Source of the DNA: Bacteriovoracaceae bacterium
GTDB taxonomy: Bacteria > Bdellovibrionota > Bacteriovoracia > Bacteriovoracales > Bacteriovoracaceae
NCBI GenBank assembly: GCA_016784965.1
Contig: JADHTQ010000038.1
Location: 1-46,120, forward strand
Direction: 5' to 3'
DNA: 46,120 nt
A model generated the notes under the pieces. That model searched no databases. It was not told where the DNA came from and was given only the letters and a program-made list of their open reading frames with translations. Both the position numbers and the translations under genes were made by a program. Positions 1 to 46,120 of this stretch are shown here, piece by piece (position 1 is the stretch's first letter; each line of letters starts with the position of its first letter).

Positions 1-125
1 CATACTTTTCTTTGTATAATAGGCCAACATTTATTGTTTGCAGACTGCTTAAGGAAAAATATCGTAAAAATGACCATGTCAATGACCAGGACAGGTATTT
101 GAAGATCAGATCAAGTTTAGGATGA
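1..125 (+). CDS. 3' end of an unidentified protein entering from the left
   Basis: The frame starting at base 3 is open for 40 codons to a TGA at 123-125. The peptide has ordinary soluble-protein composition and includes RLLKEKYRKNDHVNDQDRY. Frame 2 meets a stop within a few codons. Frame 1 stays open for about 34 codons but reads less like protein. The stop lies inside the last codons of the convergent gene at 117-1499, a tail-to-tail overlap of 9 bases. No family is recognised from 40 residues. The start and most of the gene lie outside the window. Confidence 0.45.
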   Translation, partial: YFSLYNRPTFIVCRLLKEKYRKNDHVNDQDRYLKIRSSLG

Positions 126-1499
126 AAAATTCAGGCTAACATTGCCAAACTGTCCTTTGGCCAGGTTGGGATAGCCATAAATGTCCAAACCAATCCTCCA
201 ATCCAGATATCGATTTACATCAAATTCAAAATGGATTTTATTTCTACCATCGAGGGTAATTAAAAAGTACCAAGTTCCAGTGATTTTCACAGCTCTAATT
301 GGCATGTTACCTTTGACGTTTAAGGCCTCTTTAAAGTTAAGAGGAAGTAACATTTTTCCGCTGTTTTTACCCTTTAATAAAACATCGACACTGACACTAG
401 CACCTCCTATTTTATTGACCGAAACAGTCTCTTCATAACTTAAAATGGTAAGGGCAGAAGTGGAAGCAAGGGTCGCAGATGAGTCACAAAATCCTCCTGC
501 ATTTGAATAAAATAAAAGCGTTTTTGACTCGGGATATGGATTTACCCAGACATCATTCACTTTGATCTTGTTATAGAGGTTTCCTGCATTTCGGAGTGTT
601 TCTTTTTTATAAGCGCCTCTTCTATCTTTTAGTTTCCACGAAAGCTCTGCTCCCATGGGTTTATCTTCACCCGGTAAAAACCATAAAGTTAGCTCCATTT
701 TTCTAATGGTACCCACTTTAGATTTTTTTTGGGCCGGATTATTTGTATCAATGTAGCTACTATCAAATTGAACTTTTGCTAAAGCGTAATTGTATTCGTG
801 GGCGGTATAGTTTCCGACTTTAACAAGTTTATGTTCCCTGGTTAAACCAGACCTAGAAAGAACTGGATAAATATCTAAGGCCGACTTGGCAATATCTAAC
901 TCTAGAGGTATTTCTGTTTTATTTGAGTGAGTGTAAAGTGTATTAATTCCTACAATATCTGCTTCAAACTTTTGTTTTCCCACCTTATGCACATTATCTA
1001 CTAGTCGATCACCAGATTCTTCAATGTCTATACTGCGATATTTTAGATCTACAGTACGTGAGTCGATTTCATAGGAAACACGTTCTCGCAGGTAATAACC
1101 ATTATTGGCCAAGACACATGTGTTTGGAGTGTCATAAAAATAAACTTTCCTGGTTTTTTTTTCAATACGCCCCTTGCCTATGTACGACTTAACCAGTTGT
1201 CCTGGAGTTAAGCTAGATTCAATTACTTTGCGGAACTTATCAATTGATTGAAGACCTTTAAAAAAGAGCTCTGGTCTTAGTTCTAGTTTATATTCTTTAG
1301 AGTTTAGAGGAATGGTATTAATGAACGTTTCGTCGTAGGGGTTATATAAGATATTATCTTTTCTGCGCTTTTTCACAATTTCATTTTGTTCTGCAACTAG
1401 ATCACGGGCCTTTGTCTTTTTTGCGTAACTAACTGTGGAGAAGTTGACAATGAAGAGTATGCTGATGATTAGAATTTTGCATACATATTTGTTTGTCAT
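117..1499 (-). CDS. Secreted protein with a possible CYTH-like domain
   Basis: 460 residues with an N-terminal signal peptide (basic start, hydrophobic run, cleavage probably near residue 26 after SYA), so probably periplasmic or surface exposed. About residues 70-210 contain a series reminiscent of CYTH/triphosphate-tunnel folds: VYFYDTPN, then YYLRER, then TVDLKYRS, which match the 'YYDT...L...G..LR.R...K.R' pattern of that family. This is inference from motif order, not a firm match. The rest is unrecognised. An SD-like GGAGAG lies 7 bases before the ATG. It is a single gene, convergent with the fragment on its left, and has about 390 bases of non-coding DNA on its upstream side. Confidence 0.75.
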   Translation of the reverse strand: MTNKYVCKILIISILFIVNFSTVSYAKKTKARDLVAEQNEIVKKRRKDNILYNPYDETFINTIPLNSKEYKLELRPELFFKGLQSIDKFRKVIESSLTPGQLVKSYIGKGRIEKKTRKVYFYDTPNTCVLANNGYYLRERVSYEIDSRTVDLKYRSIDIEESGDRLVDNVHKVGKQKFEADIVGINTLYTHSNKTEIPLELDIAKSALDIYPVLSRSGLTREHKLVKVGNYTAHEYNYALAKVQFDSSYIDTNNPAQKKSKVGTIRKMELTLWFLPGEDKPMGAELSWKLKDRRGAYKKETLRNAGNLYNKIKVNDVWVNPYPESKTLLFYSNAGGFCDSSATLASTSALTILSYEETVSVNKIGGASVSVDVLLKGKNSGKMLLPLNFKEALNVKGNMPIRAVKITGTWYFLITLDGRNKIHFEFDVNRYLDWRIGLDIYGYPNLAKGQFGNVSLNFSS

Positions 1500-1549
1500 A
1501 AATTATCTCTCCAATGTTATAAAATATTCACGGTTAGAATCATTACAAT

Positions 1550-1577
1550 TTGAAACTACAAAAGTAAATAATATTAT
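1550..1577 (+). promoter_or_regulatory. Candidate sigma70 promoter of a small RNA
   Basis: TTGAAA (1550-1555), a 16-base spacer, then TATTAT (1572-1577). It points away from the minus-strand gene ending at 1499 and no protein gene follows for 300 bases. A terminator-like hairpin follows at 1658-1697. Seen by eye only; AT-rich DNA gives such matches by chance. Confidence 0.3.
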
Positions 1578-1583
1578 CGTGAC

Positions 1584-1697
1584 AGCAGTAACATAGAAAA
1601 AAGCAACATCATTTTTTTAAATTAACTTGTGTTTAAGACGATTAAGCAAAACACGTCAAGACCTTTATATTGGCGCTGCCAGGTCTTTAATATTTTT
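1584..1697 (+). ncRNA. Candidate small RNA of about 110 nt
   Basis: This stretch lies between a promoter-like sequence (1550-1577) and an intrinsic-terminator-like hairpin (1658-1697). It carries no convincing reading frame on either strand. The 5' end is placed about 7 bases after the -10 box and is approximate. No known RNA family was recognised. An alternative is that the hairpin only insulates the downstream region. Confidence 0.25.
1658..1697 (+). terminator. Intrinsic-terminator-like hairpin
   Basis: AAGACC pairs with GGTCTT, with an inner TGGC-GCT-GCCA hairpin, followed by TAATATTTTTTT. The T-run follows only on the plus strand, which gives the orientation. The stem has a 7-base bulge on one side, so strength is uncertain. 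Confidence 0.35.
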
Positions 1698-1709
1698 TTG
1701 ATGTATGGG

Positions 1710-1767
1710 TCATTAATAAAATTAATGAGCACGTATTAGAAAAAATTATTGGAATAAACTTCCAATA
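1710..1767. repeat. Two adjacent short palindromes upstream of a small gene
   Basis: TCATTAAT-AAA-ATTAATGA occupies 1710-1728 and TATTGGAA-TAAAC-TTCCAATA occupies 1747-1767. Both have perfect 8-base arms. They lie 120-180 bases before the small membrane-protein frame at 1890 and could be operator sites. No T-run follows, so terminators are unlikely. Apart from these, the hairpin and the small gene, nothing was seen in 1500-2082. Confidence 0.4.
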
Positions 1768-1889
1768 CTATGATTGTAAAAGCTCATTAGCGCACATACT
1801 GATACTTATCAACATATTATAATTTCATATTATTATGAAGTTGCCGTACAGTTTGCCTTATTAATTCATACCGAACAATAGAGGGAATT

Positions 1890-2060
1890 ATGAAAATGCC
1901 AAATCTTATGAACCACAATTGTGAACATTGTGCATGCATCGTCAACAAGATCGTAAGTATAATAAGGAGTGTTCCTGTTTATGTCTTTATTTTTCTTGTG
2001 GCATATATTGGAATTATATTAACAACGTCAAGATTTACAAAGATATTTTTTGGATACTAA
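1890..2060 (+). CDS. Small membrane protein with a CEHCAC motif (56 aa)
   Basis: A 56-codon frame starts at ATG 1890, five bases after a clear SD-like GAGGG (1881-1885), and ends with TAA at 2058. The N-terminal part carries CEHCAC (residues 11-16), a cluster of three cysteines with a histidine that could bind a metal or act in redox chemistry. It is followed by one hydrophobic segment (about residues 29-45) and a short basic tail. The layout suggests a single-pass inner-membrane peptide with its cysteines on the cytoplasmic side, though topology is not certain. No family is recognised. Two palindromes lie upstream. It is too isolated for operon context to help. Confidence 0.5.
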   Translation: MKMPNLMNHNCEHCACIVNKIVSIIRSVPVYVFIFLVAYIGIILTTSRFTKIFFGY

Positions 2061-2082
2061 TGTATGTTAGGTAAGTAATTAT

Positions 2083-2601
2083 TTAAAAAGTACATTTTAG
2101 CTGGCGGAAACGTTGGTTTAATTGTAAATGTCCATTAAGGCAGTGTGCACTCCACCTAATTGCAGTCCATTTCTTACCCATGAATAAGCTTAATTTAAAA
2201 AATGATATTTTTTCATTAGCTTTACAAACCTTAGGTGTGATGATGTCAATCCATGACTTATTTAAATTAATATCAAGGTCTAAGCTATAAATACTGACGT
2301 CATTGTTATGAATAATATCTAATGGCTGGGTGGTCAGATCGATGTAATCAGGTTCATTTTGATAAATTTCCATAAAATCATAAAATGCGATTAAGGCACC
2401 AGATTGCCTGTCAAATTTTGCACGAAAGACACACTCTTCACTCATTACCACTTCTTTATCAGCTGTAGTACCACCATCCAATGTACCCACCTCGATGACT
2501 CCACTTCCTGCATTGTCTATGTGGTAAGAAAGGTCGATCTGTTCACATATGGCGTATGTAGAATAAAACAAAATAAATAAACATAGGTAAATGGTTTTCA
2601 T
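2083..2601 (-). CDS. Secreted protein of unknown function (172 aa)
   Basis: 172 residues with a cleavable signal peptide (hydrophobic stretch to about residue 19, AIC-EQ). The mature part is mixed alpha/beta with several cysteines (near residues 57, 131, 155 and 170) that could form disulfides in the periplasm. No domain is recognised. A strong promoter-like sequence (TTGTCA-15-TATAAT) lies so close to the ATG that the mRNA would have almost no leader, and no clear SD is seen. The aminotransferase gene follows on its left after about 70 bases on the opposite side of the promoter, so the two are not in one transcript. That gene is downstream in the minus direction. Confidence 0.65.
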   Translation of the reverse strand: MKTIYLCLFILFYSTYAICEQIDLSYHIDNAGSGVIEVGTLDGGTTADKEVVMSEECVFRAKFDRQSGALIAFYDFMEIYQNEPDYIDLTTQPLDIIHNNDVSIYSLDLDINLNKSWIDIITPKVCKANEKISFFKLSLFMGKKWTAIRWSAHCLNGHLQLNQRFRQLKCTF

Positions 2602-2611
2602 ACTGTGCTCT

Positions 2612-2638
2612 ATTATAAAAAAAGCCGTGAATTGACAA
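2612..2638 (-). promoter_or_regulatory. Promoter candidate, possibly giving a near-leaderless mRNA
   Basis: On the minus strand TTGTCA (2638-2633) is separated by 15 bases from a perfect TATAAT (2617-2612). Initiation about 7 bases downstream would fall near 2605, only a few bases before the ATG at 2601-2599. No Shine-Dalgarno sequence fits in so short a leader. Confidence 0.45.
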
Positions 2639-2670
2639 GGAGGTATGTAAAAATAATAGTATACAACAAG

Positions 2671-3819
2671 TTAACTCTGTAAGTACTTTATCGCAGCTTG
2701 TAAGCTCTGATCATTTTTTGCAAAACAAAATCTAATATGCCTTTGTCCCTCAGTGGACTTAATATAAAACGCTGAGGTTGGAATACAGGCCACCTGTTTG
2801 TTTTTTATTAACTGCATACAATACTCAATGTCGCTCCCTTCAAACTCATCTGGAATGGGACACATAATGAAATAAGTTCCTTGGGGAATGTAAATTGAAA
2901 GTCCTGCCGCCAAAAGCCCCTTCATTAGGAAGTTGCGCTTATCTAAATAGGTTTGTCTAAACTGAGGTAGATATTCATCGAGCTGTTGGAGGGATTTGGC
3001 CATGGCTTCTTGCAGAGGTCTTGGGGCACTAAAAGTAATATTTTGGTGGGCCATCCTAATCACACGAGTGATGCTTGCAGGTGCTGCTGCCCAGCCGATA
3101 CGCCAACCGGTAAGACCAAATGTTTTACCAGTAGATGAAATTGTAATAGTTCTATCCTTTAAACCTGCAACATGGGCCATGGGGACATGCTGAGCACCAT
3201 CATAGGTTAGAAATTCGTAGACTTCATCTGACAGAACATACGCATCATACTTAATTGCCAATTGAGCAATGACCTCCATTTGCTGAATATCAAAGACTTT
3301 ACCACTGGGGTTATTTGGTGAATTGACAATGATCAATTTAGTCTTTTTGGAAAATGCTCTTTCTAACTCTTTTATATCAAATGTAAAGTTAGGTGCATGG
3401 AGAGTTACCGCGACAGGCTTTCCACCTGCCATTTTAATTGATGGCACATAAGTGTCAAAGCAGGGCTCTAGGACGATGACTTCATCGCCGGGATTGACAA
3501 GGGCCAAAATGGTAGAAAAAATGGCCTCAGTCGCCCCACAGGTTACGGTAATCTCAGATAATGGGTCATAGGACAGGTCATAATACTTTTTATAGTTAAA
3601 AGCAATGGATTCTCGCAGCTCCAGTATCCCCTCTGCGGCAGAGGATTGATTTTTGGCACTACCAATGGCGTGACTTGCAAACTCTTTGGGAAAACTTGGC
3701 CCCTCAAAGTCTGGAAGTCCCTGGGAAAGATTGACAGCATTGTGTTTTATAGCTGACTCAGTCATGGTTGAAAAAATTGATTTTTTAAAATGTTCTACAG
3801 TTTGTGAAAAATTTTTCAT
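2671..3819 (-). CDS. PLP-dependent aminotransferase, methionine/kynurenine-type
   Basis: 382 residues, a class I/II fold-type I aminotransferase. Visible landmarks are NLSQGLPDFEGP near residue 30 (N-terminal substrate lid, typical of the YbdL / kynurenine aminotransferase branch), CGATEAI (94-100) for phosphate binding, NSPNNPSG (166-173), SDEVY with D198 and Y201 contacting the cofactor, and SSTGKTFGLTGWRIGW with K232 as the Schiff-base lysine. A C-terminal substrate arginine is present in RHIRFCFA. In the family the reaction is transamination of methionine or aromatic amino acids to 2-oxo acids in the cytoplasm. Complete and of normal length. It might close methionine salvage or transaminate other keto acids, but exact substrate cannot be read from sequence. 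No operon partner. Confidence 0.9.
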   Translation of the reverse strand: MKNFSQTVEHFKKSIFSTMTESAIKHNAVNLSQGLPDFEGPSFPKEFASHAIGSAKNQSSAAEGILELRESIAFNYKKYYDLSYDPLSEITVTCGATEAIFSTILALVNPGDEVIVLEPCFDTYVPSIKMAGGKPVAVTLHAPNFTFDIKELERAFSKKTKLIIVNSPNNPSGKVFDIQQMEVIAQLAIKYDAYVLSDEVYEFLTYDGAQHVPMAHVAGLKDRTITISSTGKTFGLTGWRIGWAAAPASITRVIRMAHQNITFSAPRPLQEAMAKSLQQLDEYLPQFRQTYLDKRNFLMKGLLAAGLSIYIPQGTYFIMCPIPDEFEGSDIEYCMQLIKNKQVACIPTSAFYIKSTEGQRHIRFCFAKNDQSLQAAIKYLQS

Positions 3820-3879
3820 GAAATATCCAATTTTAAAAATTGTGTTTCATAAAACAATATTATATTTCAGCTAAAAAAG

Positions 3880-3923
3880 AAAAGAAAAAGGCACCGGATC
3901 TACCTAAATCTAAATAGACCCGG
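3880..3923 (-). terminator. Intrinsic terminator on the minus strand, no gene upstream
   Basis: Read on the minus strand, CCGGGTCT (3923-3916) pairs with AGATCCGG (3901-3894), with one G-U pair, and is followed by TGCCTTTTTCTTTTC. The G-U wobble forms only on the minus-strand RNA (on the plus strand it is A-C) and the T-run follows only on that side, so orientation is well supported. No recognisable minus-strand gene precedes it, since the next gene to the right is on the plus strand. Confidence 0.5.
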
Positions 3924-4200
3924 CGTTTGAAATGAGAATTAATAAACACTCATAAAGCACATCCTCAATTTGTACATTAACCTACGTACTGCTTTAACTT
4001 CATCCCTAACTTGCGCTACCCTCTTTCATACACCAATTTTTGCCAGGATATTGGCCCTACAAGAATTCAAGTTCTACTGTCACCACTGTACAAAGAAGTT
4101 GAAGATATTGCTTATTTACCATCTTGGGCTCCAACTGCTACCTCCTTCGTAATGTGTTGCTATTAACTCCTACATCTGGTCATATAAAAAGATTGTTGTA
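3924..4200 (-). other. Non-coding stretch: degraded gene or small RNA region
   Basis: No intact gene was found in 3820-4389. On the minus strand a 28-codon stretch (4025 down to the stop at 3939) reads like protein, including VAQVRDEVKAVRRLMYKL, and a further protein-like piece upstream is broken by stops. This could be the last trace of a lost gene. Alternatively the transcript that ends in the terminator at 3880-3923 is an untranslated RNA. Family not recognised. A 60-codon plus-strand frame at 3970-4152 has no SD and an unlikely composition. Confidence 0.3.
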
Positions 4201-4201
4201 A

Positions 4202-4223
4202 AATTATGAAGAAATTATGAAGT
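4202..4223. repeat. Perfect tandem 11-base repeat
   Basis: AAATTATGAAG occurs twice head to tail (4202-4212 and 4213-4223). An 11-base period puts the copies on the same helix face, the spacing used by many OmpR/PhoB-family regulators. An OmpR-type regulator gene lies 725 bases downstream. Binding is inferred, not shown. Confidence 0.5.
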
Positions 4224-4310
4224 AATCTCAATTATCCATTTGTAAATATTTCACACCTGTTTCACGACATAAGTATCTGATATTACATTGGTTTGTAGAT
4301 TGTTAAGATT

Positions 4311-4352
4311 TTAACACAATTTCTTAACACTTAGTTAACACTTCAATATTAT
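4311..4352 (+). promoter_or_regulatory. Promoter with three TTAACAC direct repeats
   Basis: TTAACAC occurs at 4311-4317, 4324-4330 and 4335-4341, spaced 13 and 11 bases. The middle copy supplies a -35 element (TTAACA 4324-4329) 17 bases before TATTAT (4347-4352). Direct repeats of TTAACA are reminiscent of sites bound by OmpR/PhoB-class regulators (for example Bacillus PhoP boxes). Another TTAACAC stands before the gene at 5742. The response regulator encoded at 4948 is the obvious candidate binder, by inference. Confidence 0.45.
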
Positions 4353-4389
4353 AACTTGAGCAGAAATGACCTGTAATGAGGAGCAGACA

Positions 4390-4848
4390 ATGCAGAGCAG
4401 CAAAAATATTGACCCCATGGAAGAAAGCCCCAGAGGCGGCCACAAACTTAAGCTTAAAAAACTGCGAAGTAACATAGTACAGTTAACAAGCTTTATTGCA
4501 AAAAAGGTGGAAAGTTATAGTGACTTAGAGCTTAACAAAGAAATAGATATTTGGATTAAAAACAAAAATCAAAAGTTGGGACATATAAACCCCAGTATGA
4601 AAACTAAAGTAGTAGGAAGTATAGAAGAGTTAGAAAGAAACTATTATGAGGCACAAAGTTTAGGAGTATCTTCGGTTTTGGAGCAAATTATTAAAAACTT
4701 GTCACAAACTGAAGTGGGAAAACAATTAGTACTTGCAGGTGTGTATGACAAAGATTATTCCATTGCAAAGACACTTTACCTCTTTTGGCAAGAGGATGCT
4801 TACCCATTATTTCTACTTAAGAATTTCCACAGCAAAATTTCAAAATGA
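4390..4848 (+). CDS. Unknown cytoplasmic protein upstream of a response regulator
   Basis: The best start is ATG 4390, five bases after a strong GAGGAG (4379-4384). An in-frame ATG at 4366 lies before that SD and is less likely. The product has 152 residues, a basic Lys-rich stretch near the N-terminus (HKLKLKKLRS), then mostly helical charged sequence. No signal peptide or membrane segment. It contains VGSIEELERNYYEAQSLGVSSVLEQII, suggesting a helical bundle. No family recognised. It is followed after about 100 bases by the response-regulator gene in the same direction, and its promoter carries the TTAACAC repeats, so it may belong to that regulon. Confidence 0.7.
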   Translation: MQSSKNIDPMEESPRGGHKLKLKKLRSNIVQLTSFIAKKVESYSDLELNKEIDIWIKNKNQKLGHINPSMKTKVVGSIEELERNYYEAQSLGVSSVLEQIIKNLSQTEVGKQLVLAGVYDKDYSIAKTLYLFWQEDAYPLFLLKNFHSKISK

Positions 4849-4868
4849 TTTAATATCATATTTCCTTA

Positions 4869-4896
4869 TTGATTTAATATGGCATAAATTTATATT
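4869..4896 (+). promoter_or_regulatory. Candidate promoter of the response-regulator gene
   Basis: TTGATT (4869-4874), 16 bases, TATATT (4891-4896). It would give a leader of about 45 bases before ATG 4948, whose SD is GGAG at about 4938-4943. AT-rich DNA makes this only a candidate. Confidence 0.35.
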
Positions 4897-4947
4897 TACG
4901 GTATACTTGATATTATGTTGAAGGTACTTTATTAATTCGGAGTAATT

Positions 4948-5643
4948 ATGGCGACTATATTAGTAGTAGAAGATGATCTAAAGATACAAAAAATTATAGA
5001 ACATACTCTAAAAATTGATCATAAAATTGTTACTGCAGGTACAATTGAGCAATGTGAAAAAAAGTTAGAGCGAGAGACCTATGATCTAATCTTGCTGGAT
5101 GTGTCCCTGCCTGATGGTGACGGATACCATCTATGTACTAAATTAAAAAATGAACAAAAAACGGCCCATGTCCCAATATTGTTTATTACTGGTATGGACA
5201 GTGTTAACGATAAAGTTATGGGGTTATCGCTGGGGGCCGATGATTATATCACTAAACCTTTTAATCCAATTGAGCTAAAGGCGCGTGTAACCGCCAATTT
5301 GCGCAAATATAAATCTGAAAAACACCAAAGTGATGAAATGATCAAAGGTGATCTACGAGTTTCTTTACTTTATCACAAAATATATGTGGTACATGAGAAC
5401 AAAGAAATACCACTGTCTTTAACACCTCTGGAGTATAAATTGCTTTTGCACTTTCTCTCTCACGAAGGACATGTATTATCTAGAGAACAGCTAATTTCAA
5501 GTATCTGGTTTGATGATTTATCAATCACCGATCGCGTGGTTGATACTCATATCAGTCACCTTCGCAAAAAAATTATCGCCAGCAATTATAAAATTAAACC
5601 AGTTTATGGGGTTGGTTACACCTTAGAATTTATTGAAGAGTAA
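4948..5643 (+). CDS. OmpR/PhoB-family response regulator (orphan)
   Basis: 231 residues. Receiver domain about 1-120: acidic pair E8/D9-D10 (VVEDD), phospho-acceptor D51 in LILLDVSLPDGDG, T81 in LFITG, and K103 in ITKPF, so all catalytic residues are present. Winged-helix DNA-binding domain about 130-228, with LTPLEYKLLLHFLSHEG, the recognition region DRVVDTHISHLRKK and the C-terminal hairpin VYGVGYTL. It should be a phosphorylation-dependent transcription regulator binding direct repeats. No sensor kinase is encoded nearby, so its partner is elsewhere. Direct repeats before 4390 and 5742 are plausible targets. SD is CGGAG about 7 bases before the ATG. Confidence 0.95.
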   Translation: MATILVVEDDLKIQKIIEHTLKIDHKIVTAGTIEQCEKKLERETYDLILLDVSLPDGDGYHLCTKLKNEQKTAHVPILFITGMDSVNDKVMGLSLGADDYITKPFNPIELKARVTANLRKYKSEKHQSDEMIKGDLRVSLLYHKIYVVHENKEIPLSLTPLEYKLLLHFLSHEGHVLSREQLISSIWFDDLSITDRVVDTHISHLRKKIIASNYKIKPVYGVGYTLEFIEE

Positions 5644-5681
5644 CTATTATCTCGACATCTTAATTATAACTTGATCTTTAC

Positions 5682-5717
5682 TTAACACTTTAACTCTACG
5701 TTACGAGTACATAATAC
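5682..5717 (+). promoter_or_regulatory. Promoter region with a TTAACAC box
   Basis: TTAACAC (5682-5688) is followed directly by a TTAACT (5690-5695) that could act as -35, then 16 bases and TAATAC (5712-5717). It shares the TTAACAC heptamer with the triple repeat before 4390. A shared regulator, possibly the protein encoded at 4948, is inferred. Confidence 0.35.
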
Positions 5718-5741
5718 TCATAAAGTCGTGGAGGTCTTTGA

Positions 5742-6122
5742 ATGCTTACTTCTGTAATGCCGGAATATTTACTTGGATTTGTCATCACCCTTCTTTGTAG
5801 CACTACCTATTTTTTCTTATTATCTCGCAAGCAAAAGTCAAATAAACGTGATAAAAAGCGGTTGAAACAAGACTACTTGAACTCATTGATCTATTACTCA
5901 AAAAATCCATATGACTTACAGGCACGAGATAGATGTTATAAGCTAGGTACTCTTCATTATAGATATTTTAAGTTAAAAGATTATGAAAACTACTCAAAGT
6001 CGACCTATGGAAGATTTGCTTATGAAGTGGATAATTCCCGTGTTCGCACTTTTTTGGTTAACCAAGACATTCAACAACTCTTTAGTGACAACAGCACAAT
6101 CCATGATGTCAAGTCTGCATAA
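5742..6122 (+). CDS. Small single-pass membrane protein, unknown function
   Basis: 126 residues. One hydrophobic segment near residues 8-27 is followed by a Lys/Arg-rich stretch (RKQKSNKRDKKRLKQ), which predicts an N-terminal anchor with the body in the cytoplasm. The body is rich in Tyr and Asp and contains NPYDLQARDRCYKLGTLHY, suggesting a helical, TPR-like piece but without a clear repeat. No family recognised. ATG 5742 follows a strong GGAGG (5730-5734). It follows the response regulator after 98 bases with its own promoter candidate. Confidence 0.7.
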   Translation: MLTSVMPEYLLGFVITLLCSTTYFFLLSRKQKSNKRDKKRLKQDYLNSLIYYSKNPYDLQARDRCYKLGTLHYRYFKLKDYENYSKSTYGRFAYEVDNSRVRTFLVNQDIQQLFSDNSTIHDVKSA

Positions 6123-6163
6123 GTAAAAAACAACCAATCTTTTCAAATACTTATAATTTTACT

Positions 6164-6191
6164 TGCATTCCAATAAGATAATTTGTATTAA
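6164..6191 (+). promoter_or_regulatory. Candidate promoter of the ankyrin-like gene
   Basis: TTGCAT (6164-6169), 16 bases, TATTAA (6186-6191). It lies about 145 bases before the chosen start at 6335. The leader between contains GCGC-rich repeats (around 6270-6300) that could fold. Weak evidence. Confidence 0.25.
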
Positions 6192-6334
6192 AGTTCAATT
6201 ACTTATACTGATGCTGATAACTAGTGCAAAGTGCTTCATCAGGTGAAAACCATGAAAAATTTTCAAAGCCATTGCGCTTTGCGCTGTTTAGGCGCATGAT
6301 GCGATCATACAAATGTTCTTTTGGGGAGGATCAG

Positions 6335-6616
6335 ATGAGTTACTTTAAAAATTTATTTATCAATCGGTATGAAGCGCCTATAACCTTTGAATCAAACATG
6401 GTTGACCTGTTTGAGCATTTTTTAAGAGTAGACAATGTCAGGGGTGTAGAAAATTTTTTAGCTTGGGGACGTAATCCAAATTTACCAGTTAAATCTGGCG
6501 TAAACCCCATGGTGATTGCCCAAATTAATAACAATGTGCAGATTATCGACGCTCTGTTTAAATATGGAGCACAGTATACTAAGAAGGATCTAGAACAAGT
6601 TTGTAAAGCCATTTGA
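6335..6616 (+). CDS. Small ankyrin-repeat-like protein (93 aa)
   Basis: The chosen start is ATG 6335, preceded by a strong GGGGAGG (6323-6329). An in-frame GTG at 6224 would add 37 residues but has no SD. The 93-residue product shows about one and a half ankyrin-like units: VRGVENFLAWGRNPNLPVKSG, then NPMVIAQINNNVQIIDALFKYGAQ. These match the pattern of helix pair followed by 'GA.....' of ankyrin repeats. It has no signal peptide and is probably a small cytoplasmic interaction module. Its partner is unknown. The M23 lipoprotein gene follows after 45 bases on the same strand and may be cotranscribed. Confidence 0.65.
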   Translation: MSYFKNLFINRYEAPITFESNMVDLFEHFLRVDNVRGVENFLAWGRNPNLPVKSGVNPMVIAQINNNVQIIDALFKYGAQYTKKDLEQVCKAI

Positions 6617-6661
6617 TAATTGTTACACTTATCTTCGAACGTTTAAATCCTGGAGATAATT

Positions 6662-7570
6662 GTGAAAATTTCAATAATCTACTCAATATCTATTTTTTTA
6701 ACTTTTGCTTCTTGCTCTACAAGTGTCAAAAAAACGCCCGTCACTGAGTTAGTTTCCCCTAAACCGATTGCAATTTTGCAGGAGGTATCGATTTTTCCAG
6801 GTCACGTTAAGTTGGTTAAAATTCCACTAGATTTTCTCGATCAAAACTCTTTGCAACTATTAAAATTTACTTGCCGAAAGGATGCGGCTTTACCATTTTT
6901 TATGAAAGAAAATGTCTTACATGCGTTTATCGTTGAGAGTTACTTTTCAGACCACTCCCCTTTCAAGTGTAGGGTTGAAGTAGATGTGGCAGGTCAAACC
7001 CAAATTATTCCTGTAGTAAAAGCAACTGTGGGCCTTTATGAATATAAAGAAGAGCGCATCAACGTAGACAAAAAGCGAGTTTTTCTGTCTAAAAAAGACC
7101 TCAAGCGAGTTATAAAGGAGAGGAAAATTTTAACCAAAATCTATCAAAACTCTCCACAAGATAGAATTTATTTTATGGAACCTTTTTCACTGCCTTTAGA
7201 TTCAAAGATTACCAGTATTTATGGAACTAAAAGAGTCTTTAATAATGAAAAAAAGACCCAACATTTAGGCACAGACTTTAGGGCCCCAGTGGGAGAAGAA
7301 GTGCCTGCTGCCAATTCTGGCAAAGTTGTATTTGCAGGAGACTTATTTTTTTCCGGCAATACCGTAATTATTGATCATGGATTGAGCATATTTACAGTTT
7401 ATGGTCACCTTTCTGCATTTAAAACCACAAGTGACGAATTTATTCCCAAGGGAACAATTATTGGTTTATCGGGGAAAACTGGACGCGTCTCAGGACCACA
7501 CCTGCACTGGGGAGTAAAAATTCAAGGGTACAACATCGATGGTATAGCTCTATCAAAGCTTAATATCTAA
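6662..7570 (+). CDS. M23 (LytM-type) zinc endopeptidase lipoprotein
   Basis: 302 residues. An N-terminal signal with lipobox FASC (C18) predicts membrane anchoring. Residues about 35-175 are unassigned, with beta-rich character. The C-terminal M23 domain is about 185-295, with all zinc and catalytic residues visible: H201 and D205 in HLGTDFRAP, H249 in VYGHLS, and H280-x-H282 in GPHLHWG. Such enzymes cut peptide cross-links in peptidoglycan, here probably in the periplasm. An intact active site argues for an enzyme, not a degenerate activator. GTG start with SD TGGAG at 6651-6655. The gene overlaps fabH tail to tail by 11 bases. Confidence 0.92.
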   Translation: MKISIIYSISIFLTFASCSTSVKKTPVTELVSPKPIAILQEVSIFPGHVKLVKIPLDFLDQNSLQLLKFTCRKDAALPFFMKENVLHAFIVESYFSDHSPFKCRVEVDVAGQTQIIPVVKATVGLYEYKEERINVDKKRVFLSKKDLKRVIKERKILTKIYQNSPQDRIYFMEPFSLPLDSKITSIYGTKRVFNNEKKTQHLGTDFRAPVGEEVPAANSGKVVFAGDLFFSGNTVIIDHGLSIFTVYGHLSAFKTTSDEFIPKGTIIGLSGKTGRVSGPHLHWGVKIQGYNIDGIALSKLNI

Positions 7571-8561
7571 ATACGGTTGCCCCTGAAGTAAGACCAGCAC
7601 CAAAGACATCAAAAAGAACGATATCTCCCCTTTTAATTTTGCCTTCTGCACAGGCTTCATGAAAAGCTATGGGTACTGTCGCAGCAGAAGTATTGCCATA
7701 TTTGTGGATATTGACAATAACTTTTTCCATACTAATGCCGATTCTTTTGGCCACGGCTTCTATGATGCGAATATTGGCCTGATGGGGCACCATCCAGTCG
7801 ACTTGATCAGCTGTAATACCAGAATCTTCCAAAACTAAGGATACATTATCAGTCAGTGTTCTCACCGCCACTTTAAAAATTTCTCTTCCCTTCATTTTCA
7901 TAAATTGTAAGCGATTTTTTAAAATATCCTCAGTGATGGGTGAAATAGAGCCACCATGATCGCTGACAAAAAACTTTCGACCTGTGCCATCTGCGGTCAG
8001 TGAAGTCTTTATTATTTCAGACGTATCACCTTCTTCTGACCTACCGACTATGGCAACACCGGCACCGTCTCCAAAGAGGATGCACTCATTGCGATCGCTC
8101 CAATCAACCTGTCTGCTAAGCATTTCTGCACCCACAACTAAGATATTTTTCATCATACCAGTTTGAATCATAGCATTGGCAATATTGAATCCATAAACGA
8201 AGCCTGAACAGGCAGCACTGATATCCAGGCATGCACAGTGATTTGTTATTCCAAGCTTGGTTTGCAAGATAGTGGCAGTAGATGGGAGTTGTACGTCATT
8301 AGTCAGAGTTCCAAAGAGGATCATATCAATATCATTGGGGACCATCTGCGCTCTTTCTAAAGCGATTTTGGTGGCATATAAGGCCATATCTGAAGGCCAT
8401 TCTCCACCTTCTGTGCTGCAAATTCTCCTCTCTATGATACCAGACCGCTCAACAATCCACTTGTGACTAGTATCTACCATTTTTTCTAAATCATAATTTG
8501 TCAGTACTTTTTTAGGTACATACATACCTGTACCTTTAATTTTGGCCTTATACATTTGCAT
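7560..8561 (-). CDS. fabH: 3-oxoacyl-ACP synthase III (FabH)
   Basis: 333 residues, the normal length. It condenses acetyl-CoA (or another acyl-CoA) with malonyl-ACP to start fatty acid synthesis in the cytoplasm. The full catalytic triad is visible: C118 in AACSGF, H260 in VPHQAN and N290 in KYGNTSA. The glycine-rich C-terminal GAGLTSGA is present. No other fab gene is adjacent, so this may be a secondary copy or a stand-alone FabH. The ATG at 8561 follows GGGAC. An ATG two codons later is also possible. Initial acyl-CoA preference cannot be judged. Confidence 0.93.
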   Translation of the reverse strand: MQMYKAKIKGTGMYVPKKVLTNYDLEKMVDTSHKWIVERSGIIERRICSTEGGEWPSDMALYATKIALERAQMVPNDIDMILFGTLTNDVQLPSTATILQTKLGITNHCACLDISAACSGFVYGFNIANAMIQTGMMKNILVVGAEMLSRQVDWSDRNECILFGDGAGVAIVGRSEEGDTSEIIKTSLTADGTGRKFFVSDHGGSISPITEDILKNRLQFMKMKGREIFKVAVRTLTDNVSLVLEDSGITADQVDWMVPHQANIRIIEAVAKRIGISMEKVIVNIHKYGNTSAATVPIAFHEACAEGKIKRGDIVLFDVFGAGLTSGATVFRY

Positions 8562-8632
8562 AATCTTGTCCCAATGATTTATAAATTTATAAGTTTGTTG
8601 TATTCTAAAGAATTTATAGAAAGAGTCAAACG

Positions 8633-9541
8633 TTAATTTTTTATATGGTTTTGTCTGTTGACCTTTAAGGCCAAAAATAGGCCTAACATGATGAGCAAAC
8701 AGGAGATAATGCTTTGGAGTGTCACAGCTTCTCCTAAGTAAGTCCAGGCCAAAATGTTTGCAATGATCGGTTGCAGATAGATAAATAGTGCTACTTTTTC
8801 CGAGTCAACATATGCCAGGGCCCAATTGCTCAGTAAGTATGTAAGGATCGTCGCTCCTATGATGGCATAGGACATGCAAAAAAGTAACTCTATGTTCCAG
8901 ACATCTGGAGTGACCAGTTTAACTCCTACGATTTGTGAATAGACAAGCACCTGGAAAGCAGAAAAGATCAACATCCAAGAGGTTATCCAATACTTGTTGT
9001 TTTCTAACATAAACTGACGACACAAGCTCAAAAAAAGAGCAATACTAAATGCTCCCAAAATTATTAACATATCTCCCAGAAATGTTGTATTGGAAAAAGA
9101 AAATGCATCTACCTTTCTGATTGCCAAAACCCCAATAAAAGCGAGCAAAATGCCAAGCCCTTTGTTCCAGGTAAATACTTCATGTCGCATAATGATAACA
9201 ATGAGTAGTGTAAATATGGGAATAGTGGAAGCCAAAATTGAGGCATTTACCGAAGTTGTACGAGAAATTCCCTCTAAAAAGGCCGTCTGTCCTACCGCAA
9301 CCCCCAAAAAAGCAAAAATAAATGCTTTGAGATAGTATTGATATCCCCTACCACACTCTTTGCGGTAGAAAATGAAGGAGTAGGTCATTAAGATAACGCC
9401 CGAACAAAAAAAGCGCATAAAGGCCCAATATGATGGTGTTATATGGGATACCACAATTTTAGAGGTAATAAAGTTAATGCCAAATAGGACTTGGACTAAT
9501 ATTAAAATGGCATAAAAAAATTTAAACGATCGGCTGCCCAT
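8633..9541 (-). CDS. DMT-superfamily permease (EamA family)
   Basis: 302 residues with about ten hydrophobic segments in two similar halves, the EamA (DUF6) layout. Landmarks are GINFITSKIVV near residue 21, PSYWAFMRFFCSG in helix 2, AFLEGISRTTSVNASILASTIP in the first half, and LLSNWALAYVDSEKVALFIYLQPI in the second, the conserved 'P' at the end of helix 9. Members export metabolites or amino acids through the inner membrane; the substrate cannot be predicted. The start overlaps the end of the small gene upstream by 20 bases, so the two are probably translationally coupled. Confidence 0.88.
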   Translation of the reverse strand: MGSRSFKFFYAILILVQVLFGINFITSKIVVSHITPSYWAFMRFFCSGVILMTYSFIFYRKECGRGYQYYLKAFIFAFLGVAVGQTAFLEGISRTTSVNASILASTIPIFTLLIVIIMRHEVFTWNKGLGILLAFIGVLAIRKVDAFSFSNTTFLGDMLIILGAFSIALFLSLCRQFMLENNKYWITSWMLIFSAFQVLVYSQIVGVKLVTPDVWNIELLFCMSYAIIGATILTYLLSNWALAYVDSEKVALFIYLQPIIANILAWTYLGEAVTLQSIISCLLIMLGLFLALKVNRQNHIKN

Positions 9542-9815
9542 CCTGTCTCTTGCTTGTTTTGCTTTTTATCTTTTCAAACATGACATAACTGGATTTTAGC
9601 ACAAGAATAAACCAAGGGGTACCGTGCATAATTAGGTCAAACCAATCTACCGGCTTCGATAGAGTCCCTCTCCAGAGCATCTGCAATTTTTCTACAAAAT
9701 GGGGGGGAGCAAATGGTGCAAGACCTATTGTAAGACATGCCATAATGACAAGGGACCAAGGAATTTTATTTAAAATAGCAAAAGCACTAAATTTGTTTAT
9801 AGTTTGAGAGTGCAA
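9522..9815 (-). CDS. Small two-helix membrane protein (mis-called 'RND transporter' family)
   Basis: 97 residues. The start is a TTG at 9815, supported by a strong GGAGG eight bases before it. Two membrane segments flank the conserved middle LAPFAPPHFVEKLQMLWRGTL followed by KPVDWFDLIMHGTPWFILVL. This matches a widespread family of about 70-residue proteins in Proteobacteria that databases sometimes label RND transporter although they are far too short. Function is unknown. It overlaps the EamA permease gene by 20 bases and is likely cotranscribed with it. Confidence 0.75.
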   Translation of the reverse strand: MHSQTINKFSAFAILNKIPWSLVIMACLTIGLAPFAPPHFVEKLQMLWRGTLSKPVDWFDLIMHGTPWFILVLKSSYVMFEKIKSKTSKRQDGQPIV

Positions 9816-9876
9816 GTTTGTCGCCTCCGGTTTTTAGGGTTAAACTTTTGGTGATTTTGGTGCAAGAGAGCTAAAT

Positions 9877-9987
9877 ATGCAAGAAGTATTTATTAAAGCC
9901 ATGCTATATGCGTCATTTACTTTTTACATTTGGCCTAAATTTATGTTAACCTCACAAAAATTCAATGAGTTTAAAACCAAGGAATAA
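9877..9987 (+). CDS. Small membrane peptide upstream of deoC (36 aa)
   Basis: A 36-codon frame from ATG 9877 to TAA 9985-9987, preceded by an SD-like AGAGAG. It has one hydrophobic, aromatic-rich segment (about residues 4-24) and a charged tail ending KFNEFKTKE. Its stop codon lies inside the AAGGAATAAG that serves as the SD of deoC, so the two would be coupled. Such tight packing suggests real translation. No family recognised. It is short enough that chance cannot be excluded. Confidence 0.4.
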
Positions 9988-9991
9988 GACT

Positions 9992-10681
9992 ATGCGCAAA
10001 GAAGATATTGCCCGTATGATTGATCACACTCTGTTGAAACCAGATGCTTGCCTAGAGCAATTAGAAAAACTATGTTTTGAGGCCATAGAGCACAATTTTG
10101 CCACAGTTTGTGTAAATCCTACCCATGTGGAGTTTTGCGCAAGTATTTTAAAGGATAAAGCCCCAAAGGTTTGTACTGTGGTTGGTTTTCCTTTGGGGGC
10201 CAATATCTCTGGAGCAAAGGCATTCGAAACGAAAGAGGCCATTTGTTTAGGAGCAGAAGAAATCGATATGGTTATCAACATTGGTGCATTAAAAGACCAA
10301 AAATTTGATTTTGTAAAAGCAGATATTGAAAGTGTTGTAAACGCTGCAGGACAAATCCCCGTTAAAGTAATAATTGAGACTTCCCTACTAAATGATGAGC
10401 AAAAAATCAAGGCCTGCATGCTGGCAAAACAAGCAGGAGCAAGTTTTGTTAAAACCTCCACAGGATTTTCAGGAGGAGGTGCCAATGCTCACGATGTGGC
10501 ACTGATGAGAAAAACTGTAGGTGAAAATATTGGTGTTAAGGCATCCGGCGGGATTAGAACTTACGAGGATGCAATAGCAGTAATAAATGCCGGGGCCAAT
10601 CGAATTGGTGCTAGCAGTGGCGTGAATATCATCAAGGGGCAATCACAAAAGGCAGACCAAGGGGAAGCGGACGCCTATTGA
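9992..10681 (+). CDS. deoC: Deoxyribose-phosphate aldolase
   Basis: 229 residues from ATG 9992, chosen because AAGGA lies 6 bases before it and homologues begin near [14 protein letters not shown]. An upstream ATG (9965) has no SD. The enzyme splits 2-deoxyribose 5-phosphate to glyceraldehyde 3-phosphate and acetaldehyde in the cytoplasm. The catalytic set is visible: D92 ([11 protein letters not shown]), Schiff-base K154 (FVKTSTGFS) and K183 (GVKASGGIR). Of the family's shorter (about 220) class. No other nucleoside-degradation gene lies nearby. In a bacterium that eats other cells' DNA, deoxyribose salvage makes sense, which is inference. It ends 3 bases from the convergent hisIE. Confidence 0.95.
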
Positions 10682-10684
10682 AAA

Positions 10685-11278
10685 CTATTTGTGCCGATTT
10701 TTTAGTATTTCAACAACATCCGACCACGAAATGTCTTTATACTCTAACAGTACCATCATGTGATAGATTAGATCTGCAGCTTCATTTTTAAGCAAATCGA
10801 GGTTGTCGTCCTTGCCTTCAATCACAAGTTCAACTGCTTCTTCCCCAACTTTTTGAACTATCTTATTAATTCCTTCATCAAATAATGAGCAAGTATATGA
10901 TTTAGAGTTCCTGTTGATCTTTCTATCATGAATGATGTCGTTTAACTTATTTAAAAAAGTATAAACTTCTTGGTTACTTTCTTTAAAGCAGCTATCATCA
11001 CCTTTATGGCAAGTCGGACCTACTGCCGTGGCCTTGATTAAAATAGTATCTTCATCACAGTCAACTAACATTTTATCAACTAGAAGAAAGTTGCCAGATG
11101 TTTCCCCTTTTACCCAAAGACGTTTTTTTGAACGTGAAAAGAAGGTGACTTTGCCGCTTTTTTTTGTTTGATCAAAAGCTTCTTTGTTCATATAACCTAG
11201 CATTAAAACAACACCGGTACTGCTATCTTGTATTATGGCCGGAACCAATCCATCCATCTTTAAAAAATCTAATTTCAT
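10685..11278 (-). CDS. hisI: Bifunctional HisI-HisE (PRA-cyclohydrolase / PRA-PP pyrophosphohydrolase)
   Basis: 197 residues, histidine steps 2 and 3. The N-terminal cyclohydrolase domain (about 1-105) has the metal-site sequence DCDEDT (D73, C74, D75, D77) and C90 and C97 in [11 protein letters not shown]. The C-terminal pyrophosphohydrolase domain (about 108-197) has [14 protein letters not shown] and [14 protein letters not shown]. The gene is last in the operon and overlaps hisF by 4 bases (ATGA). The fused order is that of enteric bacteria and many others. Complete. Confidence 0.95.
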
Positions 11279-12030
11279 AATCTAACCTCGATATCATTTT
11301 GTGAGAGATAATGCTTCAAATCCTTTATTGCAACCTCTTTAAAGTGAAAGATACTTGCCGCTAAAGCAGCATCCGACTTGCCTTGTTGAAATATATCAAC
11401 AAAATGATTCATACTGCCAGCACCACCTGATGCCACTACAGGAATTGGAACTAGGCCTGAAACTCTGGCAGTCAATTCTGTCGCAAAACCATTTTTGGTT
11501 CCATCATGATCAATAGATGTTAAAATAATTTCTCCCGCGCCTGCCTCATATGCCTGTTTAATCCAACTCAATGTTTCTCTAGCTGTCTGCCTTCTTCCTC
11601 CGCTGACAAACACTTTGTTTATTCCTTCAACTACTTTGGTATCAACTGCCAAAACAATACATTGACTACCAAATTGTTTTGCCAATTTTTCTATTATTGA
11701 TGGATCTTCTACTGCGGCCGAATTTATGACTACTTTATCGGCTCCGGCATTTAATAATACACTTACATCTTCTACACAACTTATTCCGCCTCCGACACTA
11801 AAAGGAATATTTATCCCCTGAGCAACCTTAAAGACCAAATCAGCTAAAATTTTTCTTTTTTCAACAGTAGCGGTAATGTCTAAAAAAACTAGCTCATCTG
11901 CACCTTGATCAGCATATATTTTTCCCTGCTCTACAGGATCTCCTGCATCTTTTAAATTGACAAAATTAGTTCCCTTGACCGTTCTTCCATTTTGAACATC
12001 CAGGCAGGGTATTATACGTTTTGCTAGCAT
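11275..12030 (-). CDS. hisF: Imidazole glycerol phosphate synthase, cyclase subunit
   Basis: 251 residues, a (beta/alpha)8 barrel. It closes the imidazole ring from PRFAR with ammonia supplied by HisH. The two catalytic aspartates are visible: D11 in [10 protein letters not shown] and D129 in VLAVDTK. The phosphate loops FSVGGGI and VASGGAG are present. Its ATG overlaps the end of hisA by 7 bases. SD GGAG precedes it inside hisA. It forms a heterodimer with HisH, encoded two genes upstream. Confidence 0.96.
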
Positions 12031-12746
12031 AAATAATCTCCTAAATCATTTAGTGTGATTTTGTATTCATATAGGGCCTTCCCTAAAATGGCACCGTACA
12101 CCCCTGTCTGATCCAACTGCTCAATATCTGCTACAGAGCTAATTCCTCCGCTGGCAATAATCTTAGCTCCCTTATATGTTGTAGTGAGCTCTTTATATAA
12201 AGCAAAATTCGGGCCTTGCAATCGACCATCTTTACTAATATCTGTACACACAAAATGACTTATTCCCTGTGCTATGTATTGCTTAAAAAATTTATCCAAA
12301 GTTACAGCGGTACTATCTTGCCAGCCATGAATTGCAATATATCCATTTTTTACATCGGGACTTAAAATAAAAATGTCTTTTGAATATTGGTTAATCCAAC
12401 TAAAAAGTAACTCTGGATCAGTTACAGCAATACTGCCTATATTTACCTGCTTTGCTCCAGCGTCTAGCACCATTTGCAAATCGTCACTGCTGCGAATGCC
12501 TCCACCAAAATCTATGGAAAGATCTGTGTTTGAAGCAATATCCCTTAAAACCTTGGCATTTTTTATTCTACCTTCTTTTGCTCCTTCTAGATCGACAAGG
12601 TGAATTTTTTTAACACCATTGTGTTGAAAATATTTGGCAACATCTAGGGGATTTTGATTATAGACTTTAACCGTGCCAAACTGGCCTTCTGTCAATCGAA
12701 CGCATTTACCTTCATAAACATCAATTGCAGGAATTATTTCTATCAT
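12024..12746 (-). CDS. hisA: ProFAR isomerase
   Basis: 240 residues, a (beta/alpha)8 barrel related to HisF. It isomerises ProFAR to PRFAR. D9 in [15 protein letters not shown] is the catalytic base, with [11 protein letters not shown] and IIASGGISS as phosphate loops. I take ATG 12746, whose A is also the last base of the hisH stop (TGATG). A GTG one codon earlier is possible but less likely. The gene overlaps hisF downstream. Confidence 0.95.
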
Positions 12747-13336
12747 CACTTTTCCAATTCAATAAAATTTTTTAATATTATTTGTCCCACATCTCCACTT
12801 TTTTCTGGATGAAATTGTACGGCATAAAAATTATTTTTCTCAAGACCTGCACTAAATGGACTACCATAATCTGTCTTAGCATTAGTAAGAGAGTTTAGTC
12901 TCACAAAGTAACTATGGGCAAAATAAACATAGGAGTTTTTTTGATCAACACCTTTGTATAGTGCTCCCTTTATATCAAAAAGTGCATTCCATCCCATATG
13001 AGGTACTTTGTTTGTTGGGAGAATTTTGATAACTTGTTCATCAAAGATATTAAGCCCCTTGGCATCGTTTTCGCTACTGGAGCTACACATTAATTGCATT
13101 CCGAGGCAAATCCCTAAAAATGGCATCTCTAACGAAGGTATAACTTTTAAAAGACCTAATTCATCTAAATAGGAAATGGCCGATTTGGCCTCACCCACAC
13201 CAGGAAATATTACTCTATCAGCGCTTCCAATAATATCTTTATTATCAGTGATAACAGGATCAAGACCCAAACGATTGAGGGCAAATGCAATTGATTGCAC
13301 ATTTCCTGCATTGTATTTAATTACCGCTACCTTCAC
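12746..13336 (-). CDS. hisH: Imidazole glycerol phosphate synthase, glutaminase subunit
   Basis: 196 residues, a class I glutamine amidotransferase that feeds ammonia to HisF. The triad is visible: C77 in FLGICLGMQLM, H176 and E178 in AVQFHPEKSG. The oxyanion motif FPGVGEA (residues 44-50) is present. GTG start that overlaps the hisB stop by 4 bases (GTGA). Normal length. Confidence 0.95.
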   Translation of the reverse strand: MKVAVIKYNAGNVQSIAFALNRLGLDPVITDNKDIIGSADRVIFPGVGEAKSAISYLDELGLLKVIPSLEMPFLGICLGMQLMCSSSSENDAKGLNIFDEQVIKILPTNKVPHMGWNALFDIKGALYKGVDQKNSYVYFAHSYFVRLNSLTNAKTDYGSPFSAGLEKNNFYAVQFHPEKSGDVGQIILKNFIELEK

Positions 13337-14466
13337 AGCATACCCTTAGTACTTGGGACTTGATAATTTCCCATACTTTTTTCAACTGCCATTTTTATAC
13401 TTTTTCCAAATGCCTTAAAAATTGCCTCAATTTTATGGTGCTCATTAGATCCATTGGCCTCAATATGCAAAGTACACCGGCATGAATCGACAAAGGTTCT
13501 GAAAAAATGGAAAAAAAGTTCTGTCGGAACATCTCCAACTTTCTCTCTTTTGAAATCGGCCTCAAAAGAAAGCCAGCTGCGCCCGGAAAAATCTAACACT
13601 ACTTTTGCCTGAGACTCATCCATCGGTAACACGAAACCATACCTGCTGGTTCCTCTTTTATCGCCTAAGGCATCACTAAAAGACTCCCCTAAACAAATTG
13701 CAACATCTTCCACGACATGGTGTTCATCTACATACAGATCGCCCTGTGCCTTTAATAAAATATCACACATTGAATGTTTTGCAATTTGCTCCACCATGTG
13801 GTCTAAAAAGCCAAGTCCTGTTTTAATTTCAGAGGCACCTGACCCATCCAAATTTATAGAAAGTGAGATAGATGTTTCAGATGTTTTTCGCTCAATCGTT
13901 GCCGTTCGATCATGCCCCTTTTTTATATACTTATAAATGTCATCCCAATTATCACTCATGTAATCTGCATTATTTTCAATCATCCCCATATCTTCGACAG
14001 AAGTTTTGTCATGTGGGTTTGATTTTAAAAAAATTGATCCACACTTTAAGTTCTGGGATAAGAGCACATCACTGTAGCGATCCCCTATTACAAAGGAGTT
14101 TTCCATATCGTATTCGCCATTTATGTATTCTTTCAGCATACCAATCCCTGGTTTTCGCGTATCTTTATTATCTGCAGGAAGTGATCCATCTATGTGTACA
14201 TTTTTAAAACAAACACCTTCATTTTCTAAAATCTTCATCATTTTTTCATGTACAGGCCAAAATGTATTTTCTGGAAAACTTGGCGTCCCTAGGCCATCTT
14301 GGTTAGTTACCATAATTAAATCATGGCCTAGATCATTAGAAATCTTATAAAGATTGCGAATTACGCCAGGTAAAAACTCTAACTTTTCCAACGAATCTAT
14401 TTGATAAGTAACTGGTGGTTCTTTAATTAATGTCCCATCACGATCTACAAATATTGCTTTTTTCAT
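13333..14466 (-). CDS. hisB: Bifunctional HisB (histidinol-P phosphatase / IGP dehydratase)
   Basis: 377 residues. The N-terminal HAD phosphatase (about 1-165) has D8 and D10 in FVDRDGTL, MVTNQDG, and the metal site FVIGDRYSD. The C-terminal imidazoleglycerol-phosphate dehydratase (about 188-377) has GLGFLDHM, DEHHVVEDVAICLGE, and the second metal motif SNEHHKIEAIFKAFG. The fusion catalyses two non-consecutive steps and is typical of Gammaproteobacteria, Bacteroidetes and some others; many bacteria have separate proteins. That, and the gene order, suggests the operon may have been acquired. 4-base overlap with hisH. Confidence 0.95.
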   Translation of the reverse strand: MKKAIFVDRDGTLIKEPPVTYQIDSLEKLEFLPGVIRNLYKISNDLGHDLIMVTNQDGLGTPSFPENTFWPVHEKMMKILENEGVCFKNVHIDGSLPADNKDTRKPGIGMLKEYINGEYDMENSFVIGDRYSDVLLSQNLKCGSIFLKSNPHDKTSVEDMGMIENNADYMSDNWDDIYKYIKKGHDRTATIERKTSETSISLSINLDGSGASEIKTGLGFLDHMVEQIAKHSMCDILLKAQGDLYVDEHHVVEDVAICLGESFSDALGDKRGTSRYGFVLPMDESQAKVVLDFSGRSWLSFEADFKREKVGDVPTELFFHFFRTFVDSCRCTLHIEANGSNEHHKIEAIFKAFGKSIKMAVEKSMGNYQVPSTKGML

Positions 14467-14470
14467 ATTT

Positions 14471-15541
14471 TCACCCTAGTTTTTTTAAAACATTTAGTAA
14501 CAATTTATTTTCATCTACAGTTCCTACAGTTATGCGCACTAATCCCTCACAATTTCTAAGTTGCGATCGATCGCGAATAACAATGCGATTTTCTAACAAC
14601 AAAGAGTGAGCCTCCCGAGCGTTCTTAAAGCGAACTAACAAAAAATTTGCCTGCCCTGGATAAACCTTCTCTACACAATTTAAACTATCAAATTGCTCTG
14701 CCAAAAATTGTCTTTGTTCATTGATCATGGCAACAACTGAGTTCTTTTGCTCAATATTGTCTAAAGCGTCCAGCGCTATTTTTTGGGTGGGAGTACTTAT
14801 GTTATATGGAGGTTTAATGCTACTTAACACTTCTACAATTTTTGGATGAGCAAAAGCAAATCCCAAACGTAATGCGGCCAATCCCCATGCTTTAGAAAAT
14901 GTTCTCATAATGATTAAACGTGGATAATCAGCAAGCAGTGACTTGCAACTATCTTGTGGGCAAAAGTCAATGTAAGCTTCATCAATGACTACAATTCCTT
15001 TAAAGCTGTTTAAAAGTTTTATAATACTTTCTTGATCAAAGCAATTTCCCGTTGGGTTATTTGGTGAACACAAAAATAATATTTTACAATTTACGTTTGC
15101 TGCTTTTTTTATGCTATCAATATCTAATGTTTTAAAATCGTTTATAAGTGGGACCTCTACAACTGAGACGTTGTGGATTTGGGCCATGACTGAATACATG
15201 CCATAGGTTGGAGGGCAAAAAAGCACCTCGTCTTTGCTTGGGTGACAAAAGGTTCTCATCACTAGATCAATAATTTCATCACTGCCATGTCCAATAAAGA
15301 TGCTCTTTTTTGGAACCGAATATATTGATGACATTTTGTTTTTGAGTAATGATTGGTCAGGATCAGGATAACGGTTTAACGAGTAAGTTGAGGACGCTTG
15401 CACCATATTATCATAGGCACTCTCATTGGCATCTAGATAAATATAATTTTCTCCCATACACTCATCTCTGGCCGAAGTATATGGCCTTAGTGCTTTAATA
15501 TTTTCACGTATTAAGGAGTCTATGCCCAAAGTTGTATTCAT
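14471..15541 (-). CDS. hisC: Histidinol-phosphate aminotransferase
   Basis: About 356 residues from the ATG at 15541. A TTG at 15556 in frame would add five residues but has no obvious SD. PLP fold-type I enzyme, transaminating imidazole-acetol phosphate with glutamate. Landmarks: LDANESAYDN (36-45), GHGSDEIID (84-92), SPNNPTGN (159-166), VVIDEAY (184-190) and the Schiff-base K217 in RTFSKAWGLAALRLG. The gap to hisD is about 16 bases, and the next gene hisB follows after 4 bases. Confidence 0.95.
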   Translation of the reverse strand: MNTTLGIDSLIRENIKALRPYTSARDECMGENYIYLDANESAYDNMVQASSTYSLNRYPDPDQSLLKNKMSSIYSVPKKSIFIGHGSDEIIDLVMRTFCHPSKDEVLFCPPTYGMYSVMAQIHNVSVVEVPLINDFKTLDIDSIKKAANVNCKILFLCSPNNPTGNCFDQESIIKLLNSFKGIVVIDEAYIDFCPQDSCKSLLADYPRLIIMRTFSKAWGLAALRLGFAFAHPKIVEVLSSIKPPYNISTPTQKIALDALDNIEQKNSVVAMINEQRQFLAEQFDSLNCVEKVYPGQANFLLVRFKNAREAHSLLLENRIVIRDRSQLRNCEGLVRITVGTVDENKLLLNVLKKLG

Positions 15542-15557
15542 ATTTAAAACTCGCAAA

Positions 15558-16847
15558 TTACTTTTCTAAAAAAGAGTTTAATCTTATACTTACTGCCTGT
15601 TTATGCGCATGTAGTCCCTCAACATCTGCCAACAGTTCAATAGTCGGCCCAAGTGAGCTAAGACCAAGCGGTGAAATCTTTTGAAAGCTAATTTTTTTCA
15701 TAAAGCTATCAACTGAAATCCCCTCATCTGCTCTAACGTGGCCCCCTGTTGGTAAAACGTGATTAGTTCCAGAAGCATAATCCCCTGCAGACTCAGGAGA
15801 CAGGTGACCAACAAACACAGATCCAGCATTAACTACTTTCTGTGACCATTTTTGAGCATCGTTAATTGCCAAGATTAAGTGCTCTGAAGCATAAAAGTTG
15901 GCCATATCAAATGCATCTTCAATACTGCTTGCTAAGACAAAAACACTTTTTTCCAGTGCAGACTCCATAATCTTTTTTCTCGGCAATAATTGCATCTGTC
16001 TTGTTAGCTGTTGTTTTGTCTTATTTATTATTTCTTCAGTGGTGGCAATTAAGACCACCTGACTGTCTGCTCCATGTTCTGCTTGTGACAGTAAATCTGC
16101 TGCCAAAAAAGCAGGATTTGCACTTTCATCTGCAATTATTGCCACTTCACTTGGTCCTGCTGCCATATCAATGGCCGTGCCTTGAGTCGACACTAAAAGC
16201 TTCGCAAAATTAACATAATTATTTCCTGGGCCAAAAATTTTATCTACCTTCGAAATCGTTTCTGTACCATAGGCCATCGCTGCAATTGCCTGAGCTCCAC
16301 CTATTTTATAAATATTATTAATACCTAATATTTTTGCAACAAAAAGAATTGCCGGATGAATAGTACCGTTTTTTAAAGGAGGAGTAGCAACGGTTATATT
16401 TTGTACACCTGCAATAGTGGCAGGTATTCCCAACATAAGTAAAGTGGAAAACAAAGGTGCACTACCACCAGGAATATACAGCCCCACTTTCTCAATCGGA
16501 ATTTTTTTCTGCCAACAAGTTACACCTTCTTCTACTTCTAGAGAGTAATTATTCATTTTTTGCTGAGAATGAAAATTAAAAATATTTCTCTTTGCCCGCC
16601 AAATTGCATCTTTTAAATTGGTACCAATTAAAGATTCTGATACTTCAATTTCTTGTTTACTTACTCTTAGATCTTGTAGTTGGCACTTATCAAACTGTTT
16701 AGTCAGCTGATATAGTGCCTGATCTCCATTTTCTTGAACATCTTTTATAATAGGAGAAATTCGCTTCTCCCACGGTGTTAGATCACTAGACGGTCTTTTA
16801 AAGATTTCTTTCCAAGAATCAATAGGAGGATTTTTATATAATTTCAT
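15558..16847 (-). CDS. hisD: Histidinol dehydrogenase
   Basis: 429 residues, the family's usual length. It oxidises histidinol to histidine in two NAD-dependent steps, with zinc. Landmarks are GLYIPGGSAPLFSTLLMLGIPA, KIGGAQAIAAMAYGTE, FGPGNNYVNFAK, IDMAAGPSEV, LSQAEHGADSQVVL (metal and catalytic Gln-His), and NFYASEHLIL. The C-terminal part has GLHAHKQAVSIR. The start overlaps the hisG stop by 4 bases (ATGA), so translation is coupled. Confidence 0.96.
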   Translation of the reverse strand: MKLYKNPPIDSWKEIFKRPSSDLTPWEKRISPIIKDVQENGDQALYQLTKQFDKCQLQDLRVSKQEIEVSESLIGTNLKDAIWRAKRNIFNFHSQQKMNNYSLEVEEGVTCWQKKIPIEKVGLYIPGGSAPLFSTLLMLGIPATIAGVQNITVATPPLKNGTIHPAILFVAKILGINNIYKIGGAQAIAAMAYGTETISKVDKIFGPGNNYVNFAKLLVSTQGTAIDMAAGPSEVAIIADESANPAFLAADLLSQAEHGADSQVVLIATTEEIINKTKQQLTRQMQLLPRKKIMESALEKSVFVLASSIEDAFDMANFYASEHLILAINDAQKWSQKVVNAGSVFVGHLSPESAGDYASGTNHVLPTGGHVRADEGISVDSFMKKISFQKISPLGLSSLGPTIELLADVEGLHAHKQAVSIRLNSFLEK

Positions 16848-17716
16848 AGCACCATCTTTTCTATTGGCAAAAGTAGAATATCTTCAGCACCCAGCTTTTT
16901 TAAATCATCAACAATCTTCCAAAAAATGTTTTCCTTGATTACCGCCTGTACCGCACTCCAACCATACATACTAAGAGGCATCACAGTAGGAGATTTGATC
17001 CCTGGGAGCAGGTCTTTTATGCTCTCAATTGACTCAGTAGGAGCATTCAACATAACATAGCGATATCCTTTAATTCTTAAATAAGATTGAACGCGAAAAA
17101 GAAAATCGTCCAAGAGCCTTTCTTTTCCTATATCCAAATCCTTTCTTGCAACTAACACTGCTTCAGAATTTAGGATAACTTGAACTTCTTTTAGGCCATT
17201 TGCCACTAATGTGCTTCCAGTGCTTACTAAATCACAAATAACATCAGCTAGCTCAATGTTTGGAGCAATTTCAACAGATCCATTGATGGTTGAGACAGTA
17301 CAATCAACATTATTTTCAGATAAAAACTGTTCCACCACATGTGGATATGAAGTAGCAATTGTCTTGTTTTGTAAATCTTCAACACCTCGATAATCGAAAT
17401 CACGAGGAACTGCTATGGAAAGACGGCACTTTGAAAAACCGAGCCTTTGAATAATTTCTATATCTTTATTCTCTTCGACAACAACATTTTCTCCAACAAT
17501 ACCAATATCAGCAGCACCATTTTCTACATAGCTTGGAATATCATCATCTCTTACAAATAAAAATTCCATAGGAAAACCATTGCATCCCGTTTTTAATTTT
17601 CTGGAAGAAAGTTCAACTTGAACCCCACAATTGCGCAAAAGATTTATGGATGCTTCATTGAGTCTGCCAGACTTCTGGATCACACATCGCAAATTCTTGT
17701 TAGTATTTTTGGACAT
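16844..17716 (-). CDS. hisG: ATP phosphoribosyltransferase, long form
   Basis: 290 residues, the long form with a catalytic part (about 1-215) and a C-terminal regulatory ACT-like domain (about 220-290) where histidine binds. No HisZ partner is needed and none is present. It catalyses the first committed step, ATP plus PRPP. Landmarks: IQKSGRLNE, ADIGIVGENVVVE, IATSYPHVVEQFL and the phosphoribosyl loop DLVSTGSTLVANGL. GTA/ATG start with SD GGGAG, which overlaps the stop codon of the regulator gene upstream (gap 3 bases). Feedback inhibition by histidine is expected from the domain layout. Confidence 0.95.
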   Translation of the reverse strand: MSKNTNKNLRCVIQKSGRLNEASINLLRNCGVQVELSSRKLKTGCNGFPMEFLFVRDDDIPSYVENGAADIGIVGENVVVEENKDIEIIQRLGFSKCRLSIAVPRDFDYRGVEDLQNKTIATSYPHVVEQFLSENNVDCTVSTINGSVEIAPNIELADVICDLVSTGSTLVANGLKEVQVILNSEAVLVARKDLDIGKERLLDDFLFRVQSYLRIKGYRYVMLNAPTESIESIKDLLPGIKSPTVMPLSMYGWSAVQAVIKENIFWKIVDDLKKLGAEDILLLPIEKMVL

Positions 17717-17719
17717 ATT

Positions 17720-18007
17720 TTACTCCCTAGTACGATCTAAAATTAATTTATAGCCACTATTTAATTGCTGTGCATATCTTGCTACCCTGGTGATTGTCGA
17801 AGTACTTGCCTGGGTACGCCTGCCAATTTCGCGATAAGACAAATTGTCATATAGCAATGATGCAATCTTCCATCTCTCCGTCAAATTAGCTAATTCACGG
17901 GGAGTGCAGAGATCCCTCAAAAACTTTTCATATTCAATTTCGTCTTTAACCTGCAAGAGTGCCTTGCAAAGTTCACCTAAAGAGTTGTTTTCATTGACTT
18001 GTGACAT
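17720..18007 (-). CDS. TrpR-like (YerC/YecD, HisR-type) transcription regulator
   Basis: 95 residues, all helical, matching the TrpR-related YerC/YecD family: LCTPRELANLTERWKIASLL then the helix-turn-helix LSYREIGRRTQASTSTITRV. It is the first gene of the histidine operon and is only 3 bases from hisG. In Firmicutes, YerC-like proteins sit beside his genes and have been predicted to be histidine-operon repressors. A role here as autoregulated his repressor is therefore inferred. It could also be a general Trp-family repressor, but no trp gene is near. Start ATG 18007 with weak SD AAGAAG. Confidence 0.85.
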   Translation of the reverse strand: MSQVNENNSLGELCKALLQVKDEIEYEKFLRDLCTPRELANLTERWKIASLLYDNLSYREIGRRTQASTSTITRVARYAQQLNSGYKLILDRTRE

Positions 18008-18060
18008 AAACCACTTCTTTATTGTAGTGTAGTAACACGTAATAACAGTAATAGTTCATG

Positions 18061-18089
18061 TATCTACAGGTTTATTGGCTGCGACGCAA
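18061..18089 (-). promoter_or_regulatory. Candidate his-operon promoter
   Basis: On the minus strand TTGCGT (18089-18084), 17 bases, TAGATA (18066-18061). The start would fall near 18054, giving a leader of about 47 bases that contains repeated TAATA/GTAAC elements (18030-18053), a plausible operator site. The -10 is poor. No histidine-rich leader peptide or attenuator hairpin was seen. Confidence 0.3.
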
Positions 18090-18175
18090 CATTTATTTTG
18101 CAAATTTGTAACTTTTTTTGGCCTATGCAATATAAGGAAGGGAGTTAAGCTGATAAGTCATTTTAGACATTTTGG

Positions 18176-18580
18176 CTAATATTCTGGACTTGCTCCAAAA
18201 AAGTTCACATAATTTGAAGAATCTACTCTATATGACATAACTTCATTTTGAGTTTGACTCAAAGTGTAAGTACACTTTTCACCTAACACTCCAGAAAACA
18301 AAACGGTAAACTCTTCTTTGCTATCATTTACCATCATCACCTTTACCAGGCGATCAGTTAAGTTTGAAGTTAGATTTGAGTGACAAATTGGGCAATAAAA
18401 AGATACCAGCTCACCCTTATTTATCTCAAAGGAAGGGTGATGAACGATAGCATAATTACCAATTTGAGGACTAAGGCAAGTTAGACCACTTTTGCCATTT
18501 TGAGTTGAGGTGCTGAATACAATTTGTTCATTCACTTTTAGGTGCCCCTTGCAATACGGGCATAAAAAATTATTATTCAT
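18176..18580 (-). CDS. Zinc-ribbon protein of unknown function
   Basis: 134 residues with two CxxC pairs: CPYCKGHL (residues 7-14) and CPICHSNL (about 63-70), which should form one zinc site. Between them is GKSGLTCLSPQIGNYAIVHHPSFE and after them FSGVLGEKCTYTLS. I recall similar proteins of about 130-150 residues in Bacteroidetes and Clostridia with no known function; this is from memory of the pattern. Cytoplasmic. It stands between the his operon and the homocysteine genes, divergent from the latter, with AGGAGG-like SD about 8 bases before its ATG. Confidence 0.75.
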   Translation of the reverse strand: MNNNFLCPYCKGHLKVNEQIVFSTSTQNGKSGLTCLSPQIGNYAIVHHPSFEINKGELVSFYCPICHSNLTSNLTDRLVKVMMVNDSKEEFTVLFSGVLGEKCTYTLSQTQNEVMSYRVDSSNYVNFFGASPEY

Positions 18581-18730
18581 AAAGCGCCTCCTTCTTACAT
18601 ATCAAACACTTTTTTACAAATAACTAAATTGTATTGAACAAACTTACACGAAAATAGTGCATCGCGCAACACAAAAAAGCTAAAATCGGTAATTTTTATA
18701 ATAACGTCCTACTCCTTCGGCAATAACTCC

Positions 18731-18759
18731 ATAATTGTACTTTTGCTGAATGCAATTAT
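18731..18759. repeat. Inverted repeat in the homocysteine-gene leader
   Basis: ATAATTG (18731-18737) and CAATTAT (18753-18759) form perfect 7-base arms around 15 bases. It lies about 80 bases before the DUF39 gene. No T-run follows. It may be an operator. No SAM riboswitch core was found in 18581-18837. Confidence 0.3.
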
Positions 18760-18837
18760 AAGGGATAATAAACATGAAATTTTAAATTCTCTCCTATATT
18801 TGTATATTTATGCATTTTTAAAGTGCGCGAGTGAGGA

Positions 18838-20022
18838 ATGATGAAAACTTATGATGAAATCAATAAAAAAATTGAATCCCAAAAAGCGGTAGTGCTTACA
18901 GCAGAAGAAGTTATCGATTATGTCGATAAAAAAGGATTAGAGGCAGCAGCAAAAGAGATTGATGTTGTTACAACCGCCACTTTTGGCCCAATGTGCTCTT
19001 CAGGGTGCTTTTTAAATTTTGGGCATAGTAAACCTAAGATCAAAATGCAAGAGGCATGGATAGATGATGTTTCGGCCTATTGTGGCGTTGCTGCAGTTGA
19101 CGTATATCTTGGGGCCACCCAGCTGGTTCATAATGATCCGGCCAACATGTATTTTCCTGGTGAATTTAGATTTGGTGGGGGACATGTAATAGAAAAACTG
19201 GTGGCAGGAGAAAAACTTCAACTTTTTGCTCTATCCTATGGAACCGACTGCTATCCGAGGAAGGAAATTCGCACTACGTTTGATATTAATGATCTAAATC
19301 AAGCTATAATGACCAATCCCCGCAACTGTTATCAAAATTATAATTTGGCCATAAATTGCGCTTCAGACAGGACTTTGTATACTTACTTAGGAGTGTTAAA
19401 ACCCAATATGAGGAATTTAACCTATTGTTCTGCGGGACAGCTGTCCCCTCTTTTAAATGATCCCTACTACAAAACAATTGGTGTGGGAACTAGCATATGG
19501 CTAGCTGGCGCCCATGGCCATGTTTATGCAGAAGGTACTCAGCATTGTTCTAAAGTGGAGCGCAGTGAAAACGGGGTGCCAATGAGCGGCAGCGGCACTT
19601 TGGCGTTAACGGCCAATATGAAGGATATGATTCCTAAATTTGTCCGCGGAGTTAGTTTTACCGGATATGGAATTTCTTTATCTCTTGGTGTAGGTGTCCC
19701 AATACCTATCTTAAACTCTGATATACTAAAGCACACCATCGTGCGAGATCGTGACATTTTTGCACCAATTGTTGACTATAGTTCAGATTATCCCAACCGA
19801 TCTAGCAATATTTTGGGCAGACTAAACTATGAAGAACTCAAAAAAGGTGAAGTAACGATTGAGGGTAAAAAAGTTGAAGTTGGCTCTTTATCATCCTACT
19901 CTTTGGCCGTTGAAATTGCCAACCTGTTAAAAGATGAGATTACAAAAGGGGATTTCATCTTGTCTAAACCATTTCAATCTCTTGCCCCTGAACAAGGTAT
20001 GAAACCACTTAATATCAAATAA
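18838..20022 (+). CDS. Homocysteine biosynthesis protein (DUF39 / HcyBio)
   Basis: 394 residues, full-length DUF39 (HcyBio) family. In methanogens and some Deltaproteobacteria this protein, with the ferredoxin-like partner encoded next door, is required to make homocysteine from aspartate semialdehyde and sulfide without O-acyl-homoserine. Cysteines stand out at C53 and C57 (GPMCSSGCFLNFGH), in YGTDCYPRKE and in NCYQNYN. The glycine-rich core SGSGTLALTANMKDM and GYGISLSLGVGVPIP is present. GAGG precedes two consecutive ATGs (18838 and 18841); the second has better spacing. It starts a three-gene plus-strand set. Confidence 0.9.
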   Translation: MMKTYDEINKKIESQKAVVLTAEEVIDYVDKKGLEAAAKEIDVVTTATFGPMCSSGCFLNFGHSKPKIKMQEAWIDDVSAYCGVAAVDVYLGATQLVHNDPANMYFPGEFRFGGGHVIEKLVAGEKLQLFALSYGTDCYPRKEIRTTFDINDLNQAIMTNPRNCYQNYNLAINCASDRTLYTYLGVLKPNMRNLTYCSAGQLSPLLNDPYYKTIGVGTSIWLAGAHGHVYAEGTQHCSKVERSENGVPMSGSGTLALTANMKDMIPKFVRGVSFTGYGISLSLGVGVPIPILNSDILKHTIVRDRDIFAPIVDYSSDYPNRSSNILGRLNYEELKKGEVTIEGKKVEVGSLSSYSLAVEIANLLKDEITKGDFILSKPFQSLAPEQGMKPLNIK

Positions 20023-20034
20023 AGGTAGAATAAA

Positions 20035-20439
20035 ATGGCTACAAAAAGATTATTGCTTAACTTTCCAAAAGATGCAGTCAGCACTCCAATGGTCTACCAT
20101 TTGGTCAAAGATTATGATCTAAATATTAATATTTACAGGGCCAAGATTACTGAAGAGAAGGGATATTTAGTGCTGGAGGTAGGAGGTTTAGATGAAAAAA
20201 TTCAGCAGGCCATTAAATTTATCAGAGACTCTAATATAGAAGTTAATGAAAAAGATAATGGTATCCACTGGGATGAGGATAAGTGCGTTCATTGTGGAAA
20301 CTGTATACCCCATTGCCCAACCAAGAGCCTTTATTTGGATAGGCAAACTATGAAAACTTGCTTTGATGAAAGTATTTGCATAGAGTGTTCTAGTTGTTTG
20401 AGTAATTGCCCATATAAGGCATGTACTTCGGTTTTTTAA
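20035..20439 (+). CDS. NIL-domain / 2x[4Fe-4S] ferredoxin, homocysteine synthesis partner
   Basis: 134 residues. The N-terminal NIL domain (about 5-75) has RLLLNFPKDAVSTPMVYHLVKDYD, typical of the substrate-binding NIL fold. The C-terminal half has two [4Fe-4S] sites: CVHCGNCIPHCPTK and CIECSSCLSNCPYKAC. It is the electron-carrying or sulfide-handling partner of DUF39 (methanogen MA1822 type). It follows DUF39 after 12 bases, with SD AAAGG, in the arrangement seen in methanogens. Fe-S centres suggest function under low oxygen, though this is inference. Confidence 0.9.
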   Translation: MATKRLLLNFPKDAVSTPMVYHLVKDYDLNINIYRAKITEEKGYLVLEVGGLDEKIQQAIKFIRDSNIEVNEKDNGIHWDEDKCVHCGNCIPHCPTKSLYLDRQTMKTCFDESICIECSSCLSNCPYKACTSVF

Positions 20440-20469
20440 TTTAGATATACACTTTTTAAGGCAACAGTT

Positions 20470-21210
20470 TTGCGACATTATCAAAAATTTTCCCACAAAG
20501 GCGCAAATTTTAGAATTTGCAGTACCAGCAATCAAGTGGCCACCCAAGAAATTATTAAGCAGAGAGCTGTTTTAGAAGACTACATAAGACGTCACCCCCA
20601 ATTTGCCACAAGCTACTCTCCGCTTGCGCTCCTACCAGATGCCCCTCCTATTGCCAAAAGGATGGCCCAAGCGGCCTATAAAACAGGTCTTGGCCCCATG
20701 GCAGCAGTTGCTGGCACCTATGCGCAAATTGCTGCAGAAGCCGCTTTCAAAGCAAATGCAACAGAAGCAATTGTAGAAAATGGGGGCGATATCTACTTGA
20801 ACTCTAACCAGGAAGTGATAATTGCCCTGTACGCCAGGTCTCATCCTACTTTTGGAAAGCTTGCCTTTAGAGTTACCCCCGATTATATGCCAACAGCTAT
20901 CTGTTCCTCATCGGGTAAGCTTGGCCATTCTAAAAGTTTCGGGAAAGCAGACTTGGCGACTGTCATTTCAAAAGATGCATCTTTGGCAGATGCAGCAGCA
21001 ACTTTGGCCGGGAATTTGGTGAAAAAACACAGTGACATATGGCCCACACTTGAGAAAGTGATGTCTATACCTGGAATTCTAGGTGCACTTATTATCAAAG
21101 AGGATAAAATTGGACTAATAGGAAATCTGCCCAGGCTTATCAAACACACAGATCAGACACTAAAGGAAAAGGTTTCTAAAGATCTGCGCAGCAATTTTTA
21201 TTCAGGATAA
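20470..21210 (+). CDS. UPF0280 (ApbE-like) protein, homocysteine locus
   Basis: 246 residues, UPF0280 / COG2122, related to the flavin transferase ApbE. The TTG start at 20470 follows AAGG. The conserved GLGPMAAVAGTYAQIAAEAA and IVENGGDIYL blocks are present, and the C-terminal part has SSGKLGHSKSFGKADLATVIS. In methanogens the related MA1715 takes part in the same homocysteine pathway with DUF39 and the NIL-ferredoxin. Finding all three together makes the pathway assignment strong. Whether UPF0280 carries a flavin is unknown. Gap of 30 bases to the ferredoxin gene. Confidence 0.87.
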   Translation: MRHYQKFSHKGANFRICSTSNQVATQEIIKQRAVLEDYIRRHPQFATSYSPLALLPDAPPIAKRMAQAAYKTGLGPMAAVAGTYAQIAAEAAFKANATEAIVENGGDIYLNSNQEVIIALYARSHPTFGKLAFRVTPDYMPTAICSSSGKLGHSKSFGKADLATVISKDASLADAAATLAGNLVKKHSDIWPTLEKVMSIPGILGALIIKEDKIGLIGNLPRLIKHTDQTLKEKVSKDLRSNFYSG

Positions 21211-21279
21211 TAATTTGTGTTTGCAAAAGAAGGATATTCTGTCTCAGGAGTTGAGCAGTCACCAATCTTCACATTGCGA

Positions 21280-22194
21280 TCACCTTCCTGGCATAATAAA
21301 ACTATACTGCAGACCTGCTTCTGTGTTTTCCATAAAGAATGGAGTGCTTGGTGTCGTTTCCGCCGGGCCGGTCCCTCGTGCCATTTTATGCAACCCTAGG
21401 GCCTTTACTCCAGCTCTTTGATTGCATCCTTTGCAAAGTTTTCGAAGATTATTTTTTGAGTTATCCCCTCCAAGTGCAATTGGCCTTAAATGGTCATACT
21501 CTAGTGACACTCTACAGTTACACCTCTTACCAGTAATGGGCGCTACTCCTTCACATCTATTTTTTGCTCTTTTATCTATGGCCTCTCTAACATCTCTTGG
21601 GATATGCCTTTGATTGGTAGATGCTTTAGTAGGTTTTCGCTTTGCTTTAGAGTGTTCAACCTGTTCAAGGTGTTTATCTATCAAGGATTCTATCACCTCA
21701 AGTTCACTGCAATCCTCAAAATCAAGTCCAACCTTTTCAAGTTTTTTTAAAAGGTACTCAGGAAGTGTTAGCGTTAATTTTCTAGGCAGTGGATTGTTTG
21801 ACAGTGAATTTAAAATCTCTTTAACCTCTCTGGCAGACCTCCTACATACTTTATTAACCACTTCATCCCTGCTAGTAATTTTATTGTTCTTAAAAAATGA
21901 ATAAAGAGAAGCAGCTGTGGTTAGACTTAGCGACTCATCTTTAATCTTCTCTTTTATGATTGGTGCAAACTTCAGTGCGTGAATAGTTTTTACCCGTATG
22001 GCAGCTTCAGCATCTGAATATTTTAGTATTCTTGTACAGAACTTAAATAAAGAAGAGGTTCCATAATCTACAAAAACTTTACGTCTATCTATCTCCTCTA
22101 AATAATTTAAGACCTCAACAACGATAAGTTTTTCATGTTTGACTTTTATTTTAATGTTAGAAACTAATTCATTATCAGTAAGTTTACAGATCAT
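21280..22194 (-). CDS. HNH endonuclease, DUF222-like
   Basis: 304 residues. The N-terminal helical part (about 20-130) has VVEVLNYLEEIDRRKVFVDYG followed by SSLFKFCTRILKYSDAEAAIRV, a pattern I know from repeated HNH genes in Bdellovibrio and Bacteriovorax genomes. A linker (about 180-200) is Lys-rich. The HNH domain (about 200-262) has CEGV...CNCRVSLEYDH (D234-H235), N249 and LCKGCNQ with C254, C257 and N258. The protein should be a metal-dependent DNA nuclease; these are often multicopy and possibly mobile. The last 30 residues (TGPAETTPSTPFF...) look like low-complexity run-on. Confidence 0.85.
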   Translation of the reverse strand: MICKLTDNELVSNIKIKVKHEKLIVVEVLNYLEEIDRRKVFVDYGTSSLFKFCTRILKYSDAEAAIRVKTIHALKFAPIIKEKIKDESLSLTTAASLYSFFKNNKITSRDEVVNKVCRRSAREVKEILNSLSNNPLPRKLTLTLPEYLLKKLEKVGLDFEDCSELEVIESLIDKHLEQVEHSKAKRKPTKASTNQRHIPRDVREAIDKRAKNRCEGVAPITGKRCNCRVSLEYDHLRPIALGGDNSKNNLRKLCKGCNQRAGVKALGLHKMARGTGPAETTPSTPFFMENTEAGLQYSFIMPGR

Positions 22195-22667
22195 TTTTAT
22201 CCCCCCTTATTTCCATAAAAACCTACCATAATTATTGCAGAAATGTCAATGCACAAATCGCCTGAACGCCGCGACAATAGACCGTTTGCCGTTTCTGATT
22301 TAGGAAAAACAGTCATAGTTATAAGATTAAAGCTTTTAGTTTTTTTAGATTATGACAGCTTTGATAATGAGATAGATGTCTCAGTATTTTTTAATGTCGC
22401 TCTATGCTGTGGCAACAACGCTGCAGGTGACCAATGTGAGAGTACTGCCATCAAAAAAAGTATTTCAGTTCAATGAAATATTGGACAACATTTCAATTTA
22501 AACAGTGAAAATTCACAGGCCCTTTTTCTATTAAAGATTTGCGGTTAAAAAAGGAAACTTCAGACCTGTTGATGAGATTTTTGATTTGTACTTAAACAAG
22601 TATGTTCAATCAATAGGCTTTGATGTTATAAAATAGAAATATTCTTGTTAAAAAGTTAAAGGCGATT
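22195..22667. other. 473-base stretch without a convincing gene
   Basis: A 77-codon plus-strand frame at 22243-22476 has no SD and no recognisable family; it ends with a plausible-looking but unproven sequence. A separate short remnant lies at 22535-22636. The rest shows nothing clear. With the neighbouring HNH gene and the broken gene at 23033-23319, this looks like a decaying or recently rearranged patch. Confidence 0.4.
22535..22636 (+). pseudogene. C-terminal remnant of a lost gene
   Basis: 33 codons open before TAG, reading RFAVKKGNFRPVDEIFDLY and then a short tail ending FDVIK. It has protein-like composition but no start codon or SD, and a stop precedes it in frame. Probably the last part of a deleted or truncated gene. 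Family unknown. Confidence 0.3.
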
Positions 22668-23021
22668 ATGAAAAGTTTGAATATTCTCATGATTTTAATC
22701 ATTTTATTAGCTTCCTGTGCAACTTTATATAAAAAAGAAATCTATACAGTACAGTTCAAATCCGGTTCTGTTAAAATTCCAAATCGATCCAACCTTAGAA
22801 AAATAAAAAATGCCCTCGATTCAAAAACTGCATATCAGATAAGAGGATACACATGCAAAGAAGATTCCTCTAAGTTGTATCAAAAACTCAATATATCTGA
22901 ACAAAGAGCAAAACTTGTTAAATCTGAATTGATTAGGCTTGGCTTTCCCAAAAATAAACTAGAGACGATTGCGTTCGATCAATCAATAAACTGTAAAGTA
23001 GAAATTCATTCCATTAATTAA
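22668..23021 (+). CDS. Small OmpA-like lipoprotein
   Basis: 117 residues. A signal with lipobox LASC (C17) predicts an outer-membrane-attached lipoprotein. The mature part resembles an OmpA-like peptidoglycan-binding domain in reduced form: YTVQFKSGSVKIPNRSNLRKI (beta strand and first helix), AYQIRGYTCKEDS (the 'V.GHTD' position, here RGYTCK) and LNISEQRAKLVKSELIRLGFPKNKLETIAFD. The usual Asp and Arg contacts for diaminopimelate are partly changed (TD to TC; NxxLSxxRA to LNISEQRA retained), so binding is uncertain. SD AAAGGCG before ATG. Confidence 0.72.
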   Translation: MKSLNILMILIILLASCATLYKKEIYTVQFKSGSVKIPNRSNLRKIKNALDSKTAYQIRGYTCKEDSSKLYQKLNISEQRAKLVKSELIRLGFPKNKLETIAFDQSINCKVEIHSIN

Positions 23022-23032
23022 TATGGACCTCA

Positions 23033-23319
23033 TGTTTTATAGAAATAACTCAATAACCGTTAATTTCGCTTACAAGTGGAGTATTGGACAGTCTTTAATA
23101 GTGCCATGTTTGTCAGGTATTATAAGCAGTGGATTGCTGCTTTTTTAGACCTAAACTCTGTTGGGGAAAATAATCACTATTTAATGCAAAAGGATACATT
23201 TTATATAGGCAACGGTGCGTCGCGTAAACTTTTCAAGGTTAGGCCTTTTTGCTCGTATTGAGTACGATTATGGATTAAAATTAAATATTGAATTTTACTC
23301 ATCTAGTTCTAAACAATAA
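23033..23319 (+). pseudogene. Frameshifted outer-membrane-protein-like remnant
   Basis: Three protein-like pieces follow each other in different frames: NNSITVNFAYKWSIGQSL (about 23045-23100), AMFVRYYKQWIAAFLDLNS and onward to FYIGNG (about 23100-23215), then RVNFSRLGLFARIEYDYG ending in [14 protein letters not shown] and TAA at 23317. Alternating hydrophobic and aromatic residues suggest beta strands of an outer-membrane barrel. At least two frameshifts are needed to join them. No start or SD is evident. The 61-codon frame at 23076-23261 is the middle piece and is unlikely to be a gene by itself. Confidence 0.4.
23258..23287 (+). promoter_or_regulatory. Candidate leu-operon promoter
   Basis: TTGAGT (23258-23263), 18 bases, TAAATA (23282-23287), about 47 bases before the leuC start. 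It lies inside the remnant of the broken gene. No leucine-rich leader peptide or attenuator was seen. Weak. Confidence 0.25.
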
Positions 23320-23333
23320 TAAAGGACAAAACG

Positions 23334-24773
23334 TTGGTCAACAAAACTAATACATCTAATTCTATTGAATCTTCCAATAAAACTTTGTATGAAAAGGTTT
23401 GGGAAGAACATCTTATACGGCAACAAGCTGATGAGCCGTCGATAATTTATATCGATAGACACTTCATTCATGAAGTCACTTCTCCTCAGGCATTTGAGGG
23501 GCTAAGGTGTGGGCAGCGAGATATCCGTTGTAAGGCAAAAACATTTGCAACAATGGATCATAATACCTCTACTAAGCGTAGAGAGTATGATGCCGTTAGT
23601 GAAACATCACGCATTCAACTTGAAACTCTTGCAAAAAACTGTAAAGAGTTTGATGTAAAATTATTTGATCTCAAGTCACATGACAACGGAATAATTCATG
23701 TGATTGCCCCCGAAATGGGAATTACATTGCCTGGAATGACCATCGTTTGTGGAGATTCTCACACTGCTACTCATGGGGCCTTTGGTTCTTTGGCCTTTGG
23801 TATTGGAACTTCTGAGGTCGAGCATGTATTTTCTACTCAAACCCTTTTGCAAAATAAAAGCAAAGTAATGTCTATTACCGTCGATGGTAAATTGCAAAAA
23901 GGAGTTTCGGGCAAGGACATAATCTTAAAAATTATAAGAGAGCTTGGAACTGCAGGTGGAACGGGTTATGTCTTTGAATACCGAGGAAGTTGTATTGAAA
24001 ACCTTGGGATGGAAGAGCGGATGACGATCTGTAATATGAGTATCGAGGCCGGAGCACGTGCTGGTATGATTGCTCCAGATGAAACGACTTTCCAGTATCT
24101 AAAAGGCAGAGATTATGCTCCCAAAGCAGAAGCTTGGGATAAAGCAGTAGCACACTGGAAAACGCTTAGAAGTGACCCCGATGCTAAGTTTGATAAATAT
24201 ATATCCATTGTAGCAGAAGATATAAGTCCTCAAGTTACTTGGGGGACCAATCCGGCGCAGGGAGCTGATATAACCGGAAAAATTCCAAATCCAGAAGATA
24301 TGAGTGATCCCGCGCAAAAAGAGGCCGCCATAGCGGCGCTAGAATATCAGGATCTCAAACCTGGGACGGCGATTACTGATATTGCAATTGATTATGTTTT
24401 TATTGGCTCTTGTACAAATGGTAGAATTGAAGATCTTAGAAGTGCTGCTAAAATGGTTGAGGGAAAAAAGGTTGCATCTTCGGTTACTGCAATCGTAGTT
24501 TCTGGATCTAATCGCGTTTATCGTCAAGCGGAGCAAGAGGGGCTGGATAAGATATTTAAGGATGCAGGATTTGAGTGGAGGTTTCCTGGATGCTCCATGT
24601 GTCTTGCTATGAATGATGATTTTTTACTTCCAGGACAGCGTTGTGCCTCTACTAGCAATCGAAATTTTGAAGGACGTCAGGGCAGAGGGGCAAGAACTCA
24701 CTTAGTTAGTCCAGAAATGGCGGCAGCTGCGGCAATCGCGGGCCATTTTGTAGATATTAGAAACGGGTATTGA
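23334..24773 (+). CDS. leuC: 3-isopropylmalate dehydratase large subunit
   Basis: 479 residues from a TTG at 23334, with SD AAAGGA (23321-23326) 7 bases before. Aconitase-type enzyme isomerising 2- to 3-isopropylmalate with LeuD. The [4Fe-4S] ligands are C360 ([12 protein letters not shown]), C420 and C423 ([10 protein letters not shown]). The conserved MDHNTST and [14 protein letters not shown] blocks are present. With CimA in the same region it should also act on citramalate. First gene of leuC-leuD-leuA-leuB. The N-terminal 16 residues are longer than usual and Ser/Asn-rich. Confidence 0.97.
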
Positions 24774-24775
24774 TT

Positions 24776-25408
24776 ATGGAACCTTTTAGTAAACTTGCAG
24801 GTATTATAGCTCCAATAGATCGATCCAATGTGGATACTGATCAAATTATTCCAAAGCAGTTTTTAAAGAAAGTGGGACGGCAGGGTTTTGGAAAACATCT
24901 ATTTCATAATTGGCGATTTTTAGATGATAATGGGGAGAAAATAAATCCCGATTTTATCTTAAACAAACCAGAGTATAATGGTGTCCAAATGCTAGTGGCG
25001 CGAGAAAATTTTGGCTCTGGATCGAGTAGAGAGCATGCCGCATGGGCATTGGCCGACTATGGCCTAAAAGTGGTAATTGCTCCAAGTTTTGCTGATATCT
25101 TTTTTAACAATTGTTTTAACAATGGCATTTTGCCAGTTAGGCTTAAATCAGCTGAGATCGATGCCTTGTTTGAAAAGGCCTTGCAATGCGAGGAAATTAC
25201 GGTTGATTTGCCTGCTCAAACAGTTACAACCCAAGATAAATTGAGCTTTAGTTTTCAAATCGATAGCTTCAATAAGGAGTGTCTTTTAAAGGGAATTAAT
25301 AATATTGGATGGACCCTGCAATTTATGACAATGATTGAAGAATATGAGCAACTTTTAAATAATAATAGACCTTGGAATCAAGTGAAAAAAGAAGGGGACT
25401 GCAAATGA
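24776..25408 (+). CDS. leuD: 3-isopropylmalate dehydratase small subunit
   Basis: About 210 residues from ATG 24776; a TTG two codons earlier (24770, overlapping the leuC stop) is also possible. It carries the swivel domain: NVDTDQIIPKQFLK and the NFGSGSSREHAAWALADYG substrate loop, followed by FFNNCFNNGILPV. It pairs with LeuC for the isopropylmalate and probably citramalate steps. Normal length. It overlaps leuA by 4 bases. Confidence 0.96.
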   Translation: MEPFSKLAGIIAPIDRSNVDTDQIIPKQFLKKVGRQGFGKHLFHNWRFLDDNGEKINPDFILNKPEYNGVQMLVARENFGSGSSREHAAWALADYGLKVVIAPSFADIFFNNCFNNGILPVRLKSAEIDALFEKALQCEEITVDLPAQTVTTQDKLSFSFQIDSFNKECLLKGINNIGWTLQFMTMIEEYEQLLNNNRPWNQVKKEGDCK

Positions 25409-26946
25409 AGAATGTATTGATTTTCGACACCACTTTGCGTGACGGGGAGCAGGCACTTCAGCGGGCCCTTTCTCGTCGAGAAAAAATTGTTATAGCCAAG
25501 CAGTTGGCAAAATTAAATGTTGATGTCATTGAAGCAGGTTTTCCCATTTCGTCACCAGAAGACTTTAAGAGCGTTGAAACTATAGCAAAAGAAATTCAAG
25601 GGCCAATTATTTGTGGGCTATCTCGTGCTGTTGAAAAAGATATTGATGCTTGTGCCTCTGCTTTAAAACATGCAAAAAGACCTAGGATACATACCTTCTT
25701 GGCGACTTCAGATATTCATATGGAGAAGAAATTTAGAAAGACGCAAGAGCAGGTTGTTGAGATGGCCGTACAGGCGGTAACCTATGCACGTAGATTTTGT
25801 GATGATGTAGAGTTTTCCTGTGAAGATGCTGGCAGGACCTCATTAGAGTTACTGTACCACATAGTAGAAAGTGTCATCAAGGCCGGAGCAACTACCGTAA
25901 ATATTCCAGATACCGTTGGATATACGGTTCCTAGTGAATTTGGGACGATTATCAAAAATGTTTTTAATAATGTTCCAAACATTGATAAGACGGTGGTATC
26001 TGTTCATTGCCACAATGATTTGGGACTAGCGGTCTCAAATTCCCTTGCAGCAGTACAGGCCGGGGCACGTCAAGTAGAGTGCACCATGAATGGATTGGGA
26101 GAGCGTGCAGGTAACGCTGCGCTTGAAGAGATAGTTATGATCTTGGGTACTAGGCAAAAGTTGTTAAACCTCAGTACAAATATCAAGACACAAGAACTTT
26201 ATCCATCGAGTAAGCTTGTTAGTCGAATATGTAATGTTTCTGTTCAACAAAACAAGGCCGTAATTGGCAAAAATGCCTTTTCTCACTCTTCTGGCATTCA
26301 TCAAGATGGCGTTTTAAAAGAAAAGTCTACCTATGAGATAATGTCACCACAGACTATTGGAAGAGAAGATAAAACGTTTAATTTGACCGGCAGATCCGGT
26401 CGGCATGTAATAAAGCACCGCTTAGAAAAATTAGGATATGCTCCTGGGTATTATGACCTGGATAAAATATATGATTCATTTCTTGCTCTTGCCGATAAAA
26501 AGGGGCAAGTTTTTGATGATGACTTAGAACTTTTGATGGAAGCTGATGCGTTTAGCAGCGAAGATACTTTTAATCTTTGTCATTTACAAGTTTCATCCGG
26601 ACTAAATATAATTCCAAACGCCGCTTTGAAAATCGATAGAAACGGAAATGTTATTCAGGAATCAGCAACTGGAGATGGCCCAGTTGATGCTTGTTTTAAC
26701 GCCATCGATAGAGCATGCGGAATCTCTGCTAAAATTGAAGAATATACGATAGTTGCAAATCCAGGTGGCAGAATGGCAGTGGGTACTGTTAATTTAATCG
26801 CAGATTATAATGGCAGAAAGATTCATGGTGTAGGTTTTAGTACTGATATCATTGAAGCTTCAGCACATGCATACCTAAATGCGATTAATAAAATTGAACG
26901 TTTAATAGAAATTGATAAGTTTAAAAATGGAAACAACGAGGGATAA
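25405..26946 (+). CDS. leuA: 2-isopropylmalate synthase
   Basis: 513 residues from ATG 25405, which overlaps the leuD stop (ATGA) and has AAGGGG 7 bases before it. An ATG at 25372 lies inside leuD and is unlikely. It condenses acetyl-CoA with 2-oxoisovalerate. The HMGL-like catalytic barrel starts with FDTTLRDGEQALQRALS (R12-D13), has VHCHNDLGLAVSNSLAAV (metal His pair), and ends in the LeuA allosteric dimer domain (about 390-513) with HLQVSSG, GDGPVDACFNAID and VGFSTDIIEASAHAYLNAIN. The regulatory domain predicts feedback inhibition by leucine. Confidence 0.96.
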   Translation: MKNVLIFDTTLRDGEQALQRALSRREKIVIAKQLAKLNVDVIEAGFPISSPEDFKSVETIAKEIQGPIICGLSRAVEKDIDACASALKHAKRPRIHTFLATSDIHMEKKFRKTQEQVVEMAVQAVTYARRFCDDVEFSCEDAGRTSLELLYHIVESVIKAGATTVNIPDTVGYTVPSEFGTIIKNVFNNVPNIDKTVVSVHCHNDLGLAVSNSLAAVQAGARQVECTMNGLGERAGNAALEEIVMILGTRQKLLNLSTNIKTQELYPSSKLVSRICNVSVQQNKAVIGKNAFSHSSGIHQDGVLKEKSTYEIMSPQTIGREDKTFNLTGRSGRHVIKHRLEKLGYAPGYYDLDKIYDSFLALADKKGQVFDDDLELLMEADAFSSEDTFNLCHLQVSSGLNIIPNAALKIDRNGNVIQESATGDGPVDACFNAIDRACGISAKIEEYTIVANPGGRMAVGTVNLIADYNGRKIHGVGFSTDIIEASAHAYLNAINKIERLIEIDKFKNGNNEG

Positions 26947-26948
26947 TT

Positions 26949-28028
26949 ATGAGCTATAAAATTGCTGTTATTGGTGGTGACGGGACAGGCCCAGAAGTTG
27001 CCAGAGAAGGCCTTAAAGTACTAAATGCTGTTGCAAGTAAGTTTAATTTTAAATACGAGACTCATCAGTTAGATATTGGTGGAGAGCGCTACCTAAAAAC
27101 GAAAGAAATTCTGCCAGATAGTGTGATCTCTGATGCAAAAGGTGCGGATGCTATTTTTTTAGGTGCCATAGGCCACCCAGATGTCAAGCCTGGCATTTTG
27201 GAAAAAGGTATCCTTTTAAAGCTGCGTTTTGAATTAGATCAATATATTAATTTAAGACCTGTCAAATTATATCCAAATGTTGAAACTCCGATAAAAAATA
27301 AGGGCCCAGAAGAGATTAACTACGTCGTAGTTCGTGAAAATACTGGGGGATTATATACTGGCACCGGAGGGTTTTCGATGAAAGGAACGCCCGATGAGGT
27401 TGCCATACAGTCAATGGTATATTCTCGCCACCAAGTTGAGCGATGCTTGAGATATGCCTTCGAATATAGCATAAGATGGAATAAGCAAGAACCAAACAGA
27501 GGGAAAAAAGTCACCCTGTGTGGAAAAACAAATGTTCTAACTTATGTTTTTGATCTATGGGAAAGAGTTTTTCACGAGGTCGGTCAGGCCGACTATGGGC
27601 AAATTGAAAGAGACTATGCTCACGTCGATGCAACTACTATGTGGATGATTAAAAATCCAGAATGGTTTGACGTAATTGTTACAGGTAATATGTTTGGAGA
27701 TATTATCACAGACCTTGGTGCCATGACTCAAGGAGGAATGGGCATTGCCGCCGGAGGAAATATAAATCCTGACGGTGTTTCCATGTTTGAGCCAATAGGT
27801 GGATCAGCTCCAAAATATACGGGAAAAAATGTCATAAATCCACTAGCGGCAATTGGTGCGATGGCCATGCTGCTTAATGAGCTGGGTGAAGTTGAGGCGG
27901 CAAAAAGTATTGATCAAGCGATCAGCAAGGTTGTTTCTACAAAAATAAAGAGCCTAGATGCTGGTAAAATGGGATATTCTACTGAGCAAGTTGGAGACTT
28001 GATTTGTGATCAGATTGTGAACAGCTAG
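26949..28028 (+). CDS. leuB: 3-isopropylmalate dehydrogenase
   Basis: 359 residues, beta-decarboxylating dehydrogenase family. It oxidises 3-isopropylmalate to 2-oxoisocaproate and, in the CimA route, 3-methylmalate to 2-oxobutyrate. Landmarks: [23 protein letters not shown] (substrate arginines), [24 protein letters not shown]-type block LCGKTNVL, metal-binding [14 protein letters not shown] and the NAD site [20 protein letters not shown]. The Ser/Gly pattern fits the LeuB branch more than isocitrate or tartrate dehydrogenases, but that is by eye. Gap of 2 bases to leuA. Its last 50 bases overlap the end of cimA on the other strand. Confidence 0.94.
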
Positions 28029-29649
28029 CTCCAGAAAGTAGTGGTGGCCCAGCTAGTAAAGCCTTATATTCAAATGGGAGGGAGCTTTTGCAAAGCTTAT
28101 AATTAATCCCATCCATCATTGCTTTCCATGATGCTTCAATTATATTTTCCGATACTCCTACACAACCCCAGCTGTCTTTACCATCTGAGTAATGGATTAA
28201 AACCCTTACTTTGGCCCCAGTACCGGCACTACCTTTAATGACTATAACTTTGTAATCTAGCAGACGGATAGTTGCCAATTCTGGATAAAATTTAGTTAGT
28301 GCTTTGCGGACGGCCTTATCTAGAGCATTGACAGGTCCATTACCGTCAGCTGCCGTATGTTCAACTGCACCACCTGCTTCAATTTTTATGGTGGCCTCAG
28401 AATTCATAGTTCCATCTTTTGCTTTTTCCTCTATCACTCGCAGGCCAATGACATTAAAAGGTTCGGTGTATAAGTTAAGCATGCGATATGCAAGTAAACG
28501 AAAAGATCCCTCTGCTGCTTCAAATTGATAACCTTGTGTCTCCATGTCTTTTATTTTGCCCAAAAGCTCACCAACAATAGGGTCCTTGCGATTAACGTTA
28601 GGAATGAATTTTTTTAACTTTTCTACTACGGTGCTACTTCCCGCTTGATCGGATAATATCAGTGTTCTTTCATTTCCAACTTCTTCTGGGGCAATATGTT
28701 CAAATGATTCTTTAACCTTCATTACCCCATTTATATGCGTTCCCCCCTTATGGGAAAATGCAGCTTCACCAACATAAGGCTGTCTGCGAATGCTATGAAC
28801 ATTAGAGATGGCATTGATATATTTTGCTGCAGTTGTAAGTTTGCGCAGATTTTGCTTACCAATTGTAAGCTTTTTCAATTTTAGTTCTAAGTTTGGAATA
28901 ATTGTGCATAAATTGGCATTTCCACACCGCTCTCCAATACCGTTAAAAGTGCCTTGAACGTGTGTAGAGCCTAATTTGACTCCAATTAAAGTATTGGCAT
29001 CAGCACAACCGGCATCATTATGAGTATGTAATCCCCATACCACATTTGAAAATCTTTTTTTGGTGGCCTTAAAAATCTTTTCAAACTCAAAAGGAAGACA
29101 ACCGCCATTTGTATCACAAAGCACTATTGTCTTGGCCCCTCCTGAGATGGCCGCTTCAATTGTTTTTATGGCATAAGTTGGGTTGTTTTTGTATCCATCA
29201 AAAAAGTGTTCAGCATCATAAATTACTTCTTCTGCGTGTTTTTTTAAATATGCAACTGAACTTTCAATCATTTTAAGGTTTTCATCAAGAGAGGTTTTAA
29301 TGACCTCTAAGACATGTAAATCCCATGATTTTCCAAAGATAGTAAATACATCCGCCCTACTTTGAATCAACATAGATAGACCTGCATCAGACTCAGGGGT
29401 AATATTAGGCCTGCGAGTAGAACCAAAGGCGGCAATTTTTGAATTTTTAAGTTTTAGCTTTCTAACCTCGCGATAGAATTCCATATCTGTAGTATTAGTA
29501 GGATTTGGCCATCCACCCTCTATGTATGGCACACCGATTTGGTCTAGTTTTTTAGCTATTAAGAGTTTATCTTTTAATGAATAAGTAATGCCAATACCCT
29601 GATTTCCATCCCTCAGTGTTGAATCATATATATCAATTCTTTTTGTCAT
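27979..29649 (-). CDS. cimA: (R)-citramalate synthase
   Basis: 556 residues. It starts with YDSTLRDGNQGIGITYSLKDK (R13-D14), has WGLHTHNDAGCADAN with the metal-binding His pair, and a C-terminal LeuA-type dimer domain (about 400-530) with EHTAADGNGPVNALDKAVR. The 'LRDGNQ' and 'EGGWPNPTNTTD' signatures belong to the citramalate synthase branch (GSU1798 type of Geobacter), which makes citramalate from pyruvate and acetyl-CoA and opens the threonine-independent isoleucine route. SD GGAGG 8 bases before ATG. The last about 30 residues (after YKLCKSSL) extend into leuB and look like run-on. Confidence 0.93.
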   Translation of the reverse strand: MTKRIDIYDSTLRDGNQGIGITYSLKDKLLIAKKLDQIGVPYIEGGWPNPTNTTDMEFYREVRKLKLKNSKIAAFGSTRRPNITPESDAGLSMLIQSRADVFTIFGKSWDLHVLEVIKTSLDENLKMIESSVAYLKKHAEEVIYDAEHFFDGYKNNPTYAIKTIEAAISGGAKTIVLCDTNGGCLPFEFEKIFKATKKRFSNVVWGLHTHNDAGCADANTLIGVKLGSTHVQGTFNGIGERCGNANLCTIIPNLELKLKKLTIGKQNLRKLTTAAKYINAISNVHSIRRQPYVGEAAFSHKGGTHINGVMKVKESFEHIAPEEVGNERTLILSDQAGSSTVVEKLKKFIPNVNRKDPIVGELLGKIKDMETQGYQFEAAEGSFRLLAYRMLNLYTEPFNVIGLRVIEEKAKDGTMNSEATIKIEAGGAVEHTAADGNGPVNALDKAVRKALTKFYPELATIRLLDYKVIVIKGSAGTGAKVRVLIHYSDGKDSWGCVGVSENIIEASWKAMMDGINYKLCKSSLPFEYKALLAGPPLLSGASCSQSDHKSSLQLAQ

Positions 29650-29732
29650 CTGGAAGTCCTCCGGCTTACTTATGTTATAGATTAAGAGTAATGACAGATA
29701 ATACCAGAAAATTGCTGTTACGCGTTACTTAT

Positions 29733-29776
29733 TTTGATATTTTTGCAATTTTTACAATAAAATATATCAAATTGCA
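29733..29776. promoter_or_regulatory. Overlapping inverted repeats between cimA and ilvD
   Basis: TTTGATAT (29733-29740) pairs with ATATCAAA (29764-29771), and TGCAATTT (29744-29751) with AAATTGCA (29769-29776). The octamer TTATAGTG also occurs twice nearby (29795-29802, 29825-29832). This 225-base divergent region must drive both cimA and the ilv operon, so these may be regulator sites. No attenuator or T-box was found. Low specificity because the DNA is AT-rich. Confidence 0.35.
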
Positions 29777-29874
29777 GTTATTTCAGACACCTGGTTATAG
29801 TGTAAAAAAATTATTGTGTTAGAATTATAGTGCTAATTGTACATACTGTAAAAACGCAGATAGGGAGATCTTCC

Positions 29875-31539
29875 ATGCGAAGTGACGAAGTAAAAAAGGG
29901 TACATCACGTGCTCCACATCGCTCATTGTTTAAATCTATGGGGTATACTGATGAAGAAATTAATAGACCCCTGATTGGAATTGCCTCCTCTTTTAATGAG
30001 ATAATCCCCGGACATATTGATTTGAACAAAATTGTGGATGCGGCCAAAGCAGGTGTTAGGATCTCTGGAGGAACACCAATCGTTTTTGGAGGAATTGGTG
30101 TATGTGATGGAATCGCAATGGGACACACAGGTATGCAATACTCCCTAGCAAGCCGTGAGATTATCGCTGATTCAATTGAGATTATGGCCCATGCCCATAA
30201 ATTTGATGCTTTGGTTTTAGTTTGCAATTGTGACAAAATTGTTCCCGGTATGTTGATGGCGGCGGCCAGAATCAACATACCTGCAATTATTATTTCTGGT
30301 GGGCCCATGTTGGCGGGTAGACACAATAAAAAAGCAATTGATCTAAGTACTGTATTTGAAGCAGTCGGGGCCCATCAAGCTGAAAAAATAAGTAGTGATG
30401 AACTAAGTGAGATAGAAAACTCTGCCTGCCCCACTTGTGGAAGTTGTTCAGGTATGTTTACTGCAAATTCGATGAATTGCTTGTCTGAGGCCATCGGAAT
30501 GGCACTTCCAGCAAATGGATCAGCTTTGGCCATAAGTGCAAAACGCATCCGCTTAGCAAAAGAGACAGGAATGGCGATAATGCAGCTGCTGGAGCAAAAT
30601 ATTTGCCCCCGAGATATAATGAGTAAGGCAGCATTTTTTAATGCTGTATCTGTCGATATGGCACTTGGATGTTCAACCAATACAAGTCTACACCTGCCAG
30701 CAATTGCAAAAGAAGCAGGTGTAGACTTAAATCTAGAGATGTTTAATGAGGTAAGCAAGAGTGTTCCCAATCTTTGTTCTTTGGCACCTGCAGGAAATCA
30801 CCACATGGAGGACCTTGATGATGCAGGTGGTGTAAGTGCCGTAATGGCAGTTTTAAAAGACAATAAGTATTTAGATATGTCATGTATGACGGCCACCACT
30901 AAAACGGTTGCTGAGAATATAAAAGGAGCAAAAGTAACAGATACTAATGTTATTCGCTCTATAAGTGATTGCTATCACCCCACCGGAGGTATTGCTGCCT
31001 TGTTTGGGAATCTTGCACCTGATGGATGTGTTGTAAAACAGTCGGCAGTAGCACCCCAGATGCTGAAGTCATCTGGTCCGGCACGAGTATTTGAGTCCGA
31101 AGAAGAAGCGGTCGATGCCATCTCTAAAGGAAAGATAGTAAAAGGTGATGTCGTTGTCATTCGTAATGAAGGGCCAAAGGGTGGGCCTGGAATGCGAGAA
31201 ATGTTAACACCTACAGCGATGATAGCGGGAATGGGACTTGATAAAGAAGTAGTTTTATTAACAGACGGCCGCTTTTCTGGTGCGACCAAAGGGGCATCAA
31301 TTGGGCACATCTCCCCAGAAGCAGCTTCAAAAGGCCCTATCGGTATTATTGAAGATGACGATATGATAAGCATTGATATAATCAATAGAAAAATAAAAGT
31401 AGAAATTTCAGACCAAGAGATTCAAAAAAGGCTCAAAGCATACAAACCGCCCAAGAAAAACTTAAAAGGTTATTTGGCCCGTTATGCGCAATTGGTACAG
31501 TCGGCAAACACAGGTGCTGTTTTAAATGATTTTACTTAA
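29875..31539 (+). CDS. ilvD: Dihydroxyacid dehydratase
   Basis: 554 residues from ATG 29875, chosen for GGGAG (29862-29866) before it; a frame extension to 29830 has no SD. It dehydrates dihydroxyacids in valine and isoleucine synthesis. Fe-S and metal motifs: [10 protein letters not shown] with C119 and K121, and [19 protein letters not shown]. At the place where [2Fe-2S] enzymes have NTPCNxHL the sequence is IIPGHIDL with no Cys, which resembles the E. coli-type [4Fe-4S] enzyme; that is inference. First gene of ilvD-ilvB-ilvN-ilvC. Confidence 0.96.
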
Positions 31540-31561
31540 AAAATAAGGGAGATAACAGGAG

Positions 31562-33259
31562 ATGACCAATAAATTATCAGGAGCACAGATTTTAATTGAA
31601 TGTCTAAAAGCAGAGAATGTTACAGATATATTTGGATATCCCGGTGGAGCTGTTTTAGAAATATACGATGCAATTTACAATAGCGACATTAACCATTACC
31701 TAGTTCGACACGAACAAGCAGCAGCTCATGCAGCTGATGGGTATGCTCGCAGTACTGGAAAAGTTGGCGTATGTATCGTAACTTCAGGTCCTGGTGCCAC
31801 AAATGTTGTTACAGGCATAGCTACAGCTAATATTGATTCGATACCAATGATTATCATTTCGGGACAAGTGGGAACCACCTCAATTGGTAAAGATGCATTT
31901 CAGGAAGCTGATCTTACAGGGATCACAATGCCTATAAGTAAACACAACTATCTAGTTAAAGATATAAAAATTTTGGCAAAAGTTATCAAGGAAGCATTTC
32001 ATATAGCAAGGTCTGGCCGCCCAGGTCCAGTTTTAATTGACCTGCCAAAAGATGTGGCAATGGAGAAGACTGAATATAAACCTATTACAACTATTGATAT
32101 TCCGACATATAAACCGACCATCAAGGGCAACGCTAAACAAGTCAAAGCGGTGATTTCTTTCATTGAGCGTTCAAAACGACCAGTATTATTTGTAGGTGGT
32201 GGTGTAGTGATTGCTGATGCTCATAAAGAGCTAATGAGCTTTGTAGAAAAGACCTCATTGCCAGTCATTCCGACTTTAATGAGTCTTGGAGTTTTTCCGT
32301 TTGATCATCCTTTATGTCTGAGATTTTCGGGTATGCACGGTCTTGCCCATGCAAATATGGCCATTTTTGAAGCTGACTTAATTATTGCAATTGGTATGCG
32401 CTTTGACGATAGGATCACTGGAAAGATTACAGAGTTTGCCAAAAATGCTCAAGTAGTTCATATAGATATCGATCCAGCAGAAATTGGCAAGTCCATTCCC
32501 GTTGATCTTCCCGTCGTGGGCGACGCTAAAGCTGTTTTGAAAGATCTAAACAGCTTACTTAAAAAGAATCTTCCAAAGAAGGAGCAATGGTTGAGTCGTA
32601 TTCAAGAATTAAAGGCCAAATATCCTTTAGCATATGAAAAAAATACAAAGGCCATAAAACCTCAGGCAGTTGTTGAAACTATTGCTGAGTTAGCTGATGA
32701 GCAGGCGATTATTGCCACAGATGTTGGAGAGCACCAAATGTGGGCAGCACAATATTTACATCACAGGCGGCCTCGCAAATTTTTAAGTTCGGGAGGTATG
32801 GGAACCATGGGTTATGGTGTACCAGCAGCAGTTGGTGCTCAGGTAGCAAATCCAGACAAGCAGGTTATAACTATTTCGGGAGATGGCTCATTCCAAATGA
32901 ATCTTCAAGAGTTATCTACAATTTCTTTTTGCAAGCTTCCAATAAAGATAATTATTTTCAATAATCGCTTTCTAGGTATGGTTAGACAGTGGCAAGATTT
33001 GTTCTATGAAAAACGTTATTCAGAGGTAGATCTAGAAGGTAAACAACCCGATTTTGTGAAATTGGCAGATGCATATGGAATACTGGGACTTCGCATTGAC
33101 AATGTAGATGATTTAAAACCTATTCTCAAGCAGGGATTGGACCATGCAGGCCCCGTGCTGATTGATGTAAGAATTGAGCGTGAGGAGAATGTCTATCCAA
33201 TGGTTCCAGCGGGGAGAGTTCTTAATCAAATGAAATATACTGACAAGGATGCTGAGTAA
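31562..33259 (+). CDS. ilvB: Acetolactate synthase, large subunit
   Basis: 565 residues, ThDP-dependent. It joins two pyruvates or pyruvate and 2-oxobutyrate. The catalytic Glu is in RHEQAAAHAADGYAR. The ThDP motif is GDGSFQMNLQELSTISFCK to IIFNN. FAD-domain sequences VVGDAK and GMRFDDRITG are present. SD AGGAG before ATG 31562. It shares its final base with the ilvN start (TAATG), so both subunits are made together. Confidence 0.96.
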   Translation: MTNKLSGAQILIECLKAENVTDIFGYPGGAVLEIYDAIYNSDINHYLVRHEQAAAHAADGYARSTGKVGVCIVTSGPGATNVVTGIATANIDSIPMIIISGQVGTTSIGKDAFQEADLTGITMPISKHNYLVKDIKILAKVIKEAFHIARSGRPGPVLIDLPKDVAMEKTEYKPITTIDIPTYKPTIKGNAKQVKAVISFIERSKRPVLFVGGGVVIADAHKELMSFVEKTSLPVIPTLMSLGVFPFDHPLCLRFSGMHGLAHANMAIFEADLIIAIGMRFDDRITGKITEFAKNAQVVHIDIDPAEIGKSIPVDLPVVGDAKAVLKDLNSLLKKNLPKKEQWLSRIQELKAKYPLAYEKNTKAIKPQAVVETIAELADEQAIIATDVGEHQMWAAQYLHHRRPRKFLSSGGMGTMGYGVPAAVGAQVANPDKQVITISGDGSFQMNLQELSTISFCKLPIKIIIFNNRFLGMVRQWQDLFYEKRYSEVDLEGKQPDFVKLADAYGILGLRIDNVDDLKPILKQGLDHAGPVLIDVRIEREENVYPMVPAGRVLNQMKYTDKDAE

Positions 33260-33753
33260 TGAAACATATAATTTCAATTCTTGTAGAGGATAAGCCTGGT
33301 GTTTTGGCCCGAATTTCGGGATTGTTTAGTAGGCGAGGATATAATATTGATAGCCTAGCGGTAGGCGAAAGTGAGACTCCTCCTTATTCCAAGATGACCG
33401 TTGTGGTCCAAGGAAAAGAGCATGTTCTAGAACAGATTACTAAGCAGTTACATAAATTGATAGATGTCTACAAAGTAATTGATTTAACCTCGACACAAAC
33501 GAAGTTTATTACTAGAGAATTAGTGCTGATTAAAATCTGTACTAACTCTGGCAGTCGCAGTGAGATTATGCAGATCGTACATACTTTTAGAGGAAGAATT
33601 ATTGATGTTAGTGAAAAAAGTATGAACGTTGAAATTGTAGGAGATGATGAAAAAATAGAGGCAATTGTTAAATTATTTAATAAATTTGGAATTCTTGAAA
33701 TTGTGCGTTCTGGGAAAATTGCAATTTCCAGGGGATCTAAAACTAGGAGGTAG
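33259..33753 (+). CDS. ilvN: Acetolactate synthase, small regulatory subunit
   Basis: 164 residues with an N-terminal ACT domain (about 1-75): [20 protein letters not shown] and [17 protein letters not shown], followed by a second ACT-like half ([24 protein letters not shown]). It binds valine and restores full activity and feedback inhibition to IlvB. Length and both halves are normal for the IlvH/IlvN type. The stop is 2 bases from ilvC. Confidence 0.95.
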
Positions 33754-33755
33754 AG

Positions 33756-34748
33756 ATGGTACAGGCATTATATGATAAAGATGTAGATTTTTCAGTTCTT
33801 AAAGACAAAAAAATTGCAATTATTGGTTACGGCTCTCAGGGACATGCACATGCCCTAAATTTGAAAGACAGTGGGTGCCAAGTTGTTGTAGGGTTACATT
33901 CGACCTCAAAATCAATAGCAAAAGCACAAGCAGAAGGTCTGGAGGTTATGTCACCGGCCGAGGCTGCCAAAGCGTCCAACCTGATCATGCTACTTGTTCC
34001 CGATGAGTTTGCCGCCGATATATATGAAAAAGACATTGCCCCTAATCTAAATACTGGCGATACGTTGGCCTTTGCTCATGGATTTCATATTCATTTTAAG
34101 TCAATTGTGCCTCCCAAGGATGTGAATATAATTTTGATTGCTCCAAAGGGGCCTGGGCATATGGTTCGTAGAGTTTATCAGGAAGGTTTTGGAGTTCCAT
34201 GCATTTGGGCCGTTGAGCAAGATGCTACAAACAATGCTACTGCAATTACCCAGGCATATGCCAAAGGCGTCGGTGGTACACGGGCCGGCATCATTAAAAC
34301 GAGCTTTAAGGAGGAAACAGAAACCGATTTATTTGGCGAACAGGTCGTTTTGTGTGGAGGAACTACTGCACTGGTACAAGCTGGATTTGAAACTCTTGTC
34401 GAAGCCGGTTATCAACCAGAAATTGCCTATTTTGAATGTCTACACGAGCTAAAGCTGATTGTTGATTTAATGTATGAAGGTGGGATTGCCAAAATGAGAG
34501 ATTCAATCTCTAATACTGCCGAATATGGAGATTTAACAGTTGGCCCAAAAATTATAACTCCAGAGGTGAAAAAAAATATGTCCCATGCATTGGATCGTAT
34601 TAAATCGGGAGAATTTGCCAAGGAGTTTCTTGCAGAATGTAAAGCGGGCAAACCTCAAATGGAAAAGCTACGTCTTGCTGGCAAAGAAAACACAATAGAA
34701 AAAGTTGGTGGCGAGTTGAGAAATTTAATGGCCTGGATTAAAGAATAG
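33756..34748 (+). CDS. ilvC: Ketol-acid reductoisomerase, class I
   Basis: 330 residues, the short class I form. The N-terminal Rossmann domain starts with [22 protein letters not shown]. The nucleotide-specificity loop reads [14 protein letters not shown], with Ser residues that fit NADPH. The metal and catalytic segment is in [13 protein letters not shown] and [18 protein letters not shown], with SNTAEYGD. Strong SD AGGAGG lies in the ilvN tail. Last gene of the operon; the following 5 bases separate it from a convergent gene, with no clear terminator. Confidence 0.97.
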
Positions 34749-34753
34749 TTTTT

Positions 34754-36034
34754 TTAGAAAAAACCGGCCAAGGGGAGTCCTATTGATAATCCCCACATGG
34801 TCGCAGATCTATTTTTGTTAGTCCAGCTAATGTAATTTAGCTCCCAAAAGACCTTCTTGCCCCATCTTACCCATAGATTTTTGTAATCTGGTACTCGGTA
34901 CAAAGAGATCAACATACCATACATCGCCAGATAATTTTCCCAACCAAACGGATTGTGAAAAGTTACTTCAAACCCTTGGGGAAATAAAAATTGATTGTAC
35001 AACTTAGAATTAGTTTTGTGCTCAAAAGTAACAAGTTGTCCGCCCAGCAGAGCGACCACATTTACCCGTTGGTCTAAGGCTTCACCAATGTCGTAAGCAA
35101 AATAGATACCCAAGTTATTAAATAGTGAGCCATTCCAAACTGTAGCATTAAAGCCCCTAATGGAAGCAATATCTGTCACCGAAAAATTACCATAGAGCAT
35201 AAAAGAAGGGGCCACCCTACTTTCCATTATCATATCATTTTCTTTGGTATCTAAAAAATATGGCCCAAAACCATAAGCTGTTTTAAAGCGGTGCAGACGT
35301 TTTGGAAGCAAGGCCTTTATTTTTATAACTCTTTTTTTCTTTTTATGGTCATACACCGTGGCGACAACTGGATTAGTTCCTGTAATAACAGATACAAAAG
35401 GAGCAGAGCTGCCATCTGATAATTTAATGTTGGGAGATGACCAGGTAATTTCCAGACGTGGTCTCTCACTCCCCCACTTTCCGATGCGGGCCAAATGGCA
35501 ACCTACAGATAGATACTCATTTTCAAGACCGATAAATTCAATCATATAACGAGAGCAAGAGTAATCAATTAATCTTCTATTTTCTTTAGTAGTAGAGGGT
35601 GTTGCATAAATTTTTATTAATCCACCTGGTTTGCCATTTGCAACAATTTGAACATCTCCTGGACTAAATAAATTCACATAAAGTTCTGTGTAGTAATGTC
35701 CATTTCGTTTTTCTAACAAGACGGGATTGTTCATATATTGTAAGTAAATATCCTTACTAGTAGTATATATGGTGATCGCAAGTCTTGCCCTTGGGGTCAA
35801 TAAGTTGTTTGCCTCCCTAATCCATTGCAGGGAATCCTTTACAAAATGGGCCTTAAACTTTATTGATTTATGAGCTTTTGCGGTCTGTACTGTAAAATTC
35901 TCAAGGTTTATTGGCAGGCGCAACTCACCAATAGTAACCGGCCCAAAAGAAATGGAGATGAGTCGTTTACAATTTGCTTGCTCAGTACTCATAAATAACA
36001 ACAAAAATGATAAGCTAATCCATTTCATTTTCAT
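34754..36034 (-). CDS. Exported, probably outer-membrane beta-barrel protein
   Basis: 426 residues with a signal peptide (hydrophobic segment about 6-16, cleavage near ANC-KR). The first half is a soluble beta-rich domain containing TPRARLAITIYTT and CSRYMIEFIG. From about residue 255 the sequence alternates hydrophobic and polar residues and is rich in aromatics (FKTAYGFGPYFLDTKEND, LGIYFAYDIGE, ENYLAMYGMLISLY), then ends LPLAGFF with a terminal Phe as in many outer-membrane barrels. No named family. It follows cysE on the same strand with a 1-base overlap (TAATG), so both may be cotranscribed. Confidence 0.65.
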   Translation of the reverse strand: MKMKWISLSFLLLFMSTEQANCKRLISISFGPVTIGELRLPINLENFTVQTAKAHKSIKFKAHFVKDSLQWIREANNLLTPRARLAITIYTTSKDIYLQYMNNPVLLEKRNGHYYTELYVNLFSPGDVQIVANGKPGGLIKIYATPSTTKENRRLIDYSCSRYMIEFIGLENEYLSVGCHLARIGKWGSERPRLEITWSSPNIKLSDGSSAPFVSVITGTNPVVATVYDHKKKKRVIKIKALLPKRLHRFKTAYGFGPYFLDTKENDMIMESRVAPSFMLYGNFSVTDIASIRGFNATVWNGSLFNNLGIYFAYDIGEALDQRVNVVALLGGQLVTFEHKTNSKLYNQFLFPQGFEVTFHNPFGWENYLAMYGMLISLYRVPDYKNLWVRWGKKVFWELNYISWTNKNRSATMWGLSIGLPLAGFF

Positions 36035-36837
36035 TATTTCTTTTCCAAAAGCTTGACTTCACTCTTATGATAAACGATTGAATTGGGTTGCACTGACTTG
36101 GTAAGCCAGACGTTACCGCCAACGATAGAGTTTTCCCCAATAACTGTTTCACCACCTAAAATTGTAGCACTGGAGTAGATGGTGCAATTGTCGCCAATTG
36201 TAGGATGTCTTTTGGTATCGGATAAATTTTTATCGACACTCAAGGCCCCGAGAGTTACCCCTTGATAGACTTTGACATGTTTGCCTATCTGAGTAGTTTC
36301 TCCGATGACAATGCCCGTTCCGTGGTCGATGCAAAAATACTCGCCGATATTGGCACCGGGATGAATATCTATGCCGGTTAATTGATGGGCATACTCAGAA
36401 AAAATGCGGGGGATAATTTTTACTTTTTTGTTATGTAGCGCATGGGCCACTCGGTGGACATAAATGGCAAAAAAGCCTGGATAGCACACCAATACTTCAT
36501 CAATACTTTTAGCGGCAGGGTCGCCTTTAAAAACTGCATCTAAATCCTTGTCAAGTAGGATACTAATAGTCTCAAGTTCATCAAATATTTCAGCTGAAAC
36601 CCTAAGGGCATCTGCATGTGATAAACTGCCCAGTAAAATTTCGTTTAATAGGGTTTCATTCTGCCTCATCCGCAAAATTAGATCGTCAACTGTATCAATG
36701 GATTTTTTACTATAATGGGGGTACAAAATTTCTAGTAATCCGTCAATAAAGTCAACGACATTAGATCTATTTACAAAATAACGTCCCTGCAGAGGTATCT
36801 GCTTATCAAATAAAGTTTGTGCAAACTTGCGGTCCAT
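36034..36837 (-). CDS. cysE: Serine O-acetyltransferase
   Basis: 267 residues, EpsC/SrpH/CysE type. It acetylates serine for cysteine synthesis. N-terminal helical domain about 1-140; left-handed beta-helix hexapeptide repeats about 145-250: GIDIHPGANIGEYFCIDHGTG, GETTQIGKHVKVYQGVTLGAL, KRHPTIGDNCTIYSSATILGG. The catalytic His is in the DHGTG block and the Asp near LYSP-type position is plausible. With the homocysteine trio this is part of sulfur assimilation, although it lies 15 kb away. GTG/ATG choice: ATG at 36837, SD GGAGA. Confidence 0.9.
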   Translation of the reverse strand: MDRKFAQTLFDKQIPLQGRYFVNRSNVVDFIDGLLEILYPHYSKKSIDTVDDLILRMRQNETLLNEILLGSLSHADALRVSAEIFDELETISILLDKDLDAVFKGDPAAKSIDEVLVCYPGFFAIYVHRVAHALHNKKVKIIPRIFSEYAHQLTGIDIHPGANIGEYFCIDHGTGIVIGETTQIGKHVKVYQGVTLGALSVDKNLSDTKRHPTIGDNCTIYSSATILGGETVIGENSIVGGNVWLTKSVQPNSIVYHKSEVKLLEKK

Positions 36838-36917
36838 AATATTTCTCCACTAGGCGATAGTGTCATGCATGATGTAATTATAATATTACCCATACGGCCC
36901 ATGCAAGGATAAATGTA

Positions 36918-36946
36918 TTGTGCTGGCATAATATTGAATTTATAAT
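36918..36946 (+). promoter_or_regulatory. Strong promoter of the FHA-GGDEF gene
   Basis: TTGTGC (36918-36923), 17 bases, perfect TATAAT (36941-36946). Transcription would begin near 36953, giving a leader of about 35 bases before ATG 36988, which has GGA/GAG at 36975-36983. The best-formed promoter in the window. Confidence 0.6.
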
Positions 36947-36987
36947 GATAGAATAGATGTTATTCACTTTTTAAATGGAATTGAGTC

Positions 36988-37896
36988 ATGCCAAACAATA
37001 CTACTGTTGTAATTACAGACATGGAAGAAGCACTAAGTGCAGTAGACAAAGAAGTAGGGGCAAAACCTGGAGCGATTGTCGCGGTGGGAGGACCTATTGA
37101 TGGTGCCATATTTGATCTTAATATTGGTGAAACTCTAATTGGCCGCGGTCTTAAAAATACAATGCCAATTGACCTTCCTGGTATTTCTAGAAAACACGTA
37201 AAAATTACAGTGCAAGAAGGCGATACTTTTGTCGAGGATTTGGGCTCTAGTAACGGAACCAGAGTTAACAATCAGTTAGTAAATGGTAAAAGAAAACTGT
37301 TTAAAAATGATGTTATCAATATTGGTGTTTTGAGTTTAAAATTTATACCCAAAGGAGATCCCGATAGACTAATCTATGACAAACTAAATCTCGATGCAGT
37401 AACAGATGAGTTAACGGGGTGTTACAATAAGACCTTTTTTAACAGTACTTGTGACATGGAGATGAGAAAATCAAAAATCATGGGGCATAACTTAAGCCTT
37501 ATAATTATCGATTTAGATCACTTTAAAAAAGTTAATGATACCCATGGACACGATGCAGGCGACTTTATTTTAAAAGAGATGCCTTCTCTCATTAGAAACC
37601 ACGGCTTAAGAGCAAAAGATATATTTGCCCGCTATGGTGGAGAAGAATTTGTGGTACTACTGCCAGAAACTGATCTACAACAGGCCGCAGATTTGGCCTC
37701 TCGGTTGCGAGCACTTATTCAAAAGCATAAGTTCATGTACGGAGATATTGAGATACCCGTAACGGGCTCATTTGGAGTTTCCCAGAATTTAGATAATGTA
37801 AAAGATGGAGTTGAATTGTTTAAATTGGCAGACCAAGCTGTCTATAAGTCAAAAGAGGATGGACGAAATAGAGTGTCTCTTTGTACGGATTTATAA
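36988..37896 (+). CDS. FHA-GGDEF diguanylate cyclase (DgcB-like)
   Basis: 302 residues. FHA domain about 28-120: LIGRGL (50-55), SRKH (67-70) and GSSNGT (86-91) are the phosphothreonine-binding residues. GGDEF domain about 138-300: DELTGCYNK, DLDHFKKVNDTHGHDAGD and the intact active-site GGEEF (217-221). An inhibitory I-site RAKD (208-211) lies exactly five residues before it, so feedback inhibition by c-di-GMP is expected. Domain order matches Bdellovibrio DgcB, a cyclase needed for prey invasion. The N-terminal tail is rich in Thr (NNTTVVITD), which might be the phosphorylated ligand of the FHA domain, as described for DgcB. Confidence 0.93.
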   Translation: MPNNTTVVITDMEEALSAVDKEVGAKPGAIVAVGGPIDGAIFDLNIGETLIGRGLKNTMPIDLPGISRKHVKITVQEGDTFVEDLGSSNGTRVNNQLVNGKRKLFKNDVINIGVLSLKFIPKGDPDRLIYDKLNLDAVTDELTGCYNKTFFNSTCDMEMRKSKIMGHNLSLIIIDLDHFKKVNDTHGHDAGDFILKEMPSLIRNHGLRAKDIFARYGGEEFVVLLPETDLQQAADLASRLRALIQKHKFMYGDIEIPVTGSFGVSQNLDNVKDGVELFKLADQAVYKSKEDGRNRVSLCTDL

Positions 37897-38562
37897 CTGC
37901 CTGGATAGAACTTCTAACTTACCTGACATAATTGTGACAAACTGATCCCCATTAATACCAAGTATGTGATGTTTGGCCGGATTTCTAGGATGCTTTATAA
38001 ACTTAATACAAGAAACTAGGCCGTAATCAAATTCAAAGCTCGTTAACTGTTCTTTTAATTTTGCAATTTGCTCGTATGCAGGGGTCAAATCTATATTGGG
38101 TTGCAGATATGTGTCTTTTACAAACTCGTGCGCTTTAGCAAAATTTTTTTTAATTTTTAAGTATTGTGTAAATGTATCATTTGTACAAATCGAATTATAG
38201 TTTTGCATGATCTTTTCTAGCTTTAAGAAGTAGCTGTAGCGACTACTTAACCATTTTGTAACATTAAAAGTAAAAGTTCTTTGAGATTTTTTAGAGTCCA
38301 TCTTGCAGCTTACACCATCAAACTTGACCATCAAATCCATGATATTATCTTGGAGATTTACAAGCTCGTCACGTAAGTGATTATAGTCAACAAATTTTGT
38401 GATTTTGTCTTTAAATGGTTCTGTTTGCTCAGAGATGTTTGACATGTCTGATAATAACTCACTATTACAAAAACCATCAACGTCTTTGTATCCATCTTCT
38501 TTTTCACAAGAAATGACTAGAAAGCAAAAAATAAATATCTTAACTAAAATGTACATCTTCAT
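37891..38562 (-). CDS. Lipoprotein of unknown function
   Basis: About 223 residues from the ATG at 38562, preceded by AAGAGAC; an upstream ATG (38613) would put the signal too far inside and overlap the protease gene. Lipobox VISC near residue 19. The body is helical and Lys-rich with seven cysteines, including NSICTNDTF and SCKMDSK, and contains KITKFVDYNHLRDELVNLQD. No domain recognised. It follows the trypsin-like lipoprotein gene after about 25 bases on the same strand, so the two may be cotranscribed and function together. Tail-to-tail overlap of 6 bases with the cyclase. Confidence 0.65.
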   Translation of the reverse strand: MKMYILVKIFIFCFLVISCEKEDGYKDVDGFCNSELLSDMSNISEQTEPFKDKITKFVDYNHLRDELVNLQDNIMDLMVKFDGVSCKMDSKKSQRTFTFNVTKWLSSRYSYFLKLEKIMQNYNSICTNDTFTQYLKIKKNFAKAHEFVKDTYLQPNIDLTPAYEQIAKLKEQLTSFEFDYGLVSCIKFIKHPRNPAKHHILGINGDQFVTIMSGKLEVLSRQL

Positions 38563-38587
38563 TTTTAAAAGTCTCTTATAAGTTATC

Positions 38588-39889
38588 CTAAATATTGTCA
38601 CAATATCCAACATTGAAGTTATCAGTAAAGCTATGTATTAATAATGAAATATCAAATGGCTTATCATTGACCGCAGTTTTTTGTATGGTTAATGTACCTT
38701 GGGTAGTTTCTAAATGGACTTTCTGTAATAAGCGTCCATAGGGGTCAAAGCGCTTGTTTAATGTCCAAGCTGGAATTGTAATGTTGCCTAAAGTATTTGG
38801 GCCTTCAGTTAATGCCTCGACCTTTTTTATACATTTGGGTTTGACAGTAAAGTTTTCACGACCTGCTTTTGTATAGACTTGCCAGACAGTTAAATGGTTA
38901 CTTCTTTTGTTCCAATCGCTAATGGTCTTTAATTTCAAGTTATCTAATAATATCTTGATCCAATCTTTTTTAAGCTGAGTATGTTTAGCATAAATTTCTC
39001 TTTCATCGCATAGAGGGTTTGTATAGGTCGAAACTTCAGCGGGAAAATCCATACAAGTAAAATTATTTCCTCCGGCAAGTGCTCCGAGTTTAAATGGCAG
39101 TATAACATTGGGGTCATATCCATGGCCTTTTAAAATTTTACTAATCGTTGAGTGTGGATATCTTACATTGAGAATCCCCTTTGCTTTGCCACTTATAACA
39201 CTGATTAGAGGTGAGCCAGAATTTCCCCCTCTAATTGAACAGTCGCCAAGAAATACATAGGGGTAGTTTTTATGATTGAAGTTGGGGGTTATAAAGGAGT
39301 TATAAAAGATGTTGCAGGTTTGACGCTTTATTAGTCCAAAGAAACGTTTTGAGTTTGAGTGCATGGGGTCCATGGACCATACTTCTACCTGCTCATGATC
39401 AACAAATCCCGACTTATTATCAATTTCAAGAGGTACTCTTTTGGTATTTTTTGTGAGCTTTATAAATGAATAGTCTAGTTCTAGGTGGTGATATGAAGAT
39501 GAGAGGACTTTAGCGCAAACAAAGCGCTCCTTTTGAAATCTTTTGTTTTTGGGGAAAGTTACCCCTATACGATCAGTACAGCTTGAAACATCCTTTTTCA
39601 AATATTCAGGAATACAATGTCCATTTGTCATTACGATATCATCTGATATTAAAAATGCGGTACACACCAAGACCTGAGTGTTGCTTTTATCTGCAATGGC
39701 CAATTTTGCCACATAGTCAGGACAGTCATTTAAAGCACACTTGACGTCATCATTTTGAATCTGCTTTACAGCATCTAAAACGCGAAAACGGGCAACTAAC
39801 TGATTTTTTAATTCAGTTCCACTGTGCTGCTCTGATTGTCCGCAAGCTGCTGTAATTATTAGGATTGCTGTAATCCATAAATATCGCAT
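38588..39889 (-). CDS. Trypsin-like serine protease lipoprotein
   Basis: 433 residues. Lipobox TAAC (C16). Trypsin-fold domain about 30-270 with the full triad: H91 in TNGHC, D139 in LELDYSF and S224 in GGNSGSP. The C76-C92 pair corresponds to the conserved disulfide next to the active-site His. The oxyanion sequence GNSGSP replaces the usual GDSGGP, a change also seen in bacterial V8/Glu-type proteases. The C-terminal 160 residues are unassigned. Surface or periplasmic proteolysis is expected; a role in attacking other cells is inference. Start ATG 39889 with SD AAGGA. Confidence 0.85.
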   Translation of the reverse strand: MRYLWITAILIITAACGQSEQHSGTELKNQLVARFRVLDAVKQIQNDDVKCALNDCPDYVAKLAIADKSNTQVLVCTAFLISDDIVMTNGHCIPEYLKKDVSSCTDRIGVTFPKNKRFQKERFVCAKVLSSSYHHLELDYSFIKLTKNTKRVPLEIDNKSGFVDHEQVEVWSMDPMHSNSKRFFGLIKRQTCNIFYNSFITPNFNHKNYPYVFLGDCSIRGGNSGSPLISVISGKAKGILNVRYPHSTISKILKGHGYDPNVILPFKLGALAGGNNFTCMDFPAEVSTYTNPLCDEREIYAKHTQLKKDWIKILLDNLKLKTISDWNKRSNHLTVWQVYTKAGRENFTVKPKCIKKVEALTEGPNTLGNITIPAWTLNKRFDPYGRLLQKVHLETTQGTLTIQKTAVNDKPFDISLLIHSFTDNFNVGYCDNI

Positions 39890-40030
39890 ATCCTTCCTTC
39901 TATTTGCAAGTAAGTATGTGTATATATGTATATATTGTGTGGCGCGTTGTGTCTAGTGATAATCTAATTTTGGTTAATATTTACACATAGTGTTGTTTTA
40001 TTTAGTCCATGATAATGGGTTAAAATGTGG

Positions 40031-40876
40031 TTATGGTGCAGTAAGTGGTTTGATTAGTAGTAACGTTCCACTTTCTTCCAAGCTTTTGTCGCCAGCTTCA
40101 CTAAAGCGCATTGAGGAAGTCCCCTCTGTAAACGACCACTTATGGGTTTTTGTGAAGTGCTTCTTAAGGTATTTTTTTATTGCTGATTTGTGTGAACCTA
40201 AAATGCCAAAAATTCGTACCTCCCCATGAGGTGCCAATACCCTCTTTATTTCAGATAGGGTGGCAAGCCCATCCTCGACAGATAAATTATTGACTAGTTT
40301 GTGGGCCACGATGACATCTATGCTGCTATCTGCAACAGGAATATTGGAAGAACTTCCCCTAATGAGGTGGTCTCCATACTTATTTAGATAATCAATCATC
40401 TGTGTTCCTACATAATTATTAGTAGGGATATCACTGGAATGGTACCAAATATCAAGGCCATACACATCAACTCCCTTAGAGCGAAGATGGGGGAGCAAAC
40501 CGCTTAATCCCTCTCCAAGCGAAAGCACAACTGCCTTATTTGATTTCCAGTGGGCCACTTGTTTTGCATCAATTTTAAGTGCCTTGAGCATTTCTGGTAG
40601 AGCATAATAAATTGTATCACCTGTAACAATAATCTTGTTCACAGTGACACCCATTCCTTGGCCCCCTCTGTAATTTTTCTCGGGCATGAATAGTTCAAAT
40701 TTGACATCAGATGAGCTTATTGCAAAGTGCCTGACAAAAGGTACTGCTTCTTTGTGACATAGACGGGTGTTTTTTATTAGGCTTCTATTTTGATCAATGG
40801 ATGCAGGTGATCTGGGAGCATCTAAGTGGGTACAACTATATAGGAGTGTGAATAGAAAAATAACCAAACGTGTCAT
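40031..40876 (-). CDS. Lipoprotein with a methyltransferase-like (Rossmann) domain
   Basis: 281 residues. Signal with lipobox LYSC (C15), so it should be exported and lipid-anchored. Residues about 110-245 look like a class I SAM-methyltransferase fold: AVVLSLGEGLSG (motif I, 115-125), YGLDIW with acidic D142 where ribose hydroxyls bind, SSNIPVADSSIDVIVAHKLVNNL (motifs II-III), and LSEIKRVLAPHGEVRIFG (motif IV). Motif I has a Glu instead of the usual Cys/Gly pair. The first 105 residues (with GGQGMGVTVNKIIV) are a separate unknown domain. A SAM-binding domain outside the cytoplasm is unusual; cofactor binding is unproven. No operon partner. Confidence 0.7.
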   Translation of the reverse strand: MTRLVIFLFTLLYSCTHLDAPRSPASIDQNRSLIKNTRLCHKEAVPFVRHFAISSSDVKFELFMPEKNYRGGQGMGVTVNKIIVTGDTIYYALPEMLKALKIDAKQVAHWKSNKAVVLSLGEGLSGLLPHLRSKGVDVYGLDIWYHSSDIPTNNYVGTQMIDYLNKYGDHLIRGSSSNIPVADSSIDVIVAHKLVNNLSVEDGLATLSEIKRVLAPHGEVRIFGILGSHKSAIKKYLKKHFTKTHKWSFTEGTSSMRFSEAGDKSLEESGTLLLIKPLTAP

Positions 40877-41130
40877 TAGCTAATTATCGGAGCCATCATA
40901 CAATTTTATTAGTGATACAGACACAACTGTAGTGTCAAATTAGAATTTGCCGGTGTGGCCTTACAATATTAAGAAGAATTTACATGTTCCCACAAGACAG
41001 AAACCACATAACAGCGCAAAGCGTTGCTGACTCAACAAACTTCTGCTAAATATTGGCTTACGACATACTTTAAAAGAAGAAAATTAGATATAACAACAAG
41101 TGCTGCTAGCATAATTTTAGGAGAACAAAA

Positions 41131-41466
41131 ATGAACAATTATAAACGACTACTACCTTTAATTTCATTTTCAATTTTATCTATAATGCTCTTTAGTGATG
41201 CTGCCCTAGCAAAATCCTATCCTCCTTTGGGTGAGAGAATGTGCCAACTCTATAAATACTCGAGTCAAGATTGTAAAGGAGCAAAGGATGGTTATGGGCC
41301 CTGTAGATATAATGGGGGTGGGCATGAAGAGTGTTTTGCAGCAACTGCAGGTTATAAATATTGTATAACTACTCATGGACATAATGAATGTCTCAAGGCC
41401 CCTAAAAGCTATGGACATTGCATATTTTATAAAAAAAATCATGCTAAATGTATGCGGCCAAGATAA
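41131..41466 (+). CDS. Secreted small protein with cysteine every ten residues
   Basis: 111 residues with a signal peptide (cleavage probably after ALA, residue 27). The mature part has eight cysteines at 38, 48, 58, 68, 78, 87, 97 and 107, a spacing of 10 throughout except one 9. It can be read as four units of about 20 residues, each C-x(8-9)-C: CQLYKYSSQDC, CRYNGGGHEEC, CITTHGHNEC and CIFYKKNHAKC. In the last three a His lies three before the second Cys (H65, H84, H104), and a Tyr precedes the first (GYGPC, GYKYC, SYGHC). This suggests disulfide or metal binding. SD AGGAG. No family recognised. Confidence 0.75.
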   Translation: MNNYKRLLPLISFSILSIMLFSDAALAKSYPPLGERMCQLYKYSSQDCKGAKDGYGPCRYNGGGHEECFAATAGYKYCITTHGHNECLKAPKSYGHCIFYKKNHAKCMRPR

Positions 41467-41652
41467 GATCACGTCACCACAGTTTGGGCAGAGAGTTGAT
41501 AGAATAAGTAGTGTTTCATCTTCTTTCATGAATTATTTATATATTTTCATAATATTTTAATCTTTCATTAACAAATTTATGTTGAGCTACAACTAAATAG
41601 TTTAACCTGAAATGCTTTGTGGCATGTTGACTGGTTAACCCAAGGATAATTT

Positions 41653-42462
41653 GTGACCCAAGCTTTAGTTATATCTTTTTTGTCTATTTGCTTTTTTAGT
41701 TGTTCAATTTGTTATGGAAATGGCCAGAGCTCACAAAATATAGAAGACCTAAGCTTAGTATTGAGCCGAAATCCTAATATACTTTATAGGAAGAGAACTT
41801 ACATCTCAGAAATTGATCAAACACCTACAACTACGTCAGAGATAGTTTTATTAAGAGATAACAAATTTGTTCGACTTCATGACTTGAGTGCAGGGTATAC
41901 TGGAGAATTAGATCCCTCTGCGATTTTGGCCGATGTAAGACTAAATATAAGTAACTATCAAGGAAATATATTTGCTTTTGATTTTGTTCTTCCACTACAG
42001 AAATTGGGTGGAGAGAACTTAGCGGCTCCAGTTATGCCAGATTTTGATCAAAAAAGAAAAATACTTTATGTGTCTGCAGATGGGGAAGTTGAGCTAACCC
42101 AAGGAGGATATTGGAGTAAGGAGAAGTCTTCTAAAATTATGGGCAAGTGGAGTAAAGCCGGTGTAAACCATGTTGAACACACGATGTTAAAGGGGGGATT
42201 TATTCATATTGGGACAGTTAACAGTGAGATTAAAACGTATTATAGAAAATTTTCTGGCTTTAATGTCTACGCTATCAGATACAATGAAACCTTGGTGCTT
42301 TTATCAGATGACTTTAACTTTCATAACGCAAACAGCACTGTAAAGAAGCAGGCAAGGGCGCTACACCTATTAAAAAAAAATCATCTAGATAGAATATTAA
42401 AACAAGCAGTTTCAAACAAGGATGACTGTGTTGCAACTGTAATTGCAATTGTTAACAGCTAA
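41653..42462 (+). CDS. Exported protein of unknown function
   Basis: 269 residues from a GTG at 41653, supported by AAGGA six bases before. A hydrophobic signal segment (about 4-20) contains FFSC, which might be a lipobox, though a further Cys (SICYG) makes plain cleavage possible. The body is beta-rich with FVRLHDLSAGYTGELDPS and FAFDFVLPLQKLGGENL. It contains no catalytic motif I recognise. It follows the cysteine-decad gene after about 185 bases. No known family. Confidence 0.65.
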   Translation: MTQALVISFLSICFFSCSICYGNGQSSQNIEDLSLVLSRNPNILYRKRTYISEIDQTPTTTSEIVLLRDNKFVRLHDLSAGYTGELDPSAILADVRLNISNYQGNIFAFDFVLPLQKLGGENLAAPVMPDFDQKRKILYVSADGEVELTQGGYWSKEKSSKIMGKWSKAGVNHVEHTMLKGGFIHIGTVNSEIKTYYRKFSGFNVYAIRYNETLVLLSDDFNFHNANSTVKKQARALHLLKKNHLDRILKQAVSNKDDCVATVIAIVNS

Positions 42463-42516
42463 CCTTTTTTCCTCATATAAGAACCTATCATTTTTACAAC
42501 AATGACGCAGCGCAAG

Positions 42517-42545
42517 TTGTGTGGTGTATCATTCTGGTGTACAAA
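42517..42545 (+). promoter_or_regulatory. Candidate promoter of the 724-residue protein gene
   Basis: TTGTGT (42517-42522), 17 bases, TACAAA (42540-42545). ATG 42578 follows after about 25 bases of leader with SD GGGGAG. Weak -10 match. Confidence 0.35.
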
Positions 42546-42577
42546 CTCGAAAATATTAATAACGTGGGGAGAACATT

Positions 42578-44752
42578 ATGATCCGGCTCAAAAGTAACTT
42601 AAAAGTTACAGTGGTTTTGTTTGTCTTTTTTTTAAACTTATTTACAGGTTCGAATCCTTTGGCATCCGTTGTCGATCCTGTAGGAATCTGGTCACTCAGC
42701 GGTGTTCATAGTGAGTTTGGCCCATATCAGGGAGAACTTGAAGTTTCCTTGGACAAAGATGGTAATCTTTCACTCATTCGATTAATTACTTATGATTTGT
42801 ATAGATATAAAGATCTAAAAGTTCAAGAAATTTGGAGTGGCAAGGGTCGCTTTAAAAACTCCCACCTAGAAGCACACTTTCGTATCAAACAGGCCGACTA
42901 CATTAAAACAGTTGATGATTTAACCCGTACCCCAGAGCAGTTCCAAAAACCTGTGCATCTTAATGCAACATTCAAGCTTCAAAAAAATTCTACGATTACT
43001 TGGATTTTACTCAATAACAGTGTGACTGACCATTTTGATGGAAATAGGCGAAAGCTTGAAGCGGCCCCCCTATGGAAAGATAAAAGGCAACGAATATATT
43101 CTCAGGGAAAAGCGACTTCCATTGCTCAGTCTATAGCAAAATTCATTGTGGAAAACACTGTAATAGCAGATTATAGAAAAGATCCAAAAGTTGCTGTCTT
43201 CGCTGATAGATCTGATTTTAAACAAAAAGCACAATACTTTATAATGGACACTACTGACTATGAGTTTTATCAAGATAGACGCGACACCCTTCGCATCCCC
43301 AACAAGATAATTGATGAAATAAGCTTAGTTGAAGAGCTTTACCGCCATAGTGCATATACATATACTCTTAGTGAAAAGGCCGAAATGGCAGATGAGAAAA
43401 TGCAACAGCTACACATCAATGAAGCCGGCCTGTTTGCCTCTGCCCAAGTTGATGAAAATGGTGATTTTGTGCAGTTTTACTCTGACAATGACGGAGCATT
43501 GTGGTCTGGGATGTATGCCGGATCTCAGGCCATGAGGTATCTGACGACTAAAGATCCACAGGCCCTTTTAAATTTTAAAAAAACCCTTAAGGGAATGATC
43601 CTTTTAATGGACGTCACAGGTGATAAACGCCAATTTGCTCGCACTATCCAGGCCTTTGATCCCGAAAAAAAATTAGACAAAAGTAAATGGAAGAGAGGAT
43701 TAGGTGAGTACGATAGATTTAGTTGGAAGTGTTGTGGCAATAACGACATGGTCAAAGGGATATTTCACGCTTTTGTTTGGGCCTCTGTAGTATTACCCGA
43801 AGACGATGAGCTTCGCCCGGTGCTTAAAAGTCGTGCAAGACTTTTTCCTGATCTTTATGTAGTTGAAGAATCAAAACAAAACCGGACTGTTGCTAGTGGT
43901 ATCGCCGCACTTTGGACTCGTGATCAAAAATATAAGGAGACATATTTTTATGGCCAAACATTTCTTGAATCTATTGCCGAAGCTTTGGGAGTAGCAAATG
44001 GATTTTATGTCGGGGGTGTCGCCGACTGGAGTGGAATTAACCTTGGTGTAGTAGGACTTGTTACAAAAGTTGTACTAGCTCAGGAGATGATCGCCAAGTT
44101 TCCTTCCCCACCTAAAGAAGAAATTGACTATGGAGATGACTATTCAGTAATCGACGGAGCGGTTGCAGCTGGCGTGATTAACGAGGAAGACCTCTTGGAG
44201 CATGCCCGGGAAGCCTTTTTAGATACGTGGAACAACTACTCTGCTGCCAGGCGAGATTTAGTAACTATTGCCGCCTATGCTTTTGCTTACAAAGAAGGAA
44301 CTCGTGGTTTTGGATTTGGGTTTGATGAGGAGGATTTAACCCGAGAAGAAGAGGAGAAAAGTTGGGAAAAAAGAGAGGCATGGGATAAAACTATTAACCA
44401 AGCTGTATGGAGCTTGAGGGAATTTTCTTTTCCACAACATCGCTATAATGTTGCTATCGATTTTAGGTTAAGGCCCACGTGGTGTTTATCTGCATGGCCT
44501 AGACTTCCCTGGAAGTCTGTTAAAAATAAGCAGCCGGTTGAGTATCACTTTCAAGCGGTCGAAGACTTCCCCCTGTTTCAATCTTTGATTTTTGACACAA
44601 ACTTCTTTTGGAAAGATGGCCCCTTTAGCGCTGAAGCATCAGGCTCTCGTGACAGAATACAACCAAGGGCCGATTATCTCTATGCGTACTGGATGTCTCG
44701 CTGGTCAGGCCTTTTGAGTGAAGATGATAGGTGGCAACCTAAAACAATGTAA
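42578..44752 (+). CDS. Large exported protein, possible (alpha/alpha) barrel
   Basis: 724 residues with a signal peptide (hydrophobic about 10-23). Residues about 30-160 are a beta-rich domain beginning DPVGIWSLSGVHSEFGPYQGEL. The rest is mostly helical: GLFASAQVDENGDF, SDNDGALWSGMYAGSQAMRYL, DPQALLNFKKTLKGMILLMDVTG, SWKCCGNNDMVKGIFHAF, and YNVAIDFRLRPTWCLSAW. The 'DNDGALWSGMYAGSQAMRYL...FKKTLKGM' pattern recalls (alpha/alpha)6-barrel glycan-active enzymes such as epimerases and six-hairpin glycosidases, but no catalytic motif is secure. An acidic stretch lies near 600-620. Role unknown. Confidence 0.7.
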   Translation: MIRLKSNLKVTVVLFVFFLNLFTGSNPLASVVDPVGIWSLSGVHSEFGPYQGELEVSLDKDGNLSLIRLITYDLYRYKDLKVQEIWSGKGRFKNSHLEAHFRIKQADYIKTVDDLTRTPEQFQKPVHLNATFKLQKNSTITWILLNNSVTDHFDGNRRKLEAAPLWKDKRQRIYSQGKATSIAQSIAKFIVENTVIADYRKDPKVAVFADRSDFKQKAQYFIMDTTDYEFYQDRRDTLRIPNKIIDEISLVEELYRHSAYTYTLSEKAEMADEKMQQLHINEAGLFASAQVDENGDFVQFYSDNDGALWSGMYAGSQAMRYLTTKDPQALLNFKKTLKGMILLMDVTGDKRQFARTIQAFDPEKKLDKSKWKRGLGEYDRFSWKCCGNNDMVKGIFHAFVWASVVLPEDDELRPVLKSRARLFPDLYVVEESKQNRTVASGIAALWTRDQKYKETYFYGQTFLESIAEALGVANGFYVGGVADWSGINLGVVGLVTKVVLAQEMIAKFPSPPKEEIDYGDDYSVIDGAVAAGVINEEDLLEHAREAFLDTWNNYSAARRDLVTIAAYAFAYKEGTRGFGFGFDEEDLTREEEEKSWEKREAWDKTINQAVWSLREFSFPQHRYNVAIDFRLRPTWCLSAWPRLPWKSVKNKQPVEYHFQAVEDFPLFQSLIFDTNFFWKDGPFSAEASGSRDRIQPRADYLYAYWMSRWSGLLSEDDRWQPKTM

Positions 44753-44775
44753 TGGGCACGTTACAAGCTAAACAA

Positions 44776-45219
44776 TTAGCGCTGTCCATATTGAAAAACA
44801 AATAGGTCCTTTGCAACAATAATGGTTAATTTTTCATCCGTTGAAACATAATTCCATTCTTCACCAGGAGCTAACTTGAATTGTTTGGTAATTTCATGGG
44901 CCGCCTCATTTTCAAGTTGATAATAGACAGAATCATTTTCAAAACTGATATCAGCATATTCATGTTCAATGACAAAAGAAGAACAGTTAATCATGGAACA
45001 CATTAAACGAAATGAGTCCTGCGAATGAAAAATGGTTTTACGTTTTAAAAGATCAAACTTGTCCTGCATTTTATCATAAATGCGCTTATCATCACCATCC
45101 CGACTGATGGCAAAAGAAGCACGGGTATTGCTAGAATTGATGTAGCCATGAACCGCGGCCTGTACGACCTCTGGTAAAATGCATTGTATAAGAAGACACA
45201 TTATAATTGTTTTTATCAT
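44776..45219 (-). CDS. Small exported protein of unknown function
   Basis: 147 residues from ATG 45219, preceded by AGGGGAA; an upstream ATG (45300) lacks an SD and would bury the signal peptide. Signal about 1-21 (cleavage near VQA-A). The body begins HGYINSSNTRASFAIS and has YDKMQDKFDLLKRKTIF, CSMINCSSFVIEHEY, and ends with a beta-rich tail. The two cysteines in CSMINC may form a disulfide. No domain recognised. It follows the lipoprotein gene at 45328 on the same strand after 108 bases. Confidence 0.62.
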   Translation of the reverse strand: MIKTIIMCLLIQCILPEVVQAAVHGYINSSNTRASFAISRDGDDKRIYDKMQDKFDLLKRKTIFHSQDSFRLMCSMINCSSFVIEHEYADISFENDSVYYQLENEAAHEITKQFKLAPGEEWNYVSTDEKLTIIVAKDLFVFQYGQR

Positions 45220-45327
45220 AGTCCATTCCCCTTTTGTTTTTTTAAAAATATTTAACAATAGTTTAAATTGTAATTCACAATTTAAAGCTGTGCAACTCAT
45301 TGTGGGTCTTACTAGCTCTAGGCCATT

Positions 45328-45846
45328 TTATTTTATGTGTTGTCTATTTATATTCATATTGATGTTTATTTTTACATCTTTATTGTCTTGAGTTTGGTTA
45401 TACATTTTTATCTTGATATTTGGGGCAAAGACACCTTCAACAAGATAAGTTCTGGGTTTAAATAACTGGTTACTCTCAATAAAGGCCATCTCTTCTTGAG
45501 TGAGAAGAAAATCTTGGTTTGTAGTTGTCTGTGCAACGTCTACACATTTTTTCAAGGCCTGTGCATGTTCTTTTTTAAATTTGTCGAAGTTAACCCGGTA
45601 GTTAGTAATTTGAACCTTAGTAGTTTCAACATTAATCAGCATGGAAAAATCCCCCTTTAGCTCCCCTCCAGTTAATACATTTTCTTTAAGACCATGTTGA
45701 ATCAGACACATCTCATAATTGTGCAATATCGCTATTGCAGGTTCTATTATAATGCCAAAGCCGTGTTTTACTAATCCACTCATGTAAGTGGCACAGCTTG
45801 ATAAAAGCATCATAAAAAACAACGAGACAATCAAAAGGTAACTCAA
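45328..45846 (-). CDS. Lipoprotein of unknown function
   Basis: 172 residues from a TTG at 45846. Lipobox LSSC (C18). The body has a Lys-rich helical middle (VNFDKFKKEHAQALKKCVDVAQ) and TYLVEGVFAPNIKIKMYN near the end. No family recognised. The start lies inside a set of short tandem repeats that supply part of the signal sequence, and no good SD is seen, so the exact start is uncertain. A TTG four codons later would also work. The two neighbouring minus-strand genes suggest a small exported-protein cluster. Confidence 0.55.
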   Translation of the reverse strand: MSYLLIVSLFFMMLLSSCATYMSGLVKHGFGIIIEPAIAILHNYEMCLIQHGLKENVLTGGELKGDFSMLINVETTKVQITNYRVNFDKFKKEHAQALKKCVDVAQTTTNQDFLLTQEEMAFIESNQLFKPRTYLVEGVFAPNIKIKMYNQTQDNKDVKININMNINRQHIK

Positions 45847-45865
45847 AAGGTAACCAAAAGGTAAC
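45832..45865. repeat. Three tandem copies of CAAAAGGTAAC
   Basis: CAAAAGGTAACT (45832-45843), CAAAAGGTAAC (45844-45854) and CAAAAGGTAAC (45855-45865). The array straddles the putative TTG start of the lipoprotein gene and encodes part of its signal peptide. Copy number may vary between strains, which would change or shift the start. Confidence 0.7.
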
Positions 45866-45982
45866 CGTCACTTTTTTGTGAAACTATGCACTGCCTTGTA
45901 CTCAACTTTTGAAGATAATAACTTGTAAACATAAACTACCAACAGGATTTTTGTGCAATGGGTATCATAAAAGTGACGGTTA
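45862..45982. repeat. Perfect 14-base inverted repeat flanking 93 bases
   Basis: TAACCGTCACTTTT (45862-45875) and AAAAGTGACGGTTA (45969-45982) are exact reverse complements. AAGG stands immediately outside both arms (45858-45861 and 45983-45986), like a short target duplication. This could be a tiny non-autonomous mobile element (MITE-like) or an operator pair. The right arm lies within a minus-strand reading frame. 45866-45935 otherwise holds no gene. Confidence 0.45.
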
Positions 45983-46120
45983 AAGGGTGATCGCACTTAA
46001 TTACATCTATGAAGATCCTGATTCTAGGCAGATACGGCCCTGCACAATTGGCCTTTTGTATTTGTTGGGTTAAAGTTTTGAGATTATCAACAATCTCAGG
46101 ACAAAAATATGAACGAATCA
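45936..46120 (-). CDS. 3' end of an unidentified protein entering from the right
   Basis: The minus-strand frame is open for 60 codons from the window edge to a TAG at 45938-45936. It reads protein-like, with SYFCPEIVDNLKTLTQQIQKA, NCAGPYLPRIRIFIDVIK, CDHPLTVTF and a C-terminal SCW. Four cysteines suggest an exported disulfide protein like its neighbours. No start is visible. The C-terminal part overlaps the right arm of the 14-base inverted repeat. Family unknown. Confidence 0.45.
   Translation of the reverse strand, partial: IRSYFCPEIVDNLKTLTQQIQKANCAGPYLPRIRIFIDVIKCDHPLTVTFMIPIAQKSCW

What the first reader, a model, noticed from the sequence alone, without database searches (positions are those of the whole stretch)
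41131..41466. Secreted protein with a cysteine decad repeat
Eight cysteines lie at intervals of ten residues (one of nine), forming four C-x(8-9)-C units, three with His at HxxC and Tyr before the first Cys. This regularity is visible directly and I know no family with it. It might be a stacked disulfide repeat, a metal-binding chain or a toxin-like peptide.
Basis: partly seen in the sequence, partly recalled or inferred. Interest (0 to 1): 0.65.

Follow-up and report, generated by a model that had tools for sequence, protein, structure and literature searches.

The report
Secreted 20-residue cysteine-stapled helical repeat protein
This small secreted bacterial protein is built from tandem 20-residue units, each most likely two tiny helices pinned together by one disulfide bond; it belongs to an undescribed repeat family found, so far, in scattered Bdellovibrionota (the phylum of the Bdellovibrio-type bacteria) and Elusimicrobiota genomes, and its biological role is unknown.

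Summary
ORF 41131-41466 (+) encodes 111 aa with a signal peptide and eight Cys at 38,48,58,68,78,87,97,107. It is no chance pattern: relatives with 3-9 units of GYxxCRxxGxxHxxCLxAxx (20 aa) occur in Bacteriovoracaceae, other Bdellovibrionota and Elusimicrobiota. A profile built without the window finds the ORF at 46-48 bits; 1000 shuffles that keep its Cys in place reach at most 22.8. Pfam, NCBIfam, PADLOC, PDB sequence and fold searches give no family that covers it. AlphaFold2 predicts (pLDDT 91; 88 for an 8-unit relative) two short helices per unit, i.e. a helical solenoid with an unusually short repeat. The unit core Y-x2-C-R-x2-G-x5-C matches the helical-hairpin core of plant thionins (22 of 24 segments; 0 of 24 Cys-fixed shuffles), where the two equivalent Cys form a known disulfide. 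So each unit is probably stapled within itself (C5-C15). The genome has a VKOR-DsbA fusion and other DsbA-like proteins, which could form such bonds. His is absent from whole members while Cys stays, so metal binding is less likely. Function is inferred: a rigid envelope or extracellular binding scaffold. An undescribed repeat family; mechanism and role untested.

The parts
41131..41466 (+). CDS, 111 aa, secreted Cys-decad repeat protein
   Evidence: profile match without self
41119..41124 (+). Shine-Dalgarno AGGAGA, 6 nt before ATG
   Evidence: sequence
41131..41211 (+). signal peptide, residues 1-27 (KR, hydrophobic core, AxA-type ALA|KS)
   Evidence: by eye on the translation; no predictor was run
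41230..41289 (+). repeat unit 1 (C38, C48), degenerate: no Tyr three before the first Cys, no His
41290..41349 (+). repeat unit 2 GYGPCRYNGGGHEECFAATA (C58, C68)
41350..41406 (+). repeat unit 3 GYKYCITTHGHNECLKAPK (C78, C87; spacer 8)
41407..41463 (+). repeat unit 4 SYGHCIFYKKNHAKCMRPR (C97, C107), C-terminal

Best explanation
The gene encodes an exported protein made of four tandem 20-residue units. Each unit is a short helix (YxxCR), a Gly turn and a second short helix (HxxC), predicted by AlphaFold2 and not solved. The two Cys of a unit (C5-C15; here C38-C48, C58-C68, C78-C87, C97-C107) are proposed to form a disulfide that pins the two helices together, as the equivalent Cys pair does in the thionin hairpin. 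The bonds would be put in during export by the cell's VKOR-DsbA oxidant. Stacked units give a rigid, protease-resistant rod or spiral whose faces are made by the variable positions (3, 4, 7, 8, 10, 11, 13, 14, 17, 19, 20). The protein then most likely acts by binding (to a partner protein, the envelope, a surface or prey), with the number of units (3-9 in relatives) setting its length. Shown by computation: family, register, predicted secondary structure, presence of the oxidant genes; signal peptide by eye. Inferred: disulfide pairing, solenoid packing, binding function.
For: Relatives with the same unit; homology beyond Cys. AlphaFold2 pLDDT 90.7 / pTM 0.76 for the window protein and 87.8 / 0.70 for an 8-unit relative, helix pair per unit in both. 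Thionin model positions about 11-28 match 22 of 24 segments (best 4.4e-7) and none of 24 Cys-fixed shuffles; that thionin core is two antiparallel helices whose native pairing is C1-C4, C2-C3, with C2-C3 flanking the R-x2-G stretch (PMC10136942). Nearly all arrays begin with C5 and end with C15, so pairing within the unit leaves no orphan Cys. The same C-x9-C module stands alone in other spacing in a neighbouring gene (L073:5198-5731). Own genome has a VKOR-DsbA fusion ORF and further DsbA hits, no DsbB.
Against: No coordinates were available, so Cys-Cys distances in the model were not measured. G307 begins with C15 and ends with C5, and L080 has lost one Cys of a pair. Both the within-unit and the between-unit spacer vary in some members, so spacing does not settle the pairing. 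AlphaFold confidence for small repeats aligned to themselves can be inflated; the other four models of the long protein had mean pLDDT 70-73. No conserved gene neighbour points to a binding function.
Confidence: 0.55

Rival explanations
1. Same solenoid, but the staples run between units (C15 of one unit to C5 of the next), a CHCH / twin-CX9C-like ladder.
For: Between-unit spacer is 9 in most members, while G240 varies within the unit (11-12) and the window has 8. The family profile gives weak hits to NDUFA8 and other twin-CX9C proteins (E 6e-4).
Against: Would leave the first and last Cys of almost every array unpaired. CHCH/COX6B hits also appear with Cys-fixed shuffles, so that resemblance may be spacing alone. 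Predicted helices do not span a C-x9-C in either register.
Confidence: 0.17
2. Metal-binding repeat: C5, H12 and C15 of each unit hold a metal (for example Cu or Zn) in the periplasm or outside.
For: HxxC is in 48 of 49 units of the core set, which was collected with a pattern that asks for His; weak COX17 (copper chaperone) hits in 2 of 24 segments.
Against: His is absent in all or nearly all units of G140c, G307, G358 and G496 with Cys intact, and in the window's own unit 1; the Cys would be oxidised in an oxidising compartment; no metal gene beside it.
Confidence: 0.12
3. Thionin-like membrane-active or antimicrobial protein secreted against other microbes or prey.
For: Thionin-core match including the Tyr that is conserved in toxic thionins; net positive charge (+7, +15, +16) in the window, G051 and G032 members.
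Against: Charge is about zero in the G140a, G203 and Elusimicrobia members; the window protein itself reaches at most 12.6 bits against a cut-off of 23.6; only the 14-residue core is shared, without the thionin N-terminal CC, beta strands and C-terminal half.
Confidence: 0.13

Closest known systems
Plant thionin / crambin helical-hairpin core (Pfam PF00321, positions ~11-28)
   Same: Y-x2-C-R-x2-G-x5-C with helix-turn-helix; the two Cys form a disulfide in thionins; similarity lost in Cys-fixed shuffles
   Different: Tandem array of only this core; no N-terminal CC, no beta strands predicted, bacterial; window below the Pfam cut-off. Convergence is likelier than descent.
CHCH / twin-CX9C proteins (PF06747, COX17, NDUFA8)
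   Same: C-x9-C spacing; small disulfide-stapled helical proteins of an oxidising compartment; weak profile hit
   Different: Helices predicted too short to span CX9C; resemblance also arises from Cys spacing alone; open-ended tandem repeat
Sel1-like / Helicobacter cysteine-rich proteins (Hcp)
   Same: Secreted bacterial alpha/alpha repeats with a disulfide per repeat (from memory)
   Different: Repeat of about 36-38 residues (from memory) against 20; no PF08238 match
TALE / BurrH alpha-solenoids
   Same: Superhelix of two-helix units; VIA-align Z 4.8-5.1
   Different: 33-35-residue units without the Cys register (from memory); Z in the range given as uninformative

Membership tests
20-residue Cys-decad repeat family defined here | two or more units [GxY]xxCRxxGxxHxxC at 20-residue period | tested here: met
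   window units 2-4; profile without window 46-48 bits
20-residue Cys-decad repeat family defined here | secretion signal before the array | tested here: inconclusive
   signal peptides clear by eye in the window and most complete relatives; no predictor was run, some starts uncertain
Thionin (PF00321) | score over Pfam gathering cut-off | tested here: not met
   window mature protein not reported, its last 58 residues 12.6 bits vs 23.6; only 60-residue pieces of two relatives were seen to just pass (24.1 and 23.9)
Thionin (PF00321) | beta1-alpha1-alpha2-beta2 fold with 6 or 8 Cys incl. N-terminal CC | tested here: not met
   only helices predicted; no CC in the sequence; fold definition from PMC4695807, N-terminal CC from memory
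Thionin (PF00321) | hairpin core YxxCRxxG(x5)C | tested here: met
   unit 2 of the window has YGPCRYNGGGHEEC
CHCH / twin CX9C (PF06747) | profile match | tested here: not met
   no CHCH hit for the window up to E 10; weak CHCH in 3 of 24 segments and in 1 of 24 shuffles
CHCH / twin CX9C (PF06747) | two helices each spanning one CX9C | tested here: not met
   predicted helices 4-8 residues, a turn lies inside every CX9C; prediction only
Sel1-like repeat (PF08238) | profile match, 36-38 residue unit | tested here: not met
   no match; 20-residue unit
Known solved fold | structural match in PDB | tested here: inconclusive
   Foldseek no match E<=0.001; VIA-align best Z 5.8
Disulfide-stapled protein | Cys oxidised in C5-C15 pairs | not testable with these tools
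   needs disulfide mapping; oxidant genes present

The most novel reading that the evidence does not exclude
A so far undescribed class of helical solenoid with about the shortest two-helix repeat known (20 residues), each unit covalently locked by its own disulfide, i.e. the thionin-type hairpin core turned by bacteria into an open-ended building block.
Probability: 0.45. Interest if true: 0.65.

Novelty: new variant of a known kind. Interest (0 to 1): 0.52.

Why it matters
Helical solenoids generally have repeats above 30 residues (general knowledge). A 20-residue unit that is individually stapled would be close to a minimum for the class, useful as a rigid modular scaffold, and would give a clear case of the thionin-type hairpin arising again in bacteria. 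It also names a secreted family in poorly known lineages (predatory and related Bdellovibrionota, Elusimicrobiota) that current annotation libraries leave blank.

Tried and rejected
Single-protein scan of genome contigs: no relative. DNA patterns in viral contigs: the frames that translate to the motif are low-complexity, out-of-frame repeats. Phages: nothing usable; plasmids: only weak Cys- or pentapeptide-repeat matches. 6-Cys decad DNA pattern in the family: mostly low-complexity DNA and pentapeptide-like repeat proteins, and the backwards control pattern rings too, but it led to G140 and the second G051 gene. phrog_8574: signal is one 17-residue stretch summed over repeats, set aside. Pfam Decapeptide, FluMu_N, SRCR, RecX hits: weak and below cut-off. 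Gene context: no shared neighbour among window, G032, G051, G240. Pseudomonadota sample: 1 of 398, a DNA tandem repeat, so the profile is specific. G086 hit is likewise a short simple repeat. Fold libraries gave no clear match. Paper searches found no description of the repeat, but most subscription journals and AlphaFold DB could not be searched.

Full report
Observation. The frame 41131-41466 (+) is an ordinary gene: AGGAGA, six bases, ATG, 111 codons. The neighbours are a divergent methyltransferase-like gene (40031-40876, -) and an unknown exported protein (41653-42462, +). The N terminus looks like a signal peptide ending in ALA|KS (by eye). The mature 84 residues carry eight Cys at 38, 48, 58, 68, 78, 87, 97 and 107. 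Random placement gives all gaps of 9-10 with probability 5e-8.

Relatives. The window genome is a 4.6 Mb assembly with no second copy found. Protein search over 97 genomes found two clear relatives: G032 (177 aa, 16 Cys) and G051 (139 aa, 12 Cys), in which every Cys spacer is nine. Their unit, Y..C......H..C, turned into a DNA pattern and scanned over 84,980 species, gave 35 stretches, of which ten are true members once translated: Bdellovibrionota (F1-140 with two genes, N074bin46, Bacteriovoracaceae, Bdellovibrionaceae BDE3) and Elusimicrobia (five loci, four genomes); the rest are simple DNA repeats or did not translate to the motif. G032 is the Bacteriovoracaceae MAG, so the window's own family is probably that one (inference from the shared family label). 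A profile of three units (A2) rings in 12 of 369 Bdellovibrionota genomes, at least one of which is an artefact (G086), 6 of 341 in the Elusimicrobia phylum, and 1 of 398 Pseudomonadota, an artefact. The family is real, patchy and rare. It was not sampled in every phylum, so its limits are not known.

Independence test. A profile that excludes the window scores the ORF at 46-48 bits; Cys-fixed shuffles of the same protein reach at most 22.8 in 1000. Thus shared residues besides Cys (Y2, R6, G9, H12, A18; information content) carry the relation.

Anatomy. Unit consensus: G1 Y2 x x C5 R6 x x G9 x x H12 x x C15 L x A x x. Arrays have 3-9 units. Nearly all begin at C5 and end at C15, so whole units are the counting unit; G307 is the exception. 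Spacers vary: window unit 3 has 8; G240 has 12, 12, 12, 11, 11 within units and 9 between; G112 8-10 within; G140c has 11 and 13 between some units. His is not universal: G140c, G307, G358 and G496 keep Cys without it in all or nearly all units. Units within one protein are more alike than between proteins in the Elusimicrobia members (0.67-0.70 within; 0.59 between these two) and G140a (0.63), much less so in the window (0.26), so arrays seem to have expanded within lineages.

Structure. AlphaFold2 on the mature window protein with 26 aligned segments: pLDDT 90.7, pTM 0.76, helices 28-33 and 38-41, 47-51 and 57-60, 67-72 and 77-80 of the mature chain, i.e. two per unit. An eight-unit relative gives sixteen helices, pLDDT 87.8, pTM 0.70, though its other four models were at 70-73. 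No solved or viral fold matched; the second look gave Z up to 5.8, including TALE-type solenoids, in the range the tool calls uninformative. Coordinates are not given by the tool, so I could not measure S-S distances.

Known families. The window protein has no match up to E 1 in Pfam and none up to E 0.1 in NCBIfam or PADLOC. With A2 segments, the Pfam thionin model matched 22 of 24 (best 4.4e-7), over model positions about 11-28. The control: 24 shuffles with Cys kept in place gave no thionin match at all, but did give CHCH and COX6B hits. So the thionin resemblance is a sequence motif, while the CHCH resemblance (also seen against PDB) may be spacing only. The motif corresponds residue by residue: Tyr13, Cys16, Arg17, Gly20 and the next Cys in thionins to Y2, C5, R6, G9, C15. 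A synthetic thionin fragment of residues 7-32 is two antiparallel helices with native bonds C1-C4 and C2-C3, the latter being this pair (PMC10136942; numbering derived from the peptide printed there). This is the best evidence that each unit is stapled within itself. The full thionin fold is not there, and the window protein is below the cut-off, so it is not a thionin.

Oxidation. The own genome has no DsbB match, one VKOR match and five DsbA matches over the cut-off; VKOR and one DsbA lie in a single 388-residue frame with CPxC-type motifs. An oxidising route outside the cytoplasm is therefore plausible, which makes free Cys or metal thiolates in this protein less likely.

Related modules. 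In G051 a second secreted protein has ten 20-residue units GEGxC(x9)C; several units score well on the unit profile without Cys, most do not, so relation is possible, not shown. In F1-140 the gene next to a repeat gene (L073:5198-5731) holds ACRxxGYTxxxC modules at about 40-residue period; these score better than 97.9-99.5% of shuffles. It suggests the C-x9-C hairpin is a movable unit.

Mechanism and role. I commit to a disulfide-stapled helical solenoid that works by binding, 0.55 overall; the fold and stapling are better supported than the role. Nothing in the gene order, and no experiment, points to a partner.

Novelty. The parts are known in kind (helical solenoids, stapled hairpins), the combination and the family are not described in what I could search. 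Hence 'new variant of a known kind'.

Noticed in passing
L073:5198-5731 (-): Secreted 177-aa protein next to the repeat gene of Bdellovibrionales MAG F1-140, four ~40-aa repeats each with an ACRxxGYTxxxC (C-x9-C) module and two more Cys.
   Followed up: partly
L021:1877-2563 (+): Secreted 228-aa protein of G051 with ten 20-residue GEGxC-x9-C units, 20 Cys, perhaps a distant cousin or a convergent Cys-decad repeat.
   Followed up: partly
L056:7111-7548 (-): Exported 145-aa protein with tandem 'YKGRYGYDAxARLEGDV' repeats (about 17 residues), no Cys repeat.
   Followed up: no
L155:292-942 (+): Third repeat gene in the same F1-140 genome, units CRSDYGSVxxC without His and with variable linkers.
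   Followed up: partly
window 42578-44752 (+): 724-aa exported protein downstream with no Pfam family over its cut-off.
   Followed up: no
window 34754-36034 (-): 426-aa exported protein without a Pfam match, next to a serine-acetyltransferase-like gene.
   Followed up: no
L030-L035: Small proteins in the window's bacterial family with pentapeptide-repeat-like runs rich in NCxF (CDFQATDFTNCQFIDCKFINCNF).
   Followed up: no
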